A DNA stretch of 64,000 bases. Source: Chloroflexota bacterium (GTDB lineage: Bacteria > Chloroflexota > Anaerolineae > Anaerolineales > Villigracilaceae). Location of the stretch: the NCBI GenBank assembly GCA_013388855.1, contig JACAEM010000018.1, forward strand, positions 1 through 64,000, given 5' to 3'. A program made the position numbers and the translations under genes. A model generated the notes under the pieces. It did not search any database. It was not told the origin of the DNA and saw nothing but the letters and a program-made list of their open reading frames with translations. This document shows positions 1 through 64,000 of this stretch, piece by piece (positions within the stretch are counted from its first letter, which is position 1; each line of letters begins with the position of its first letter).

Positions 1-312
1 CCGGTTGCCGCCATCCCGAAGGCGCTCAAAAAGGCAGGCTTGACGCTGAACGACATTGACCTAATCGAATTGAACGAAGCCTTCGCGGCGCAGTCGCTGG
101 CGGTCATCCGCTCGCTCGAATTGGACGAGAGCAAGGTAAACGTCAACGGCGGCGCGATTGCCCTCGGGCATCCGCTCGGCTGCACGGGCGCCAAACTGAC
201 CACCCAACTCATCTACGAAATGGGTCGCCGCAAGTCGAAGTACGGCATGGTCACCATGTGCATCGGCGGCGGCATGGGCGCAGCGGCGGTGTTCGAGAAT
301 TTGCAAAACTGA
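1..312 (+). CDS. Thiolase (acetyl-CoA acyltransferase), C-terminal part, cut by window edge
   Basis: This is the end of a thiolase, which joins or cleaves acyl-CoA and acetyl-CoA in beta-oxidation or ketone/PHB metabolism. The visible 103 residues contain the NEAFA motif, the GHPLGCTGA segment carrying the catalytic histidine, and the CIGGGMGAA segment carrying the second active-site cysteine. The frame is open to base 1, so the true start lies upstream of the window; the TTG at 40 is not a credible start. A small SCP2-type protein follows 105 bp downstream on the same strand. The exact substrate class cannot be told from this fragment. Confidence 0.93.
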
Positions 313-405
313 GTCAAAAGTCGAAAGTCCAAAGTCGAAAGTTTGTTGACCTTTGACCTTTGACCTTCGACCAGTGACTATCAGACTAACGACTATCAGA
401 CTAAT
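312..405. repeat. Short direct and inverted repeats between thiolase and SCP2 genes
   Basis: The spacer is built from small repeats. AAAGTCGAAAGT occurs near 317 and again near 331, a run of TTGACC/TTTGACC units follows at about 346-372, and GACTATCAGACTAA occurs twice with a 15-bp period (376-389 and 391-404). The GTCGAAAGTC units are roughly complementary to the later GACCTTTGACC units, so an imperfect long hairpin is possible. This pattern resembles low-complexity intergenic repeats rather than a classical terminator. Confidence 0.6.
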
Positions 406-417
406 AAGGAGACTAAC

Positions 418-744
418 ATGCCACTCACAGTAGCACAACTCATGGAAAAAATGCCCGGCGCGTTCATCCCCGAAAAGGCGGCTGGACTCGACGCGGTCAT
501 TCAGTTCAAGTTCACCGGCGCGGAAGCGGGTGAATGGTACGCCGTCATCAAAGACGGCAAGGTCACCGTCGAAAAGGGGGCGCATCCCTCTCCCAAGATG
601 ACCCTCACCGCCGACTCCAGCGATTACGTTAAAATCTTCACCGGCGAACTGGACGGGATGCAAGCCTTCATGCAGGGAAAACTCAAACTCGCCGGCGATC
701 TGAACCTGGCGATGAAATTGACCCAGATGTTCAAGATCAGGTAG
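418..744 (+). CDS. SCP2 sterol-binding-domain protein
   Basis: This 108-residue protein is a stand-alone SCP2 domain, a fold that holds lipids or fatty acyl-CoA in a hydrophobic tunnel. The pattern EWYAVIKDGKVTVEKG followed by SPKMTLTADSSDYVKIFTGE, then MQGKLKLAGD is typical of the family. A clear AAGGAG at 406-411 sets the ATG at 418. It lies behind a thiolase gene on the same strand. In animals the same two domains are fused as SCP-X, so a shared role in acyl-CoA handling is a reasonable inference. A strong bidirectional terminator follows directly. Confidence 0.87.
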   Translation: MPLTVAQLMEKMPGAFIPEKAAGLDAVIQFKFTGAEAGEWYAVIKDGKVTVEKGAHPSPKMTLTADSSDYVKIFTGELDGMQAFMQGKLKLAGDLNLAMKLTQMFKIR

Positions 745-750
745 GCGTTT

Positions 751-791
751 GGAATCAAAAAGACGCCACTCGATGGCGTCTTTTTGATTCC
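751..791. terminator. Bidirectional terminator between convergent genes
   Basis: A perfect 18-bp stem (GGAATCAAAAAGACGCCA paired with its complement) encloses a 5-nt loop at 769-773. The stem carries A and T tracts on its flanks, so it can stop transcription from the SCP2 gene on plus and from the membrane protein gene on minus. Confidence 0.9.
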
Positions 792-800
792 TGGACTATC

Positions 801-1217
801 CTACGAAAAAAGGCTGAGGACCGCATCAATAGCGTAACTTACCAGACACATGGTGACCACGGCAAAGACGGTGGTAATGATCCCCGCGATCTTCGATTGT
901 ATCCAGCCCGCAAGTGCAATCCCAGCAATAAATACATAAATTGCGGCGAACATGATCAGCATGGCAAGCAGGCTCAGGTTATCCAGAGGCGGGATGGCAT
1001 TCAATTCGGTTGCGGCGGCAAAGGCAAGGACGGATACGATGAGCGGGAACAGGAACATCACAGATGCCGCGGCGAAGACGATGATCGCTGCCGTGGTCAG
1101 CCTGCTTTTGTTGTCCGAAGTAAGCAATTGGATTACTGCTGACATAGCAAAACCTGCCAGGATCCCTGTCAACCCGGCAAGTGCGCCTGCCTCTGCTAGG
1201 TAGTTTTCTAATGTCAT
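801..1217 (-). CDS. Hypothetical four-helix membrane protein
   Basis: This 138-residue protein is almost wholly hydrophobic. Four membrane segments are visible, at roughly residues 12-33, 40-68, 80-105 and 109-135, with a short charged stretch (TSDNKSR) between the first two. AAAGGAGAATCC precedes the ATG. I do not recognise the family and no catalytic motif is apparent. It is transcribed toward the terminator at 751-791 and away from the HD-GYP gene. Confidence 0.75.
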   Translation of the reverse strand: MTLENYLAEAGALAGLTGILAGFAMSAVIQLLTSDNKSRLTTAAIIVFAAASVMFLFPLIVSVLAFAAATELNAIPPLDNLSLLAMLIMFAAIYVFIAGIALAGWIQSKIAGIITTVFAVVTMCLVSYAIDAVLSLFS

Positions 1218-1385
1218 GGATTCTCCTTTGGCAATCTTGTGTCAAGCGTTCTCTCGGCAGGGTATTCTTTTCGACGCAATGATTATACCTGTCATGAATA
1301 TGGGAGTAAAATACGGGAGACGATCATTGCGGATGATGCTTTAGAGTGAATTGCAGGAGATGTATTTGGTGGAAGGGAGTGCCTC

Positions 1386-2660
1386 ATGGTAAAGAACGTG
1401 CCCAATGTGCAATTGCTTCAACAACAATTCCAGGACACCACTGCCCTGTTGATGAATGTAATCCAATCCATTGCCCGGTCAGGAAATCCAACGGCAATGA
1501 ACGCAATCGAGGATCTCTCACGCGCCGCCCAATCCTTGCGGAGGCTGGAGCAGGGAGTCAATGATCATTTGAAAGTCAGGCAGAGTCAACTGGGGGCGCT
1601 GATGGGCATCGGAAACGTGATCAACTCCTCCCTGGGTCCGAAGCGGGTGCTGGAGGAAGTGATGGACACGCTCATCGCTCTGATGCGCGCGGAGCGAGGG
1701 TTCCTGATGTTGCGCGAGTCTAGCGGGGAATTGTCGGTGCAGATTGCGCGCGGGATCGATCATATCAATCTCGATGAAGAGGGTTTCGCGTACAGCAAAA
1801 CGATTGTGCGCAAGGTGGTCGAGTCGGGGGAAGCTGTTTTGACAACGAACGCACAGAATGACCCGCGTTTCAACGCGCAGATAAGCGTGGCGGCGTATCA
1901 GCTCCGTTCGATCCTGTGCGCGCCATTGAAGATCAAGAATAGCCTTATCGGTGTTATCTGCGTGGATAACAGGGCGCATGCGGGTATTTTTCAGGAGGAT
2001 GATCTGGCGTTGATCTCGGCGTTTGCAAACCAGGCAGCGGTGGCGATCGATAATGCGCGGTTGTTCAAAAATTTACAGGATGCCAATGAGGAGCTGGAGG
2101 AAGCGTATCAGGCAACGCTTGAAGGCTGGGTGCGTGCACTTGACTTGCGCGACAAGGAGACAGAGGGACATACCCAGCGTGTGACGATCCTGACCGAGCG
2201 GCTGGCGCGTACGATGGGTGTAGAGGGGGATCAGTTGCTGCACATCACGCGCGGCGCCCTCCTGCACGATATTGGGAAGATGGGCATTCCCGACGGTATC
2301 CTCCTCAAACAGGGACCCCTGACGGATGAGGAGAGGAACCTGATGAAAAAGCACCCGGTCTATGCCTACGAGATGCTCATCCCGATCGATTTCCTTCACC
2401 CCGCCATCGACATTCCATATTGCCATCATGAGAAATGGGATGGCAGCGGTTACCCGCGCGGCTTGAAAGGCGAAGAGATTCCGTTTGCAGCACGGATTTT
2501 CCCGGTGGTCGATGTATGGGATGCGTTGACCTCTGACCGCCCGTATCGCAAGGGGCTGCCGCGAGAGGAAGTGCTTGGCCGTATTCAAGCCGATTCAGGA
2601 CGGCATTTTGACCCGCAGGTCGTGGCGGCATTCATGGAAATGGGCGATTATTCGGTGTGA
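1386..2660 (+). CDS. GAF-HD-GYP protein, probable cyclic-di-GMP phosphodiesterase
   Basis: The protein (424 residues) has a helical N-terminus, a GAF sensor domain at about 85-228, a short coiled linker, and an HD-GYP domain from about 248 to the end. The hydrolase motifs are intact: HTQRV near 261, HDIGK near 293, GIPD just after, HHEKWDGSGYP near 346-357, and DVWDALTSDRPYR. HD-GYP enzymes linearise cyclic di-GMP to pGpG or GMP, so this is probably a cytosolic signal sink controlled by whatever the GAF domain binds. GGAAGGGAG stands before the ATG. The last 29 bp overlap the end of the convergent transporter gene. Confidence 0.9.
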   Translation: MVKNVPNVQLLQQQFQDTTALLMNVIQSIARSGNPTAMNAIEDLSRAAQSLRRLEQGVNDHLKVRQSQLGALMGIGNVINSSLGPKRVLEEVMDTLIALMRAERGFLMLRESSGELSVQIARGIDHINLDEEGFAYSKTIVRKVVESGEAVLTTNAQNDPRFNAQISVAAYQLRSILCAPLKIKNSLIGVICVDNRAHAGIFQEDDLALISAFANQAAVAIDNARLFKNLQDANEELEEAYQATLEGWVRALDLRDKETEGHTQRVTILTERLARTMGVEGDQLLHITRGALLHDIGKMGIPDGILLKQGPLTDEERNLMKKHPVYAYEMLIPIDFLHPAIDIPYCHHEKWDGSGYPRGLKGEEIPFAARIFPVVDVWDALTSDRPYRKGLPREEVLGRIQADSGRHFDPQVVAAFMEMGDYSV

Positions 2661-3885
2661 GTTGCACTTTTTCTTCGGGTGGTTTTACCGTGCGGAATTC
2701 ACGAAACAACAATAGATCATAGATGATTTTTAACCCGCCCGATAAAAAGAGAGGGGCGCTTATTAACGCGGGTATGCCGAACATGAATCCCGTTAACAGC
2801 GGAGAAATGGACGCGCCAATGGAACGCGCGATGGCGGTCACGCCTGAGGCGGCTGAGCGTTCATCGGGCGCGACGACGGCCATCGTGTACGATTGACGCG
2901 TAGGTACGTCCATCTGTGAGATGCTGAAGCGCAGGAGAAGAAGTCCAATGGCGAGAGTCAGAGTTGGCATCAGGGGCACAAGCATCAGCAAGATGTTCGA
3001 GGGTATGTGGGTGAAGACCATTGTGTTGACGAGCCCGATCTTCGCGGCGATGCGCACGGCAAGCAGGGCGGAAACGCCTGCCAGGATGTTTGCACCGAAA
3101 AAGATACTGCCGAGAATGCCCGCATCCACACCGAAGCGGACGTGGAACCAATAGGCGATCATGCTTTGTACAATCAAACCACCTGCAAACGCGTCCAATG
3201 CAAACAGCGCACTTAACTTGATGACGACCTTTTGCGAACGATGCAGACCCAGCACACTCTTTTTCGTCTCTGAATTTTTTATGACTTCAATGGCTTTTGT
3301 CAGGTTGAGAAACAGCAAAATCAGAAGAAGTCCCCCTGCGGCATACCCGGTCAGAACAGTGCGATATGATTCAAGCACCGTCCAGCCGTTATTTTGTAAA
3401 GTTTGTGAGAGCCAGCCGCCGGATAACGCGCCGGTCGCGGTGGCGAATGAGCCGACCAGGTTGTACCAGGCGAAGACCTGTGTCCGCTTTTTATCCGGGA
3501 CGAGTTGGGTCAACCCGGCTTGCTCGACCGACAGAAACGGACCAATCTCATTCCCGCTCGGACTGATGACACCGATAATCGCCGCGATCATAAGAAAGGG
3601 AACGTTTCGCGTCAAGACGAAGGCGAGTCCTGCCCCCATCATTAGGAGCGCACCGAAGAGCAGGGTTCGTTTCCTGCCGAACCGGTCTGCGGAGGTTGTC
3701 AGCCACAGGGAGATGGCTGCGTCACCGGCGAGCGTGGAGGTGAACAGTAACCCGATCTGCCCTTCGGTGAGACCAATCTCCGCCAGATAAAGCGCCAGCA
3801 CAACAGACAAAAATCCGTAGCAAAACAAGCGGATGATGCGTGTCGAAAAAAGCAACGCGATATCGTGGTTGGCCTTTTTATTCAT
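2632..3885 (-). CDS. MFS transporter
   Basis: This is a 417-residue major facilitator superfamily protein with about 12 membrane segments. The cytoplasmic loop 2-3 motif is visible as ADRFGRKRTLLFG, and a second loop carries DKKRTQVFAWYN. Such proteins move small solutes or drugs using the proton gradient; the substrate cannot be read from sequence. No ribosome-binding site precedes the ATG. A weak -10-like TGAAAT lies 6 nt upstream, so it may be leaderless. Its 3' end overlaps the HD-GYP gene by 29 bp in convergent orientation. Confidence 0.85.
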   Translation of the reverse strand: MNKKANHDIALLFSTRIIRLFCYGFLSVVLALYLAEIGLTEGQIGLLFTSTLAGDAAISLWLTTSADRFGRKRTLLFGALLMMGAGLAFVLTRNVPFLMIAAIIGVISPSGNEIGPFLSVEQAGLTQLVPDKKRTQVFAWYNLVGSFATATGALSGGWLSQTLQNNGWTVLESYRTVLTGYAAGGLLLILLFLNLTKAIEVIKNSETKKSVLGLHRSQKVVIKLSALFALDAFAGGLIVQSMIAYWFHVRFGVDAGILGSIFFGANILAGVSALLAVRIAAKIGLVNTMVFTHIPSNILLMLVPLMPTLTLAIGLLLLRFSISQMDVPTRQSYTMAVVAPDERSAASGVTAIARSIGASISPLLTGFMFGIPALISAPLFLSGGLKIIYDLLLFREFRTVKPPEEKVQLTPNNRPFP

Positions 3886-3939
3886 GAGAGTATTTCATTG
3901 CAGATACCTGCACGGATGCTCATGGCTGTTGGTCGTGAA

Positions 3940-4782
3940 TCAGTTATCGAACAGCTTACGAACGGCGGGTCGGTGAAGATAAAACGAAACTGCCAGCATG
4001 ATTAATCCTACAGACAACAAAAATGGCGGGTCGAGGATGGCGCCGGAGATCAAACCTGCAATCAAAATGTAAGTATGTGTCAGGAAGGGGACCCAGAATA
4101 CCAGCGATGGAACCGGCGTGAGATGGAACCTGGGGCGCCAGGCAATTATGGAGCCGACGGCAATCACCAGTAAAATTGCAACAGTCAAGCCATGATATGT
4201 AAAGGGGATCCTGAATGTGATGAGTGCATTTGTTCCGAGCACACCTGCCATTCCCATGACCAGTGCGAGGACGGGAGAAGTCCACACGCCAACCCAATCT
4301 TTGCGTCGCGCAAAGAGGCGATATCCGAGCGAGAAAGAAAAGATGACCCAGAACCATGCCCAAAAGTTCGCGTATGGAACGCCGAAATATTGAAACACCA
4401 ATCCCTGCCCCCAATTCCAGAACCCAAGACGGATGGCAACCGCGTCGAGCGCAAGATCGAGATTTAGGGCAAGCAGACCATCCAGTACGGGACGCGCGAA
4501 GTAGGGCAGGCTGCTGGCGTTGGAAAATTCCATCACACTGTAGAGGATGCATCCCCATGCCATGCCGATGCACAGAGGAACGTCGAGCACCATGACGAGA
4601 AACCTTCCATATTCATATGCATTCAGTTGGCGGATCGTGGCAAGCTCCAGTGCAACGCCGAAGAGAATGCCTGCGAACAAGCGTAATATATTTGTCGCGC
4701 CGTTCTTCCATGCGTGGCGGATACAAAGTACAAACTGAATGTAGATAATAAGTTCGAATAGGATGAAATATGTATTGGGCAC
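3940..4782 (-). CDS. Integral membrane protein, carotenoid-biosynthesis (DUF422/CruF)-like
   Basis: This 280-residue protein has about eight membrane segments. The central block LDLALDAVAIRLGFWNWG followed by YFGVPYANFWAWFWV resembles the conserved core of the DUF422 family, which includes CruF-type carotenoid hydratases. The resemblance is from memory and no other carotenoid gene is nearby, so the function is tentative. The start is a GTG with no ribosome-binding site, preceded at exactly 6 nt by TAAAAT, which fits a leaderless transcript. Confidence 0.55.
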   Translation of the reverse strand: MPNTYFILFELIIYIQFVLCIRHAWKNGATNILRLFAGILFGVALELATIRQLNAYEYGRFLVMVLDVPLCIGMAWGCILYSVMEFSNASSLPYFARPVLDGLLALNLDLALDAVAIRLGFWNWGQGLVFQYFGVPYANFWAWFWVIFSFSLGYRLFARRKDWVGVWTSPVLALVMGMAGVLGTNALITFRIPFTYHGLTVAILLVIAVGSIIAWRPRFHLTPVPSLVFWVPFLTHTYILIAGLISGAILDPPFLLSVGLIMLAVSFYLHRPAVRKLFDN

Positions 4783-4788
4783 GCCGCT

Positions 4789-4794
4789 ATTTTA
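4789..4794 (-). promoter_or_regulatory. Probable leaderless promoter (-10 TAAAAT) of the 3940-4782 gene
   Basis: Read on minus, TAAAAT is followed by AGCGGC and then the GTG start at 4782. Transcription would begin at or next to the start codon. No Shine-Dalgarno sequence is present and no good -35 is seen. Confidence 0.5.
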
Positions 4795-4863
4795 AAGCAA
4801 CATTGGAAGCCTGTGTTGTGGCTTTCGCTGGTTGGTTTTCCGTTTGAGGATGACGCGGTTTGT

Positions 4864-5217
4864 TTATCGTTTGCCTGCCACGATCACGCTAAGGAACACG
4901 AGACCAATGGCGACACCTTCCCGCAGGGTGGGGATCTGTCTTGAACCCAGGTAACTGGCCAGCACGTACGTCGCCTGAATGACGAATCCTTGCAGCATGG
5001 CAGCTGCCCAGAATCGTTGTTCGTAGAATTCATACAAGATGCGGTAACTCCACCAAATGGGGAAGACGGAAAACGCAAAATAGAGCAGCGCCAGCGGATG
5101 GAGGCCAAACCGGACAACGCTTGCCCAATCCGGTGCGGTGGTTTGGCGGGCATCGATATAAAAATAGATGCCAAAGATGACGATCTGAAAGAGGATGGCA
5201 AGGGTAAGTCTGAACAT
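4864..5217 (-). CDS. Hypothetical small membrane protein
   Basis: The protein has 117 residues and four predicted membrane segments, at about 3-21, 38-60, 66-88 and 98-114. The aromatic stretch FSVFPIWWSYRILYEFYEQRFW lies between segments (family not recognised). Only a weak purine run precedes the ATG. It is on the same strand as the DUF422-like membrane protein downstream, with an 81-bp gap. Confidence 0.62.
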   Translation of the reverse strand: MFRLTLAILFQIVIFGIYFYIDARQTTAPDWASVVRFGLHPLALLYFAFSVFPIWWSYRILYEFYEQRFWAAAMLQGFVIQATYVLASYLGSRQIPTLREGVAIGLVFLSVIVAGKR

Positions 5218-5325
5218 GGGCGGGCCTGCCTTTGTGATGCTTTGCTCGAAACATCTCCCTGCGTCGACAATACAATCATTACCCCTCTCCCCGGCAATTA
5301 TGAGTGCTGTTACGATCTCAGGGTA

Positions 5326-5454
5326 TTAATGCGATGTAAAAGGATTAACCTTTTGTTTCTTTTCCTTTTTCAGTTTGCGCTTTTCCAGGAGATCGTGCTT
5401 TGGTTTTTTTCTCTGCTCTTTTTGTTCCTTGTCGCGCTTGCCACTGTGACTCAT
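5326..5454 (-). CDS. Small, very basic 42-residue protein
   Basis: The frame encodes 42 residues beginning MSHSGKRDKEQKEQRKK, and about half of all residues are Lys or Arg. A strong AAAGGAGG lies 6 nt before the ATG, and a TATAAT lies on minus at 5481-5486, so expression signals are complete. The composition suggests a nucleic-acid- or ribosome-associated peptide, but I do not recognise a named family. It sits alone between dinG and a membrane protein gene. The rest of the 5218-5561 stretch holds only a small hairpin (CGTCCC/GGGACG, 5509-5533) and no other feature I can support. Confidence 0.72.
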   Translation of the reverse strand: MSHSGKRDKEQKEQRKKPKHDLLEKRKLKKEKKQKVNPFTSH

Positions 5455-5480
5455 AACGGGCCTCCTTTCGGATAACGGCT

Positions 5481-5486
5481 ATTATA
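5481..5486 (-). promoter_or_regulatory. -10 element of the small basic protein gene
   Basis: A consensus TATAAT is read on minus. It gives a start near 5474 and a leader of about 20 nt containing the GGAGG site. No -35 match is seen at the standard distance. Confidence 0.5.
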
Positions 5487-5561
5487 GTCGGTTATAGGAA
5501 TTTAACGTCGTCCCAAAAGAGGCTTTCGGGACGGGTGGTCTGGAAAATTGTCCGGTTAGGA

Positions 5562-8348
5562 TTATAAACCCAGCCACTTCCCAGCCTCACGGGGAAGATT
5601 CGCCGCCGGTCCCTGGCGTGCGGTGCATTGTGGCAGAGACTCCAAGAATAGCCTGCCATACTGCTTGGTCAGCACACGCCGATCCAGAATGGCGACGATG
5701 CCCCGGTCCGATGCGGTGCGAATGAGGCGGCCAAATCCTTGGCGGAATTTAAGGATGGCTTCCGGCAGGTAGTATTGGTTGAAGGAGTCTTCATACATTT
5801 CAGAGCGCGCCGCGATGAGCGGATCAGTGGGCACATCGAAGGGCAGCTTGGTGATGACTACAACGGAGAGCGAATCGCCAGGCACATCCACGCCCTCCCA
5901 AAAGGACTTGGTTCCCAGCAGGACAGCGCGGTCGGTGGCTTTAAACGATTCAAGCAGCGCGTTTGGCGAGGCGCCGTCCCCCTGTTCGTAGACGTAGATT
6001 TCATCGCGCGCCAGCGGACCTGTGATAGCTTGCGAGGTTTTCTTCAGCGCAGCATAGGATGTGAACAACACAAGCATCCGTCCGCCTGTGGCTTTGGCGG
6101 TGTTGATGATAGTGCGGTCAAGCAGTTGCTGATAGCCGTTGACGTTTGGTTCCGGGATGTCGTTGGCGATGTAGAGTAATGCGGCGCTTTCATAGTCGTA
6201 CGGCGAACCGAGCTGCATCTCTTCTGCTTCGTCAGCGCCTAGCGTATTGCGCAGATATTGGAACTCACCATGAGCGGTCAACGTGGCGGAAGTGAGGATG
6301 ACCGAGCGTTTTTCGTGCCACAGATATTTTTCCACCAGTTCAGCCACACTCAGGGGCGCGGCATTCAGAGAGAGTCGATTCCCGTTTGGCTGGACTTCGA
6401 TCCAATATACCATGCCATTGACCGGTTTGCTGATCATGCCTGTAATATTCGCTTCGGCTTCGGTCAGGCGGCGCGCCACATTGCCCAGGTCACCGATCAC
6501 GTCTTCGAGATTTTCGTGACCATCTGCATACAGGTCCGCGGCGGCTTTGTAAATCTCGGAGAGCTCGTTGAGCAGCAGTTTCAATGTCTCATCGGTGGAA
6601 TCCCATGCCATTTCAACTTCATCCCAACCGGGGAGGGTTCGCGTGGCGGGGAGCACACGCGCCTGCCACGCATAAGTAGTTGGCGGTTGTCCTTCACGCT
6701 GCAGTCGCGCAAACTCGCCCAACACATTGAAGAATTCACGGTTGAGCTGTTCGATGCGGAACGCCATATCAGTGGCGCGGCTGACCTTTTGCTGAAGCAG
6801 CCCAAGGTCCGAGGGGCGAATCGTTTCATTCGTCTCGCCGAGAATGCGCCCCAGCACACCCGCGTTTGATCCGCCGATTTCTTTCATCATGCGATCCATG
6901 TCAAACTGGCTCAACTTAAACGAAAGTGCATTGGTCGTGGCGGCTTCGAGGTGATGTCCTTCGTCGATAATCAGGCGTGAATATTCAGGTAAAACTTTGC
7001 TTCCAGTCGCTACATCCGACAAGAGGAGGGCATGATTGACAACCAACACATGCGCGGATTGGGATGCTGTCTTTGCGCGATGAAAGGGACATGCGCCGCC
7101 GGTACGTTTGATGCACGTTTCCGTCGTGCACGCATCATCCTCAGCCGATATTCGTGTCCACACCTCGCGCTCAATCGGCCCTGTGAGATTGATCTCGCTA
7201 CGATCGCCGCTCGCATTATCGAGCTGCCATACCATGACCTTTGCCAGCACCCGCATCTCGTCTGCGTTGCGTGGACCGAAGTGACGCAGGTTTTCCAACC
7301 GCCGCGGGCACAGATAATTGGAGCGTCCCTTCAAAACGGCAAAGCGAAAATCAAGGTTGAGCGCCTGACTCAAATTCGGCAGGTCGCGTTGAATGAGCTG
7401 GTCTTGCAGATTGATGGTATTGGTTGAGACAACAACGCGCGTGTTGTTCTGTGTGGCAAACAATGCGGCGGGTACAAGGTATGCAAAACTTTTTCCAACA
7501 CCGGTCCCGGCTTCGACCATCAAGTGGCTGCCGTGTGAAAGAGCGTTCGTTACCGCCCGGATCATGCCAATTTGTTCGGGTCTCTGCTCAAATGATTCGA
7601 AATACTGTGAGAACGGCCCCCCATATTCAAGGATGGACGCGACTTCATCGGCATTGAGTGGCGATGGATTTTCCGGGTTGTCGAGCGGCGGGAACCTGGA
7701 ATCATCGAAATGCAATGCTTCCTTCTTTTTGGTTTTCTTCGCTTGAATGCCCTCTTTGGCGCGTATCCGCAACACTTCCTGGAAGATCCAACCTGCGTCC
7801 CATTCGAGCGGCTCGCTCAAGCGGACAATCTCCGCAACCAGATCAAGCGGCAGTTCGCGTGCCGTCTCGAATAATTTATTGAACGCTACCATTGTGACCC
7901 TGGCATCATCGAGGGCGCGATGAGTGGCAGGCAGCAGAATGCCGAGTTGCTTACCCAGGGCGCCAAGGTTGTAGCGGCTGGCGGTCGGCATCAAGACAGC
8001 GGCCAGTTCATAGGTGTCGATGATGTCGTTATACGGCAGGATACCCGCCTGTTTTTGCAAAAATCCCAGGTCGAAACGAACATTATGTCCGACCACTGGC
8101 GCGTTACCAACAAAGGCTTCCAATTCGTGGGCAATGTCGCGCAGGCGCGGTGCATTGCGCACCTCCGCGTCGGTGATGCCCGTCAGCCCGGAGATGAATT
8201 CGGGGATGTGCCTGCCGGGATTGATGAGCGTGGACCACTCATCTTCTACGCGGTGACCCTTGAACTTGACGGCCCCAATCTCGATGACGGTGTCGCGGTC
8301 TTCGTTGAGTCCGGTGGTCTCGATGTCGATGGATACAATGGATTGCAT
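5562..8348 (-). CDS. dinG: DinG-family helicase with N-terminal DnaQ-like exonuclease domain
   Basis: This 928-residue protein joins two domains. Residues 1-170 are a DEDDh exonuclease (SIDIETTGL with D8 and E10, then HNVRFDLGFL and HRALDDA). Residues 250-928 are an XPD/DinG-like superfamily 2 helicase with Walker A AGTGVGKS near 281, the DEGHH box near 460, and a C-terminal FRQGFGRLIRT motif. Four cysteines (one near 347 in LCPRR, three near 408-418 in ACTTETC and GACPF) fit the iron-sulfur cluster of this family. Such proteins unwind DNA or R-loops with a built-in nuclease. The N-terminal exonuclease fusion is known from Firmicutes and other phyla, so it is not unusual. Confidence 0.93.
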   Translation of the reverse strand: MQSIVSIDIETTGLNEDRDTVIEIGAVKFKGHRVEDEWSTLINPGRHIPEFISGLTGITDAEVRNAPRLRDIAHELEAFVGNAPVVGHNVRFDLGFLQKQAGILPYNDIIDTYELAAVLMPTASRYNLGALGKQLGILLPATHRALDDARVTMVAFNKLFETARELPLDLVAEIVRLSEPLEWDAGWIFQEVLRIRAKEGIQAKKTKKKEALHFDDSRFPPLDNPENPSPLNADEVASILEYGGPFSQYFESFEQRPEQIGMIRAVTNALSHGSHLMVEAGTGVGKSFAYLVPAALFATQNNTRVVVSTNTINLQDQLIQRDLPNLSQALNLDFRFAVLKGRSNYLCPRRLENLRHFGPRNADEMRVLAKVMVWQLDNASGDRSEINLTGPIEREVWTRISAEDDACTTETCIKRTGGACPFHRAKTASQSAHVLVVNHALLLSDVATGSKVLPEYSRLIIDEGHHLEAATTNALSFKLSQFDMDRMMKEIGGSNAGVLGRILGETNETIRPSDLGLLQQKVSRATDMAFRIEQLNREFFNVLGEFARLQREGQPPTTYAWQARVLPATRTLPGWDEVEMAWDSTDETLKLLLNELSEIYKAAADLYADGHENLEDVIGDLGNVARRLTEAEANITGMISKPVNGMVYWIEVQPNGNRLSLNAAPLSVAELVEKYLWHEKRSVILTSATLTAHGEFQYLRNTLGADEAEEMQLGSPYDYESAALLYIANDIPEPNVNGYQQLLDRTIINTAKATGGRMLVLFTSYAALKKTSQAITGPLARDEIYVYEQGDGASPNALLESFKATDRAVLLGTKSFWEGVDVPGDSLSVVVITKLPFDVPTDPLIAARSEMYEDSFNQYYLPEAILKFRQGFGRLIRTASDRGIVAILDRRVLTKQYGRLFLESLPQCTARQGPAANLPREAGKWLGL

Positions 8349-8374
8349 AGTAGAACAAGTGTATCATAAATGTT

Positions 8375-8403
8375 GTAGGGGCGACCCACCCGGTCGCCCC
8401 TAC
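8375..8403. repeat. GC-rich palindromic repeat upstream of dinG
   Basis: Twelve bases GTAGGGGCGACC pair perfectly with GGTCGCCCCTAC across a 5-nt loop (8387-8391). It fills the space between dinG and the next gene. The sequence matches a kind of dispersed palindrome I recall from Chloroflexota and cyanobacterial intergenic regions, rather than a terminator, since no T tract follows. Confidence 0.75.
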
Positions 8404-8406
8404 GCG

Positions 8407-9099
8407 TTATTCAGGAAGCGCGGCTTTGATCGCCGCCAATTGTTCCTGGCTGATGGGTTTTTCCTTCGCTTTTTGTCGGAAGAAATCCTTGATCTGTTTC
8501 AGTCTCATCGCCGGGATGGGTGTGTCAGCGGGTTCAATCTCCACGTTGTCGCTGGTGAAGACCATCATGGCATTGATATCAGGGATCGTAGAGTCGTCCA
8601 TTTGTTTGGAAAAAAATTTTCGAAGCGCGCGGACCTCGTTGTCTATCTCAATATCCGGTCGACCGATTCCCTCCTGCCCGAAAATGCGCATATACCACTG
8701 AAAAAATCCGCCGCCGCTCATTTGCCAGCGATTCTTCTTAAACGTCACCCGACCGCGCTGATGATAGGGAAACAGCAACCAGACCCCAGCCGGTCCCACT
8801 AGCAAGTGGGATGCAGGAGTGTTGTAGTGGTAGATGACAAATTCGTTCTGCAATCCTTTGAGTCCGGCATCCAGTTTTTCGTCCGGGCGCGGACTGCGTC
8901 CATAGCGGTTTCCCATGTACATACCAATTTGAGTCATGGTGAACCCGACAAGCAATGCGATCAGTGCATAGATGAACAGGTCGGTTCTTTGGATCGAAAT
9001 GTACATGCCGATGCCAAGCACGACCAACGCTCCAAGGCTCAACCAGTTGCCAATTTGTCCATTGCGTTTGATGAGTTTTTCGTTTTTGATAATTTTCAT
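8407..9099 (-). CDS. Hypothetical membrane-anchored protein, possibly NERD-like
   Basis: The 230-residue protein begins with two membrane segments (about 18-35 and 41-62) and continues as a soluble domain. The segment HLLVGPAGVWLLFPYHQRG resembles the core of nuclease-related (NERD) domains, but the catalytic pattern is not clear, so this is only a suggestion. AGGATC precedes the ATG weakly. It lies between dinG and plsX, on the same strand as both. Confidence 0.6.
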   Translation of the reverse strand: MKIIKNEKLIKRNGQIGNWLSLGALVVLGIGMYISIQRTDLFIYALIALLVGFTMTQIGMYMGNRYGRSPRPDEKLDAGLKGLQNEFVIYHYNTPASHLLVGPAGVWLLFPYHQRGRVTFKKNRWQMSGGGFFQWYMRIFGQEGIGRPDIEIDNEVRALRKFFSKQMDDSTIPDINAMMVFTSDNVEIEPADTPIPAMRLKQIKDFFRQKAKEKPISQEQLAAIKAALPE

Positions 9100-9130
9100 T
9101 TAATGATCCTGTGTGGCAGGTAAGTTATTG

Positions 9131-10147
9131 CTACTTTTTCAAACTTTCCTCAATTGCGGATTTCATAGCATCGAGCACTTTCGACTCCGCCGCCTCCTTG
9201 GCCACGCGAACTGCATTCTTGATCGCCAAAGCATCCGAGCGGCCGTGGCCGATAAAGACCAATCCGTTTACACCAAGTAACGGAGCTGCACCTTCCTCTG
9301 ATGGGTCGAGCATTTTCTTGATTGCACCCAGCGCCGGCCTCACCAGCGCACCGCCAATCTTGGTCGGCAGATTCCCGCCCTTGATGGACTCGCGGATCTT
9401 TTCGACGATCAGTTTGGCGACTGCTTCTGTGGATTTCAATAGTACGTTGCCGGTAAACCCATCGGTCACTGCCACATCCACGTTGCCGCCGAAGACTTCC
9501 TTGCCTTCCACGTTGCCGACGAAGTTCAAGCCTGCCGTTTCAAGCAAAGGGAATGCTCCTTTAACCAATTCGCTTCCCTTGCCTGCCTCTTCGCCGTTCG
9601 AAATCAAGCCCACGCGCGGATTCTTCACACCACGTACACGCTCGGCATACACACTGCCCATAATGCCAAACTGCTGGAGGTTTTCCGGTTTGCAATCGGG
9701 GTTGGCGCCAATATCGAGGATGATGACAAATCCTTTTGCCGTGGGAAAGGGCGGCGCCAGCGCAGGGCGGTCCACGCCGCGGATGCGACCGAGGCGGAAG
9801 AGTGAAGTCACCATTGCCGCGCCGGTATTGCCCGCTGTGACGAAGGCATCCGCTTCGCCGTTCTTGACGAGGTCGAGTCCCTTTGCCATGGAGTTCTGCG
9901 CGTCCTTGTGGCGGGCTTTCATGACCAGATCCTCGCCCTTGTCGTGCATCGTCAGCATTTCGGGCGCGTGAACGATGCGGATGGGCAGATTCGCTCCGTT
10001 AACGGAATCAAGCACCGGCTTGATCTTTGATTCGTCGCCCACCAAGATTACCTCCACCCCATAGTCGCGCGCCGCCATCACCGCGCCTTCCACATCCGGG
10101 GTCGGATAGTTGTCGCTTCCCATTGCATCCACAACGATTCGGGTCAT
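9131..10147 (-). CDS. plsX: Phosphate acyltransferase PlsX
   Basis: PlsX makes acyl-phosphate from acyl-ACP, the first step of the PlsX/PlsY route to phosphatidic acid. The protein (338 residues) starts with MTRIVVDAMGSDNYP and carries the family's VDAMGSD, FVTAGNTGAAM and GNVLLKSTEAV blocks. The frame stays open upstream to 10231, but that stretch is antisense to the tRNA-Leu gene. The ATG at 10147 has AAGGAG in front and matches the family N-terminus, so it is the real start. Confidence 0.96.
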   Translation of the reverse strand: MTRIVVDAMGSDNYPTPDVEGAVMAARDYGVEVILVGDESKIKPVLDSVNGANLPIRIVHAPEMLTMHDKGEDLVMKARHKDAQNSMAKGLDLVKNGEADAFVTAGNTGAAMVTSLFRLGRIRGVDRPALAPPFPTAKGFVIILDIGANPDCKPENLQQFGIMGSVYAERVRGVKNPRVGLISNGEEAGKGSELVKGAFPLLETAGLNFVGNVEGKEVFGGNVDVAVTDGFTGNVLLKSTEAVAKLIVEKIRESIKGGNLPTKIGGALVRPALGAIKKMLDPSEEGAAPLLGVNGLVFIGHGRSDALAIKNAVRVAKEAAESKVLDAMKSAIEESLKK

Positions 10148-10160
10148 GTATTCTCCTTGC

Positions 10161-10188
10161 TTGACAATAGTATGAAGGCGATTATAAT
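10161..10188 (+). promoter_or_regulatory. Consensus promoter of tRNA-Leu
   Basis: A perfect TTGACA (10161-10166) and a perfect TATAAT (10183-10188) are separated by 16 bp. Transcription would start near 10195, about 7 nt before the mature tRNA end. Confidence 0.92.
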
Positions 10189-10201
10189 ACGCCGTGCTTA
10201 G

Positions 10202-10283
10202 GCGCTGGTGCTGGAATTGGCAGACAGGCATGGTTGAGGGCCATGTGCCGCAAGGCGTGGAGGTTCAAGTCCTCTCCAGCGCA
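10202..10283 (+). tRNA. tRNA-Leu (GAG anticodon)
   Basis: The cloverleaf is complete. The acceptor stem is GCGCTGG (10202-10208) with CCAGCGC (10276-10282), and A is the discriminator. The anticodon stem CATGG/CCATG holds the loop TTGAGGG with anticodon GAG at 10236-10238. A long variable arm and a TTCAAGT T-loop are present. GAG reads CTC/CTT leucine codons. CCA is not encoded (CAA follows). Confidence 0.96.
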
Positions 10284-10291
10284 CAAGTCAT

Positions 10292-10315
10292 ACCCCGGTT
10301 ACGGGGTTTTTGTTT
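10292..10315 (+). terminator. Terminator of tRNA-Leu
   Basis: The stem ACCCCG/CGGGGT with a GTTA loop is followed by a TTTTGTTTT tract. It lies between the tRNA and the convergent histidine kinase stop codon. Confidence 0.88.
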
Positions 10316-12766
10316 TCAATTGGGCCCGTCAGGCAGGGTGAAATGGAAGGTGGTTCCCTGTCCCGGTTCCGATTCGATCCAGATTTTACCGCCATGTACC
10401 TCTATGATCCGTTTGACGAGCGCAAGTCCGACGCCCGTTCCTTCCATGCTGGGGTTCAGTTTGTCGAAAAGATCAAAGACCTTTTTGTGATATTTGGGAT
10501 CGATGCCAATACCATTGTCGCGGATGAAAAAGACTGTTTCGCCGCGCACCGTCTCGACGCCGACTTCAATCCTGGGTTCCGTTTGTGTGCCCATGAATTT
10601 TGCGGCGTTGTCCAGCAGGTTTTGCACGACCTCAGTGAGGCGGATGCGGTCGCCATACACAGCAGGAAGATCCTCTCCCACAAGAACCTGTATGTGTTTT
10701 GCTGAGACCCTGCCTTCCACGCGGGAGAGCGCTTCCTGGACGATCTGCCCAAACGGGACAACCTCGGGCACATTCATCAACCGCCCCACGCGCGAAAGTT
10801 CCAACAATTCGTTCAACAATCTCTGCATTTTCAAATTAGCTTCCATGATGCGGTTTATGTCGTGGCGTAGTCTTTCCATGTTTCCACGTAATGCGTCCTC
10901 CTCAAGGTAGCCAAGAAAGCCGCTCATGGTGACCAGCGGCGCCTTCAAATCATGCGAGACCGTATATGTGAAACGTTCAAGTTCCGAGTTTTTTGACTCT
11001 AGTTCCCGGATTAACGCTTCACGCTGCTCCTCCACTTGTTTCTGTTTGGTAATATTCAGGTACACACCCTGCACGTACAGCAGTTTGCCGTTCTCATCTT
11101 TCACAGGGACCGCTTCATCCCGCACCCAGATCCAGTCTCCTTTCTTGGACTTGAACCTGTATTCACTGATGTTATTTTCTTGCATTGTGATGACAGTGTG
11201 AATGGCATTCAGTACATATTTAAGATCATCCGGGTGAACCAATGATTGCCAGAGCGTTGGGCTCTGGGACCATTCTTCAACAGAATAACCGATCATGTTT
11301 TCGATCTGTGGGCTGATGAAAATGGATGGTCCACCCTCCTCTGCCGCATCGCGATAAAGCACAACGGAGGTTTCTTCCACGATGGTACGGTAGAGCAGTT
11401 CCGCATCTTTCAACGCCTCCTGCGCCTTCCTTTGTTCTGTCATGTCAATGGTCATTCCGATCAGCCCATTGATGTTTCCGTTGTTCCAGATGGGCGCGTG
11501 GATGTTTAGGGCATAGGCTTTCTCCCCGTCCCGTTGGTATTCGACTTCCTCGCGTATCGTTTCGCCGCGCAGGGCGCGCAGGTGTTTCTCTTTGTATATT
11601 TCACGTAATTCCGCGGGCACATTGAGGTCGTCAACCGTTTTTCCGATCAACAACCCGGCAAGTTTTCGTGAAACCGAATTTTGGAGGATGTACCGATCAT
11701 CAAGGTCATTCGCCCAAAAGTCGAAAGGAATATTTTCGATAATGGCGGTTAACAAACTTTCGTTGGACTGGAGTTTTTCCTCGACTTGTTTTCGCGCTGT
11801 AATATCGAGCAGTATTCCTTGCACGATGTTCTGGTCTCTATCGGTGTCCTCAGGGATGTTCAGACTCTCGTCCCTGATCCAGATTATGGAACCATCCTTT
11901 CGCATGAACCGATATTCTGTCTGATATTGGCGTTTTTCCAGAACTGCCAGTTTCTCGTTCTCGATCGCCGCTTCGCGATCATCGGGATGGATGCGCGAAT
12001 ACCAGAGAAGCTGGTCTGACATCCATTCATCAGGCGTGAATCCAGTCAGTGATTCGATCCGAGGGCTGATGTAGTACCACTTGCCTTCGGCGCCCGCTTC
12101 GGCTGTATAAATGACGGCTGGCACATGTTCCACCAGGTCGCGGTACCGTTTTTCGGCTTCTCGTAACCGTCCTTCTGTTTTTCGTCGTTCATCGATTTCC
12201 TGTTCGGCTCTTTGAAGCGCACCAGAAATCCTGTGGACCGCCATTTGCAACAAAATGGACGCGATAAAAAAGAATACGGACTGGGCGATCCACATGGTGA
12301 TGGCGTCGGTATATCTGCTGGCGGCAGCCATGAGTCCCAGCCTGTCCAGATAGACCAGCACAGCGCCAGCGACCACGCTTAGGGATGCAACAACCAACGC
12401 CCAGTTCTGTCCCATGAAAATGCCCGCGGCGAGCACGGCAATCACCAATCCCCCATATCCCGGCGCGAGAACACCTCCACTGGCTGTCGCCGCAACGATC
12501 AAGGTGATCCAAATCCCCCCAACTAATAGGCTGCTGGCAAGCCCCACCCTTCCATTTCGGATCAGATGAAGCACGACTCCGTATACCGGAAACAGCGGCA
12601 AGGCCAACAAAACGCGGATCGATTTGTCGGGGGCAATGATCAGCCATACCACGAGGTACAACACAGACATGACTGTCATGATCATCACCACCGTCCATAA
12701 CTGGGAAGCTGTGTGGTTCTGTTCCTGATCTTCCAATACAGGTGGAGAAAGGAGTTGCTTTAGCAT
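10316..12766 (-). CDS. Membrane sensor histidine kinase with three PAS domains
   Basis: The 816-residue protein has about six N-terminal membrane segments (to about residue 185), a short coiled coil, three PAS/PAC domains (about 205-325, 335-450 and 460-580), a HisKA domain with the phosphoacceptor in TYTVSHDLKAPL, and a HATPase domain with DNGIGI and GTGVGLALVKRI. It would autophosphorylate in response to redox, light or small-molecule cues and pass phosphate to an unlinked regulator; none is adjacent. Longer starts at 12823 (TTG) and 12787 lack a ribosome-binding site. The ATG at 12766 has GAGG 9 nt upstream, so I chose it, with moderate certainty. Confidence 0.9.
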   Translation of the reverse strand: MLKQLLSPPVLEDQEQNHTASQLWTVVMIMTVMSVLYLVVWLIIAPDKSIRVLLALPLFPVYGVVLHLIRNGRVGLASSLLVGGIWITLIVAATASGGVLAPGYGGLVIAVLAAGIFMGQNWALVVASLSVVAGAVLVYLDRLGLMAAASRYTDAITMWIAQSVFFFIASILLQMAVHRISGALQRAEQEIDERRKTEGRLREAEKRYRDLVEHVPAVIYTAEAGAEGKWYYISPRIESLTGFTPDEWMSDQLLWYSRIHPDDREAAIENEKLAVLEKRQYQTEYRFMRKDGSIIWIRDESLNIPEDTDRDQNIVQGILLDITARKQVEEKLQSNESLLTAIIENIPFDFWANDLDDRYILQNSVSRKLAGLLIGKTVDDLNVPAELREIYKEKHLRALRGETIREEVEYQRDGEKAYALNIHAPIWNNGNINGLIGMTIDMTEQRKAQEALKDAELLYRTIVEETSVVLYRDAAEEGGPSIFISPQIENMIGYSVEEWSQSPTLWQSLVHPDDLKYVLNAIHTVITMQENNISEYRFKSKKGDWIWVRDEAVPVKDENGKLLYVQGVYLNITKQKQVEEQREALIRELESKNSELERFTYTVSHDLKAPLVTMSGFLGYLEEDALRGNMERLRHDINRIMEANLKMQRLLNELLELSRVGRLMNVPEVVPFGQIVQEALSRVEGRVSAKHIQVLVGEDLPAVYGDRIRLTEVVQNLLDNAAKFMGTQTEPRIEVGVETVRGETVFFIRDNGIGIDPKYHKKVFDLFDKLNPSMEGTGVGLALVKRIIEVHGGKIWIESEPGQGTTFHFTLPDGPN

Positions 12767-12896
12767 ACTAGCTAGCCTCGGATGCATAAAAGGAAGAGTT
12801 TGACGCGCTGTTATCCCTTGCAAGTCATTCGCTTCGGGATGGACTGAGACTTGTTACCGTTATAAAAAGACCCGCCATCTCTGATGGGGAGGTAGT

Positions 12897-13658
12897 TTAT
12901 GCAAGGATCAAACTGCAACAGGTGACAGCGCCTTCCGCCTTTGCCAGTTCGTCCACTTGGACAACTCTTAATTTGAAGCCTTTGCTTTCAAGTATCGTGT
13001 ACGTTTTGGGGAAGGAGGCGGGAAATATGATTTTCCCGTTGACGGGGAGGCAATTGGCGGCAAATGGTTCATCCGGGTCGACGTCAATCAGGTTATATCC
13101 TTCAAAGTGTTCGGTGTTCACCCATTTGCGATTGATCAGAAGGTTGTTTTCGTCCACGCGGGTGACGGCGGTCTTCAAGTGCAGGCAATCGTGCATCTCC
13201 ACGCCGATGACGCGATAACCGTACTTGCCGAGATGCTCGTTCATTTGGTTAACTGCTGCCTGATTACTGCGTGTGGACATGCCCACGAAGATTTCCTTGC
13301 CCAGCACCAGCACGTCGCCGCCATCTACATTGGCGGGTGCGGTGACGCGCACGAGTTTGCGATAGGGAGCCAATGCCTGGGCAATGGAGTCTACTTCGGG
13401 TTTTCGGGAATCGGCTCCGGGTCGGGTGAGAAGCGCCACTTCCGGCAGGATGACCGCCGTGTCCTCCACGAAGACCGAGTCGGGCAGGTTGGGCTCGGCA
13501 GGCAATTCCAGAATGTCACATCCCAACTCTTTGAGCGCCTCGATATATCCGCGGTGTTGTGCGCAGGCGACTTCCAGGTCAATGGGGGAGCGGTCGATGT
13601 GTGTCAGCTCGCATTCATTGAAGCGCGGGCTGATATCCCTTGTGATCGCAATCGTCAT
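12897..13658 (-). CDS. Dimethylargininase-type amidinohydrolase (DDAH)
   Basis: DDAH enzymes hydrolyse methylated arginines (or close relatives) to citrulline and an amine. The 253-residue protein has the family pattern: FVEDTAV (D66), NVDGGDVL (D115), the catalytic histidine in CLHLKTAVT (H160), and the nucleophilic cysteine in AVTCCSL (C247). Its ATG shares one base with the TAA of the upstream ABC ATPase gene (TAATG), so the two are translationally coupled. The coupling to a polar amino-acid importer suggests the transporter brings in an arginine derivative for this enzyme. A related arginine deiminase-like activity is the main alternative. Confidence 0.88.
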   Translation of the reverse strand: MTIAITRDISPRFNECELTHIDRSPIDLEVACAQHRGYIEALKELGCDILELPAEPNLPDSVFVEDTAVILPEVALLTRPGADSRKPEVDSIAQALAPYRKLVRVTAPANVDGGDVLVLGKEIFVGMSTRSNQAAVNQMNEHLGKYGYRVIGVEMHDCLHLKTAVTRVDENNLLINRKWVNTEHFEGYNLIDVDPDEPFAANCLPVNGKIIFPASFPKTYTILESKGFKLRVVQVDELAKAEGAVTCCSLILA

Positions 13659-14419
13659 TAACCCTCTCCCGTGCGGTAGCGGTCGATCAACGCTTTTGTG
13701 CGCGGGTCTTTGGGGTTGCGGAACAGCTCTTCCGGCTTTGCGTCTTCGATGAGTTCGCCATCTGCCATGACGATGACACGGTCCGCCACTTCGCGGGCAA
13801 AGCCCATTTCGTGGGTGACCACAAGCATGGTCATGCCGTCTTTTGCGACCTTTTTCATTACGTTCAATACTTCGCCGATGAGTTCGGGGTCGAGTGCGGA
13901 CGTAGGTTCGTCGAAGAGCATAACCTTGGGCTGCATGGTCAATGCGCGGGCGATGGCAATGCGCTGTTTCTGCCCGCCGGAGAGGCGGTTGGGATATTCG
14001 TCCTTTTTGAAGAGCATGCCGACGCTGTCGAGATTTTCTTCGGCTAAGGCAATTGCCTGGTTCCTGTCCATGCCTTTGACGGTGACCGGACCTTCGATGA
14101 CGTTTTGCAGAACACTCATATGCGGGAAGAGATTGAACTCTTGAAAGACCATTCCGGTCTTGAGGCGAAGATCGTGGACTTGTTGACGATGTTCCCTTCC
14201 TTTTTCGCCGCCTTCCACTTTGATGCCGTCCACTTCGATTGTCCCATGGGATGGTTCTTCAAGAAAATTAATGCAACGGAGAAGTGTGCTTTTGCCGGAG
14301 CCGCTCCGTCCGATCAGGCAAACCACCTGGCGCGGTTGAATTTCGAGCGAAATGTTCTTGATTACGTGCAATCGCCCAAAATATTTATCGAGATTTGTAA
14401 TTTTGACAATAGGTGCCAT
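13658..14419 (-). CDS. Polar amino acid ABC transporter, ATP-binding subunit
   Basis: This is the GlnQ/ArtP/HisP type of ATPase (253 residues). Walker A is GRSGSGKST, the signature is [15 protein letters not shown], Walker B is [14 protein letters not shown], and the switch histidine is in [16 protein letters not shown] at 14440 would extend it into the permease gene. The ATG at 14419 directly follows the permease stop, has AAGGGAG upstream, and gives the usual family N-terminus. Gene order is binding protein, permease, ATPase, DDAH, all on minus. Confidence 0.95.
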
Positions 14420-14420
14420 A

Positions 14421-15218
14421 TTAACGATCTCCCTTGGCAAGGCGGGATTCGAGACGGCTTTGGAAGAATGTAAGGATCAGGGTCATCATCCAATAAAAAA
14501 CCGCCGCGACGATTAATGCTTCCAGATTGTTCAACTCAGCCCGTCCGACACGGGTTGCGCGCCACATGATCTCATGTACGAAGCCTGTGGCAGAGACGAG
14601 CGCCGAATCTTTTGTCATGGAGATGAAATCATTGCCCATTGGCGGAATGGCAAAGCGGAGCGCCTGCGGCAGGATGATGCGGCGCATGGTTTGTCCTGGA
14701 GTCATGCCGAGGGCGATGGCGGCTTCACGTTGCCCTCTACCGACAGATGCCAGCCCCGCCCTGAAGGTCTCGCTCATGTAGGCGCCGTAGTTCAATCCCA
14801 ATGCAAACACCCCGGCAACCAAACCGGGAAGAACAATGTTCAGTTGTGGGAGGGCAAGGAAGAAGAAGAAGATTTGCAGATAAAGAGGAGTACCGCGAAT
14901 GAGCGATACATAAAATGTGCTTAGGGCATAAACCGGAGGAAACGTTGACAACCTGCCAAGCGCTGCCAATAGTGCGAGAAATATCGCCAACGTGATCGAG
15001 AGGAAGGAGATTTTTAGTGTGTCTATCACACCAGTTGCGATAAATAATGAATTCCTTTGAATGAAATCTGTGTCGAGTCTGATGGGTCCACTAAAAAGAT
15101 AGACAAGGACGCCCAGAAGAACGATCCAGGTGAGTGCTACGTTTGTCCGAAATTGGCGGATTTTCCGTTGTTGGGCTTCATACAACAGTTCAGCTTGAGA
15201 TTTTTGATTCTGATTCAT
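14421..15218 (-). CDS. Polar amino acid ABC transporter, permease
   Basis: The 265-residue inner-membrane protein belongs to the His/Glu/Gln/Arg permease family. The coupling helix region reads [19 protein letters not shown], followed by [18 protein letters not shown], both hallmarks. About five membrane segments are visible. The ATG at 15218 is preferred over the GTG at 15227 because GGAAGG stands 8 nt before it. The stop lies just before the ATPase start, so the two are translated together. Confidence 0.94.
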
Positions 15219-15340
15219 TTTTTGCACCTTCCATAACTGATACGGGGTTGCATTTGTAGTACTACTCGGATCGCTAAATGGGCTGTATTATATTGATGGC
15301 GAACATGGGGTTTCGACGGTGCAATTGTGTGTCAAAACAT

Positions 15341-15371
15341 AAGGAGGCGATGACGAGTGCATCGCCTCCTT
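15341..15371. terminator. Hairpin between binding-protein and permease genes
   Basis: The 12-bp perfect stem AAGGAGGCGATG with its complement encloses a 7-nt loop (15353-15359). On minus it lies 18 nt after the binding-protein stop and has no good T tract. It could act as a partial terminator or a 3' stabiliser that makes more binding protein than permease. Confidence 0.65.
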
Positions 15372-15389
15372 ATTATTCACGGTCTGGAA

Positions 15390-16283
15390 TTATTCGACTA
15401 AACCCTGGGTTAAGTCCGTGCCAAACCATTTTACAGACAGCGTGCTGAGGGTTCCATCTCCATGCATTGCTTTGACGGCGTTATCGACCGCCTCTACAAG
15501 GCTGGTCGGGTCGATGGGGGACGCCTTATCGATGGCGATTGCATTTTTCTCTCTGAACAGGTCACCGCCAAGCTGTTTGACAGCCATGCCTGCGGCAATG
15601 TTCGAATCCACAACCGTCTTTGATGTTACATAAGCGACGAAGTCTGTGCGACCGGCTTCCAAAGCCTGCGGGCATTCTTGATCGGTGGGCAACTCAACGA
15701 TCTTTATCCCGGCGGGAGCTTGGACATATATATCGGCTGGATTAAGATCGAGGGCATTATTGACCCAGTCGAGATAAGTCGTTGCGGTGGCAACACACAC
15801 TGTCTGACCGGCAAGCTCCTCAACGGATGTGAGAGCAGAATCAGCGGGCACTCCAATGACACCGGTCGGGGCGTAGTAGGGGGTGGTGAAGTGGAAGATA
15901 TCCGGTCGGGGCGGTTTAACCGTCATCGAGCCGACGCTTATATCCCATCGTCCTCCCCAGCCGCCAGCAGTGACCACATCCCAATCGGGAGTGGCGAAAC
16001 AGGTCTCCACGCCCAGCCGCTTGCCCACCTCGATGGCAACGTCCACATCGAAGCCCTGCATTTCAGCGGCGCTGTAGGTATCATCCGGGCATTTTGTGTC
16101 TGATGGACGCGTACCGGCTGTGTTCAGACCGGACTGGGGCATGTAGTTCGGGTCGGTTGAGACCAGAATATATCCACGTGCCTTGATGTCGTCAAGCAGA
16201 TTGTCTGCCTTGGCGCCCCCGCAGGCGCTTAACACGAGCGATGCCAACATCAGGATGCTGGCCAGGACGTACAGTTTTTTCAT
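15390..16283 (-). CDS. Amino acid-binding lipoprotein of the ABC transporter
   Basis: This 297-residue extracellular solute-binding protein (family 3) has a lipoprotein signal, with hydrophobic residues 4-18 ending in the lipobox LSAC. The domain then shows EMQGFDVDVAIEVGKRLGV, DISVGSMTVKPPR and FHFTTPYYAPTG, typical of family 3. The ATG at 16283 has GGAGGAG upstream; the longer frame to 16319 has no support. It is the first gene of the operon with the permease, ATPase and DDAH, so the ligand is probably arginine or a methylated form. Confidence 0.94.
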   Translation of the reverse strand: MKKLYVLASILMLASLVLSACGGAKADNLLDDIKARGYILVSTDPNYMPQSGLNTAGTRPSDTKCPDDTYSAAEMQGFDVDVAIEVGKRLGVETCFATPDWDVVTAGGWGGRWDISVGSMTVKPPRPDIFHFTTPYYAPTGVIGVPADSALTSVEELAGQTVCVATATTYLDWVNNALDLNPADIYVQAPAGIKIVELPTDQECPQALEAGRTDFVAYVTSKTVVDSNIAAGMAVKQLGGDLFREKNAIAIDKASPIDPTSLVEAVDNAVKAMHGDGTLSTLSVKWFGTDLTQGLVE

Positions 16284-16409
16284 GTTCTCCTCCAAGAGAA
16301 TGAATTTAGTCGGCAGCATTCGCCGCGGGATGTTTGGCTCATCCCATTCATTTAAGCATAGACCATTTTGTGTAATTCTGCAAGAGATTTCGAGTAATTA
16401 TTTTTGGAA

Positions 16410-16418
16410 TGGTAAAAT
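16410..16418 (+). promoter_or_regulatory. Extended -10 promoter of the SCP2-like gene
   Basis: TGGTAAAAT is an extended -10 (TGn plus TAAAAT). It gives a leader of about 20 nt that ends in the GGAGG site before the ATG at 16445. Confidence 0.5.
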
Positions 16419-16444
16419 TACCGCAGCAAATCACGGAGGATCAC

Positions 16445-16855
16445 ATGTCGGCAATTTTTCCAAGCGAGGAATGGCTAAAGGAGCTGGAATCGAAATTGAA
16501 TTCGGATGAACGGTACAACGAAATTGCCAGGAACTGGGAGGGCGATCTGTTCTTTTTCATTGAACCGGAGGGAAACCTCAAGGAACAACTCACGTTCTAT
16601 CTGGACCTGTGGCATGGCACCTGCCGAAAAGTGGAGTACAAACCCCGGGCGGATGCCTACCCAAACCCGGCCTTTACCCTTTCCGCCACCTATAACAATA
16701 TCACCGCCATTCTGACCGGCAAGATGAATCCGATGACGGCGATGATGACGACAAAGCTTAAAGTGAAGGGCAGCATGAGTTACATGATGCGCAACGTGCC
16801 AACCGTATTGGACTTTGTCCGTTGTGCGCAGGAAGTAACAACAGAAATTCTTTAG
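16445..16855 (+). CDS. SCP2-like lipid-binding protein
   Basis: The 136-residue protein resembles the COG3255 group of SCP2-type carriers. The pattern is FTLSATYNNITAILTGKMNP then MTTKLKVKGSMSYMMRNVP. GGAGG at 16436-16440 fixes the ATG at 16445 rather than the earlier frame start. It differs from the SCP2 protein at 418-744 and is followed after 53 bp by the aldehyde oxidoreductase gene on the same strand. It probably binds a lipid or acyl chain; the ligand is unknown. Confidence 0.75.
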   Translation: MSAIFPSEEWLKELESKLNSDERYNEIARNWEGDLFFFIEPEGNLKEQLTFYLDLWHGTCRKVEYKPRADAYPNPAFTLSATYNNITAILTGKMNPMTAMMTTKLKVKGSMSYMMRNVPTVLDFVRCAQEVTTEIL

Positions 16856-16908
16856 TCGGTTCACGGTTGCAAGTTGGCGGGCTTGAAGACTAACCTGCAA
16901 CCTTCGAC

Positions 16909-18756
16909 ATGAAATATTTCGATTTGAAAATGCAACCGATTCTCAAAATTGACCTCACCACCCGCAAAGCGGAAGAATATCGAATCCCGAAGCAATGGGA
17001 AAGAGATTTTCTGGGCGGCGCGTCCCTCGCCGCTCGAATTTTGTATGACGAGTTGACTTCCGAATTGGACCCGCTTTCCCCTGAGGCGCCTTTGCTCTTC
17101 ATGACCGGCCCCATGACCGGGACGTCCGGTCCGACAACGGGGCGATTCGTTGTCTGTGGAAAGGGACCTGCCACCGGTCTCTGGGCGGAGTCGAACATCG
17201 GAGGATTCTGGGGTCCCGAACTGCGCTCGACCGGTTACGATGGATTGTGGGTCACAGGACGCGCATCAGAGCCGGTTTATCTTTGGTTAAACGGAAGCAG
17301 GCTTGAGGTCCGCCCTGCGGCGCATTTGTGGGGGATGAACACATATCATACGCAGGAAAAGGTCAAAGAGGAAGTCGGTGAAAAATCCGCGAGAGTCTGC
17401 GTGATCGGACAGGCTGGCGAGAGGCAGGTTTTATTTGCATCCATCCTGTGCGACCATGGACGAATGGCGGGACGCACCGGTATGGGCGCGGTGATGGGTT
17501 CAAAGAATCTCAAGGCGATTGCCGTTCATGGAGAGAGGGAACTTCCGATTTTCAATCTGCCAAGATACAAAGCGTTACGTTCAGAGGCAAACCGCAAGTT
17601 GAAGGAAGATAATGAGGCCAAAGTGATGCGTGAGGTGGGAACGGCGGGCGCGGCGAACTATGCGGAATATCTCGGCGCAATGCCGGCAAAGTATTACAGC
17701 CGCGGATCATTCCCCGCTGTGGATGAAGTTTCCGGCGCGAAGATGAGCGAGACGATCCTGGTGGGGCGGAGCGCCTGTCAGGGATGCGTGATTGCTTGCG
17801 GACGCGTGGTGAAAACGCCCAAGGATGTTGCGAAGCGCAAAGGCCCTGAACATGAGACGATGGTCGGCTTTGGTGCAAATCTGTTGAACGATAATCTCGA
17901 ATCCATTGTGGATTTGGGCGATCTGTGCGACCGTTATGGCATGGACACGATCAGCGCCAGCAACACAATCGGTTTGGCATTTCATTTGTATGAAAAGGGG
18001 ATTGTTACGAAAGAGGTTACCGGCGGTCTCGAATTGAAGTGGGGCGACGTGGATGCCATCGAACAGTTGGTACGGATGATTGGCTCGCGCGAGGGAATCG
18101 GCGACTTGTTGGCATTGGGTTCAAAGCGCTTCGGCGCGCATTTCGGAGCGGAGGAGGATGCCGTGCAGGTGAACGGCCTTGAGGTCGCATACCACGATCC
18201 GCGCGGGGTTTCGGGCATGGCGCTTTCGTACGCGACCAGTCCGCGCGGGGCGTGCCACAACCAGTCCGACTATTTCTTTGTCGATTGGGGGCATTCGCGC
18301 GAAGACATTGGTATCAAATTCATGGATCGTCATGCGCAGGCTGAGAAATCCGCCAATGTTGCCAGACATCAGGATTGGCGCACGGTGGATAATGCTATCG
18401 TGATGTGCCTCTTTGCCAATGTGGATGCGGAGGAGAAAGCCGCGCTTATCAACGCCGCATGTGGGCTGGATTGGACAGTCGCAGACATGATGAAATTCGG
18501 CGAACGTTCGTGGAATCTCAAACGCGCCATCAACAACCGCATGGGGCTGACTGCACAGGACGACAAACTACCCAAAGCATTGTTGGCGCCGTTTCCCGAT
18601 GGCGGCTCGGCGGGTTTCGTCCCTGATTTGGAGGGGATGTTGTTCACCTATTACGAAGCGCGTGGCTGGGATCAGGAGACCGGCAAACCCTCGCGTGAAA
18701 AATTATCCGAGTTGGGGTTGGACTTCGCTGCGAACGATCTGTGGGGCGGTGCGTGA
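16909..18756 (+). CDS. Aldehyde:ferredoxin oxidoreductase (tungsten enzyme)
   Basis: AOR enzymes oxidise aldehydes to acids, or reduce acids with low-potential ferredoxin, using a tungsten bis-pterin and one 4Fe-4S cluster. The 615-residue length fits. The cluster cysteines are C290, C293 and C297 (SACQGCVIAC), with C518 in AACGLDW as the fourth. Pterin-binding segments include GRMAGRTGMGAVMGSKNLKA and the C-terminal RSWNLKRAINNR. No ribosome-binding site is seen before either ATG (16909 or 16930), so the start is uncertain by 7 residues. The upstream SCP2-like gene may be cotranscribed. The last 54 bp overlap a small convergent gene. Confidence 0.93.
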   Translation: MKYFDLKMQPILKIDLTTRKAEEYRIPKQWERDFLGGASLAARILYDELTSELDPLSPEAPLLFMTGPMTGTSGPTTGRFVVCGKGPATGLWAESNIGGFWGPELRSTGYDGLWVTGRASEPVYLWLNGSRLEVRPAAHLWGMNTYHTQEKVKEEVGEKSARVCVIGQAGERQVLFASILCDHGRMAGRTGMGAVMGSKNLKAIAVHGERELPIFNLPRYKALRSEANRKLKEDNEAKVMREVGTAGAANYAEYLGAMPAKYYSRGSFPAVDEVSGAKMSETILVGRSACQGCVIACGRVVKTPKDVAKRKGPEHETMVGFGANLLNDNLESIVDLGDLCDRYGMDTISASNTIGLAFHLYEKGIVTKEVTGGLELKWGDVDAIEQLVRMIGSREGIGDLLALGSKRFGAHFGAEEDAVQVNGLEVAYHDPRGVSGMALSYATSPRGACHNQSDYFFVDWGHSREDIGIKFMDRHAQAEKSANVARHQDWRTVDNAIVMCLFANVDAEEKAALINAACGLDWTVADMMKFGERSWNLKRAINNRMGLTAQDDKLPKALLAPFPDGGSAGFVPDLEGMLFTYYEARGWDQETGKPSREKLSELGLDFAANDLWGGA

Positions 18757-18921
18757 ATTAATCAAAAAAAGATAGATCACCGATACTGGGAAGACGATCA
18801 AAAAGCTACCCACGATTAAACTTGCGATGGCGGCTCTTTGATATTTCCGCAACAGAAAAAGCACCACACCGATCACGACAAATACTGTTCCGATCATTGC
18901 CGAAAGTGAAGAGATACCCAT
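18703..18921 (-). CDS. Hypothetical small two-helix membrane protein
   Basis: The 72-residue protein has two membrane segments (about 5-22 and 28-50) split by the positive loop LRKYQR. AAAGGAG lies 9 nt before the ATG at 18921, which favours this start over 18966. Its 3' end overlaps the AOR coding end by 54 bp in antisense. The tail (SRTAPQIVRSEVQPQLG) lies wholly in the overlap, so the true end may have drifted into the neighbour. Confidence 0.55.
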   Translation of the reverse strand: MGISSLSAMIGTVFVVIGVVLFLLRKYQRAAIASLIVGSFLIVFPVSVIYLFLINSRTAPQIVRSEVQPQLG

Positions 18922-19088
18922 TAAACATTCTCCTTTACCTGAAATAAAGTGATCTGCGTTCCTCATCCGGGTCTTGCAGGCGGACGCTACAATCGCCCCA
19001 TGCTGTCACCACCAGCGGTATTTCGGGGGAGACCGGCTTGCTTGAATGGATTTCCTGGCTCGGGTCGTGATTTCCAGCATGGTTGATT

Positions 19089-19472
19089 TCATCCTTTGAC
19101 GTAGGACAACTTTTCGGAGATGAGCCCTTCCTTTATCTTGTAAATATCGACGCCCCGGACATGCCCCTTCTTTCCCGACGTCTCCATCCAGTCGTACCGC
19201 CACCGCATGACACAACGATTTCCCAAACCGAAGATCTCTTCGATTTCGATATGTGCATGCGGCGACTCGCGGAAGAAATCCTGCCAGAAGCGGGTGACCG
19301 TTTCCTTCCCTTTGTACAAGGTGCCATCCGGGGCAGGATTGGTATTCTCGAAGATGCAGTCGTCGCTCATTAATTGCATCATTCCCGTGACATCGTGACG
19401 GTTGAGCGCCTCATTGAACGCAAGCACGACGCGAACGCCGGACTCCAATTTTGCCATGCGGGCTGGACTCAT
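19089..19472 (-). CDS. SnoaL/NTF2-like protein
   Basis: The 127-residue protein has the SnoaL-like pattern FNEALNRHDVTGMMQLMSDD, then CIFENTNPAPDG, then HAHIEIEEIFGLGNRCVMRW and RGVDIYKIKEG. These cone-shaped folds serve as small hydrolases, isomerases or ligand pockets, and no specific activity can be assigned. AAAGGAG precedes the ATG. The flanking spacers (18922-19088 and 19473-19579) hold nothing I can support. Confidence 0.82.
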   Translation of the reverse strand: MSPARMAKLESGVRVVLAFNEALNRHDVTGMMQLMSDDCIFENTNPAPDGTLYKGKETVTRFWQDFFRESPHAHIEIEEIFGLGNRCVMRWRYDWMETSGKKGHVRGVDIYKIKEGLISEKLSYVKG

Positions 19473-19579
19473 GAAAAACTCCTTTCGTGGAACGCTATTG
19501 ACACCGTTGTTACACGGAGCACAGGATGGAATCGGAACATGGGATAGGGTAACACTTATGAAATATGACTGCCGCGATT

Positions 19580-19855
19580 TTACCTGTGACTTTCCAAGTG
19601 CCCGCCCTGTTCCGCCTGATCCAGTACGGTAAGGATGGTTCTCACCAGGTCGCGGGCGGCTTGCGCACTCAATTCCACTGCCACGCGTGAGCCCAATCCC
19701 TGCGATTCGTTCACGAAGTCGATGTTCAGGGCGTGCTCGAACGGTGCATGGAAGGGATGGTCATACGAGACACTGGCTTGCTCCAACTGAAACCATCCGT
19801 TCACGCCTTTGCCGCTGCCATTCACTGCTACTTTTTCGACAATCATGGTACACAT
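19580..19855 (-). CDS. Conserved hypothetical protein (DUF6295-like)
   Basis: The 91-residue protein begins MCTMIVEKVAVNGSGKG and contains SYDHPFHAPFEHALNIDFVN, a block I associate with DUF6295. The His-rich middle could bind a metal, but no activity is known to me. GGAGAG stands before the ATG. Confidence 0.68.
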   Translation of the reverse strand: MCTMIVEKVAVNGSGKGVNGWFQLEQASVSYDHPFHAPFEHALNIDFVNESQGLGSRVAVELSAQAARDLVRTILTVLDQAEQGGHLESHR

Positions 19856-19958
19856 TTATACTCTCCAATCGGACTTATAAGTTTCAATTCATAATTCGTT
19901 CTGGGGCGCTTACATGCGTTTGTGTCTGATGCAGGCATCTCAAAACCCCTGAGGGTCT

Positions 19959-20714
19959 TTATGCCAAATATCTCTCCAAAAACCCGAAGACCTTCTGCCA
20001 GCCGTCCACGGCTTGCGCCTGACGATAGGCGGGAGCATGGTAATAGAAGAATCCATGCCCGGCGCCATTGTACCGATGGAATTCATAGGTCTTGCCATGC
20101 CTCTTGAGTTCCGCTTCGTGCTGATTTACTTGTTCCGGTGTGGGGCTACTGTCATCATTGCCGAACAATCCGAGGATGGGACAGGACAGGTCTTTCGTGT
20201 AATCAATAGGGGGAACAGGGAAATTCTTTGTCAACTGGTCGGGTGTCATCACCACGCGCCCACCCCAACAATCTATAATGGCATCAAAACCTGGGACGCG
20301 GCAGGCGGCAAGATAGGCGTGTCGTCCGCCGGAACAGGTCCCGAAAATCCCTACTTTCTTGTTGGAATAAGGCACATCACGCACGTACCTCATTGCCCCC
20401 GCCAAATCGCCTACCGCCTGGTCGTCTGGGATGCCGCCGTCCGCGCGTACCTTCGCCGCCACATCCTCCGGCGTACCATGCCCGGCGCGAAAATACAGAT
20501 TGGGCGAAATGGTGATATAGCCGTGGTAGGCGAACTTGAGCGCTGTCTCACGGTACCACTGGTCCCAGCCGGGCATGTGATGCGCCAGTACCATCGCCGG
20601 GAACGGACCAGCGCCAAGCGGGCGCGCCAGATATGCGTTGATCACATCGCCGTTTGCTCCGGTCATACTCACGGTCTCTGCCAGCAAGCCTTCATACATA
20701 TCGGTTCGATACAT
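19959..20714 (-). CDS. Dienelactone hydrolase family protein
   Basis: This 251-residue alpha/beta hydrolase has the Cys-Asp-His triad of dienelactone hydrolases: C127 in GTCSGGRH, D187 or D188 in GNDDSSPTPEQ, and H220 in GAGHGFF. Such enzymes open lactones or act on related esters. AGGAG before the ATG at 20714 sets the start; the frame open to 20951 has no support. A TATAAT at 20751-20756 on minus is a likely promoter, divergent from the pseudouridine synthase gene. Confidence 0.9.
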   Translation of the reverse strand: MYRTDMYEGLLAETVSMTGANGDVINAYLARPLGAGPFPAMVLAHHMPGWDQWYRETALKFAYHGYITISPNLYFRAGHGTPEDVAAKVRADGGIPDDQAVGDLAGAMRYVRDVPYSNKKVGIFGTCSGGRHAYLAACRVPGFDAIIDCWGGRVVMTPDQLTKNFPVPPIDYTKDLSCPILGLFGNDDSSPTPEQVNQHEAELKRHGKTYEFHRYNGAGHGFFYYHAPAYRQAQAVDGWQKVFGFLERYLA

Positions 20715-20750
20715 GGACGCTCTCCTCTGTGTGATCGGTTGGATGGGGGA

Positions 20751-20774
20751 ATTATACAGGGGATGGGGTAAAAT
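20751..20774. promoter_or_regulatory. Divergent -10 elements for the hydrolase and rluB genes
   Basis: TATAAT on minus (20756-20751) serves the hydrolase, and TAAAAT on plus (20769-20774) serves rluB, whose leader would be only about 4 nt. The two promoters must compete for the same stretch, since each upstream region overlaps the other. Confidence 0.5.
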
Positions 20775-20784
20775 CAGAGACGCC

Positions 20785-21519
20785 ATGCCTGAGAGATTAC
20801 AAAAAATACTTGCACAAGCCGGGTACGGCTCCCGCCGCGCCTGCGAAGATTTCATCACTGCCGGGCGCGTGCGCGTCAATGGACAGCTCGCCTCCCTCGG
20901 ACAGAAAGCTGACCCCGTTATCGACAAGATTACCCTTGACGGAAAGCCCATCGCCGCGGCAGAGACGTTAACCTACATCGCCTTGTACAAGCCGCGTAAC
21001 GTATTGTCCACTGTCGAGCGCGAGCGCGGCGACGACCGTCAGACTGTCCGTGACCTCGTGGAGGTACCTGTTCACCTCCACCCGGTGGGGCGCCTCGATT
21101 TCGAGAGCGAGGGTCTTGTGTTGATGACGAATGACGGCGACTTGACCAACAAATTGACCCATCCCCGCTTCGGGCACGAGAAGGAATACCGCGTCCTGCT
21201 GGCGCGGCGTCCGGATCGGGAGCAGCTCGAAGCGTGGAAAAGAGGTGTCATCCTAGAAGATGGGTACAAAACCCAGCCGGTGGAAGTCCGCTTCGAAACG
21301 GCGCAGGGCAAAGGCGCGTGGGTGCGCGTCATCATGGGTGAGGGGCGCAAACGTCAGATTCGCGAGACGTGCGCGCAATTGGGACTGCCTGTCGTGCGGA
21401 TTCTGCGCGTTCGAATCGGCGCCTTGCGACTCGGGAATCTCAAGCCGCGTCAATGGCGATACCTGACGAAACAGGAAGTGGAAGACTTGAAAAGTGGAGA
21501 GATGAAAAGCCGCCGGTAA
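20785..21519 (+). CDS. rluB: Ribosomal pseudouridine synthase, RsuA/RluB family
   Basis: The 244-residue protein has an N-terminal S4 RNA-binding domain (RLQKILAQAGYGSRRACEDF) and a synthase domain with the catalytic aspartate in GRLDFESEGL, then KEYRVL and GRKRQIRETCAQLGLPV. It isomerises a specific uridine in rRNA; RluB (23S U2605) is the closest group, though RsuA or RluF types are possible. The ATG at 20785 matches the family N-terminus, and no strong ribosome-binding site is present. A strong terminator follows. Confidence 0.92.
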   Translation: MPERLQKILAQAGYGSRRACEDFITAGRVRVNGQLASLGQKADPVIDKITLDGKPIAAAETLTYIALYKPRNVLSTVERERGDDRQTVRDLVEVPVHLHPVGRLDFESEGLVLMTNDGDLTNKLTHPRFGHEKEYRVLLARRPDREQLEAWKRGVILEDGYKTQPVEVRFETAQGKGAWVRVIMGEGRKRQIRETCAQLGLPVVRILRVRIGALRLGNLKPRQWRYLTKQEVEDLKSGEMKSRR

Positions 21520-21561
21520 ACTGACTTTACCCTTTGAGTGATTGCCGTTTGGTCGAGTTAC

Positions 21562-21595
21562 AAAAAGGACCCGCCTACACCGGCGGGTCCTTTTT
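21562..21595. terminator. Bidirectional terminator after rluB and the CBS-ACT gene
   Basis: A 14-bp stem (AAAAAGGACCCGCC and its complement) with a 6-nt loop ends in a T tract on both strands. It lies between two convergent genes. Confidence 0.92.
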
Positions 21596-21608
21596 GTTCT
21601 CTTCAATT

Positions 21609-22244
21609 TTATCGGACGTCCCAGAATTTCCTGACGGCATTACCCAGCACCTTTTTGATTTCTTCCTTTTTGATACCTTCCACCTTGAACGTGAGCGTCT
21701 TGGTGCTGGCATCCTCGCCGGAGAAGAACCCGAATGAGACGAAATTCCCGCCGGCATCGGCAATCGCTTTGGTGACCTTGGCGAGCACGCCGGGCTTGTC
21801 ATCGACCGAGGCTGTCACGCGAAGCGCCTTATCGCGGGCGCCCATCAACTCAAGGAAGACCTTGAACAGGTCGGTTTCCGTGATCATGCCAACCACTTTT
21901 TCGCCGTCAACAACGGGCAGGCCGCCGATCTTTTTATCCGCCATGATGCGTGCGGCTTCTTCGATGGGTGTGTCCTTCGTCACAGTGATGACCTTTTTGG
22001 TCATTACGTTCTTTACCTTCACTTTGCTGATCAGGTAATTCATCTCCCACACGCTCAACGTAGTGACATCGGAAGGTGACGCGTTCAGCAGGTCCTTTTC
22101 CGAGACAATGCCGACCAGCTTGCCATCCTTCATCACCGGCGCGCGGCGGATGTGCTCCTTTTTGAACATGGCGAGCACGTCATTGATGGGGGCGTCGGGT
22201 GTGACTGAAATAACGGGACGAGACATTCTTTCGCCGACAAACAT
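21609..22244 (-). CDS. CBS-pair plus ACT domain protein (AcuB-like)
   Basis: The 211-residue protein has two CBS domains (residues about 1-60 and 75-135, each with an RxxRRAPV or KIGGLPVV core) and a C-terminal ACT domain (about 142-211, starting RVTASVDDKPGVLAKVTKAI). CBS pairs sense adenylates and ACT domains bind amino acids, so this is a small ligand sensor. The layout matches AcuB, but no acuA or acuC is nearby. GGAGG before the ATG at 22244 sets the start. Confidence 0.85.
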   Translation of the reverse strand: MFVGERMSRPVISVTPDAPINDVLAMFKKEHIRRAPVMKDGKLVGIVSEKDLLNASPSDVTTLSVWEMNYLISKVKVKNVMTKKVITVTKDTPIEEAARIMADKKIGGLPVVDGEKVVGMITETDLFKVFLELMGARDKALRVTASVDDKPGVLAKVTKAIADAGGNFVSFGFFSGEDASTKTLTFKVEGIKKEEIKKVLGNAVRKFWDVR

Positions 22245-22263
22245 GTTTACCTCCATGGGTAGC

Positions 22264-22312
22264 GCGGAGAGTCGTCTCCGCTTATCGTGATAAGCTTTAT
22301 GGCTAAATTATA
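22264..22312 (-). promoter_or_regulatory. Promoter and hairpin leader of the CBS-ACT gene
   Basis: TATAAT is read on minus at 22312-22307. The roughly 60-nt leader can form GCTTATC/GATAAGC (22280-22295) and GCGGAGA/TCTCCGC (22264-22281), which share bases and so cannot both form fully. This may be chance or a simple regulatory switch. The hairpins could also end the upstream peptidase transcript. Confidence 0.4.
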
Positions 22313-22362
22313 CGCTCGATTGAACACCATGCTGTCACGAAATTGGAGTGATTTAGGTCACT

Positions 22363-23721
22363 TTACCCGGCAAGTTCCTTGATTACGCGTGCCATGTGAC
22401 GCGCATGTTTCAGGTACAGGTCGATGCGAATGTTCTCGTTGGGCGCGTGCGCCTTTGTGTCCGGGTAGCCCAATCCCGCAGTCGCGACAGGCAGTCCCAG
22501 GTCATGCACGAACGGGTGGCTGGGTCCTGATCCGCCCACCAGCGGAACGAGTTGCATCGGCATTTCATACACATCCTCTGCAACCTTTGCCACCAGTTGA
22601 ATGAACGGGTCGTCCGGGTCGGTACGTGCGGGTGGGTCGCCGCCCAGGTCTGTGATCTGCACATCGGAGAATCCATGCTCGTCAAGATGAGAGCGCAACT
22701 TCCGGCGGATGTCATCAGGGTCCTGGTCGGGAACGAGGCGGAAATCCACCTTGGCGGAGGCACGCGCCGGGAGGACGGTCTTCGAGCCGGGCCCCTGATA
22801 GCCGGAGGTCAGCCCGCAAATGGTGCAGGTCGGAGTGAAGACTTCCTCGATGCGCAGATCCACACCGCCGGACAGCCCCTTGATGAACTGCCTGACGCCG
22901 TAGCGGGATTTGTACTCCTCCGCCACTTCGGGGAGCGCCGCCATCAACTCCCGGTCGCGCGCCGACGGCTGCCTGATTCCGTCATAGAAACCTTTGATTC
23001 GGATCCGTTCATCCTCCCCTTTTAATGTGTTCAGCGCCCAGACCAATCGCCACGCCGCATTGGGGAAAATCGAGCCGCCCAACCCAGAGTGAACATCGGT
23101 GGAAGCGGTCTCGACGCTCAACTCCACGTAGCAGATGCCGCGCAAACCGAGGTATTGCATCGGTACCTCGCGATGATCTACGCCGCCGAACTCCCACATG
23201 CAAGCATCCGCCTTGAGCAGGTCCCGATTCTGCTTGATAAACTCAAAGAGATTAACAGATGCCGTCTCCTCTTCGCCCTCGATGATGAACTTGATTGTGC
23301 AGGGAAGTTCGCCCTCCGTTTCGAGGATTGCATCGATAGCGTGCAGGCGTGAAACGATGTGCCCTTTATCGTCGCTCACGCCGCGCCCGTATAATTTGCC
23401 CTCGCGCAGGCTTGGTTCGAAGGGTGGAGAGTCCCACAATTCCAGTGGTTCAGGCGGCTGGACATCGTAGTGGTTGTAGATGAGCAGTGTCTTGCCAGAC
23501 TTTCCCTTTCGCTCTCCGAAAACGACCGGGGCGCCTTTCGTTTCCATGATGCGGACGTCGAATCCACGCGCCCGAAGCATGTTGCCGACCAGTGAAGCGC
23601 ATTCTTTCATGCCCAGATTTTGCGCGCCAACACTCGGCTGGGCAACCAGCCTGGAGAGTTCGGCGATGCTCTGGTCGAGATTTTTCTCCAGGTACGAATC
23701 GATTTTGTCATAGTTTGGCAT
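22363..23721 (-). CDS. M20 family metallopeptidase (dipeptidase)
   Basis: The 452-residue protein is an M20 di-zinc peptidase, probably a cytosolic dipeptidase of the CNDP type. Metal ligands and catalytic residues appear as YNHYDVQP (H and D), GVSDDKG (bridging D), EGEEETAS (catalytic E and ligand E) and the late GLGYPDTKAHAPNE. A dimerisation domain lies in the middle. AAGGAGAG before the ATG at 23721 sets the start. It begins 10 bp after the VTT membrane protein stops. Confidence 0.92.
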   Translation of the reverse strand: MPNYDKIDSYLEKNLDQSIAELSRLVAQPSVGAQNLGMKECASLVGNMLRARGFDVRIMETKGAPVVFGERKGKSGKTLLIYNHYDVQPPEPLELWDSPPFEPSLREGKLYGRGVSDDKGHIVSRLHAIDAILETEGELPCTIKFIIEGEEETASVNLFEFIKQNRDLLKADACMWEFGGVDHREVPMQYLGLRGICYVELSVETASTDVHSGLGGSIFPNAAWRLVWALNTLKGEDERIRIKGFYDGIRQPSARDRELMAALPEVAEEYKSRYGVRQFIKGLSGGVDLRIEEVFTPTCTICGLTSGYQGPGSKTVLPARASAKVDFRLVPDQDPDDIRRKLRSHLDEHGFSDVQITDLGGDPPARTDPDDPFIQLVAKVAEDVYEMPMQLVPLVGGSGPSHPFVHDLGLPVATAGLGYPDTKAHAPNENIRIDLYLKHARHMARVIKELAG

Positions 23722-23731
23722 GATGCTCTCC

Positions 23732-24526
23732 TTATCCAAAGAACCTTGTGAGCCAGTCAATGGAATACCGCCCTGCCAGCGCGAACAGCGTCATTTTGAT
23801 GATCTGACCGACCCACGTGGAAAATAAAAAGGTTCGCAGTTTCATTTTTGCGATGCCCGCCGCGATCCCTGCCACGTCGAAAAAAGGGTTGGGGATCGCC
23901 GATAAGACCATGATTGCCCAGCCGCCGTATTGATCCACCCAGGGCTTGATGCGGTCGTACACATCCGCCCGCTCGATGACCGCCTGTCCGCTGAACCCTG
24001 CCAGGTAGCCGGAGATTTCGCCCAATGCCCCCCCGGTCCCTGCGGAGAGACCCACAAGGAATGGATTGAAGACCGATCCCATCGCATAAATGATCGCCAC
24101 ACCCGGCGCTGGGAGCAGGACAGTCGCATTTGCCAGCAATGCGACCAGGAACACTCCAACGTATCCGTATTCCTTGAATTCCTCCACACGCCCTCGAATG
24201 GAGTAAATGAAGACAGTGATTCCGATCACGACGAGCAATGCAGCGACTCGCAGGATATTGGTCGTTGCATCTGATGTTTGCTTCACAACCTGAACAGGCT
24301 GTTCGGCAACCGGTACTTGAACGGGAGGCGAAAGGGCGATTTCCGTGTTTGAACCGGAGATTCGGCTTTGTTTTTTGCGAGCCTTCCCTGCAATCTTCGT
24401 CAGACTTCGTTTTGTTGGAGTCGCGGTTTTGACGCGTGAAGAGCGCACGGAGGGCTTCGTTTTCCCCGGTGCGCTCTTGGGGTTTTTTATCGAGACTTTG
24501 TTATTCGCTTTCTTCGATGGTGACAC
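23732..24526 (-). CDS. VTT-domain (DedA/SNARE-associated) membrane protein with basic N-terminal tail
   Basis: The C-terminal part (about 115-264) is a VTT domain with four or more membrane segments and the signature [20 protein letters not shown], as in DedA/TMEM41 lipid scramblases. The first 90 residues are a disordered, Lys/Ser/Thr-rich tail before the first membrane segment (about 91-108). The start is a GTG inside the cyclophilin gene (26-bp overlap) with no clear ribosome-binding site, so the tail may be shorter than written. It is cotranscribed with ppi upstream and the M20 peptidase downstream. Confidence 0.82.
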
Positions 24527-25013
24527 GGATGATTTTCACTGCGGGAGCATTGCGGTTGTTCGGGTCGCGCGGCGGGATGGACATCAGCACATCGAGTCCC
24601 TCGACGACCTGCCCAAAGACGCTATGCCGGTTGTCGAGATGGGGTGTAGGCAGATGGGTGATAAAGAACTGCGAGCCGTTGGTGTTGGGTCCCGCATTTG
24701 CCATGGACAGGATTCCCTGCTTGTCATGCCTCAGGCTGGGATGAAACTCGTCGGCAAATTTGTAACCGGGTCCGCCCATACCGGTGCCGGTGGGGTCGCC
24801 GCCCTGCGCCATGAAATTGGCGATTACGCGATGGAAGATGACACCGTCGTAAAAGCCTTCCCTCGAAAGGAAGACGAAACTGTTCACGGTTTTGGGGGTC
24901 TTGTCTGCGAAAAGCTCGATGACCATGGTGCCTTTGTCGGTTTCCATGCGGGCTTTGTATTTCTTCTGAGGGTCAATCTGCATTGCGGGCGGGGTGCTCC
25001 ATTGTTTTTCCAT
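24501..25013 (-). CDS. Cyclophilin-type peptidyl-prolyl isomerase
   Basis: The 170-residue cytosolic protein has the cyclophilin core: [35 protein letters not shown] and [17 protein letters not shown]. The catalytic arginine is in FHRV. It speeds proline cis-trans switching during folding. AAGGAGAGAAC stands before the ATG. The 3' end overlaps the next gene's start by 26 bp. Confidence 0.95.
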
Positions 25014-25038
25014 TGTTCTCTCCTTAGGTGATTGGTTT

Positions 25039-25662
25039 TTATTTCAACAGCGATTCCACGCGTGCCACGACCATGTCGAGCGCGGCAGCATTGTATCCGC
25101 CTTCGGGGATGATGACATCTGCGTAGCGTTTGGACGGTTCGACAAATTCCATGTGCATGGGGCGCACGGTGAGTTGGTATTGTTTGATGACTGACTCGGT
25201 CGTCCGCCCGCGTTCTTTGAGATCCCGTTCGAGACGACGGATGAAACGCATGTCGGAGTCGGTATCTACGAAGATTTTCACGTCGAACATGTCGCGCAGG
25301 GCGGGTTCAGTGAAGATGAGAATGCCTTCGACGAGAATCACACGGCGCGGCTGGACAGTGTAGGTTTGGGCGGTCCGGCTATGGGTCGAGAAATCGTAGA
25401 TCGGGACCTCGACAGCCTTCCCTTCGCGAAGAGCCGCAATATGCTGGATTAGAAGGTCTGTCTCAAGCGAGTTGGGGTGATCGAAGTTCACTTCCGCGCG
25501 CTGTGCGGGAGGCAGTCCACTGAGGTCTTTGTAATATGAATCATGCTGAAGAAATGCGATTCGATCCGGTCCCACGCGCTGGAGGATTTCCTGAGCTACG
25601 GTTGTCTTTCCGGAGCCTGATCCGCCTGCGATGCCAATGACAAGAGGGACTGGATGATTCAT
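25039..25662 (-). CDS. udk: Uridine kinase
   Basis: Uridine kinase phosphorylates uridine and cytidine for pyrimidine salvage. The 207-residue protein has Walker [10 protein letters not shown] near residue 15, the [10 protein letters not shown] block, and [10 protein letters not shown]. It ends within 25 bp of the cyclophilin start, so a four-gene run (udk, ppi, VTT, M20) is likely. There is no ribosome-binding site; TATAAT lies 6 nt before the ATG, so the mRNA is probably leaderless. Confidence 0.96.
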
Positions 25663-25668
25663 GACTGC

Positions 25669-25674
25669 ATTATA
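25669..25674 (-). promoter_or_regulatory. Probable leaderless promoter of udk (-10 TATAAT)
   Basis: A perfect TATAAT on minus is followed by GCAGTC and the udk ATG. The predicted start is the A of the start codon. Confidence 0.6.
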
Positions 25675-25687
25675 CTCTCGAATAAAA

Positions 25688-25713
25688 ATCCCCTCTCGGT
25701 TGCGAGAGGGGAT
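25688..25713 (-). terminator. Terminator of degV
   Basis: The 11-bp stem (ATCCCCTCTCG and complement) with a GTTG loop is followed on minus by ATTTTTATT. It ends the degV transcript before the udk promoter. Confidence 0.85.
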
Positions 25714-25722
25714 CGAGACTCC

Positions 25723-26577
25723 TTACATCCCTGCCATGAAAGCCAGTCCGACCGTTCCCGGACCGGCGTTTGCACCGACAGCCGGACTCACCGCAGCGAA
25801 AATCGATTCTGTTGGTTTGACCAGAGGCGTAATTTTGTCGAGCAGATATTTCGCATCATTCGGCGAGTCGGCATGCAATGTTGCGATGCGGATGGGGGAT
25901 TTCCCGGCGCATTTTTCTGCAACGATTTCGACGACACGGTCGAGCGCTTTACCCCTCGTGCGGACGCGTTCCACCGGCTCGACGCGCCCACCTTCGACCA
26001 CAAGGATGGGCTTCAAGTTGAGCGCAGTTCCGAGGAACCGTTGGGCGCCTCCGATGCGACCCCCGCGGTGCAGGAACTCAAGCGTTTCGACAGTCAGGTA
26101 GACACCCGTGTGCGAACGGGCTTTTTCTGCCAGCGCCTTGCATTCCTCGATGGATGCCCCATCCCTGGCGGCGCGGGCAACCGCCAATACTTGAAAGCCC
26201 ATCGCCATGGCGGTTGTCTCAGTATCGATGAGGGTTACTTTGTCCTTTCCGCTGATGAGTTCATCTCTGCCGAGCACTGCCGACTGGAAGGTGCCGGACA
26301 GTTTGGAAGAGATGAACATGCCCAGCACCTCATATCCCTGTTCCAGAAGGGAATTGAAGGCTTTGTGCATGTTAACCACCGAAACCTGTGACGTTTTTGG
26401 CATCACCTTGGCGGTTCTCAGCCGCGTATAAAATTGTTCAGGGGTGATTGTAATATCGTCTTCAAAGACTTCCTCCCCCCAGGTAACCACCTGCGGAACG
26501 ACCGTGATAAAGTGTTGCTCCCTGATTTCCTTCGGAATATATGCCGTGCTATCCGTAACTACTGCAACTTTGGACAT
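25723..26577 (-). CDS. DegV family fatty acid-binding protein
   Basis: The 284-residue protein begins MSKVAVVTDSTAYIPKE and has FYTRLRTAKVMPKTSQVS and the C-terminal GANAGPGTVGLAFMAG, all typical of DegV/FakB proteins. These hold a fatty acid that a partner kinase (FakA) phosphorylates; no fakA is in the window. AAGGAGGAAG precedes the ATG. It is divergent from mreB. Confidence 0.94.
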   Translation of the reverse strand: MSKVAVVTDSTAYIPKEIREQHFITVVPQVVTWGEEVFEDDITITPEQFYTRLRTAKVMPKTSQVSVVNMHKAFNSLLEQGYEVLGMFISSKLSGTFQSAVLGRDELISGKDKVTLIDTETTAMAMGFQVLAVARAARDGASIEECKALAEKARSHTGVYLTVETLEFLHRGGRIGGAQRFLGTALNLKPILVVEGGRVEPVERVRTRGKALDRVVEIVAEKCAGKSPIRIATLHADSPNDAKYLLDKITPLVKPTESIFAAVSPAVGANAGPGTVGLAFMAGM

Positions 26578-26713
26578 GCTTCCTCCTTAAATTTAGGTTA
26601 TAACACTCTGAATCTTGCTTGTATTAACCCCCTTGCGACCCACGGGGATACGAATTGTTAGGTATAATATCTCGGCAAGTATTCGCTTTGAAACCCTCAT
26701 TGAGGAGCCTGCT

Positions 26714-27784
26714 TTGGCGTTTAACCCGATCAACTGGTTGCTGGGACTTTTCTCTCTGGACATCGCAATCGACCTGGGGACCGCAAACACATTGGTGAAT
26801 GTGCGCGGGAAGGGCATCGTTATTAATGAACCGTCCTGGGTGACGATTGATAAACGACTGCGCCAACCGCTGGCTATTGGACTGGAAGCCAAGGAGATGA
26901 TGGGGCGTACGCCCAGCAACGTGGCGGTTGTCCGCCCGTTGCGCGACGGGGTGATCTCCGAGTTCGATATCACCCAGGTCATGCTCGAATATTTTATCGG
27001 TCGTGTTCACGAGCAGAGCGTGGTACCGTTGCCGCGTCCGCGCGTTGTGGTGGGAATTCCGACCGGCGTGACGGAAGTGGAAAAGCGTGCGGTCTACGAT
27101 GCGGTGATGGCCTCCGGGGCGCGGCAGGCGTATTTGATCGAGGAACCAATCGCGGCGGCGTTGGGAGCCGGGCTTCCCATCGCAGATATAAAAGGAAGCA
27201 TGGTCGTGGACATCGGCGGCGGTACCACCGAGGTTGCAGTCATGTCTGCAAGCGGTGTGGTAGCCTCCCGTTCCCTGCGTGTAGCGGGCGATGAAATGGA
27301 TCAAGACATCGTCCAGTATTTGAGGAACAAATACAACCTGTTGATTGGCGAGGGCATTGCCGAGCAGGTGAAATGGAAGATCGGTTCCGCATACCCGTTG
27401 CATCCTGAAAAGACGATGGAAGTGCGCGGGAGAAATCTGGTTACGGGCCTGCCGGAAAGCATCGAGGTTTCCTCGGTGGAAATGCGTGAAGCGCTGGCGG
27501 GTTCCGTACAGGTGATTGTGGATACCATCCGGGATGCGCTGGACGAGATCCCGCCGGAAATTGTTGCGGATTTGATGGATATTGGTATTTGTCTCGCGGG
27601 CGGTGGCGGTCTGTTGCAGGGATTGGCGGATCGGTTGACCGACGAGTTGAAACTGCGTGTGTGGGTGGCGGAAGACCCGCTTACCTGCGTGGCGCGCGGA
27701 GCAGGCATGGTCTTTGAGAATTTCGATGGTCTAAGCCGGTATCTGGTCGGACTGGAACGCGGTAGTACACGTCACAGTGTGTGA
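26714..27784 (+). CDS. mreB: Rod shape-determining protein MreB
   Basis: MreB is the bacterial actin that guides side-wall synthesis. The 356-residue protein has the phosphate-binding loops DLGTANT and DIGGGTTEVAVM, plus GIPTGVTEVEKRAV and the EPIAAALGAG segment. The frame is open upstream to 26615, but GAGGAG at 26702-26707 lies 6 nt before the TTG at 26714. That start gives MAFNPINWLLGLF, the usual N-terminal membrane-binding helix. It heads the long plus-strand cluster. Confidence 0.97.
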   Translation: MAFNPINWLLGLFSLDIAIDLGTANTLVNVRGKGIVINEPSWVTIDKRLRQPLAIGLEAKEMMGRTPSNVAVVRPLRDGVISEFDITQVMLEYFIGRVHEQSVVPLPRPRVVVGIPTGVTEVEKRAVYDAVMASGARQAYLIEEPIAAALGAGLPIADIKGSMVVDIGGGTTEVAVMSASGVVASRSLRVAGDEMDQDIVQYLRNKYNLLIGEGIAEQVKWKIGSAYPLHPEKTMEVRGRNLVTGLPESIEVSSVEMREALAGSVQVIVDTIRDALDEIPPEIVADLMDIGICLAGGGGLLQGLADRLTDELKLRVWVAEDPLTCVARGAGMVFENFDGLSRYLVGLERGSTRHSV

Positions 27785-27826
27785 TTTTTTGATTGCCCGC
27801 TGTGGCATTGATGGTCGTACCCTAAC

Positions 27827-28666
27827 ATGAGGAATCTTTTTTCACGAACGCTTCAAACAACGATCATTTTTCTGATCGTGGGGGGGATACTGGCGCTTGC
27901 GTTTGGCGGTTATTTCAGCAGCGCCTCCAATGTGTTCACTGGGTCGTTGATCAATCTGCAATCCTGGTTCTCTTCACGTTTTGTCGCGTTGCAGGATTTT
28001 ATCACTGCGCCGCGTGATGTCGCCTCCCTGCGCCAACGAAACATCGAATTGGAAGCCGAGGTGGCTGAATTACAGGCCCAGGTCATTCAATTGCAGCAGC
28101 AGGTCGGCGAGACGGAGATTCTGGCTGCGCTGGTGGATTTTGCCCAGGCAAACCCTGAAAACCGGTATCGCGCAGCCGCAGTAATCGGACGCGACCCCAG
28201 CCCGTTCCTGCATTATGTGATCATCAATCGCGGTTCAAATGACGGGATCCTGCGCGGCATGCCCGTGGTCACAGATCAGGGACTCATCGGACGCGTGGAT
28301 GCCGTTATTGCGGATGCGGCTCGAGTCCAGCTGATCACTGATCCTGCCTCGAGAGTCAATGTCCGCCTCCAGAATGCGGAAACGGAGGCATCCCTCGTCG
28401 GCTCCGTAACCGGAGACATCACCCTGGACCTGATTCCGCAAGATATCACCGTCGAGCAGGGTGACCTCGTGCTCACCTCTGGATTGGGAGGCGGTTATCC
28501 GCCCGACCTGATCATCGGGCAGGTGGTGAATGTCCGTTCGCGCGATTTCGATCTGTTCCAGCAGGCGACCGTCCAGCCGGTGGTTGATTTCAACCGCCTT
28601 CAGATTGTATTGGTGATTGTGAATTTCACCCCTGTTGATATTTCCCCGTTGATCCCGGCACAGTAG
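27827..28666 (+). CDS. mreC: Rod shape-determining protein MreC
   Basis: The 279-residue protein has one N-terminal membrane segment (about 12-32), a coiled coil (about 65-100, EAEVAELQAQVIQLQQQV), and a beta-rich domain with IGRDPSPFLHYVIINRGSNDG and MPVVTDQGLIGRV, as in MreC. It links MreB to the penicillin-binding proteins from the outer face of the membrane. It lies between mreB and mreD with short gaps, so all three should form one operon. Confidence 0.95.
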   Translation: MRNLFSRTLQTTIIFLIVGGILALAFGGYFSSASNVFTGSLINLQSWFSSRFVALQDFITAPRDVASLRQRNIELEAEVAELQAQVIQLQQQVGETEILAALVDFAQANPENRYRAAAVIGRDPSPFLHYVIINRGSNDGILRGMPVVTDQGLIGRVDAVIADAARVQLITDPASRVNVRLQNAETEASLVGSVTGDITLDLIPQDITVEQGDLVLTSGLGGGYPPDLIIGQVVNVRSRDFDLFQQATVQPVVDFNRLQIVLVIVNFTPVDISPLIPAQ

Positions 28667-28672
28667 ATCCAA

Positions 28673-29173
28673 ATGCGTAACCTGGTTGCAGTCCCGGTCA
28701 TTATTTTGATTGTCATTTTGCAATCGGCGATTATCAGCCGTATTACCCTGCTTTCAGGGGTCGCTGACTTGCCACTCGTGATACTGGCGGCATGGGCATT
28801 GCAGGAGGAAGTGGACACATCCTGGCATTGGGCAGTTGCCGCCAGCTTGCTTGTTGGTTTCGTTTCCGGTCTTCCTTTGATTGTGCCGATTTTGAGTTAT
28901 TTGATGGTGGTCTTTGTCGCCCAGCTTTTTCAGCGGCGGGTATGGCAGGCTCCCTTGCTTGCCATGTTCAGCGTCACATTTCTTGGGACAGTGGGTATGA
29001 GCCTGTTTTCCCTGCTGATCCTGCGTTTTACGGGTGTTCCCCTGCCGGTCGGTGATGTGCTTGGTCTGATCACACTTCCAAGTATCCTGCTGAACATGTT
29101 GCTTTCGATTCCCGCGTATGCAGTGATGCGTGACCTGGCGCGGTGGGTGTACCCAACCCCGGAGGTTGAATGA
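28673..29173 (+). CDS. mreD: Rod shape-determining protein MreD
   Basis: The 166-residue membrane protein has five predicted helices and fits MreD by position and hydropathy; sequence identity in this family is low. It partners MreC in the elongasome. It starts 6 bp after mreC and its last 4 bp (ATGA) overlap the mrdA start, so translation is coupled. Confidence 0.88.
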   Translation: MRNLVAVPVIILIVILQSAIISRITLLSGVADLPLVILAAWALQEEVDTSWHWAVAASLLVGFVSGLPLIVPILSYLMVVFVAQLFQRRVWQAPLLAMFSVTFLGTVGMSLFSLLILRFTGVPLPVGDVLGLITLPSILLNMLLSIPAYAVMRDLARWVYPTPEVE

Positions 29174-31440
29174 GTTCACAAACAGTTGGCAAATTCCAGA
29201 CCTCGACATGGCGTATCCTTTTAATGTATGGCGTCATGGTCGCAGTTATGAGTGTCCTGACTTATCGCCTGGTCTCCCTGCAGGTTTTGGAACGGGAAAC
29301 CTGGGTTAACCAAGCGGTGGATAATTACAAGACGGAGATCAGCGATCCCGCGCCGCGCGGCATCATCTACGACAGGAATGGGTATATCCTGGCGCGCAAC
29401 TTCGCATCCTATAATATTGTGATTACGCCAGCTAATTTGCCCGACGATGAAGCGGATATTCAAAATATTTATCGCGAACTTTCGGCGTTGATCGATGTTC
29501 CTGTGAATGAAGGGGATGTCGAATATGCCAAACTCTTTACCGCTTGCGTGCCCGGTCCCGGCATTGCACAGATGGTCGAATTGGGCGACTCCCTTGCTCC
29601 GTACACACCGGTGCGAATTAAATGCAATGTTGGCGAGGAGTTGGCACGCGTAGTCCGCGAACGTGCCGTGGACTGGCCCGGCGTGGACGTGGAGATTGAG
29701 CCAGTTCGGGACTATCCCACAGGTTCTCTGACGGCGAATATTGTCGGGTTTCTAGGACCGATCTATGAAGCGGTAAAAGATGATTATGAAGCTCGCGGTT
29801 TCGTCACCAATCGGGATAAGATCGGATATGCCGGGATCGAAACCTCGATGGATGATGTCTTGCTCGGTAAGAACGGTTTGCGCGTGGTACAGGTGGATGT
29901 GGCTGGGCAGGTGCTCCGTAATTTGGAGCCGCCAATTGAGCCGGAAGCTGGGAACAATGTGGTTCTGACAATCGATACACGTTTGCAGAAGGCGGCTGAG
30001 ACATCTCTTGTGGAGGAAATCGATTATTGGAACAATTATTTCAACAGAACCCGCGACATTTCGAGTGGCGTGGTTATTGCGATGAATCCAAAGACCGGTG
30101 AAATTCTGGCAATGGTTTCTTATCCCACGTATGAAAATAATCGCATGGCGCGTTTTATCCCCGGTTACTATTATGATCAATTGAGTAATGACCCGCGCAG
30201 ACCCCTTGTGAATAACGCGATTTCCGCCGAATTTCCGCCCGGTTCCGTCTTCAAACTCTCTACTGCCACGGGTGCCTATAATGAGGGGGTTGTCGGTCCG
30301 GACGATATCATCAGCACACCTGGAAAATTAACGCTGTGCGAGAGGTTTTCTCCCAACGATCCCTGTACGGCGCTAAACCAACGTCCATTCGTCGACTGGA
30401 TTTACGAACGGAATGGTGTGATCAACGAGGAGGGTTTTGGCGCCCTGGATTTCTTTCATTGCATTGCCTATTCAAGCAATGTATGTTTTTACAAACTCGG
30501 CGGTGGTTTCGAAGATGAAATTGAGGAAGGATTGGGTATCTTCCGGCTTGGGGAATATGCACGCGCGTTGGGATATGGCGAGCGGTCTGGAATCCAACTC
30601 CCCGGCGAGGAGGACGGGTTGATCCCAACCCCGCAATGGAAGCGTATCAATACAGGCGAGAACTGGTCCACTGGCGATACCTATATCGCCAGTGTAGGAC
30701 AGGGATATGTGCTTGGTACACCTTTGCAAATCCTCATGTCTGGCGCCACAATCGCGAATCATGGTAAGTTGATGCAGCCCACGATTATTCGTGAAATTCA
30801 AGATGGGGAGGGGCGTGTGATTCCTGTCTGGTTCAAACCGGAGGATTTCAGCCTCTATGAAGTGCAGGATGTTGAACTTGACTCGGGTGAAACCGTAAAA
30901 ATGTGGGTGAATCTGTCCAACCCTGACGAACGATTCCTGAATGCTCCCTCGGGAAGTTATCAGATTTCGCCTTTCACGCCGAATCTGAAATGGGATATTA
31001 CCGTCACACCAAAAATCCAGATCTATAACTGCGATGTTGGGTATTGCGACCCGACTGGCACATACAAGGTTGTGGACCCCTCCACAGTGGAAGCGGTGCG
31101 CACGGGCACACGCCTTGCGGTGTCAGACTCGCGAGGGACACTCCACGAAATATTTACAGAGACCTATCCCTTCACTATTGCAGTGGCAGGCAAAACAGGT
31201 ACTGCCGAATATTGTGATGATGTGGCGCGCAAAGCCAATCGTTGCCAATTTGGTGCCTGGCCCACCCATGCCTGGACTCTGGCATACGCGCCTTACGATG
31301 ACCCTGAGATCATCGTTGCGGCCTTTGCCTATAACGGCGGCGAAGGTGGCTCGGTTGCCGCTCCCATCGTGGCGCGCGTTTTGCAGGCGTATTTTGAATT
31401 AAAGTCCATCGATATTGCCCAGAGTGGAGGCGGCGGCTGA
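29170..31440 (+). CDS. mrdA: Penicillin-binding protein 2 (elongation transpeptidase)
   Basis: The 756-residue protein has one N-terminal membrane anchor (about 14-34), a dimerisation/pedestal domain starting PRGIIYDRNG, and a transpeptidase domain. Its catalytic motifs are SVFK near 358, SSN near 434 and KTGT near 674. It crosslinks side-wall peptidoglycan with RodA. The C-terminal domain is about 100 residues longer than the E. coli protein, with an inserted segment around 570-640 (including CDVGYCDPTG) before KTGT. It overlaps mreD by 4 bp. Confidence 0.95.
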   Translation: MSSQTVGKFQTSTWRILLMYGVMVAVMSVLTYRLVSLQVLERETWVNQAVDNYKTEISDPAPRGIIYDRNGYILARNFASYNIVITPANLPDDEADIQNIYRELSALIDVPVNEGDVEYAKLFTACVPGPGIAQMVELGDSLAPYTPVRIKCNVGEELARVVRERAVDWPGVDVEIEPVRDYPTGSLTANIVGFLGPIYEAVKDDYEARGFVTNRDKIGYAGIETSMDDVLLGKNGLRVVQVDVAGQVLRNLEPPIEPEAGNNVVLTIDTRLQKAAETSLVEEIDYWNNYFNRTRDISSGVVIAMNPKTGEILAMVSYPTYENNRMARFIPGYYYDQLSNDPRRPLVNNAISAEFPPGSVFKLSTATGAYNEGVVGPDDIISTPGKLTLCERFSPNDPCTALNQRPFVDWIYERNGVINEEGFGALDFFHCIAYSSNVCFYKLGGGFEDEIEEGLGIFRLGEYARALGYGERSGIQLPGEEDGLIPTPQWKRINTGENWSTGDTYIASVGQGYVLGTPLQILMSGATIANHGKLMQPTIIREIQDGEGRVIPVWFKPEDFSLYEVQDVELDSGETVKMWVNLSNPDERFLNAPSGSYQISPFTPNLKWDITVTPKIQIYNCDVGYCDPTGTYKVVDPSTVEAVRTGTRLAVSDSRGTLHEIFTETYPFTIAVAGKTGTAEYCDDVARKANRCQFGAWPTHAWTLAYAPYDDPEIIVAAFAYNGGEGGSVAAPIVARVLQAYFELKSIDIAQSGGGG

Positions 31441-31457
31441 AGCCTCCGGAAAGTTCA

Positions 31458-31466
31458 TGCTATAAT
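31458..31466 (+). promoter_or_regulatory. Extended -10 promoter upstream of minC
   Basis: TGCTATAAT (TGn plus a perfect TATAAT) lies in the 49-bp gap between mrdA and minC. It could let the min-rodA-gltX part be expressed apart from the mre genes. Confidence 0.6.
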
Positions 31467-31489
31467 TTGCCAACTCACGGCGATTTTCC

Positions 31490-32173
31490 ATGAATGAGAC
31501 AAATTCCCTGATACAGATCAAGGGTCTGCGAGATGGATTGCTTGTTTCGCTCGATGACGCTCCATGGGAGGAGCAGCGTAGCGCCCTTCTTCTGCAGGTG
31601 GATATGCAGCCTGCTTTTTTCCAGGGTGCGCGGTTGGCGTTGGATGTGGCGAGTCAGGTGTTGCATGTCAACGAATTGGTGGAACTCCGCGACCAACTAT
31701 CGGAGCGAGGCATTTCGCTTTGGGCGGTAATCAGCGAATCGCCGACGACGGAAAACACCGCCCAGTTGCTTGGTCTTGCCACAAGGATCTCAAAGCCGCG
31801 CCCTGAAGAATCCCGTCAGTTCGCAGTGGAGGATCTCGGCGAGGATACGGCGCTCTTTCTCAGCCGCACGCTTCGCTCCGGGACGCGAATTGAATTCGCG
31901 GGGCATGTCGTGGTCTTGGGTGATGTCAACCCTGGTGCAGAGATCGTGGCGGAAGGCAATGTCATCATCTGGGGGCGGCTGCGTGGCATGGTGCATGCAG
32001 GCTCAAAAGGCAACCGAAAAGCGGTGATTTGTGCGCTTGATCTTTCACCGATGCAGTTGCGGATCGCGGAAGAAGTCTCGGCGATGCTAAAACCTCAGGA
32101 GAATCCCAGGCCCGAGATCGCCCGGATCAATGAAGTTGGGAAATTGCAGGCTGAGTTTTGGCTGCCTGGCTAA
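31490..32173 (+). CDS. minC: Septum site-determining protein MinC
   Basis: MinC blocks FtsZ rings away from midcell. The 227-residue protein has the N-terminal domain to about residue 100 and the C-terminal beta-helix (about 120-227), with RIEFAGHVVVLGDVNPGAEI, GNVIIWGRLRGMVHAGS and the MinD-contact segment LDLSPMQLRIA. There is no obvious ribosome-binding site before the ATG. It is followed by minD after 20 bp. Confidence 0.94.
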   Translation: MNETNSLIQIKGLRDGLLVSLDDAPWEEQRSALLLQVDMQPAFFQGARLALDVASQVLHVNELVELRDQLSERGISLWAVISESPTTENTAQLLGLATRISKPRPEESRQFAVEDLGEDTALFLSRTLRSGTRIEFAGHVVVLGDVNPGAEIVAEGNVIIWGRLRGMVHAGSKGNRKAVICALDLSPMQLRIAEEVSAMLKPQENPRPEIARINEVGKLQAEFWLPG

Positions 32174-32193
32174 CCCGTTTATAGGAAACGCAC

Positions 32194-32991
32194 ATGACCG
32201 CACAAGTTGTTACCATCACATCAGGAAAAGGTGGAGTGGGAAAGACCACCGCTGTTGCCAACCTTGCCGTGGCGCTCGCCTCGGGCGGCTCGAAAGTGGT
32301 CTGCATTGACGGCGACATCGGGCTTCGTAATCTGGATGTGATCCTTGGGCTGGAGAACCGGATTGTGTATGACATCGTGGATGTAATCGAAGGCCGATGC
32401 CGCTTGAAACAGGCAATGATCCGTGACAAGAAACTACCGGAACTTTATCTCATTCCCGCCGCACAAACGCGCGATAAAAACGCCGTTTCACCAAGTGACA
32501 TGAACCGCCTCATCAAGGATTTGCGCACCGATTACGATTTCGTGCTCATCGATTCGCCTGCCGGAATCGAACGCGGATTCCGAAATGCCATCGCCGCCGC
32601 GGACCGCGTTTTAGTAGTTACCAACCCCGAGGTCAGCGCCGTGCGGGATGCGGATCGTGTCATTGGCATTCTCGAAGCCGAAGAAAAAGGTCCAGCCGCG
32701 CTCATCATCAATCGTTTGAATCCGGTCCTGGTGAAAAATCATGACATGCTTTCCGCAGACGATGTCTTGGATTTGCTTGCTGTCGAACTGATTGGCATCG
32801 TCCCTGAAGATGAGAACGTCATTATCGGTTCGAACCGCGGCGCGCCGGTTGCATTCGACCCCAAGAGTCGGGCTGGGCAGGCGTTCCGAAATATTGCGCG
32901 GCGCCTCAAGGGTGAAACTGTTCCCTTCCTCGACCTGGATAGTCATGGGAGCCTATGGGAACGCATCCAACGGCTGGCGGGGAGGAAATAA
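32194..32991 (+). CDS. minD: Septum site-determining ATPase MinD
   Basis: The 265-residue ATPase has the deviant Walker A SGKGGVGKTT, the switch region DGDIGLRNLD, and a C-terminal amphipathic membrane-targeting helix (LWERIQRLAGRK). It recruits MinC to the membrane and oscillates with MinE. It is followed by minE after one base. Confidence 0.97.
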   Translation: MTAQVVTITSGKGGVGKTTAVANLAVALASGGSKVVCIDGDIGLRNLDVILGLENRIVYDIVDVIEGRCRLKQAMIRDKKLPELYLIPAAQTRDKNAVSPSDMNRLIKDLRTDYDFVLIDSPAGIERGFRNAIAAADRVLVVTNPEVSAVRDADRVIGILEAEEKGPAALIINRLNPVLVKNHDMLSADDVLDLLAVELIGIVPEDENVIIGSNRGAPVAFDPKSRAGQAFRNIARRLKGETVPFLDLDSHGSLWERIQRLAGRK

Positions 32992-32992
32992 C

Positions 32993-33268
32993 ATGGGCTT
33001 TTTCCAGAACTTGTTTGGCAAAAAGAACAGCGCGAACAATGCCAAGGAGCGCCTGCAGTTGGTATTGATTCATGACCGTACGGATCTGACTCCTGCCGAA
33101 CTTGATTCCCTTAAAGATGATTTGATCGCTACGATTTCGCGCCATGTCGAGATCGACGCGCAGTCCATGCAGATTGGCGTGGAACATGATGGGCGCTCCC
33201 AGCGGTTGGTCGCGGATATTCCCATTAAGAGCGCATCGCGCAGGCGTTCCAGCAAGGTCCGCAAGTAA
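32993..33268 (+). CDS. minE: Cell division topological specificity factor MinE
   Basis: The 91-residue protein opens with MGFFQNLFGKKNS, the membrane-binding helix, then the contact segment ERLQLVLIHDRTDLTP, then the dimer domain. It triggers MinD ATPase and so sets the Min pattern. GGAGG precedes the ATG. The full MinCDE set implies an oscillating system rather than a DivIVA-anchored one. Confidence 0.95.
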   Translation: MGFFQNLFGKKNSANNAKERLQLVLIHDRTDLTPAELDSLKDDLIATISRHVEIDAQSMQIGVEHDGRSQRLVADIPIKSASRRRSSKVRK

Positions 33269-33271
33269 CGA

Positions 33272-34399
33272 ATGCTTCGTGATATTTCATGGCGATATTT
33301 TGATTTCTGGCTGCTGGGCGCGGTGGTGCTTGCCACTGCCTTTGGCACCACCATGATCCGTTCGGCGGTGGCCGGAAATGAAGATTTACTGCCTTCCATC
33401 AACCGTCAGATATATTTTGCGTTGGCGGGGATTGTCCTTATCTTTATTGTGGCGGCAATCGACTACCGTTATTGGATGGCGCTGTATCGTCCCATTTTTA
33501 TCGTTATGTTCATTCTGCTGTTCTTCCTCTTCCTCAGCGCGCAGGCAGTTTTTGGTGCGGCTCGCTGGTTTCAGGTGGGCGTGCTCTTTGTCCAGCCGAC
33601 CGAATTTGCCAAGATTGCGCTTATTTTGTTGCTCGCCCGCTATTTCGATAAAACGCAGAACGAGCCGCGTGACCTAAAATGGATTTTTGGGGGGTTCTTG
33701 TGGGTTATGGCTCTGGCTCTGTGGATCTTGCTTCAACCCAATCTGAGTAACGTGGTCGTGATGATGGTCATTTTCGGCGCGCTGCTTTGGTTGAACGGGA
33801 TTCAGATCAAACACCTCGCATTGATTGCCGGGGTGGGCATTTTGTTAGTCGGAAGCGTATTCGGTTTGACGGCTTTGGGCATCCGCATTCCCTTCTTGCA
33901 GGAATACCAACAACAACGTATCGAGAATTTCATCCTGCCTAACGAAGAGGAAACCTTTGGCGAAACCTACAATGTGGATCAGGCAAAAATTGCCATTGGC
34001 TCAGGCGGGTTATTTGGCAAGGGGTATGGTCATGGCACACAAACCCAGTTGCGGTTTCTCAAAGTGCGTCATACCGACTTTATCTTTTCCGCCCTCTCCG
34101 AAGAATTTGGACTGGTCGGTTCAATGGCGGTTATTTTCATTATCATGTTGGTCATTTGGAGGTGTTTGCGCGCCGCGCAAAAAGCGCGTGATGTGGCAGG
34201 GATGAACATTGCCTATGGGGTGGCTACATTGATCTTTTTTCAGGGGATGGTCAATATTGGCGTTAACTTGAACATCGTGCCAGTGTCGGGTTTGCCGCTG
34301 CCATTCATCAGCTACGGTGGCAGCGGTCTCACTGCTCTGATGCTGGGTATCGGGCTTGTTGAAAGTGTTGCAATGCGCTTCAAACAACTTGATTTCTAG
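33272..34399 (+). CDS. rodA: Peptidoglycan glycosyltransferase RodA
   Basis: The 375-residue SEDS protein has about ten membrane helices. Signature segments are FLSAQAVFGAARWFQVGVLF and QPTEFAKIALIL, and the end motif GLPLPFISYGGSGL. It polymerises lipid II and works with the PBP2 encoded in the same cluster. It starts 3 bp after minE, so the min genes are inserted between the two partners of the elongation synthase. Confidence 0.95.
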   Translation: MLRDISWRYFDFWLLGAVVLATAFGTTMIRSAVAGNEDLLPSINRQIYFALAGIVLIFIVAAIDYRYWMALYRPIFIVMFILLFFLFLSAQAVFGAARWFQVGVLFVQPTEFAKIALILLLARYFDKTQNEPRDLKWIFGGFLWVMALALWILLQPNLSNVVVMMVIFGALLWLNGIQIKHLALIAGVGILLVGSVFGLTALGIRIPFLQEYQQQRIENFILPNEEETFGETYNVDQAKIAIGSGGLFGKGYGHGTQTQLRFLKVRHTDFIFSALSEEFGLVGSMAVIFIIMLVIWRCLRAAQKARDVAGMNIAYGVATLIFFQGMVNIGVNLNIVPVSGLPLPFISYGGSGLTALMLGIGLVESVAMRFKQLDF

Positions 34400-34419
34400 A
34401 ACCAATCGGGAGAAATTTC

Positions 34420-35904
34420 TTGAATAGCAAACCTGTACGTGTCCGAATGGCGCCCTCGCCGACCGGTCGTTTTCATCTTGGTAGCGCCCGCACTGCGCTT
34501 TACAATTACCTGTTTGCCCGCAAGACAGGCGGGAAATTTATTTTGCGTATCGAAGATACCGATCAGAAACGGTATGTACCTGGCGCCGAAGAAGAGATCA
34601 TCAACAGCCTGGAATGGCTGGGAATCATGCCGGACGAAGGTCCGACACAGGGCGGGGACTACGGTCCCTACCGCCAGACCGAGCGCCGCGCGATCTATGG
34701 AAAGTATGCCGGGGAATTGGTGGAGAAAGGCGCAGCCTATCCCTGTTTCTGCACTGCGGAGCGACTTGCCAAAGTGCGCGAGGAACAACTCGCTCGCAAG
34801 GAAAATCCACGCTATGACGGCACCTGCCGTCTGCTCGAACCGGAAGAAGCGCGTCGACGCACCGAGGCAGGCGAGAAGTTTGTGATCCGGATCAAAATGC
34901 CAAAGGAAGGCTCCACTACAGGTGTTGATCTGATTCGCGGACCGATCACCATCGAAAATAACGCGCTGGACGATTTCATCCTGCTCAAGTCCGATGGACT
35001 CCCAACCTATCACATGGCGGCGATGATCGACGATCATTTAATGGGAATCTCGCACGTTATCCGCGGTTCTGAGTGGCTTTCCACGTTCCCATTGCATGTC
35101 AACATCATCCGCGCATTCGGATGGGAAGAACCGACCTGGGTGCATCTCTCCGTGTTCCTCAAGCCTAGCGGCAAGGGCAAAATGAGCAAGCGCGAAGCCG
35201 CAGAAGCCATTAAGGACGGACATTCCATCTTTATCGGAGACTTGAAGAATTTGGGTTATACCCCGGAAGGCGTGTTGAACTGGATTGTTTTAATGGGCTG
35301 GGGTGTGGCGGAAGACGATGTGATGACTCTCGATGAAATGGTACAACGCTTCAACATCGACAACCTGACTCCGTCACCTGCTGCGATCAACTTTCAGAAG
35401 CTGGACCATTTCAACGGAACGCACATCCGCCTCTTGACGAACGAGGACTTGTCGGCGCGTATCAAACCATATTTTACGGGAGCAGGACTCAAGGTCCCGA
35501 TGGATACGCTGCTTAAGGTGACGCCGCTGATTCGCGAACGGCTTGTCACTCTGGACGATTGTCTGACGTTTGCTCGTTTCTTTTTTGAGGAGAAGGTAGA
35601 ACCAAATCCCGAAGACCTGATTGCCAAGGGACTCGATGCAAGACAGTCTGCCGAAATTGCCCGCAAGGCATACGAAATCCTCGCCTCACTTCCCGAAATC
35701 ACCCATGCTGTTGCCGAGCCGCCCATGCGGGCATACGTGGAGTCGTCGGGTTACAACGCCGGACAGGTGTTTGGAATCTTGCGCGTTGCCGTGACCGGGC
35801 AGAAGGTCAGCCCGCCGCTTTTCGAAAGCATGGAGGTGATCGGACGGGCAAAGGTGCTGGAGAGGCTTCAGGAAGCGGTTAAAATCCTGATGGCAGGGAA
35901 ATGA
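34420..35904 (+). CDS. gltX: Glutamyl-tRNA synthetase
   Basis: The 494-residue enzyme charges tRNA-Glu. It has the HIGH-type motif PSPTGRFHLGSAR (residues about 12-24), the KMSKR loop near 254, and a Cys-rich segment CFCTAERL with a later TCR that fits the zinc site. The start is TTG with GGGAGA upstream. It is the last gene of the mre-min run. A separate GlnRS is encoded at 39873-41561, so this GltX need not serve tRNA-Gln. Confidence 0.96.
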   Translation: MNSKPVRVRMAPSPTGRFHLGSARTALYNYLFARKTGGKFILRIEDTDQKRYVPGAEEEIINSLEWLGIMPDEGPTQGGDYGPYRQTERRAIYGKYAGELVEKGAAYPCFCTAERLAKVREEQLARKENPRYDGTCRLLEPEEARRRTEAGEKFVIRIKMPKEGSTTGVDLIRGPITIENNALDDFILLKSDGLPTYHMAAMIDDHLMGISHVIRGSEWLSTFPLHVNIIRAFGWEEPTWVHLSVFLKPSGKGKMSKREAAEAIKDGHSIFIGDLKNLGYTPEGVLNWIVLMGWGVAEDDVMTLDEMVQRFNIDNLTPSPAAINFQKLDHFNGTHIRLLTNEDLSARIKPYFTGAGLKVPMDTLLKVTPLIRERLVTLDDCLTFARFFFEEKVEPNPEDLIAKGLDARQSAEIARKAYEILASLPEITHAVAEPPMRAYVESSGYNAGQVFGILRVAVTGQKVSPPLFESMEVIGRAKVLERLQEAVKILMAGK

Positions 35905-35953
35905 CGCGTCTTGTGATCACGCCGATCACATACAAGAGAAATTTGTAAGTCGG

Positions 35954-37684
35954 TCAAATCTCGTAGTTTATTTTGTGAGAGAAAACAAGTTCCAGGCTTT
36001 TCCACGCTACTGGGCAGAGGGTCCGCAGCGCGTGAAAATGGAGTTCGTTGCCTGTTCGAGGGGCGGTAAAGGTTTCCTCGTACTCCGCCAGCCACTTTTT
36101 CAGTTGATCTCTCTCATCGATCATATCGTCAGTGTGAGCGCTGCTGTTCGATTTTGATGAAGCCAGCCATGTGTCGAGGTATTTCAGCCTCTGTTTGCGT
36201 AGTTCGACATCTTGATTAAAAACAATCAGTGAATCGTAAGGAATAGGCGGCAACAATTTGCTTTCGCTGTCTGGTATTATTTCACCCAATGACCCACCCG
36301 TTTCGAATACTTGTTTTAGATAGTCCATCGCGAGCAGGACAACCGGCCTGCGAATCAGGTAGTTTCTTCCCAGGTTGAACTCGCCGTCCAGAATATATTC
36401 CCCTTCGTTCATTTCGAATTTACACAGCCAGATGACCTCAACCCCAAATTCGAACGGATTTATCGTGAACAGCACATTTTTGATGTAACGGTCGTCGATT
36501 CCCCTCAGGTCGGAGGCGTGGTACTTCACCCTTATTCTGAAGGGGGTGCGGATGGGTGTGATCGGTCGTCCATCCTCGTTTCTCAGCAGTTCGATATTTA
36601 AATTGTCATGTTCTTTTCTGAGCTGATTATGTTTCTCGACGAATCCAGGGTTGATATATTCGCTGACTGCGCTGGCGGAGTCCAGACCAAATTCCTCGAC
36701 GGTGAATCTTTGTTGCGCCACCGACGCGCCGGAACGCGGTTCCGATACCAGGAGAACGGTCTCCTCTGAAAATTCCCTGCCGATCAGTTTGTGCAAATCC
36801 TTATATTCGGATTTCGTTTCGCTTGCACCGTTTGCAATATTCAACCCGATCGGGTTGATGTCCCTGAAAAATAAAAGCGCCCAATGTCTGCCCTTCAATT
36901 CGATGATCGGTAAAAATCCCCCGGATGCCCATCTTAAAGGCAGGATTTCACCCGCCTCGCCCCATCGGAGCGACGTGCCCAATTCCGTTTCTGGATGGAG
37001 GACTTCGTAAAACCTTTTTGAAAGCCGGTCCATCGTTCCGAGCGCTGGACGGGCGCCGAATTTATCTTTGAGAAATTTCTTCCCGGCGTTGTTGTAGATG
37101 CCGAAGGATTCGTCCGCCAAATTTGCCACCATCACCCATCTTTTTTGGTTGGCATGGGTATTGCTCTTTGCCACATTGACCTCGAATTTCCCCGGCTTCA
37201 ACATGACAATGATCGAAAATTCCCAGCGCGGCCAGAAGGACTTTCTTTCCAGATGAGCCCGTTGGATGAAAACAGGGCATGGACGTTTCCCCTTTTTCTC
37301 GTATTTATACGATTCGTGGACGAGCAATAATTTGTTCAGGTATTCGCGGCTGTACAGTACTTTTCCGAATCGCGGCACGATGATGGGTATCCAGAGATAG
37401 TAGTAGATCCAAAGATCGACATCGAATAATTTTACAAATAGCCACCAGAGAAACGAAGATCCCAACGCCAGCACCAGCCACCACCCCGTGGCTCGCAGGG
37501 CTTGTTGCAATAATTCCGGAAGGGTCTTGTCCTCCACTAGGGCGCCATAAGGCATCCCAAGGATAGTGGCAACAACAAACAACCTGAACAACCATTTTTG
37601 GAATTCGAGGAACGACTTCCCCAGGTTTTTGTAGGCAGCCTCCAGTAGTTTCGATACGATTTGTTGCAGGGGAGCTTTTGCCAT
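35954..37684 (-). CDS. Membrane protein with Nudix-like box, function unknown
   Basis: The 576-residue protein begins with three membrane segments (about 33-50, 66-88 and 91-106) and continues as a large soluble region. Residues 286-311 resemble a degenerate Nudix box, with G286, E293 and REFSEE at 303-308; the spacers are longer than the canonical G-x5-E-x7-REUxEE. The stretch GRHWALLFFRDINPIGLN just before fits a Nudix strand-loop. Long acidic and basic C-terminal parts match no family I know. AAGGGTG precedes the ATG. It starts 21 bp after a class III cyclase gene and so may be that enzyme's effector or partner. Confidence 0.68.
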   Translation of the reverse strand: MAKAPLQQIVSKLLEAAYKNLGKSFLEFQKWLFRLFVVATILGMPYGALVEDKTLPELLQQALRATGWWLVLALGSSFLWWLFVKLFDVDLWIYYYLWIPIIVPRFGKVLYSREYLNKLLLVHESYKYEKKGKRPCPVFIQRAHLERKSFWPRWEFSIIVMLKPGKFEVNVAKSNTHANQKRWVMVANLADESFGIYNNAGKKFLKDKFGARPALGTMDRLSKRFYEVLHPETELGTSLRWGEAGEILPLRWASGGFLPIIELKGRHWALLFFRDINPIGLNIANGASETKSEYKDLHKLIGREFSEETVLLVSEPRSGASVAQQRFTVEEFGLDSASAVSEYINPGFVEKHNQLRKEHDNLNIELLRNEDGRPITPIRTPFRIRVKYHASDLRGIDDRYIKNVLFTINPFEFGVEVIWLCKFEMNEGEYILDGEFNLGRNYLIRRPVVLLAMDYLKQVFETGGSLGEIIPDSESKLLPPIPYDSLIVFNQDVELRKQRLKYLDTWLASSKSNSSAHTDDMIDERDQLKKWLAEYEETFTAPRTGNELHFHALRTLCPVAWKSLELVFSHKINYEI

Positions 37685-37705
37685 TTTTCACCCTTCCTAC
37701 CTGAT

Positions 37706-38329
37706 CTATGTTGTTGCCCTATACTCGATTGCAAACGCCGGGATGGTAATACCTGAAACGGAAAGATTGACTTCGCGAGCCTTGATCCCCGCCTCGTTCG
37801 GGATCATCTGCATCGCCTCTTTTGTGACGAGTATCTCACCGGCTTCTGCAATATCCTCGCCCATTTTGCTGGCACGATTGACGGCATCACCGAAGCAATC
37901 ATCCCTGCCAACAATGAGGATCTTTCCGTAATCGATACCGCAGGCGATGCGGATGTCGAGGTCGTCGGCTGTCAGGATGTTTGCCGCGTCGAAGGCATGT
38001 TGCATGGCGATCGCCGCGTGGACGGCTTGCAGAGGAGTGGGGAAGACGGCGAAACAGTTGTCCGCTTCATATTTGATCATGTATCCATCGAAGGATTTAA
38101 CGATCGGCTCTGTGGTCAATTGCATGCGGCGCACCATCGAGAGGTAATGGATGATGCCGTATTTACGCGTCAGCCGCGAAAAACCCGACATGTCCAGCAC
38201 GAACACTGTCTGCTCCTGTCCATAGTTTTCCCAAAGGGTGGCTTCCAGACCTTTCCGCAAGCCGGGGTCTTCGGCTTGTGAATATTCGAGCAGCAAATCG
38301 TAAAACCTTTTGGATGATCGAGCCGCCAT
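37706..38329 (-). CDS. Class III nucleotide cyclase-like protein
   Basis: The 207-residue protein has a short N-terminal helix region and one class III cyclase catalytic domain. The two metal-binding aspartates appear as D46 in FVLDMSGFSRL and D90 in YEADNCFAVFP. The segment FGDAVNRASKMGEDI matches the region with the transition-state Asn; the usual Arg is Lys here. It would make cAMP, cGMP or another cyclic nucleotide if active. GGAGG favours the ATG at 38329 over 38341. It lies between rtcB (27 bp upstream) and the membrane protein gene (21 bp downstream), all on minus. Confidence 0.8.
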   Translation of the reverse strand: MAARSSKRFYDLLLEYSQAEDPGLRKGLEATLWENYGQEQTVFVLDMSGFSRLTRKYGIIHYLSMVRRMQLTTEPIVKSFDGYMIKYEADNCFAVFPTPLQAVHAAIAMQHAFDAANILTADDLDIRIACGIDYGKILIVGRDDCFGDAVNRASKMGEDIAEAGEILVTKEAMQMIPNEAGIKAREVNLSVSGITIPAFAIEYRATT

Positions 38330-38356
38330 ACAAACCTCCATGGATGAAAAATGCGT

Positions 38357-39790
38357 TTAAAATTCGCCTGCTTCATCTGCCATCCGCACAATGCGCGGCG
38401 TAAACTTTCCAAGGATGTCCACCAAATTGTGCTGTGCGGCGATGATGGACTCGATCGGCTTATAAGCCTGTGGAGACTCGTCAAGCCCGCCGCCAAGCAA
38501 GGTGACGCCGCGTTCCCTGAGATATTCATCCCGAGCCGACTTGCTGATGGAGTTCAACGCGGCTTTCCGACTCATCAGCCTGCCTGCGCCATGTGAGGCG
38601 GATTCAAGTGACTCGCTCACACCTCTCCCGCGAACAACATAACCTGCATCGCCCATGGAACCTGGGATGACACCGAGAATGCCTGCCTTGGCGGGTGTTG
38701 CCCCCTTGCGATGGACGATTACTTCCCTTCCATCCGGCAGTTTCTCACGCCAGGCAAAGTTGTGATGGTTCTCCACGACAGCGGCTTCCCTTAAACCGAC
38801 AGCCTGCGAAACGCGGTGATGGATGATGAAATGATTTGCGGAGGCAAACCTGCCAGCCAGTTCCATCGAGAGCCAATATTCCTGCCCAGCCTCAGAGTCA
38901 GTGGATAACCAGGCGAGATGCCGGATACTTTTATCAAGGTTGGGATGTAACTCCATGGCAAGCTTGCTGTATCGGTCGGCGATTTTGAAGCCCACACTGC
39001 GAGAGCCGCTGTGGGAAAGAAGGGCGAGATAATCCCCCGGCGGTAATCCCAGCAGTGTTTCGTGCAGGTGGAAGGCTCCCCATTCCACAAAGTGGTTGCC
39101 TGTGCCACTGGTCCCCAGCTGCCGCGCAGCGTTATCTTTCAGGGTGTGTAGTAATTTTGTCGCCTCCCATGTTGGATCATCAAGGACTGCATGATCGGCG
39201 CGCCGATTTCCCTTCCACTCGGCTCCCATGCCAAAGGCGGTCTGCTCCCAGAGCGAGTTCTCGAACAAGGCTTTTTTCTGTTCCAATAAATGAGGCGGGA
39301 CCTCGTAGATCGAGAGCCGCATCCGGCAGGCGATATCCACCCCCACGGCGTAGGGAATGACCGCGCCCTCGGTGGCAAGCACGCCGCCGATGGGCAATCC
39401 GTAACCGACATGGGCATCGGGCATCAGTGCTCCTGCCACGCTGACCGGAAGCCGCATGGCGTTGTCCATCTGCGCGATGGAGCCGTCGTCAATATTTTCC
39501 CTGCCCCAGATTGGGTAGGGCAGCGGCGATTCTCGCAGTTCCTCGCTCGATGGATGTGTCTCTGTTTGCCTGTGTTGGAGGCATTCACGCGCCAGGTCTG
39601 CCATCAACGCGTCAGCAAGGAACAGGCTAGGGTTCTGGCGAACCGCATCGAGGCGCGCAAGAATCGTCTCGCGGTCGAGTCCACGCGCGGCGAGCTGGAT
39701 TCCAATCTCCTTGGCAATGCCGATGATCCTACCCTGTGTCCAGCCGTGGAGTTTGAGGATCTTTCCGGTCAAGAGCATGTCGTTGCCCAT
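38357..39790 (-). CDS. rtcB: RNA-splicing ligase RtcB
   Basis: RtcB joins RNA ends with 3'-phosphate and 5'-OH, using GTP and manganese. The 477-residue protein has an N-terminal helical extension of about 75 residues and then the ligase core: GVDIACRM (metal Cys), GTGNHFVEW, SHSGSRSVGF, VENHHNFAW, HRKGATPA and the guanylated histidine near 400 in SASHGAGRLMSR. The ATG at 39790 has no ribosome-binding site, but a TACAAT lies exactly 6 nt upstream, which supports a leaderless start there. It heads a probable operon with a nucleotide cyclase and a membrane protein. Confidence 0.92.
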   Translation of the reverse strand: MGNDMLLTGKILKLHGWTQGRIIGIAKEIGIQLAARGLDRETILARLDAVRQNPSLFLADALMADLARECLQHRQTETHPSSEELRESPLPYPIWGRENIDDGSIAQMDNAMRLPVSVAGALMPDAHVGYGLPIGGVLATEGAVIPYAVGVDIACRMRLSIYEVPPHLLEQKKALFENSLWEQTAFGMGAEWKGNRRADHAVLDDPTWEATKLLHTLKDNAARQLGTSGTGNHFVEWGAFHLHETLLGLPPGDYLALLSHSGSRSVGFKIADRYSKLAMELHPNLDKSIRHLAWLSTDSEAGQEYWLSMELAGRFASANHFIIHHRVSQAVGLREAAVVENHHNFAWREKLPDGREVIVHRKGATPAKAGILGVIPGSMGDAGYVVRGRGVSESLESASHGAGRLMSRKAALNSISKSARDEYLRERGVTLLGGGLDESPQAYKPIESIIAAQHNLVDILGKFTPRIVRMADEAGEF

Positions 39791-39796
39791 ATTTGT

Positions 39797-39802
39797 ATTG
39801 TA
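39797..39802 (-). promoter_or_regulatory. Probable leaderless promoter of rtcB (-10 TACAAT)
   Basis: TACAAT on minus is followed by ACAAAT and the ATG at 39790. No Shine-Dalgarno sequence is present. It lies just before the glnS terminator, so rtcB has its own start. Confidence 0.55.
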
Positions 39803-39823
39803 ATTCTGCTTGGGAAAATAAAA

Positions 39824-39854
39824 AAGCCTTGCGTATTTTTTGCACACAAGGCTT
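39824..39854 (-). terminator. Terminator of glnS
   Basis: The 8-bp stem AAGCCTTG/CAAGGCTT with a 15-nt loop is followed on minus by TTTTATTTTCCC. It separates glnS from the rtcB promoter. Confidence 0.8.
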
Positions 39855-39872
39855 CCGGCTGTACGGAGGGGA

Positions 39873-41561
39873 TTATTTGCCTTTCTTTTCGATTTTTGCC
39901 CACGTATCCTTCAAGTTGACCGTCATATTGAACACCGGTTTGTTGGGCGTAGTGTCAGGGTCCACGCAGAAGTAGCCGACGCGCTCGAACTGGTACTGTG
40001 AACCGGTTTCGGGGGAGGAAAGAGATGGCTCCACGTATCCCGTCAGGATTCGCAGGGAATTTGGATTCAATGCTGCGATGAAACCGTCCTCGCCTTCCTC
40101 CGGGTCCTCTTTTATAAAAAGCCGGTCGTACATGCGAATTTCCACTTCTTTGGCATGTCTTGCCGATACCCAATGGATTGTGGATTTGACCTTACGTCCA
40201 TCGGGCGCATCTCCACCGCGTGTGGATGGGTCGTACGTGACATGAACTTCCACGATTTCCCCCGCATCGTTCTTGACAACGTGTGTGCACTTGATGAAAT
40301 AGGCGTAGCGTAAGCGCACTTCGTTGCCGGGAAAGAGGCGGTAATATTTCGGCGGCGGCGACTCACGGAAATCATCCTGCTCGATGTACACCACCTTCGA
40401 GAACGGGACCTTGCGTGTACCAGCATTGGGGTCTTCCGGGTTGTTGATGGCATCCATCTCTTCGACTAGGTCATCCGGATAGTTGTCGATTACAACCTTC
40501 AGAGGTTTCATCACCCCCATGCGGCGCAGAGACGTTTTATTGAGCACATCGCGCACTGACTCTTCCAGCATGGAAACATCCGCAATCACGCCGGAGTTCG
40601 AAGTGGCAACTGTCGAATAGCCCATGCGTGCGACAAAATCCACGATAGCTTTGGCGGGATAGCCGCGGCGGCGCATTCCACGCAACGTGGGCATGCGCGG
40701 ATCGTCCCAGCCGCTGACGTACCCCTCTTCCACGAGACGGCGCAGTTTTCGCTTGCTCATGACAGTATAGTTCAAATTCAAACGAGCGAACTCGATCTGG
40801 CGCGGCTTGAAGACCCCCAGCTGTTCCGGGAACCATTCATATAGCGGACGGTGGTCACGATACTCAAGCGAGCACAGCGAGTGGGTGATGCCTTCCATCG
40901 AGTCGTTCTGTCCATGCGCCCAGTCGTACATCGGATAAATCTTCCACTTCGTACCGGTGCGGTGGTGCGGCGGCTCATGGATGATGCGATACATCACCGG
41001 GTCGCGCATGTTGATGTTGGGGTGCGCCATGTCGATCTTGGCGCGCAGCACACGTGAACCATCCGGGAATTCACCGTTTTTCATCCGTTCGAGCAGATCC
41101 AAATTTTCTTCCACAGAACGGTCGCGGTAGGGGGAATTCTTTCCCGGCTCGGTAAACGTCCCTCGGTTGGCGCTTACCTCCTCGGGAGTCTGATCGTCCA
41201 CGTACGCCTTGCCCATCAGGACAAGTTTCTTCGCCCATTCATACAGTTCATCGAAATAATCCGACGCGTACGTCACCTTGGCCCATTCGATGCCGAGCCA
41301 GCGCGCGTCCTCCATGATGGCATCCACGAACTCGGTCTCCTCTTTCGTTGGGTTCGTGTCATCGAATCGCAAAATCAACTCACCATTGTTTTCCTTAGCG
41401 ATGAGGTAATCGATCATGAATGCCTTGACATGTCCGATGTGAAGATAACCATTCGGCTCGGGTGGCAGGCGCGTGCGGACGTAGTTGAAGCGTCCATTCT
41501 TCAAGTCTTCTGCGACAGCTTCACGGATGTAGTCAGTGGGTTTTGTTTCTTCGGAACTCAT
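39873..41561 (-). CDS. glnS: Glutaminyl-tRNA synthetase
   Basis: The 562-residue enzyme charges tRNA-Gln directly. It has the HIGH motif in [15 protein letters not shown], the KMSKS-type VMSKRKL, and the two C-terminal anticodon-binding barrels. It differs from GltX by the PPEPNG start and the [10 protein letters not shown] block. The ATG at 41561 is preferred over the TTG at 41567. Most bacteria use the GatCAB route instead, so a GlnRS here points to acquisition by transfer at some stage; I see no gat genes in this window. A tRNA-Gln gene lies about 530 bp away. Confidence 0.95.
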
Positions 41562-41702
41562 TCTCAATCTCTTCTCTTGGATGAAATCTTCGATTCGGAC
41601 TCTCCCCAGCCTGTCGCCGTTTTAGGGAACTTTTTCCCGGCTGGGAGAGTCATCTCTTTATTATAACAAAGGTATTATTATATAATTCACCTGGAGGTTA
41701 CT

Positions 41703-42044
41703 ATGAGCGAATCAGAACAAAAACAAGCAGGTTTTCTGGGTACTTACTTTGACCGGGACTCGGTCATGCGCCTATCCCGCTGGGCAGACGGGTTCTCATG
41801 GGTTGTACTTGTCATCTATCTTATCTCATGGATATCGTCCGTTTTGATGTTCTTTGCACAGTATTACAACGGCATGTTCTTTGAAAAAGGTATGACCTTT
41901 CTGAACGTCATCAATTTCTTCACCCCGTATCTCACCCAGCCCATTCCCGGTCTCTTTTACTTTTTTGGGTTGCAGGCAATTTCCAAGGGCGTGCTGATCT
42001 TGATGGATACCGAGGATAATACCCGCCGCGCTGCACGAAAATAA
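41703..42044 (+). CDS. Hypothetical membrane protein
   Basis: The 113-residue protein has two or three membrane segments (about 30-55 and 72-100). A strong GGAGG at 41693-41697 precedes the ATG. The segment FDRDSVMRLSRWADGFSWVV comes before the first helix. I do not recognise the family. It is followed closely by the tRNA-Gln gene. Confidence 0.68.
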   Translation: MSESEQKQAGFLGTYFDRDSVMRLSRWADGFSWVVLVIYLISWISSVLMFFAQYYNGMFFEKGMTFLNVINFFTPYLTQPIPGLFYFFGLQAISKGVLILMDTEDNTRRAARK

Positions 42045-42051
42045 CGGGCAC

Positions 42052-42080
42052 TTGATTGCTCGCGCTTGCCATGATACAAT
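42052..42080 (+). promoter_or_regulatory. Promoter of tRNA-Gln
   Basis: TTGATT (42052-42057) and TACAAT (42075-42080) are separated by 17 bp. Transcription would start near 42087, about 10 nt before the mature tRNA. Confidence 0.8.
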
Positions 42081-42096
42081 AGCGCCCGCTGGTTGA

Positions 42097-42167
42097 TGGG
42101 GGCTCGTCTAATGGCAGGACGACTGACTCTGGATCAGTTAGTAGTGGTTCGAATCCATTGCCCCCAG
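42097..42167 (+). tRNA. tRNA-Gln (CTG anticodon)
   Basis: The acceptor stem is TGGGGGC (42097-42103) with GCCCCCA (42160-42166), and G is the discriminator, as usual for glutamine. The anticodon stem ACTGA/TCAGT holds the loop CTCTGGA with CTG at 42129-42131. The D stem is GTC/GAC and the T loop is TTCGAAT. CCA is not encoded. Confidence 0.95.
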
Positions 42168-42171
42168 CAAG

Positions 42172-42204
42172 AAAAATGCTCTGTTTTGAAAACAGAGCAT
42201 TTTT
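42172..42204 (+). terminator. Terminator of tRNA-Gln
   Basis: The inverted repeat AAAAATGCTCTGTTTT and its exact complement meet at one base (42188), giving a GAAA-type loop, and end in TTTTT. It begins 4 nt after the tRNA. Confidence 0.92.
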
Positions 42205-42294
42205 GTTAAAAGTTAATCAAAATGGGTACAGTACCGAAATCATTAGAACTTTCCGCCGCGAAACCCGCAGCGGAAAGCCAATTGCTTTGTCTCA

Positions 42295-42337
42295 GTTGAA
42301 ACAAAACGACTCCACAAAGGAGTCATTTTGTTTCAAC
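42295..42337 (-). terminator. Long hairpin downstream of the Trypco1 gene
   Basis: A 19-bp stem (GTTGAAACAAAACGACTCC side at 42295-42313) has one mismatch on plus that becomes a G-U wobble on minus. The loop is 42314-42318. It lies 37 bp beyond the stop of the minus-strand gene, so it probably ends that transcript. A further short inverted repeat TTTCCGC/GCGGAAA lies at about 42250-42275. I see no gene in 42205-42373. Confidence 0.7.
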
Positions 42338-42373
42338 CATCAAATTTTTGTGAAAATGTAAGTTTTGAGGGAC

Positions 42374-42712
42374 TCACTTCCTCGACCTTGACTTTTCCAC
42401 CGGCTTCTTCCACCGCAGTGTGACTTCGAAGTTCGTTTCGCCGCCCACCTTTCCAACAGCGAAGACCCCGGCTTCTCCCACCGCTTTCAGCCCAAATTTC
42501 AATTCTGCTTCATCGATCTGCAAGGCTTCGAGTTCAGCGAACATGCTTTTTAGCGAGCCTGCAATACTGGCGAATGCAACCTTGAAGGTCTTCCCAGCCT
42601 GTGCCACATCCACCCCGCCGCGAGAAGCCCTGACAATCCCGGTCGTCACTGCCTCTGACTCGACCAAAATAGTTGACCCGTCATCCAATTTGTATTCATA
42701 GTATGTCGGCAT
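42374..42712 (-). CDS. Trypsin-co-occurring domain protein (Trypco1, CU044_2847 type)
   Basis: The 112-residue protein starts MPTYYEYKLDDGSTILVE and continues with a helix (VAFASIAGSLKSMFAELE) and a beta tail ending in NFEVTLRWKKP. This fits the small Trypco1 (CU044_2847) family, named because its genes occur next to trypsin-like protease and STAND NTPase genes in predicted conflict systems. A divergent neighbour just 114 bp away encodes exactly such a protein, which strengthens the call. AGGAGG precedes the ATG. The biochemical role is unknown. Confidence 0.82.
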   Translation of the reverse strand: MPTYYEYKLDDGSTILVESEAVTTGIVRASRGGVDVAQAGKTFKVAFASIAGSLKSMFAELEALQIDEAELKFGLKAVGEAGVFAVGKVGGETNFEVTLRWKKPVEKSRSRK

Positions 42713-42826
42713 GGGATTAACCTCCTGTAATTCGTTTGTCAGGATGTATTTTAGCCGAAAACCAGTTGTAAAAAAACTACTGTTTTGTTGTACACTGTAT
42801 TTACCGAATCCAATTTTGAGGGAGAA

Positions 42827-45427
42827 ATGCCCCACCCGCTCGAGTCTGGGACTGTTCGTTGTTTTCACTCCGATGGCGCTACCAAAGGGACAGGTTTTCT
42901 TGTCTCCGACAGGCTGGTGGTTACATGCGCGCATGTCATCCAGACTTCGGACGGAACCGTTCAAGTGCAATTCGTTGGTCAAGACAAAATGATAAGCGCC
43001 AGGGTCTTGCCCGAATATTATCGCGACCCCGACCATGGCGATATTGCCTTCTTGCTCCTGGAAAGTACACCGGAAAATATCATACCATTACCCTTGGGAG
43101 ACTCCAGGCACAGCCTGTCGGGGAGTCCGTTTCGAGCCTTTGGCTACCCAGTCATTGGCAATATTATGGGCATTCATGCGCGTGGTGAGATTTTGGGAAA
43201 AGTCGCGGAAAACGATCAGGTTCTCTTGCAACTCCGATCTTCAGAATTGAATCTGGGTCACAGCGGCGCTCCGGTGTGGGACGAGAAGCGCAATGTGGTC
43301 GTGGGGATGGTGGTCAGTGTATTCAAGACTGACGCAAGTGGAAAGTTACGAGATACAGCTTTTGCGATTCCATCGGAGTCTCTGTGGCAGGTCTGCCCGG
43401 AAATACAACCGTCGGAGATTTCTCCCTACCTTGGATTGAATGCTTTTTCCGAAGAAACTGCGCAATTTTTCTTTGGGCGCGATACCCTCGTCGAGAAACT
43501 GATTAATGTTTTACGCGGTGGATGCCGTTTTCTGGCGGTGTTTGGCCCCTCGGGATGTGGAAAATCATCAGTTGTGAGAGCGGGTCTGCTTCCGGCGTTG
43601 GAAAAGGGTCAATTACCGGAGAGTCAGAAATGGGCACAGGTCAAGATGCGCCCGGCGGATGATCCCTTCATGCAGATGAAGAACGCAGGATTGAATCCGA
43701 TTGACGTCAAGGAATATTTGAAGTCGCACCCGGGGATGGAACGCATGGTGTTATTCATCGATCAATTCGAGGAGTTGTTCACACTCTGCCCGGACGATAT
43801 CCGGGAACGCTTCACGCGTGAACTGGCGCTTGCTCTGGAAGACCCGAAGTTGATTCTCATCCTGTCCATGCGGGACGATTTCTATAGCGCCTTCCATTCC
43901 GCGGCTTCACCATTGGCGGAGTCGAAATTTCTGCGGGTCGAGAACGTGCCTGGGGTGCTGACACAGGACGAATTGATGGCAATGATCGAGCGTCCCGCCG
44001 GTGTGGTCGGTGCTGCGGTCGAGCCGGGACTTGGCGAATTGATCATCAAAGATTTGACCCATGACGGCAGTGTGCGCAGTTCATCCCTGCCGTTGTTGGA
44101 GTTTGCACTGACACAGTTGTGGATTAAGCGCCGCGAGGGTCGACTGACGCATGATGCTTACCGGGAGATCGGCGGAGTGACGGGAAGCCTGGCGCGATGG
44201 GCGAATGATGCCTACAGTGAGTTGTCCGAAACACACCGGCGTGTTGCCGAAGATTTATTGACATCCTTGGTGCATCTCGGCGACGAGTCGCAGGGATTGC
44301 CGGACACTCGAAGGCGCAGGCAGATTGCTGAGTTGAGTGCTTCCGAGTCACAACAACATGTGATGAAGCATCTGGCAGATCGCCGGTTGATCGTCGCCGA
44401 TGGAAACACGGTTGAGTTGATCCACGATGCCTTGTTGAGTGAGTGGGATGAATTAAAGCGCTGGATTCGAGATAACCGCCATAATCTGCGATTGAGGGAA
44501 AAATTGGCGGACTTGTCCAGTCAGTGGGAGGCATCTGGTAGAAAAGATGTTAGTTTGCTTTATAAAGGCTGGCGGTTGAGGGAGGTCGTTGCCTTATCGG
44601 GCAAGTTTACCTTTACCGTTCTTGAGCAGGATTTCATCGCAGCAAGTATCAGGGCCGAACGTCGCCAAAGGCTGCACCAGATTGGGACCGTGCTGGCTTA
44701 CACGGCTCTTTTTATTGTTATCATCGTTTTGGGACCTGGACGATGGGCATATTATGAGTATTTGCGGCAGAAAGTCATCAGAGAAAGTCCGTTGGCGCAT
44801 CTGGAAGGCGGAGAGATCATCTTTGGCACTGATTCCTCGACCAGATTTGAGGATGAGCCGGCGTTGGAAAAGAGGAAGGTCGATTCTTTCAGCATCGAAA
44901 CCATGGAGGTGACGAACGTGCATTACAGAGTCTGTGTTGAAGTCGACGTCTGTGATGAGCCCAAAGATACTGAATTCTATGACCAACGCCGGTTTGACCT
45001 GCATCCGGTGGTCCATGTAACGCTCGAACAGGCAGAGACCTATTGTGCGTGGCTTGGACGCCGTTTGCCAGACACGTACGAGTGGGAGCTTGCAGCACGC
45101 GGTCGGGATGGTCGTCCCTGGCCTTGGGATGGGGATGAATTTCCAACCGTCAACCACGCTAATGTGATCCTCCTGCTTGATTCCGCTTCCAATGAATGGT
45201 ACGCGCCCACGGGCACCGAGCAGGTTGGATCGTATCCATTGGGAAGGACACCAGAAGGTGTGTATGATTTATTGGGGAATGTATGGGAGTGGACAACCAC
45301 CCCAATGGAAACTGCCTATATCCAGAGAGGAGGCGCTTGGGATTCGGTTATGTATCGAATAACAAACATTCGCGTATCTGTCGACAAACAGCCGGATTCG
45401 GCTGTCGGTTTTCGTTGTGCTCGGTAA
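42827..45427 (+). CDS. Trypsin-like protease-STAND NTPase-TM-FGE-fold protein
   Basis: The 866-residue protein has four parts. Residues 1-190 are a trypsin-like serine protease with triad H36 (TCAHV), D72 (HGDIAF) and S146 (GHSGAPV). Residues about 210-600 are a STAND NTPase of the nSTAND1 kind, opening YLGLNAFSEETAQFFFGR, with Walker A GPSGCGKSS at 240-248 and Walker B VLFIDQFEELF near 312. A membrane helix follows at about 622-643. Residues 665-866 are a formylglycine-generating-enzyme-type domain (RLPDTYEWELAARG, GVYDLLGNVWEW, RGGAW, GFRCAR). STAND proteins switch on upon sensing a trigger; here the protease would be the output. The ATG at 42827 has GAGGGAG upstream; the TTG at 42785 does not. 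Confidence 0.92.
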   Translation: MPHPLESGTVRCFHSDGATKGTGFLVSDRLVVTCAHVIQTSDGTVQVQFVGQDKMISARVLPEYYRDPDHGDIAFLLLESTPENIIPLPLGDSRHSLSGSPFRAFGYPVIGNIMGIHARGEILGKVAENDQVLLQLRSSELNLGHSGAPVWDEKRNVVVGMVVSVFKTDASGKLRDTAFAIPSESLWQVCPEIQPSEISPYLGLNAFSEETAQFFFGRDTLVEKLINVLRGGCRFLAVFGPSGCGKSSVVRAGLLPALEKGQLPESQKWAQVKMRPADDPFMQMKNAGLNPIDVKEYLKSHPGMERMVLFIDQFEELFTLCPDDIRERFTRELALALEDPKLILILSMRDDFYSAFHSAASPLAESKFLRVENVPGVLTQDELMAMIERPAGVVGAAVEPGLGELIIKDLTHDGSVRSSSLPLLEFALTQLWIKRREGRLTHDAYREIGGVTGSLARWANDAYSELSETHRRVAEDLLTSLVHLGDESQGLPDTRRRRQIAELSASESQQHVMKHLADRRLIVADGNTVELIHDALLSEWDELKRWIRDNRHNLRLREKLADLSSQWEASGRKDVSLLYKGWRLREVVALSGKFTFTVLEQDFIAASIRAERRQRLHQIGTVLAYTALFIVIIVLGPGRWAYYEYLRQKVIRESPLAHLEGGEIIFGTDSSTRFEDEPALEKRKVDSFSIETMEVTNVHYRVCVEVDVCDEPKDTEFYDQRRFDLHPVVHVTLEQAETYCAWLGRRLPDTYEWELAARGRDGRPWPWDGDEFPTVNHANVILLLDSASNEWYAPTGTEQVGSYPLGRTPEGVYDLLGNVWEWTTTPMETAYIQRGGAWDSVMYRITNIRVSVDKQPDSAVGFRCAR

Positions 45428-45446
45428 TAGTCGAAAGGAAAAAACG

Positions 45447-46316
45447 ATGGAAATCACTTTTAATCCATTCCTGTTAGTCCTGATCCTCGTGGCGGTCTTG
45501 ATTTTGGTGCTATTTCTGTTATGGCTTTATGGTGAATTCTTAAAGAAGAAGTATTTTGATCACGCTGTAGACTATATGTTGCAGCCGGAAAGAGCGCCCC
45601 AGCCTGTAACGACGTGGACGCCGGTCTCGGCTCCGGACGCAAATGGAGTTTACACTTCCACTGCTACGGCGCCCTTGGATGACACCAACGAACAAATCGG
45701 CTTGGACATACGATGCAATGATTTGATGGAATACGAGGAATTTACCAGGAATGTGAAAGTTCGGTTTAGTCCAATTTACGAACCGCCGCCTCCCAACCCC
45801 TTTGACAGCCTTCTCAAAACCCTGAGTCTCAAGCGTGGCTTGAAGAGAGATATGGCTAAACAACTTGCTGTTACGGAAAGAGTGGTTGGAAAAATCCCTG
45901 TAGAGGAGGATTCCAGCGAAGAGGAAGTAGGCCCGGAACTTCTCCTGCAGTTTGGAGTGTTGGACCAAACCCGGGGGCAGTATGGAGCGGCAGCGGAAGA
46001 AAGAAAAGAATACTATGCCGTCGCCTTTAATATCGACCCTACGATTCGACGGGAACATGCGATCAATCAATGCCCCAGACCGAGAAGATGCAAGTGCAAT
46101 GTCAGGCATACCTACTCGTCAACGGAAGCGAATATCAGGGTGACGGTTACCGTATCTGTTGGCGCTGTCGGAGCAGCCGCCTCGAATGTATCTGCCGGCG
46201 GCACAGCCACAATCACTATTGCGAATCCTACCCAGATCACAAAGAGAATGGTGATCAGCGGCAAACGCGCGGGCGATAATACATACCGCCTATCTGGGAC
46301 GTGGAACAAAGCATGA
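45447..46316 (+). CDS. Membrane-anchored protein of unknown function, partner of the STAND protein
   Basis: The 289-residue protein has one N-terminal membrane segment (about 8-33), then a proline-rich linker and a long soluble region with no family I know. The middle (about 130-200) is charged with an acidic run (VEEDSSEEEVG), and the part around 220-240 has two cysteines within CPRPRRCKC. The last 60 residues are Thr/Val/Ala-rich and strand-like. It starts 19 bp after the protease-STAND gene with AAAGGA upstream, so it is almost surely cotranscribed. Confidence 0.7.
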   Translation: MEITFNPFLLVLILVAVLILVLFLLWLYGEFLKKKYFDHAVDYMLQPERAPQPVTTWTPVSAPDANGVYTSTATAPLDDTNEQIGLDIRCNDLMEYEEFTRNVKVRFSPIYEPPPPNPFDSLLKTLSLKRGLKRDMAKQLAVTERVVGKIPVEEDSSEEEVGPELLLQFGVLDQTRGQYGAAAEERKEYYAVAFNIDPTIRREHAINQCPRPRRCKCNVRHTYSSTEANIRVTVTVSVGAVGAAASNVSAGGTATITIANPTQITKRMVISGKRAGDNTYRLSGTWNKA

Positions 46317-46345
46317 TGATTAAATCGGGCTTCTTTTGCCGGCTG

Positions 46346-46354
46346 TGTTATATT
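46346..46354 (+). promoter_or_regulatory. Extended -10 element before the cysteine-cluster gene
   Basis: TGTTATATT (TGn plus TATATT) ends 8 nt before the ATG at 46363, and 5 nt before an in-frame TTG at 46360. A very short or absent leader is implied. Confidence 0.45.
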
Positions 46355-46362
46355 GAAGGTTG

Positions 46363-47064
46363 ATGCGAGGCCTAAAGTCTATAACCGATCTTGCCCCGGC
46401 CGATATTCGCGGGCTGTATGCCGGATTTGATTCCCCAATCTCCACGCTCGATTGCGGGAAAAAATGCGCACCTCACAACCCGGGCGGCAAGCCGTTCTGT
46501 TGCGACATCTGTCATGCTGTTCCTGCCGCCTACAAAAGCGAGTGGAACTATCTCGAATCGAATACCGACTTGTGGCATAAATGGCGCGGCAACGAATGTG
46601 ATGAAACGACTACACAGGATCGTATTCGCATTAAAGCAGATATACCAAAGAATATGATCCTGCTTGCCTGCCTGGGTCCGGACCGGTGCCAGCGCGATTT
46701 CCGCGCTTTCAGTTGCCGGCAGTTCCCGTTCTTTCCTTATGTGACATCCAACTATCGGTTTATCGGGCTAGCGTATGAGTGGGAGTTTGAGATGAAATGC
46801 TGGGTAATCAGTAACCTGCATCAAGTGTCCCGAAAATATCGCGAAGAGTTTATCGGAACGTATGACCATCTTTTCTCACTGTTTCAGGATGAGTTCGAGG
46901 ATTACGCATACCATTCTTGGAGGATGCGCGAACATTTTGGCAGGCAAAGGAGGCGTATTCCTCTGCTACATCGAAATGGAAGGACCTGCCTGATCAGCCC
47001 AGCAAGCGAACGAATCCGATTTGTCGAACCAATGAGACTGCCGAAGTTCGGGTTTTACAAATAA
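46363..47064 (+). CDS. YkgJ-like cysteine-cluster protein
   Basis: The 233-residue protein has a cysteine-rich start, with CGKKCAPH then PFCCDICHA, and later CLGPDRCQ and FSCRQFPFFPY. This fits the YkgJ-type proteins, thought to bind zinc or an iron-sulfur cluster. The rest is rich in aromatic residues. Function is unknown. The ATG at 46363 is chosen over the adjacent TTG at 46360; AAGG is only 4 nt upstream. It ends 4 bp before a convergent gene, and a link to the STAND genes is uncertain. Confidence 0.68.
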   Translation: MRGLKSITDLAPADIRGLYAGFDSPISTLDCGKKCAPHNPGGKPFCCDICHAVPAAYKSEWNYLESNTDLWHKWRGNECDETTTQDRIRIKADIPKNMILLACLGPDRCQRDFRAFSCRQFPFFPYVTSNYRFIGLAYEWEFEMKCWVISNLHQVSRKYREEFIGTYDHLFSLFQDEFEDYAYHSWRMREHFGRQRRRIPLLHRNGRTCLISPASERIRFVEPMRLPKFGFYK

Positions 47065-47068
47065 AGGC

Positions 47069-47851
47069 TTACCACTCGCATCCGGGCGTCGTGCTGACAC
47101 CCGCCATCTTTCCCACCCGTTTGTACATCGTCACGTTGGTGAACGGCTCACCCAGAATCCCGTCGTGGATTGCCCAGGATCGTAAACGGATTCGGTTTAC
47201 GGCTTGGGGTGACCGGAACGGTGTCGAATCATCGAGCAGCGGATACAGGTCGCCTCCCTCCTGGAACCCAGCCTGGATGCTGTCCATCAGGCGTTTCCCC
47301 ACCTGATAGGCGAATCCATAACGCTCGAAGATAACCGCGTTGTGATAATACAGCGGCTCGACGAAATACATATCATGCCCGAGGCTGACGACGAATTCTT
47401 CGAATGTGTCCATTGCCTGACGCAGCAAGCGTAGACCGCGCCGCACCTGCCCCGGAGCCAGTCCTGCCTCCATCGCGGCTTGTTCCGCGGCCAGATTTCT
47501 TTTGAGTGTGCCGAAGCGAGTGGGGGAGCCGTCGGGCATTTTATCGACATCGAAACGCGGCGCTTCGGGGTCGTTCAAAATGTAGAGCAAAACATGGATC
47601 TGGCCGTTGAGCGTATCGGCGAGGTGGGCGTATAAGATCGGGTCGGGGAAGGATGGCTCGTGGAACAGGCTCATTTCCACGTCGCTGGAGCCGGGCGCAA
47701 ACCTGAATTTGAGGTGCGATTGGATGCGTTGGGAGTCAATATCAGGAAGATTGAATCGTTCCAGCAAAGGTTTGGGAATGTAACGGGCATAGATTGCTCG
47801 TTTTTCGTTTTCAGGAAGGTTATTGATTCCGCCGATGGTTGATGGGTTCAT
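47069..47851 (-). CDS. Conserved hypothetical protein
   Basis: The 260-residue soluble protein has no family I recognise. Notable parts are YARYIPKPLLERFNLPDID near the start, SLFHEPSFPDPILYAHLADT, and HNAVIFERYGFAYQVGKRLM near 170, which faintly recalls an acetyltransferase (GNAT) end. A GGGATGAG run precedes the ATG. It lies just downstream of smpB on the same strand, with a 38-bp gap. Confidence 0.6.
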   Translation of the reverse strand: MNPSTIGGINNLPENEKRAIYARYIPKPLLERFNLPDIDSQRIQSHLKFRFAPGSSDVEMSLFHEPSFPDPILYAHLADTLNGQIHVLLYILNDPEAPRFDVDKMPDGSPTRFGTLKRNLAAEQAAMEAGLAPGQVRRGLRLLRQAMDTFEEFVVSLGHDMYFVEPLYYHNAVIFERYGFAYQVGKRLMDSIQAGFQEGGDLYPLLDDSTPFRSPQAVNRIRLRSWAIHDGILGEPFTNVTMYKRVGKMAGVSTTPGCEW

Positions 47852-47889
47852 ATCTCATCCCTTTATCGTGTAGCCATGAAGTTGCGTGG

Positions 47890-48348
47890 TTACCTGACTC
47901 GCTGTTCGCGTTCCGCGCTTCTTGCTTCGTCTCGCTTGGCAATGGTGGCGCGCTTATCGTATGCCTTCTTGCCTTTTGCCAGGGCAATCTCGACTTTGGC
48001 GCGGCCATCCTTGAGGTAGATGCGTGTGGGCACAATCGTCATGCCTTTGATGCGGACATTGTTCCATAGTTCGCGGATTTGCCTTTTGTGTAGAAGCAGG
48101 CGGCGCCTGCGTTTGGGATCATGGTTGAAACGGTTTGCTTGCTCGTAGGGTGCGATGTGTGCTTCGACAAGCCATGCCTGTTTCCCATCCTCGATGTCGA
48201 CAAAAGCCTCCTGGAGACTGACCTGCCCGGCGCGGATGGACTTGATTTCGCTCCCTTGCAGGGCAAGCCCAGCTTCGAACTTCTCAAGAAGAAAATACTC
48301 AAAACTTGCTTTACGGTTGGTGGCAATCACTTTAACGTTTTCGGACAT
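47890..48348 (-). CDS. smpB: SsrA-binding protein SmpB
   Basis: SmpB carries tmRNA to stalled ribosomes. The 152-residue protein has the OB-fold core (GLALQGSEIKSIRAGQVSLQ, YLKDGRAKVEIALAKGKKAYDKR) and a basic C-terminal tail, all typical. No ribosome-binding site precedes the ATG; TAATAT lies 6 nt upstream, which suggests a leaderless mRNA. The tmRNA gene itself is not in the window. Confidence 0.95.
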   Translation of the reverse strand: MSENVKVIATNRKASFEYFLLEKFEAGLALQGSEIKSIRAGQVSLQEAFVDIEDGKQAWLVEAHIAPYEQANRFNHDPKRRRRLLLHKRQIRELWNNVRIKGMTIVPTRIYLKDGRAKVEIALAKGKKAYDKRATIAKRDEARSAEREQRVR

Positions 48349-48354
48349 GAATTG

Positions 48355-48360
48355 ATATTA
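48355..48360 (-). promoter_or_regulatory. Probable leaderless promoter of smpB (-10 TAATAT)
   Basis: TAATAT on minus is followed by CAATTC and the ATG at 48348. No -35 match is clear. Confidence 0.5.
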
Positions 48361-48385
48361 CCACAATCAGCAATTGCATTTCCTG

Positions 48386-49639
48386 CTACCCCCACTTCAC
48401 AATGGACAAACCCGAGAGAAAACGAAGCACAGCGATTACGAGCAACGCTTGCGATAGCCCGATCTGATCGGCGATGACGGGACCGGCGAGGGAGCCAATC
48501 AGAACAGCGGCGTTCAGGATGATGTTGTACCATGCCAGGTGAGGAGGGCGGTCATTGGCCGGGATGTGTTCGAGCATGTAGTTCGCATATGAGCCGGAGA
48601 CCAAGGCGAAGCTGAGACCACCAATCAGAGAAACGGCATAGTATTGCCATACTTCCGTCGACAGGGAAAGGATCAATGGATATGCCGCCATGCTTGCCAC
48701 GCTCCACCCGGTCAGATTTTTGTGTCCCATTCGATGAACCATTCTCCTGAGTTGCGTCGATCCGAGCAGGACGGTCAGGTAGAAAAGCGCGGTGCCGATT
48801 CCAATGTGGTCATCGGTCAATTTGAGGACGCGTACGTTGTAGATCGGAAAAATAGGGATTGCCAGATATTGCCCAAAGTGGAATCCGAAGAGTCCAAGTA
48901 GGACGTTCCGAAAACGGGTCTTCCAAATATCGAGGCGGAGCACTTGAAAGGGAGATGTTGCCTGTTTGGCGGGACCATGCCCCGGCTGGGCCGGAAGTGC
49001 AGGCGTATCCTTTTGCAGGGGTCGGACAAAAAAGAGGTGAAAGCTGCTCATCGCGGCGCCGAACGCGCCGATCCCAAAGACCACCTGATAGCCTGCCGGG
49101 AATGACATATGCTTAAGAATGTACCCGGAGAGCAGGGAGGATGCCATGAAAGCGATGGATAATACGATGTTTCGGACTCCCGCCACATGGGCGCGCCAAT
49201 CTGTTGGGACGGCTTCCGCGAAGAGCGCGCTGAATCCCACTGCCAGCGGCGTCAATGGGATGGCCATGAGGAATGTAAGTACGATCAGCGCCCAAATCTG
49301 GACTTGGTCGCTGAACAGCCACGGGAGGGGAATCCACAGAAAAAAGCCGAGACGATAAAGGACCGATGACCAAAAAACCGCCCGAGCTGTGTTACGTTTT
49401 TCGATCCAACGTCCTGCGGGGATTGCAACCAACAGGCTGATAACAGCGGAAACCGCACCCAGTAATCCGATTTGGAAACCTGTGGCTCCGAGACGGGTGG
49501 CGTAGACGTTGATAAAGTTTACGGCTGAGCCACTTAGTATGCCGAACCAGCCGATATCAAGGTAAAGGTGGATGAAATTTGCCCGATATTCTTTGGGAAT
49601 CTCGTTATGCCTGAAAAGTCGTGTAAGGATGGTGTGCAT
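48386..49639 (-). CDS. MFS transporter
   Basis: The 417-residue protein has about 12 membrane segments and the motif-A-like loop PAGRWIEKRNTARAVFW. The second half repeats the pattern with LRRMVHRMGHKNLTG. It is distinct from the MFS protein at 2632-3885. The ATG at 49639 has no ribosome-binding site; TATAAT on minus at 49655-49650 gives a leader of only about 4 nt. The substrate is unknown. Confidence 0.83.
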   Translation of the reverse strand: MHTILTRLFRHNEIPKEYRANFIHLYLDIGWFGILSGSAVNFINVYATRLGATGFQIGLLGAVSAVISLLVAIPAGRWIEKRNTARAVFWSSVLYRLGFFLWIPLPWLFSDQVQIWALIVLTFLMAIPLTPLAVGFSALFAEAVPTDWRAHVAGVRNIVLSIAFMASSLLSGYILKHMSFPAGYQVVFGIGAFGAAMSSFHLFFVRPLQKDTPALPAQPGHGPAKQATSPFQVLRLDIWKTRFRNVLLGLFGFHFGQYLAIPIFPIYNVRVLKLTDDHIGIGTALFYLTVLLGSTQLRRMVHRMGHKNLTGWSVASMAAYPLILSLSTEVWQYYAVSLIGGLSFALVSGSYANYMLEHIPANDRPPHLAWYNIILNAAVLIGSLAGPVIADQIGLSQALLVIAVLRFLSGLSIVKWG

Positions 49640-49649
49640 GGCGAAACGG

Positions 49650-49655
49650 ATTATA
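49650..49655 (-). promoter_or_regulatory. -10 element of the MFS transporter gene
   Basis: A perfect TATAAT on minus lies 10 nt before the start codon at 49639. Confidence 0.5.
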
Positions 49656-49695
49656 TTCCGATTTTGTTTCCCGGTTTTCTCGGCCGGCCGAAAAA

Positions 49696-49723
49696 CAAAA
49701 ACAGCCTCCATGGGCTGTTTTTG
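49696..49723 (-). terminator. Terminator of the exporter-kinase-regulator operon
   Basis: The 11-bp stem CAAAAACAGCC and its complement, with a 6-nt loop (49707-49712), is followed on minus by a TTTTT run. It lies 36 bp after the response-regulator stop. Confidence 0.87.
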
Positions 49724-49759
49724 TTGCGACGATTCGGCTTGGTCTTTTTGAATATGACC

Positions 49760-50839
49760 CTATTGTCCTCCAGCGGCTTTGGCAGTTGCGGCAGAGCGGG
49801 TGTGGACATCCAGTTTTTCAAAGATGGATTTCAGGTGCCGTTTCACGGTGTTGGTGGTGATGACGAGCCGTTCGGCGATTTCTTTGTTTGTGAGACCCTG
49901 AGCCAACAAATCCAGGACTTCGCGTTCACGGTCGGTAAGCGCGCTGAGTTCGCTGAGCGATTGATGCGATTTGCGCGTTTCTTCGATCACGCGGCGGAAG
50001 GCGGCACGATCGAAGGCTTGTTTTTCAATGTAGGCAGAGATGGCATATTCTGAGTATACCCGCTGGATTTCGTCCGTCTCGGTGATACCGCTGACGACGA
50101 TGGTGGGGATGCCGCCTGCCCGTGCAGCGGAAAGCAGTTGATAACCTTCGAGGTTCGGGTCGTGCGCGTCTTTATCCCAGGCAGTGACTGTTCCCTGCAA
50201 TGACAGGTCGATCACGGCCAGCGAAAATTTTTCGCGGCGCAGGTAGCCGAGCGCGTCGCCAAAACTTGCACAAGTGCGGACTTGAAAGCCGGCGTCGCTT
50301 AACAATTCCTCGAGGATGCTTCGCCAGCCGGCATCATCTTCCACCACGAGGGCTTTTTCACTGGGAAGTTTGACCGGGGCGAGTTGTCCTTTTTGCGGGG
50401 AGGCAGATGTCGTTGAAACGGGAGCAGGCGTCGGCGCGGCTTGAACCGGCGGGCTGACGAGAATTCGATAAATGATGTCGCGGAATTGGCTGCGGTGAAA
50501 GCTTTCCTTGCGCAGGAAGGTAAATGCGCCGTAATCCGTCAGCGCGGTGACCGCCAGTTCAACGGTCGCAAATCCGGTGAGCAGGATGGCGCGGCAGTTG
50601 GGGTCGAGTTTGCGAACGGCATCCAGCGCGCGCAATCCGTCAATGTTATTGTGATCGTTGGGGGAGAGGGAAAGATCGATCACCGCGATGCGATGTGTCC
50701 GGGATTTAAGCGCGCGGGTTGCCTCATCGAGATTTGTCGCGAGTTCGACCTCCAACCCGCAATCAGAGAGGATCTCGCTGACAATTTGCTGCCACGAATG
50801 GTCATCTTCAACGACGAGCGCCCGCAATACCTGTGCCAT
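49760..50839 (-). CDS. Response regulator with two receiver domains and a LuxR-type HTH
   Basis: The 359-residue protein has receiver 1 (about 1-125, phosphoacceptor in VIDLSLSPNDHNN), a Pro/Ala/Thr-rich linker, receiver 2 (about 150-280, with VIDLSLQGT), and a C-terminal LuxR/FixJ HTH (LTDREREVLDLLAQGLTNKE). It would be a DNA-binding transcription factor that can take phosphate at two sites. The ATG at 50839 shares one base with the TGA of the kinase gene, so the two are coupled and likely a cognate pair. The longer frame to 50947 is only overlap with the kinase. Confidence 0.92.
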   Translation of the reverse strand: MAQVLRALVVEDDHSWQQIVSEILSDCGLEVELATNLDEATRALKSRTHRIAVIDLSLSPNDHNNIDGLRALDAVRKLDPNCRAILLTGFATVELAVTALTDYGAFTFLRKESFHRSQFRDIIYRILVSPPVQAAPTPAPVSTTSASPQKGQLAPVKLPSEKALVVEDDAGWRSILEELLSDAGFQVRTCASFGDALGYLRREKFSLAVIDLSLQGTVTAWDKDAHDPNLEGYQLLSAARAGGIPTIVVSGITETDEIQRVYSEYAISAYIEKQAFDRAAFRRVIEETRKSHQSLSELSALTDREREVLDLLAQGLTNKEIAERLVITTNTVKRHLKSIFEKLDVHTRSAATAKAAGGQ

Positions 50840-53058
50840 CAACCCTCCACCGTCGGCAGGCGCAGGTGGAACGTTGTCCCGTGCTGCCCGTCGCTTTCCA
50901 CTGTGACGGAACCCCCAAGCCGCGTCATCAAGGTCTTTACCCACCACAATCCGAAACCTAATTTGCCGTGCTGTGTACCTGTGCGCGAAAAATTCAATTC
51001 AAAAATTTGATTGTGCAATTCCGGCGGGATGCCGGGACCGCTGTCAGTGACCAAGACTTCCACCCATTCCGCCGCGGCGGCGCCAGTGATGGAAATCGAA
51101 CCGTTGCCATTCATAGCGGCGATTGCATTCTCGATCAGATTCCTGAACACAAACGTCAGGCTTTGACCTCCGGCAATCACCATGGGCAGATCGGCGAGCG
51201 CGTTCGTTTCGATGCGTACGCCGGTCGGAACCTGTATGGCGCGAATGGCGTCTGCCACGCGCGACGCGATATTTACCTTCTCCATGCGGATGGGTCGCAG
51301 GTGGGACAGATTTTCCTGGACGATCTGCATGGCGTCGGCGGCGCTGCGTTCGATCTCCGCCAATGTGTTCGCCAGATACGCGTCGCCCTCGAGCATTTGA
51401 CGATACTTATCCTGAATCGCCTGCACCCGCACCGGTATTGCCCCAACTTTGTTGTTCATGTTGTGCAGGAGGTTCGCTGAAATATCGCCGACCGCTGCAA
51501 ATGTCTCCGCTGTCCAGTGTTGTTCCTGTGTTGTGCGCAGGGCTTGCTGGCGGGATTCGTTCTGCACGGCGAGCGCGGCATAATTGGCGAGGCACGCCAA
51601 TACTTTCTTGTCCCATTCGGATCTGACGACGGCTCGCCCTTCACCCGTGCCTGCGTTGAACACCCCGAACATTCCCAACGCCCCAGCCTCTCCGCCCAAT
51701 GGAATCAGAAGCGCGTTGTTTTGTTTTACTGCCTCCGGGAAGTTTGGTGTCGGACCATCCGAAGCGGCGAGTCGCATCTCGGCCGTTTCGTTTGTCAGCC
51801 AGATCGCGCTGGATGATGTGTTAAGCAGGTCGTTTGCCATCGCGCAGAGACGATCCAGCACTTTTTGGGTCGGCTGAGAGATCAACAACTGTGCGGCTTC
51901 CTGTAACGCATCCAGCAGGCGCACTTCCTGTATCGCGGTCACCGCGTACGTTGCCAGCGATTGCAACATATGATTATCGTCTTCGGAAAACGCCCCCATC
52001 TGCGGACTTTCAAGGTTCAAAACCCCTTCCAGACGGCCGCTGGCGTTAATGAGCGGAACTGCCAGTTCGGAGCGCATCTCCAAATTCGAGTCAAGAGGAT
52101 AATAGATTTTCGACCATGGCTCCAGCCGCAGGTCAGAGATGCACAACGGTTCGCGCGTGCGCGCTACATGTGCCATGATGCTGTTTCCATTCAATGGAAG
52201 TTTTTCCACGAGCGGGCGTTCCAGATGCATCCCGCTCACAGCACGGGTGACGAGGTACTCTCCGTTTTTGTCGAGCAGGCGGAAGATGCCGTATTGTGCG
52301 TTTGTGATCTCCAGCGCCAGCTGCAAAATGGAATCCAGGGTTTCTTCGAGCCGAAGGCGGGAGGAGATCAATAATCCGGCGCGGCGCAACTGATTGAGTT
52401 CCTCCTCCTTGCGGATCAGGTCACGCCGCACGCCCGCAAGCCGCCGCGCATGATAGATTGCCATTGCCGCCTGATTGACGAAATTGTCGAGCATGAGTTG
52501 TTCGAGGCGGGTGAACTGGCGCTCTTCATGTAAATAAATATACAGAAGCCCAACCGCCTGTTCCGCCACGATCAATGGGAAACACGCCACTGCTTTGACA
52601 CCCAGCGCGGCATGATAAGGGTGAACGTCTATATCGGGTTCTTCGTAGGAAAAACTTCTATGGCGACGCTGGATCGTTCGCATCCCCATGCCGTTGGGGC
52701 GCGGCGCGTCATCGGGCTGATTCAAAGCCGAGATGGGTTTGCGTCCCTCCGGTTCGGCAGAGACGCGCGACTCTTTTTCGAACTCCCCGGTAGATTGGTC
52801 GTAGGTGTAGATCACCGCCGAGGAGCCCGGCACCACACGAATGGCGCTTTCCACGATCAATTGCAAACTTAGGTCGTCGTGGGTGGCATCATCTGAGCCG
52901 ATTCGGTTGATGGCGTTGCTGATTTGGTTCAGAATCCGTAACGCTTCCAGCAGACGTGGATCGGTATCTTCAGGGGAGGTGGGGAAGGGCTGGGCGGTCA
53001 TCTCGAACAGCGGGATTCCATGTGTTGAGAATGATTTTCCCATTGGTTGGTGTTCCAT
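50839..53058 (-). CDS. Multi-GAF sensor histidine kinase
   Basis: The roughly 739-residue protein lacks membrane segments. It has at least three GAF-type sensor domains (about 55-220, 240-390 and 400-520) and a kinase core whose phosphoacceptor region reads LLHNMNNKVGAIPVR. The HATPase domain has NLIENAIAAMNG, DSGPGIP and FGLWWVKTLMTRLGG. The H-box LHNMNNKVG differs from the usual SHDLRTPL form. The start at 53058 is a judgement; 53043 is also possible. It follows the LysE gene by 11 bp and overlaps the regulator gene by one base. Confidence 0.9.
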   Translation of the reverse strand: MEHQPMGKSFSTHGIPLFEMTAQPFPTSPEDTDPRLLEALRILNQISNAINRIGSDDATHDDLSLQLIVESAIRVVPGSSAVIYTYDQSTGEFEKESRVSAEPEGRKPISALNQPDDAPRPNGMGMRTIQRRHRSFSYEEPDIDVHPYHAALGVKAVACFPLIVAEQAVGLLYIYLHEERQFTRLEQLMLDNFVNQAAMAIYHARRLAGVRRDLIRKEEELNQLRRAGLLISSRLRLEETLDSILQLALEITNAQYGIFRLLDKNGEYLVTRAVSGMHLERPLVEKLPLNGNSIMAHVARTREPLCISDLRLEPWSKIYYPLDSNLEMRSELAVPLINASGRLEGVLNLESPQMGAFSEDDNHMLQSLATYAVTAIQEVRLLDALQEAAQLLISQPTQKVLDRLCAMANDLLNTSSSAIWLTNETAEMRLAASDGPTPNFPEAVKQNNALLIPLGGEAGALGMFGVFNAGTGEGRAVVRSEWDKKVLACLANYAALAVQNESRQQALRTTQEQHWTAETFAAVGDISANLLHNMNNKVGAIPVRVQAIQDKYRQMLEGDAYLANTLAEIERSAADAMQIVQENLSHLRPIRMEKVNIASRVADAIRAIQVPTGVRIETNALADLPMVIAGGQSLTFVFRNLIENAIAAMNGNGSISITGAAAAEWVEVLVTDSGPGIPPELHNQIFELNFSRTGTQHGKLGFGLWWVKTLMTRLGGSVTVESDGQHGTTFHLRLPTVEG

Positions 53059-53069
53059 GCAAGTTCCGG

Positions 53070-53693
53070 TTATGCCAGATTTTGGAGCAATTTCCAGCCG
53101 AGTTGCAAGGCAAAGTAGCCCAGTGCAAGGCCGCAGACTAGATTGATCACGCGGAAAAAGTTGGGTGTAAGGAATTTGCGTCCCCATGCAACCAGCCCTG
53201 CCATGATGAAGCACCAGACGATTGCACCGAATAAAAATCCGGCGAAGAAAATGGCAAAATGGGCCGGCTCAGGCCTCCCTGAGATGGAGGCGAAGACCGT
53301 CGTCCCCAACCCTGTCCAAAAAACGATGTTCATGGGGTTGCCGAGTGAGAGGAGTGCGCCGATGTTGAAGTCTCCGCGTTCGGAGACAGAGGAAGATGTA
53401 GTCAACTCTTTGCCAAGGCGTGCGTCTTTGAGCGCGTCCCAGGCGAGCTTAAGCATCAGCACAATGCCAATCAGGCTGAGAACAATCTTGGCGATATTGT
53501 TTTGCACAATGAATGCTAACCCTGTCAGTGCGATGATTGCCCATGTGGTGTCGCCGACGAGCGAACCGAATTGCACGTACAGTGCCGGAAGAAATCCGCG
53601 TGCCGCGCCGCGCCGAACTGTCTCTGCAGTGATCACGCCGGGCGGGGCACAAAAGGCAATGGCGAGGATAAAGGAGGAAAAAAAGAGTGTCAT
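53070..53693 (-). CDS. LysE/RhtB family exporter
   Basis: The 207-residue protein has about six membrane segments and the N-terminal family block AFCAPPGVITAETVRRGAARG, then LGNPMNIVFWTGLG. Such proteins export amino acids such as lysine, arginine or threonine. Only a weak purine stretch precedes the ATG. Its closeness to the kinase gene suggests one transcript, so the two-component pair may answer to amino-acid levels. Confidence 0.88.
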   Translation of the reverse strand: MTLFFSSFILAIAFCAPPGVITAETVRRGAARGFLPALYVQFGSLVGDTTWAIIALTGLAFIVQNNIAKIVLSLIGIVLMLKLAWDALKDARLGKELTTSSSVSERGDFNIGALLSLGNPMNIVFWTGLGTTVFASISGRPEPAHFAIFFAGFLFGAIVWCFIMAGLVAWGRKFLTPNFFRVINLVCGLALGYFALQLGWKLLQNLA

Positions 53694-53704
53694 AATTTCT
53701 TAGC

Positions 53705-53734
53705 ATCAGACCGAGGGCATGCCCTCGGTCTGAT
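53705..53734. repeat. Perfect 30-bp palindrome
   Basis: The half ATCAGACCGAGGGCA is followed with no gap by its exact complement. It lies 11 bp upstream of the LysE-type exporter start, between it and the glnA end. It could be a dispersed repeat, an operator for a dimeric regulator, or the glnA terminator. The rest of the 53735-53831 stretch has nothing I can support. Confidence 0.8.
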
Positions 53735-53831
53735 TATGGAGATTGCTTCGGGCTGATGTCTCGGCATGCCTTTCGTAATGAACGTTCAAGGCGGCTCCAC
53801 CATCAGCCCTTGCAATATAATGGATTGTCCG

Positions 53832-55244
53832 TTAGCAATCAAAATATAACGTAAACTCGTACGGTGTGGGGCGCAGGCGGACCGGGTCAAGCTCGACTTG
53901 ACGCTTGTAGCTGATGTAGGCTTCGAGCAAGTCTGTAGTGAAGACATCGCCCTTGAGCAGGAATTCATGATCGGCTTCGAGAGCGTCAAGCACTGCGCCG
54001 AGAGATGCAGGAACCTGCTTGATGAGTTTGGCTTCCTCGGCGGGCAATTCATACAAGTCCTTGTCAACCGGATCACCAGGATCGATACGGTTTAGAATGC
54101 CATCGAGTCCTGCCATCAATACGGCGGAAAAACACAAATACGGATTGCTCGATGCGTCCGGTGCGCGGAATTCTACGCGTTTTGCTTTGGTGCTCTTGGT
54201 CACCGGGATGCGGCAGATGGCGGAGCGGTTGCGTTGCGAATATGCAAGATTGACGGGCGCCTCAAAACCCGGAACCAAGCGGCGGAATGAATTGGTGGTC
54301 GGTGAGGTCAAGGCAAGCAGGGCCGGGGCGTGCTTGAGAATGCCACCGATGTAATATTTGGCAGTCTGCGAGAGTCCGGCATAACCGGAAGCATCGTAGA
54401 AGACATTGGTGTCGCCCTTCCACAAGGAGGAGTGAACGTGCATGCCGGAGCCATTGTCGCCAAACAGCGGCTTGGGCATGAAGGTGACGGTCTTACCATT
54501 CTTGCGGGCGACATTCTTGGCGACATATTTGTAAACCAACAACTGGTCTGCCATGCGGGTAAGGGTAGTGAACCGCATGCCCAACTCAGTCTGACCGGCT
54601 GTGGCCACCTCGTGATGATGGACTTCCATTGGAATGCCGGCAGCTTCCAGCGCCATTACGATTTCACTGCGGACGTTCTGCAAGGTGTCGGTGGGCGGGA
54701 CGGGAAAGTAGCCGCGTTTGGGAGAGATCTGCCCGCCGAAGTTCTGGCGGTCGCTCCGTCCGCTGTTCCACCAGCCTTCGTCGCTGTCGATGTGATAGAA
54801 GGCTTCGTTGGTGCTGCTCCCATAACGGACGTTGTCGAAAATGAAGAATTCCGCTTCGGGTCCAAAAAAAACCGTATCGGCGATGCCGGTCTGCTTGACG
54901 TAGGCTTCTGCCTTCTTGGCAACATAACGCGGGTCGCGTTCGTAGGGCTGGAGGGTAATCGGGTCGTAGACATCGCAGGTGAGTACCAGCGTTGGGATAT
55001 CCGCGACCGGATCAATAAAGGCAGATTCAGGATCGGGCATCAAAAGCATGTCCGATTCATGAATTTCCTGAAAGCCGCGGATGGAGGAACCATCAAAGGG
55101 CAACCCTTCCTTGAAAAGTTCTTCGTCGAGGCGGCGTACGGGAATGGTGAAATGCTGCCAGGTGCCGGGCAAGTCGATAAAGCGCACGTCCACCATCTTC
55201 ACATCTTTGCCAAGTTTGAGTACATCAGCAACAGTCTTTGCCAT
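53832..55244 (-). CDS. glnA: Glutamine synthetase type I
   Basis: GlnA makes glutamine from glutamate and ammonium. The 470-residue protein has the latch and beta-grasp start, the active-site blocks [26 protein letters not shown] and NRSAICRIP, and the Tyr-adenylylation loop [10 protein letters not shown]. That tyrosine matches Tyr397 of E. coli, so control by GlnE-type adenylylation is expected, and a glnE-like gene lies next door in divergent orientation. AAGGAG before the ATG at 55244 sets the start. The promoter carries a shared nitrogen box. Confidence 0.97.
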
Positions 55245-55295
55245 TTTCTTGCTCCTTGTTTTTTTGAGTTGTTGATTGAAATAATATCGAGGGTC

Positions 55296-55338
55296 ATTGT
55301 ATTTTGGCGAGGAGTACCCGTCTATTACCCAAATGGAG
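55296..55338 (-). promoter_or_regulatory. glnA promoter with activator box
   Basis: On minus the -10 is TACAAT (55301-55296) and no -35 is present. The box TACCCAAATGGAG (plus strand, 55326-55338) lies 24 nt further upstream, centred near -43 of the predicted start. This is where a class II activator replaces the -35. The same box and spacing recur before the transporter-amtB pair at 62071-62112. Confidence 0.6.
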
Positions 55339-55392
55339 CATATTTTCACCTATCTATAAAGTGAAGGAGATGGGATTTAAGGTGTCCGCAAG

Positions 55393-55398
55393 TATAAT
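55393..55398 (+). promoter_or_regulatory. Probable leaderless promoter of the glnE-like gene (-10 TATAAT)
   Basis: A perfect TATAAT is followed by GTCTTT and the ATG at 55405. No Shine-Dalgarno sequence precedes this ATG or the next one at 55417. Confidence 0.58.
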
Positions 55399-55404
55399 GT
55401 CTTT

Positions 55405-58400
55405 ATGGATTTTTCCATGACCGCCATTGCATCCCGCTTTGGAAGTTCTTTTGGTGCCATCGAGCCTCACCTCCGGACCGCTCTCGCCTCCGCCGCGGAC
55501 CCGGAACGATCCTTGGTATATCTTGAGCGTCTGCTCGAGAGCGGCGACGAGTCGTTACTGCCTGCATTGGCGAAGAATCCACGTGTTGTGGAAAGTCTGG
55601 TTACGATTTTTTCAGGAAGTGAGTTTCTCACCGGGATTATTTTACGCAACCCGAAAAATGTCGCCCTGCTGTATCATCGTAAGTCGTTGACGCAGCGCAA
55701 GAGCGCTGAACAAATCCAAGCGGAAGCGGGCAGAGTGATCGGAGAAACGCTCGAAGGTGATGTGCTCGATGCGCTTCGGCTTTATCAACGCGGCGAAATT
55801 TTGCGTATCGGAGTCAGCGACCTGCTTGCTTTGTACGATTTAAGAACCGTCACACAACAACTTTCCAACCTGGCTGATGGATTGGTGCGCGCCTGCCTTG
55901 ATCTTGCAAGCCGACGGAGCGGAATCAGCACCCGTGATTTCGTCGTCATTGCGCTGGGTAAGCATGGGGCGGAGGAGCTTAATTACAGTTCCGACATCGA
56001 CCTATTGTTCATCTCTGCCAATGATCCTATCGAAAAGCTAAAATTGGGTCAGCACCTGATCGGCAATATTGGAAAGGTCACGGCGGAAGGATTCCTTTAT
56101 CGCGTCGATATGCGTCTGCGCCCCTGGGGCCGGGATGGATTCCTTGTCACCACATCAGAGGGTTATCTACAATACATTGAAAAGCATGCACGCTTATGGG
56201 AAAAACAAGCGTTACTCAAAGCGCGCCCTGTTGCAGGGGATATTCCCCTTGCTGAAACTTTGCTTGCTCAAGTTGAACCGTATATCTTTGCCCACGAGCC
56301 AGAAGAGGTCCGTGCCAGTGTCTTCGCAATGAAACAGCGTACCGAGCAAATCCTCCAGCAAAAGGGGCGTGAGTGGGGGGAGGTGAAACTGGGTGAAGGC
56401 TCCATTCGCGATGTAGAGTTTGTTGTTCAGTACCTGCAACTTGCATACGGCAATCAATACCCAGACCTGCGCGGGCGCGCCACGCTGCAAATATTACCGC
56501 GCCTGGCGCGACATCGTTTACTGACAGCCGAGGAAGTCCGCATCCTTGCTGACGGATATACATTGCTGCGTACGATTGAACATTACATTCAAGTGATGCA
56601 TTACCAACAATCCTATACCATGCCATCCGATCCGGCCGCACTGGCATTGCTTGCGGGTCGTCTGGGGTTTAAAAATGCCAGCGCTCTCATTCACCGTTAC
56701 GAGGAACATCGCAGAGCCATCCGCGCTATTTACCTGAAATATGTGGGTAACGAACCGACCAGGGAACCTCAACCACAAGTGATGCAACACCTTGCGCGCC
56801 TCAGCGCCGGCTATGTGGACTCGTTTTCCCCCGAGGAGATTCAGCGCCACGCCGATCTGGCGCGCGGTATAAACGAACAGAAACCGGCTATTGTGAATGT
56901 TCAGCTTATTGACAAAGATACATGGCGCGTCACTGTGGTGGGTTACGATTATCCCGGCGAACTTTCGATCATCTGCGGTCTCTTTTTTGTTTTTGGATTT
57001 AATATCATCGACGGCAACGCCTTCACCTACGAACCTTTCGTGGATATTCCTGCCGAATCCCGCCAGCAAACATTTTCCCGCTTCGACCCCAACCAGCGCC
57101 CGATTCCACGCCGCAGGCCTTCCTCCGCCTCCGAACCGGATACTCGCCGCAAAATTGTGGACGTGTTTACAGTCAAATCGATCCTGCCTGTTCCATCTGA
57201 AGCCTCGATCTGGGATTCCTATACGTCTGACCTTCATCACCTTCTGCGCATGATGCGCAACGGACAGCGACGCGAAGCGCGCGGCGAACTTGCCGTCCGC
57301 GTGGGGCAGATGTTTCAGACCGTACCTGGCAAAGTCGCTCCGCTAATGCCAATCGAGATTGAGATCGACAATGAAACCGATGAGCGCTACACCATCCTGC
57401 GGATCGATACGCCAGATACCATCGGATTTCTGTATGAATTCACAAATGCACTGGCTCTGACACGCATATACATTGCCCGTATGATCGTACAATCCGTTGG
57501 ATCGCGGGCGCAAGACATCCTGCATGTCACCGACGAAAATGGAGACAAAATCATATCGGCTGAAAAGCAGCGCGAACTGCGCACAGCTGTATTGTTGATC
57601 AAGCACTTTACACATCTATTACCACATTCGCCAAATCCCTCGGTAGCGCTGCTGCATTTTCGTGAGTTTCTTATACAGCTTTTTCAACGTCCCAACTGGT
57701 TCGATGAAGTATCCTCCATCCAGAAACCGGATGTGCTCAATGCGTTGGCGCGTTTACTTGGCGTAAGCAATTTTCTTTGGGAGGATTTTCTGCGGATGCA
57801 GTACGCCAATCTTTTCCCGGTTGTAAAGGAAGTGCAGGAACTGTCCACGCCCAAATCCAGATCGCAGCTAGAGATGGAATTGGCAAACGCGCTCGAGCAC
57901 ACTAAAGTTGGTGATGTTACATATGCCGATTGGCGTGCCACTTTGAACGCCTTCAAAGACCGCGAACTCTTCCGCATTGATATGCGCCATATCCTCGGGT
58001 TAACGAAGGAGATCGATGATTTTGGCTTTGAACTCACTGATCTCGCCGAAGTGACAGTGGTCACAGCGCTGGCGCGTTGCGAGTCGGAATTGCGCGCCAT
58101 CCATGGACGCCCGTTCCTGAACAGCGGCGAACCGTGCGGGCTGGCCCTTCTAGCACTCGGCAAATGCGGCGGACGGGAGCTGGGTTTTGCGTCCGATATC
58201 GAATTGATGTTGGTCTACGCGGGCGATGGACGGACAACCGGCCCGGAATCAATCAGCACCGCGGAATACTTTGAACAGTTGATGCGTTCGATCGACAATT
58301 CCATTCACACTCGGCAGGAGGGTATCTTTCATATCGACCTGCGGTTACGCCCATATGGCAAAGCGGGCAGTATGGCAGTTTCGTTTGACTCGTTCAGAAA

Positions 58401-58992
58401 ATATTACGCGCCAGACGGTCCTGCATGGGCATACGAGCGACAGGCATTGGTCAAGATGCGCCCGATCACCGGCGCTAAAAAACTGATTGATGAATTATGC
58501 AGGTTGCGGGATGTATATGCCTATGAAAGCGGTCCCTTCGACGTGGCCGCCATGCGCGCTATGCGTGAGCGGCAGGTCCGGCATCTGGTGACCGGCGGCA
58601 CCTTCAACGCCAAATTCAGCCCTGGCGGGATTGTGGATATTGAGTATTTAATCCAGGGATTGCAGATCAATCATGGTGCCCGGACTCCCTCTTTGCGCGT
58701 GACTAACATGCGCAAAGCCATGTCTGCACTGCATGATGCCGGAATTCTTTCCAGGGATGATTACATCCGCCTGCGCAAGGCGCACACTTTCCTGCGGTGG
58801 CTGATCGATTCCCTGCGGGTCGTGCGCGGCAATTCCAAGGACGTTACCATGCCTGCGTTTGGGAGCGATGAATTCCTCTTTTTGGCTCGCCGCCTGCGTT
58901 ATGAAAGCGCGGAACACCTGCGAAACGATCTGTCTCGTTATGTTGCAGACGTGCAGGAAATCAATTCGCGTCTGCTTGGGAAAGAAAGCTGA
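55405..58992 (+). CDS. glnE: GlnE-type glutamine synthetase adenylyltransferase with two internal ACT domains
   Basis: GlnE adds and removes AMP on GlnA. The 1195-residue protein has two nucleotidyltransferase halves: GKHGAEELNYSSDIDLLF near 187-205 (with RVDMRLRPWG later) and GKCGGRELGFASDIELML near 915-932 (with HIDLRLRPYG). Each is followed by a helical domain. Between them lie about 250 extra residues holding two ACT-like domains, at about 506-545 (VTVVGYDYPGELSIICGLF) and about 657-720 (LRIDTPDTIGFLYEFTNAL), like those at the end of GlnD. Standard GlnE is about 945 residues. ACT domains would let it bind glutamine directly. It is divergent from glnA. Confidence 0.93.
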   Translation: MDFSMTAIASRFGSSFGAIEPHLRTALASAADPERSLVYLERLLESGDESLLPALAKNPRVVESLVTIFSGSEFLTGIILRNPKNVALLYHRKSLTQRKSAEQIQAEAGRVIGETLEGDVLDALRLYQRGEILRIGVSDLLALYDLRTVTQQLSNLADGLVRACLDLASRRSGISTRDFVVIALGKHGAEELNYSSDIDLLFISANDPIEKLKLGQHLIGNIGKVTAEGFLYRVDMRLRPWGRDGFLVTTSEGYLQYIEKHARLWEKQALLKARPVAGDIPLAETLLAQVEPYIFAHEPEEVRASVFAMKQRTEQILQQKGREWGEVKLGEGSIRDVEFVVQYLQLAYGNQYPDLRGRATLQILPRLARHRLLTAEEVRILADGYTLLRTIEHYIQVMHYQQSYTMPSDPAALALLAGRLGFKNASALIHRYEEHRRAIRAIYLKYVGNEPTREPQPQVMQHLARLSAGYVDSFSPEEIQRHADLARGINEQKPAIVNVQLIDKDTWRVTVVGYDYPGELSIICGLFFVFGFNIIDGNAFTYEPFVDIPAESRQQTFSRFDPNQRPIPRRRPSSASEPDTRRKIVDVFTVKSILPVPSEASIWDSYTSDLHHLLRMMRNGQRREARGELAVRVGQMFQTVPGKVAPLMPIEIEIDNETDERYTILRIDTPDTIGFLYEFTNALALTRIYIARMIVQSVGSRAQDILHVTDENGDKIISAEKQRELRTAVLLIKHFTHLLPHSPNPSVALLHFREFLIQLFQRPNWFDEVSSIQKPDVLNALARLLGVSNFLWEDFLRMQYANLFPVVKEVQELSTPKSRSQLEMELANALEHTKVGDVTYADWRATLNAFKDRELFRIDMRHILGLTKEIDDFGFELTDLAEVTVVTALARCESELRAIHGRPFLNSGEPCGLALLALGKCGGRELGFASDIELMLVYAGDGRTTGPESISTAEYFEQLMRSIDNSIHTRQEGIFHIDLRLRPYGKAGSMAVSFDSFRKYYAPDGPAWAYERQALVKMRPITGAKKLIDELCRLRDVYAYESGPFDVAAMRAMRERQVRHLVTGGTFNAKFSPGGIVDIEYLIQGLQINHGARTPSLRVTNMRKAMSALHDAGILSRDDYIRLRKAHTFLRWLIDSLRVVRGNSKDVTMPAFGSDEFLFLARRLRYESAEHLRNDLSRYVADVQEINSRLLGKES

Positions 58993-59006
58993 CCCCTTAA
59001 ATCTTT

Positions 59007-59036
59007 GGACGGCTGGGAGAAACCTCCCAGCCGTCC
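59007..59036. terminator. Hairpin between glnE and amtB ends
   Basis: The 13-bp perfect stem GGACGGCTGGGAG and its complement has an AAAC loop (59020-59023). No long T tract follows on plus, so it may work with Rho or act as a block for both convergent genes. Confidence 0.75.
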
Positions 59037-59071
59037 GCTATCAAGGAGTCGAGCTACCTGGAAGAAATCAA

Positions 59072-60658
59072 TTAATCTGCAGCCCCAAATGCCTTGTTAG
59101 CGGCTGTAAGAGCAATCTGCTTTTCATTCTCAAGATCGGACGGCTCCCAATCCACGGGGTAGCCAAGTGCCCCCATTTCGGGGATATCCAGCCCTTGCAG
59201 TTCCACTTCGCGTGAGACGCGCAGGAGTTTGAGTGCTGCAAGGATCTTGAAGAATACAAACGATAGTCCGAAGGCGAAGACGAAGATGCTAGTCACTTCG
59301 GCAACCTGCGCCAGGATTTGAGTCGTGCCGCCATAGAGCAGACCGGTCACAGCGGATTCAACACCGTTCCATGCGGCTGTGTCGGGATTGCCATTCGCAA
59401 AAATGCCAACTGCCAACACACCCCACAATCCGTTGAAAAAATGAACGGGCACGGCGCCAACGGGATCATCGATATGCCATTTATCGAGCAAGGCAGTTGC
59501 CCAACAAACGATAATGCCAGCGATCAAGCCAATGACGACGGCAGCCCATGAGTCTACAAAGGCACAAGGAGCAGTGATCGCGACCAAACCGGCAAGAATG
59601 CCGTTGACTGACAGACCGGGATCTGGTTTTCGGGTGAGACCAAACAGCCAGGCATAGGTCATGGCAGCCACACCGCCTGCTGCACCGGCCATGAGGGTGT
59701 TGATCGCTGCAAGGACCGCTAGGTTGCGGAAGCCACCCACAAACCCAAGAGAGGAACCGGGGTTGAATCCAAACCAACCAAAGAACAGAATGATCGTTCC
59801 GAGTACACCCAATGAAATGCTATGCCCGGGGATCGTGTTGGCGGAACCGTCCTTGTTGTACTTCCCAATGCGCGGACCGATCACAATCGCGCCTGCCAGT
59901 GCGATGGAACCACCAATCATGTGGACGACGCCAGAACCTGCGAAGTCTACTGCGCCATTGCCAAGGCCAATGCTACGACCCAGATTCTGCAACCAACCAC
60001 CGCCCCAGATCCAACCTCCAATAAGCGGATAGATGAACATGCTGACCCACAGTCCCATGAGTACAAAGCCAATAAACTTCAAGCGTTCTGCCATTGAGCC
60101 GGTGGGGATGGTCGCGGCAGTATCCATGAAGACCATTTGGAAGAGGAAGAATGCGAGCAAACCTGCATTCGCCCCCAATCCACCCAAGAGGAAACCGCTG
60201 CCACCGAGAATACCGTGCTGCCCGAATCGAATCAGAGGTTCAGCAAGCAAGCCGGTCCAATCACCGAGGGTAATGGGGGAGTGCGCCCACTCACCAGCGA
60301 TAACACCTGCGCGTACAACTTCCGGGTAGGCAGCATTGACCGCGCCGAACTGGAAGGCAAAACCGGTCAGCCAGTAGCCGATGGCGCCGATACAGAATAC
60401 CATCATGTTCATCATCATAGTGTGCGCCACATTCTTGTTACGGGTAAAGCCAGTCTCCACCAGGGCAAAACCAGCTTGCATAAAGAATACTAGGAAGCCG
60501 CCCAGGATCATCCATAGAATATTGAGTCCTAATGTAAGATCGCCGACTTCTTCGGCGGTGGGACCTCCATCATCGGCAAGTACTGGCGTAGCAAATGCCA
60601 GAGTCAGGATGACCGCCAAAAACAAAACGAGCAGGCGATTTTTGAGTAAGTATTTCAT
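59072..60658 (-). CDS. amtB: Ammonium transporter AmtB
   Basis: The 528-residue protein has a cleavable signal peptide (about 1-30, ending TPVLADDG) and 11 membrane segments of the Amt family. Recognisable parts are GFLVFFMQAGFALVETG, DFAGSGVVHMIGG with one of the two pore histidines, and VHFFNGLWGVLAVG with the second. It brings ammonium to GlnA. The 62-bp gap from the transporter gene holds only a short ACCTGT/ACAGGT hairpin, so both may share the upstream promoter. AAGGAG precedes the ATG. A cytoplasmic tail of about 40 residues follows the last helix. Confidence 0.96.
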   Translation of the reverse strand: MKYLLKNRLLVLFLAVILTLAFATPVLADDGGPTAEEVGDLTLGLNILWMILGGFLVFFMQAGFALVETGFTRNKNVAHTMMMNMMVFCIGAIGYWLTGFAFQFGAVNAAYPEVVRAGVIAGEWAHSPITLGDWTGLLAEPLIRFGQHGILGGSGFLLGGLGANAGLLAFFLFQMVFMDTAATIPTGSMAERLKFIGFVLMGLWVSMFIYPLIGGWIWGGGWLQNLGRSIGLGNGAVDFAGSGVVHMIGGSIALAGAIVIGPRIGKYNKDGSANTIPGHSISLGVLGTIILFFGWFGFNPGSSLGFVGGFRNLAVLAAINTLMAGAAGGVAAMTYAWLFGLTRKPDPGLSVNGILAGLVAITAPCAFVDSWAAVVIGLIAGIIVCWATALLDKWHIDDPVGAVPVHFFNGLWGVLAVGIFANGNPDTAAWNGVESAVTGLLYGGTTQILAQVAEVTSIFVFAFGLSFVFFKILAALKLLRVSREVELQGLDIPEMGALGYPVDWEPSDLENEKQIALTAANKAFGAAD

Positions 60659-60720
60659 GTTTGTCTCTCCTTCTTCCAAAGTTATTCTTGAAAACCTGTA
60701 TTGCTAAAACAGGTGATTTC

Positions 60721-62025
60721 CTAATGCCAACCGATGTATGCTTTTGCCATCACGGCAATCGAGGCGAAGATCATGATAAGCAATGTAGGCGGGACAGCCG
60801 CACCCAGCCAGCGCCTCCAGCCGATGGAGCCGTGGTTGCGTTCCATGTATGAATAAGCCACGACGTTTGCAGAGGCGCCGATGGGGGTGAGGTTGCCGCC
60901 AATGTCAATTCCCAATGCCAGGGACCAGACCATCAGCCCCAGCGCGGGCATGCCAGGGATCTGCGCCAGGTCTTTGAGCACATAGCTCATAGCAAGCGCC
61001 AACGGTACGTTATCCACAATTCCGCTGGCGAGACCGGGCACCCAGTGCAGAGTCATTACCAGACTATTGTGATTGGAGGCTGCCATGTTTGCCAGGAAGC
61101 CCGCCATTGATTCAAAGACATTGATCTTTTCCAGCCCGCCGATCAACACGAACAAACCAGCGAAGAACAGGATGCTTTCGCTATCTACCTTGAGCAGAGT
61201 CTTACGGCGGTCGTCGTTGCGCAGGGAGATCAAGGCGAACCCGGCAGGGATCAAAGCGGACATCGCCGTGTTGATGTGAATACCCGTCCACTCGGCAAGC
61301 GGGTTGTGGATCACGAGCAGAATCACAGCCGATAGAAAACCGATCAGCCCCACCTGAGTCAGATGCGCATGGAGCGGTTCATTGTGCAGCGTTTCGATCT
61401 TATTGATGGTTTCCTCCGTCAACAAGCTGTGGGCATTCATCAAGGCTTTACGGTTTGTGAAGTAGAACATGCCAAGCAGCATGAGTGATGCAACGGCAGA
61501 GATGGGTCCGGTATGGGTCAGAAAGTCAGCAAAGTTGAATCCAAGAGTGGTGCCAAGAATGACGTTTGGGGGATCACCGACCAGAGTTGCTGCACCGCCA
61601 GTGTTGGCAGCACATACTTCTGCGATGATCAACGGGACCGGGTCGAGCTTCAGTAATCGACAGAGTTGCAGTGTGAGCGCGGAGAGGAACAACATCACGG
61701 TGATGCTGTCTATGAACATTGCCATGACCGCGGCGAACAAGATCAAAATGGCGGAAAGTGAAACTGGGTGATAGTCGAATTTTTTCAAAGACTTCATCGC
61801 CAGCCACGAGAAGAAGCCTGCTTCTTGCAGAATGGAAACGAGGAAGAACATGCCAGCCAATAAGCCCAGTGTTTCCCAGTTAATATACAAAAACGCCTCA
61901 AACGGACTCAGAATTCCAAATAAGATCAGCAATCCGCCGCCGATCAATGCGACCCAATGGCGCGGGAATTTTTCACTGGCGATCATGATGTACGCGAATA
62001 TGAAGATAAATAATGTAAAGAACAC
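60721..62025 (-). CDS. ArsB/NhaD-type (ion transporter superfamily) permease
   Basis: The 434-residue protein has about 11 membrane segments. GGAATLVGDPPNVILG near 150 and GIVDNVPLALAMS near 345 are the hallmark repeats of the ArsB/NhaD/CitT superfamily. The substrate could be sodium/proton, arsenite or an organic anion, and its position next to amtB hints at a nitrogen-related anion. A frame open to 62193 runs through the promoter region. GAGG lies 5 nt before the GTG at 62025, which gives the normal family length, so that is the start. Confidence 0.88.
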   Translation of the reverse strand: MFFTLFIFIFAYIMIASEKFPRHWVALIGGGLLILFGILSPFEAFLYINWETLGLLAGMFFLVSILQEAGFFSWLAMKSLKKFDYHPVSLSAILILFAAVMAMFIDSITVMLFLSALTLQLCRLLKLDPVPLIIAEVCAANTGGAATLVGDPPNVILGTTLGFNFADFLTHTGPISAVASLMLLGMFYFTNRKALMNAHSLLTEETINKIETLHNEPLHAHLTQVGLIGFLSAVILLVIHNPLAEWTGIHINTAMSALIPAGFALISLRNDDRRKTLLKVDSESILFFAGLFVLIGGLEKINVFESMAGFLANMAASNHNSLVMTLHWVPGLASGIVDNVPLALAMSYVLKDLAQIPGMPALGLMVWSLALGIDIGGNLTPIGASANVVAYSYMERNHGSIGWRRWLGAAVPPTLLIMIFASIAVMAKAYIGWH

Positions 62026-62070
62026 AGTTACCTCATTCCTCGAACTGCAAAAGATAATTTCATGGAATTT

Positions 62071-62112
62071 ATTGTATGGATTCGGGAAACGACGACTATT
62101 ACCCCAATGGAG
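62071..62112 (-). promoter_or_regulatory. Promoter of the transporter-amtB pair with activator box
   Basis: On minus the -10 is TACAAT (62076-62071), with a predicted start near 62064. The box TACCCCAATGGAG (plus strand, 62100-62112) lies 23 nt beyond it. It is one base different from the glnA box and has nearly the same spacing (23 against 24 nt). No -35 is seen, which fits activator dependence. Confidence 0.6.
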
Positions 62113-62163
62113 AATATTGAGTAGACGACTGCCATCAAGTACACAGATTGAGCGGCCTTTTCC

Positions 62164-62176
62164 TACCCAAATGGAG
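62164..62176 (-). promoter_or_regulatory. Second copy of the nitrogen box upstream of the transporter
   Basis: TACCCAAATGGAG is identical to the glnA box. It lies 64 bp (about six helical turns) from the first transporter box and has no -10 of its own at the usual distance, so it may be an auxiliary site. Confidence 0.5.
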
Positions 62177-62192
62177 CAGTATGACGGAAACA

Positions 62193-62235
62193 CATAAAGG
62201 CGACCGGGGTTTGTCGCCCATCAGCCGCCTTTATG
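62193..62235 (-). terminator. Hairpins after the glutamate synthase gene
   Basis: CATAAAGGCG (62193-62202) pairs with CGCCTTTATG (62226-62235). The inner GGCGAC/GTCGCC (62199-62204 and 62213-62218) is an alternative fold that excludes it. A further GCGAGAT/ATCTCGC palindrome lies at 62256-62271. These sit in the 93-nt space after the synthase stop and probably end its transcript, though no T tract is strong. Confidence 0.5.
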
Positions 62236-62285
62236 CGAGGAGAGCCAAATTGTCGGCGAGATAAATCTCGCGTTGCATTAGTGGT

Positions 62286-64000
62286 TTACTCGGTTGCGAA
62301 TCGTTGATCTTCCTGTTGTCCCTGCGGCACTATCCGAACGAATGTGTTCTTCCAGTCGATCAACAGGCCAAGGATTTTCTGAGCTTCTTCCACCTGGTGA
62401 TTTTGTTTAAGTTCCTCCGCGTACACTGTCAATAGTTCACGCAGATTTGCCAGATCATTTTCTCTCACTTCCTGGATGACGACCTTCGCTCCTTTTGCCA
62501 GCCGACGCTGGATCGCTGCTTGATCGAAGTTGAGGTGCGGCTGGATGCGTAGGTACAAGACGCCGCCGGTCATCCCCGCACACATCCACGGGCCGGGGTC
62601 TCCCAATACGACAACGCGTCCGGCGGTCATATATTCGCACAGGAATCCTTTGACGTTGGCGCGCGCCCCGATAAAGCCCAGACTGTCGTTGAGCGGTTTT
62701 TTGATCTCGCCGCCGATGATGACATCTGCACCGGAGAGGCGGATGCAGGCACGCGAGTCGGCGTTGCCCTGCACGATGACCGTCCCATGCGTGCCTCCAT
62801 AGGCTAGGCTCTTACCCACGGAGCCATCGATCAATAAACCATCATGGTTGTAGCCCTTCAGAATGACCACCCGCCCACCGGAGATGCCCTTTGCCACGCC
62901 ATCCTGCGCGCCGCCTTCGACGACGATGCGGATCGGGTCGGCATTATACGCGCCGAGCCCATTGCCGGGGACGGAACTACTGAAGAAGCGCAGGGCAGTA
63001 GCGGGAATGGAACGCGTATCCTCCTCGCCAAGCGGCGGTAGCCAGGTCTCACGGTGACCGCCCACGCCGCCATGACCGGGCAGCCAGTCCCAATTTTTGC
63101 GGTAGCGAGTGAGAGCGCCGGTAAGATGCGTACCGAGGGCGCGGTCCACGGGAGTAACCTTGTCATCCTCGAAGAGAACCGTATCCTGTCGATAATTGGT
63201 GAAACTTTCCATCACTAAATTGGAGATGACCGTGGTGAGATGGTTGCGCGGGCGGTGTAGTGGTCCACGGTCGATGAGTGTCATCTCGTGCAAGGGGATT
63301 TCAACAGGGATCGGCTTGGCGTTGAGATATTCCTCCACAGTGACGAGCATATCCCGTAGATCGATCTGTTCATAGTGAGAAATTTGTTGCAGCAGATCGG
63401 AGCGCCCGACAATATCCTGTGCTTTTTCAAACCCTAACCTTGCCACGATGTTTTGCATGGCTTCCCCTAGTCCGTTGAATACATTGGTCAATGCCCCCAC
63501 TGCCTGTTCGAAATCGCGCGGCACAAAATGTTTGATGCCTTTGGCATGCGCATCTTCCGCCGTTTCGATTTGTGTGGTGATGCCGGTATGACAGGTCCCA
63601 CTTTGACAGTCGCGGCAGATCGTACAGCCGATTGCCACCATGGGCAGCGTACCCAACCCGACGCGATTCGCGCCCAAACACATCAACTTGACCGCGTCCG
63701 CTGCGGAACGGACCCCGCCGTCGGCCCAGAGTTCGACGCGTTCGCGCAGCCCCGCCTCGGTCAAAGCGCGATGCGCATCCACAATGCCGATCTCCGCAGG
63801 CAGACCGACATAACGCAGCGAGTGTGAGCGCGCCGCGCCTGTTCCGCCGTCATAGCCGGTGAGGCAGATGATATCAGCATCCGCTTTGGCAATGCCGACG
63901 GCAATGATGCCAATGCCCGGCACGACAGGCACTTTGACCGCAACGCGCGCCTTTGGATTGATGGTCTTCAATTCTTCGATGAACTGCGCCAGATCCTCGA
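62286..64000 (-). CDS. gltB: Glutamate synthase large subunit, C-terminal part, cut by window edge
   Basis: This is the C-terminal 570 or so residues of the large subunit of glutamate synthase, which makes two glutamates from glutamine and 2-oxoglutarate. Visible are the FMN-binding barrel (VPVVPGIGIIAVGIAKADAD, TGYDGGTGAARSHSL), the 3Fe-4S cysteines in CTICRDCQSGTCHTG, and the C-terminal GXGXG beta-helix domain (GGRVVILKG, GKSLAYGGTHGTVIVQG). The frame remains open to base 64000, so the start is beyond the window; the TTG at 63971 is internal. It completes the GS-GOGAT pair with glnA. Confidence 0.95.
   Translation of the reverse strand, partial: EDLAQFIEELKTINPKARVAVKVPVVPGIGIIAVGIAKADADIICLTGYDGGTGAARSHSLRYVGLPAEIGIVDAHRALTEAGLRERVELWADGGVRSAADAVKLMCLGANRVGLGTLPMVAIGCTICRDCQSGTCHTGITTQIETAEDAHAKGIKHFVPRDFEQAVGALTNVFNGLGEAMQNIVARLGFEKAQDIVGRSDLLQQISHYEQIDLRDMLVTVEEYLNAKPIPVEIPLHEMTLIDRGPLHRPRNHLTTVISNLVMESFTNYRQDTVLFEDDKVTPVDRALGTHLTGALTRYRKNWDWLPGHGGVGGHRETWLPPLGEEDTRSIPATALRFFSSSVPGNGLGAYNADPIRIVVEGGAQDGVAKGISGGRVVILKGYNHDGLLIDGSVGKSLAYGGTHGTVIVQGNADSRACIRLSGADVIIGGEIKKPLNDSLGFIGARANVKGFLCEYMTAGRVVVLGDPGPWMCAGMTGGVLYLRIQPHLNFDQAAIQRRLAKGAKVVIQEVRENDLANLRELLTVYAEELKQNHQVEEAQKILGLLIDWKNTFVRIVPQGQQEDQRFATE

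What the first reader, a model, noticed from the sequence alone, without database searches (positions are those of the whole stretch)
42374..46316. Protease-STAND conflict island with a Trypco1 partner and an unknown membrane protein
A small Trypco1-type gene faces, across 114 bp, a gene that joins a trypsin-like protease (H36, D72, S146), a STAND NTPase with intact Walker A and B, a membrane helix and an FGE-fold domain. A second membrane-anchored gene of unknown family follows by 19 bp. The Trypco1 link to trypsin/STAND systems is known from comparative genomics; that this set acts as one defence or programmed-response system is inference. The domain order would put the protease and NTPase inside the cell and the FGE fold outside or near the membrane.
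Basis: partly seen in the sequence, partly recalled or inferred. Interest (0 to 1): 0.82.

Follow-up and report, generated by a model that had tools for sequence, protein, structure and literature searches.

The report
Membrane protease-STAND receptor with partner genes
A bacterium, probably a Chloroflexota, carries a three-gene cassette that looks like a membrane-spanning alarm receptor with a protease inside and a lectin-like sensor outside; two of the genes match a known kind of predicted immune system, and the third belongs to a small protein family, apparently not described before, that keeps company with this kind of receptor.

Summary
42374-42712(-) is Trypco1 (70.8 bits). 42827-45427(+) is Trypsin_2 + nSTAND1 + one hydrophobic helix + FGE fold, with intact triad and Walker motifs. 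45447-46316(+) has no meaningful match in Pfam, NCBIfam, PADLOC, PHROGs or PDB. STAND-FGS proteins with trypsin (PMC8195603) and Trypco1-trypsin pairs (PMC7159879) are published. No diversity-generating retroelement was found. The third gene appears new: not an orphan but a fast-diverging family of 7 (leave-one-out E 6e-6 to 5e-20). In the 5 whose upstream gene is visible it follows an nSTAND1-helix-FGE gene, but 4 of these were found by looking there, and 6 of 11 nSTAND1-FGE genes lack it. It persists with a TIR effector and is absent beside a same-genus trypsin-nSTAND1-WD40 gene. I read it as a sensor-side accessory. Immune function is inferred, untested.

The parts
42097..42168 (+). tRNA-Gln (CTG) at the right edge of the glnS - orf41703 - tRNA-Gln block; the cassette begins about 200 bp downstream
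   Evidence: ARAGORN
42374..42712 (-). Trypco1 protein, 112 aa
   Evidence: PF19493 70.8 bits, NF041216 46.4 bits
42713..42826 (.). 114-bp divergent intergenic region
   Evidence: coordinates; the nearest promoter-like match (42673-42702, +) overlaps the start of the Trypco1 gene; 7 such matches in the region against 3.7 expected
42827..45427 (+). 866-aa trypsin-like protease - nSTAND1 NTPase - helix - FGE-fold protein
   Evidence: Pfam; motifs; alignment with two full-length relatives
42887..43309 (+). Trypsin_2 domain (residues 21-161), triad H36/D72/S146
   Evidence: triad invariant in 3 of 3 aligned proteins
43424..44548 (+). nSTAND1 domain (residues 200-574), Walker A at 240, Walker B at 309
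   Evidence: 348.9 bits
44681..44737 (+). predicted membrane helix (residues 619-637)
   Evidence: Kyte-Doolittle mean 2.28 over 19 residues
44801..45424 (+). FGE-sulfatase / C-type-lectin-fold domain (residues 659-866); no cysteine between residues 741 and 863, so probably not a formylglycine-generating enzyme
   Evidence: 118.1 bits; best PDB relative SUMF2; cysteine positions
45447..46316 (+). 289-aa third protein: N-terminal helix, poorly conserved middle, C-terminal part with an 'IDP' motif and ending near 'YRLSGTW', predicted mostly beta with low confidence; member of a newly recognised partner family

Best explanation
The cassette is a membrane-anchored STAND receptor of the known STAND-FGS conflict-system class. 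Shown by sequence: a protease with an intact triad, an NTPase with intact Walker motifs, a single hydrophobic helix and an FGE (lectin-fold) domain without the expected active cysteines, in one chain. Inferred: the FGE domain sits outside the cytoplasm and binds a ligand of an invader or neighbour, the signal crosses the membrane, the nSTAND1 domain binds ATP and oligomerises, and the cytoplasmic trypsin-like domain is switched on to cleave cell proteins, ending in dormancy or death. Trypco1 belongs to the protease module, most likely as its co-made inhibitor or adaptor. The third gene belongs to the sensor module: it accompanies the nSTAND1-helix-FGE architecture with a trypsin or a TIR effector, so it is most likely an accessory of sensing (co-receptor, ligand presenter or gate) and not the protease's substrate.
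For: Domain content and motifs. Trypco1 within 3 kb in 17 of 20 trypsin-nSTAND1 loci against 1 of 60 without trypsin (Fisher p=1.9e-13); in all 17 directly upstream on the same strand, end-to-start gaps -182 to +51 bp with mechanically chosen starts. These 80 loci were fetched without regard to Trypco1, are the best 80 of 580, and are not independent (many Streptomyces). Partner family: leave-one-out HMM E 6.4e-6 for the window protein and 8.9e-9 to 5.1e-20 for the other six; best of 200 shuffles per member at most 8.0 bits. Partner directly 3' (gaps 10 to 173 bp) of an nSTAND1-helix-FGE gene in 5 of 5 members whose upstream gene is visible. Effector swap: G477 has TIR-nSTAND1-FGE plus partner. 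Sensor swap: same-genus G011 has Trypco1 + trypsin-nSTAND1-WD40 and no partner in 18 kb. None of 22 distinct FGE genes (440 aa or more, hand-picked) without a detected nSTAND1 has a partner in its locus. Sensing by FGS domains and N-terminal trypsin or TIR on STAND-FGS proteins are proposed in PMC8195603 (section 7 read).
Against: No experiment. Four of the five adjacency cases were found by reading what lies behind nSTAND1-FGE genes or their like, and the fifth is the finding itself, so adjacency is built in; the two members found blind (G618; L162) sit at contig starts and their upstream gene cannot be seen. 6 of 11 distinct nSTAND1-FGE genes have no member of the family behind them, one of them (L114) with a helix; two Nostoc genes have other small genes there. 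Location of the partner is inconsistent: a lipobox-like start by eye in G041, an N-terminal helix in the window and G477, neither in G065 and G063; in the window protein the positive charges follow the helix, which would point its soluble part inwards. Structure models of the partner are poor (mean pLDDT 40.6 and 45.1). G065's trypsin-nSTAND1-FGE gene shows no Trypco1 in its 6.6-kb contig. Of 17 other Trypco1 loci in 100 relatives, only 6 have a clear trypsin gene directly adjacent.
Confidence: 0.58

Rival explanations
1. The third protein is the dedicated substrate or pro-effector of the protease, as the gated nuclease is of the STAND protease in AVAST type 1 (Avs1a/Avs1b).
For: Protease-partner pairs of this logic are shown for AVAST and Hachiman (PMC12799240, abstract and section 7 read). 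The trypsin domain resembles the protease parts of RT-Protease_XI (44.2 bits) and Avs1b (38.9 bits) in PADLOC. The partner follows the protease gene in the window, G041 and G065.
Against: The partner also follows a TIR-nSTAND1-FGE gene with no trypsin domain. It is absent behind the trypsin-nSTAND1-WD40 gene of G011. The members scanned show no meaningful match to nuclease or other effector families (Pfam; PADLOC for the window protein only; PHROGs for six of seven).
Confidence: 0.15
2. Trypco1 is the protease's substrate and the effector, released by cleavage, and not an inhibitor or adaptor.
For: Tight coupling to the protease gene (17 of 20); small protein made with the protease.
Against: No trypsin gene was recognised beside Trypco1 at 8 of 17 other loci in relatives (phmmer over the locus; one neighbour each by Pfam). 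PMC10907252 calls Trypco1 an adapter (passages read).
Confidence: 0.2
3. The cassette is not immune but a signalling or stress receptor, for example for envelope stress or cell-cell signals.
For: Predicted membrane topology with an outside lectin-like sensor; no mobile-element family among the six locus proteins scanned; the genome holds other FGE-domain matches (6 places with the large protein as query, itself included).
Against: Accessory: Trypco1 in 2 of 18 genus genomes and the third gene in 1; lies between two blocks conserved in the genus; domain set typical of predicted conflict systems (PMC8195603, PMC7159879).
Confidence: 0.25
4. The FGE domain is a target of a diversity-generating retroelement.
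For: Such FGS/CLec targets are common in STAND conflict systems (PMC10907252 passages; PMC8195603 section 7).
Against: The only RVT_1 match in the genome lies in a CRISPR locus beside Cas1, Cas6 and RAMP genes; no template-like copy of the 3' end of the gene in the assembly (best other hit 19 bp). The assembly is in 46 contigs, 99.24% complete.
Confidence: 0.03

Closest known systems
STAND NTPase-FGS lectin conflict systems (Kaur et al. 2021, PMC8195603; section 7 and passages read)
   Same: nSTAND1 or other NTPase with C-terminal FGS domain and N-terminal effector such as trypsin or TIR
   Different: that text speaks of intracellular sensing and frequent DGR linkage; here a helix separates NTPase and FGE in all five partner-bearing genes, no DGR was found, and an extra 3' gene follows that the text I read does not mention
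Trypco1-trypsin pairs of VMAP ternary systems (Kaur et al. 2020, PMC7159879; passages read)
   Same: Trypco1 gene next to a trypsin-like peptidase gene; the paper also notes a STAND NTPase with N-terminal trypsin in NucA systems
   Different: no MoxR, vWA or VMAP among the six locus proteins scanned; peptidase fused to nSTAND1 and FGE; Trypco1 divergent here, against directly upstream in 17 of 17 compared loci, though another divergent case with one gene between is L033
AVAST type 1 (Avs1a/Avs1b; PMC12799240, abstract and section 7 read)
   Same: trypsin-like protease fused to a STAND NTPase
   Different: Avs1b profile matches only the protease part (34.8 bits against a cut-off of 1500); no nuclease partner recognised
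DGR-diversified STAND antigen sensors (Dore et al. 2024, PMC10907252; passages and section 14 read)
   Same: nSTAND1 with C-terminal FGE/CLec domain; clade 5D targets sometimes with N-terminal peptidase or TIR; some sensors predicted periplasmic
   Different: DGR present there; in DGR 6 the protease is a separate gene

Membership tests
Trypco1 (PF19493) | profile match above curated cut-off | tested here: met
   70.8 bits against 24.6
Trypco1 (PF19493) | gene next to a trypsin-like peptidase gene | tested here: met
   114 bp from the Trypsin_2 gene
STAND-FGS conflict protein | STAND NTPase with intact Walker motifs | tested here: met
   nSTAND1 348.9 bits; Walker A/B
STAND-FGS conflict protein | C-terminal FGS (FGE) domain | tested here: met
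   PF03781 118.1 bits
STAND-FGS conflict protein | N-terminal effector or EAD | tested here: met
   Trypsin_2 64.2 bits, triad intact
STAND-FGS conflict protein | protection against invaders | not testable with these tools
   needs experiment
DGR target protein | DGR reverse transcriptase and template repeat in the genome | tested here: not met
   draft assembly, so a gap cannot be excluded
AVAST type 1 (Avs1b) | full-length Avs1b profile above cut-off | tested here: not met
   34.8 bits against 1500
VMAP/MoxR-vWA ternary system | MoxR and vWA genes | tested here: inconclusive
   Pfam scan of six proteins at the locus found neither; other window genes were not scanned
Formylglycine-generating enzyme | active-site cysteine pair (position recalled, not from a call) | tested here: not met
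   in residues 655-866 cysteines only at 703, 709, 740 and 864

The most novel reading that the evidence does not exclude
The third gene founds a new family of dedicated co-receptors for transmembrane nSTAND1-FGE receptors: a bacterial receptor/co-receptor pair that reads signals outside the cytoplasm and can be fitted inside with either a protease (plus Trypco1) or a TIR effector.
Probability: 0.35. Interest if true: 0.68.

Novelty: new variant of a known kind. Interest (0 to 1): 0.52.

Why it matters
PMC8195603 describes FGS domains of these systems as intracellular sensors; PMC10907252 already predicts that some STAND-CLec sensors reach the periplasm. A STAND receptor with a lectin-fold sensor outside, a protease inside and a co-evolving accessory would be closer in plan to a surface receptor. 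The apparent split into an effector module (trypsin + Trypco1, or TIR) and a sensor module (FGE + third protein) would make the unknown role of Trypco1 and the input of STAND-FGS systems testable in one small cassette.

Tried and rejected
DGR diversification: rejected. Third gene as a single-genome orphan: suggested (no credible relative), then rejected once genes downstream of related STAND genes were read and tested. Hit G204 for the third protein (E=0.007) lies in an unrelated 784-aa protein; discarded. Integration into the tRNA-Gln: no second copy of the tRNA 3' end in the window and no integrase among the six locus proteins scanned; placement beside the tRNA may be coincidence. Fold of the third family: models too poor; Foldseek matches of the G065 partner (best E 7.4e-5, TM below 0.6) are not interpreted. 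Partner profile A4 could not be scanned in viral contigs; A2 gave no relative there; the G477 partner gave none in plasmids, and no plasmid place covers 80% of the large protein. Paper searches that could have shown the third gene; no listing pointed to it. I read parts of four papers only (PMC7159879, PMC8195603, PMC10907252, PMC12799240); the library holds open-licence papers only and supplements could not be read, so 'not described before' is limited to that. Rows set aside before counts: duplicate loci of one gene (L040, L096 with L072, L204, L205, L206, L058, L228, L229) counted once in the family and FGE counts, while L096 stays among the 80; L021 (Trypco1 below cut-off) left out of the 17; FGE genes under 440 aa left out of the 22.
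Full report
The window is the first 64000 bases of contig C34 of a 4.03-Mb, 46-contig genome, 99.24% complete. The best named relatives of the large protein over its trypsin-nSTAND1 part are Anaerolineae, so I take the host to be a Chloroflexota bacterium; this is inference.

Check of the observation. The Trypco1 gene (42374-42712, minus strand) matches PF19493 with 70.8 bits (cut-off 24.6). The 866-aa protein (42827-45427) matches Trypsin_2, nSTAND1 (348.9 bits) and FGE-sulfatase in that order. The third protein (45447-46316) matches nothing in Pfam, PADLOC or PHROGs, nothing in the PDB at E up to 10, and one NCBIfam model at chance level (12.6 bits against 600). H36, D72, S146, Walker A (240) and Walker B (309) are present and unchanged at the key positions in the two full-length relatives. 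A helix at 619-637 separates NTPase and FGE. The gaps of 114 and 19 bp are exact.

The FGE domain is probably a binding domain. Its closest solved relative is SUMF2. Between residues 741 and 863 there is no cysteine, where formylglycine-generating enzymes carry their active cysteines; that position is recalled, not looked up. No DGR serving it was found: the single RVT_1 match of the genome lies in a CRISPR locus with Cas1, Cas6 and two RAMP proteins and an array of about 30 repeats, and a 178-bp query of the gene's 3' end finds no second copy (best other hit 19 bp).

Genome context. glnS was found in 15 of 17 other genus genomes. Of the 15, 14 loci were fetched: glnS matched in 14, orf41703 in 9, tRNA-Gln in 9; 2 loci were cut short beside glnS, 2 (L089, L090) have a tRNA-Leu after orf41703, and 1 (L093) no tRNA there. 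No locus showed Trypco1, trypsin-nSTAND1 or the third gene. On the right, orf47069 was found in 15 of 17 others, smpB beside it in 14 of 15 (one cut short), orf46360 in 1 of 15, and none of the three cassette genes in these 1.5-kb flanks. In G011 glnS and orf47069 lie about 330 kb apart. The cassette thus sits between two stretches that are each conserved but need not be neighbours. No repeat of the tRNA end was found in the window.

Trypco1 goes with the protease. The 80 loci (best 80 of 580) were fetched with the large protein's profile only. Trypco1 lies within 3 kb of 17 of 20 trypsin-nSTAND1 genes and of 1 of 60 nSTAND1 genes without trypsin; that one (L139) looks caspase-like by eye. The three trypsin loci without it are L096, L100 and L106. 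In the 17 it is directly upstream on the same strand. The loci are partly related to each other, so the p-value (1.9e-13) overstates independence. The reverse is weaker: among 100 relatives, Trypco1 over its cut-off occurs at 17 other loci, with a clear trypsin gene directly adjacent in 6 (L023, L024, L030, L034, L036, L037), near in 2 (L032 at 3.7 kb; L033, divergent with one gene between), a sub-cut-off trypsin match in 1 (L038), and none recognised in 8, where only one neighbour each was scanned by Pfam.

The third gene is a family. Full-length trypsin-nSTAND1-FGE genes were found in two other genomes, G041 (L069) and G065 (L072, same contig as L096). Each is followed by a small gene whose end resembles the window's third protein. 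Reading behind other nSTAND1-FGE genes gave two more, G063 (L079) and G477 (L186). Pairwise BLAST: G477 against G041 4e-13, G063 against G065 6e-17, window against G477 8e-4; the window protein against G041 and G065 is not significant. A profile of five found one more blind, G618 (E 5.5e-18), among 396 class genomes, and only known members among 400 phylum genomes. The two samples overlap; G041 and G065 appear in neither list, and I cannot tell whether they were sampled or missed, so sensitivity is uncertain. A profile of six found L162 blind in loci already held. Leave-one-out tests give E 6.4e-6 (window) to 5.1e-20, each in a set of 10632 sequences with 200 shuffles of the tested protein. 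The members share an 'IDP' motif (seen by eye in L162) and a C-terminal part predicted as strands at low confidence.

Context of the family. Of 7 members, 5 show their upstream gene, and in all 5 it is an nSTAND1-helix-FGE gene, 10 to 173 bp away; the other 2 start at contig ends. The window case is the finding itself and the other four were found by position, so this count is not blind. Of 11 distinct nSTAND1-FGE genes in hand, 5 have the partner and 6 do not; 3 of the 6 lack a helix, 2 (Nostoc) have a helix and other small genes behind them, and 1 (L114) has a helix and no such gene. None of 22 FGE genes of 440 aa or more without a detected nSTAND1 has the partner in its locus. G477 carries TIR in place of trypsin and keeps the partner. 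G011, in the window's genus, has Trypco1 and trypsin-nSTAND1 with WD40 repeats and no partner. The effector of G063 is cut off by the contig start. I therefore place the third protein on the sensing side, on the strength of one effector swap and one sensor swap. Its cellular location is not consistent across the family, which weighs against a simple outside co-receptor.

Literature. PMC8195603 (section 7 read; passages) describes STAND-FGS proteins with N-terminal trypsin or TIR and names nSTAND1. PMC7159879 (passages) names Trypco1. PMC10907252 (passages; section 14) places some STAND-CLec sensors in the periplasm, so outside sensing by STAND proteins has been predicted before. PMC12799240 (abstract and section 7) shows a STAND-fused protease activating a partner nuclease. 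None of the passages I read mentions the third gene.

Verdict. A real, accessory, predicted transmembrane STAND receptor cassette: two genes of known kinds and one of a newly recognised small family. Function, topology and interaction are inferred.

Noticed in passing
L068 (G000:C13:1-14000): CRISPR locus with about 30 repeats and an RVT_1 reverse transcriptase gene between Cas1 and Cas6, with RAMP (type III-like) genes; the only reverse transcriptase found in the genome at E up to 0.001.
   Followed up: partly
L101:8328-8657 and 13163-13525 (Nostoc sp. FACHB-280): Two nSTAND1-helix-FGE genes (CHAT-like N-termini by eye), each followed by a different small gene without a meaningful Pfam match; possibly analogous partners.
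   Followed up: partly
L139 (Lyngbya sp. HA4199-MV5): A caspase-like (by eye) nSTAND1 gene with a weak Trypco1 match on the opposite strand 126 bp away, a layout like that of the window.
   Followed up: no
L171 (Anaerolineae UWPOB_ANAER4), about 8510-8815: Behind two nSTAND1-FGE genes lies a short open frame that looks like an FGE end rich in asparagine codons, reminiscent of a DGR template repeat.
   Followed up: no
window 46360-47064: Cysteine-bearing 234-aa protein without a Pfam match; a 72% identical gene lies beside the same neighbour in G005 (L234), in 1 of 15 genus loci checked.
   Followed up: partly
L026, L028, L029, L031: Trypco1 genes without a recognised trypsin gene; the one neighbour scanned in each is a glycosyltransferase, a GSDH-PKD protein (twice) or a TIM-barrel protein.
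   Followed up: no
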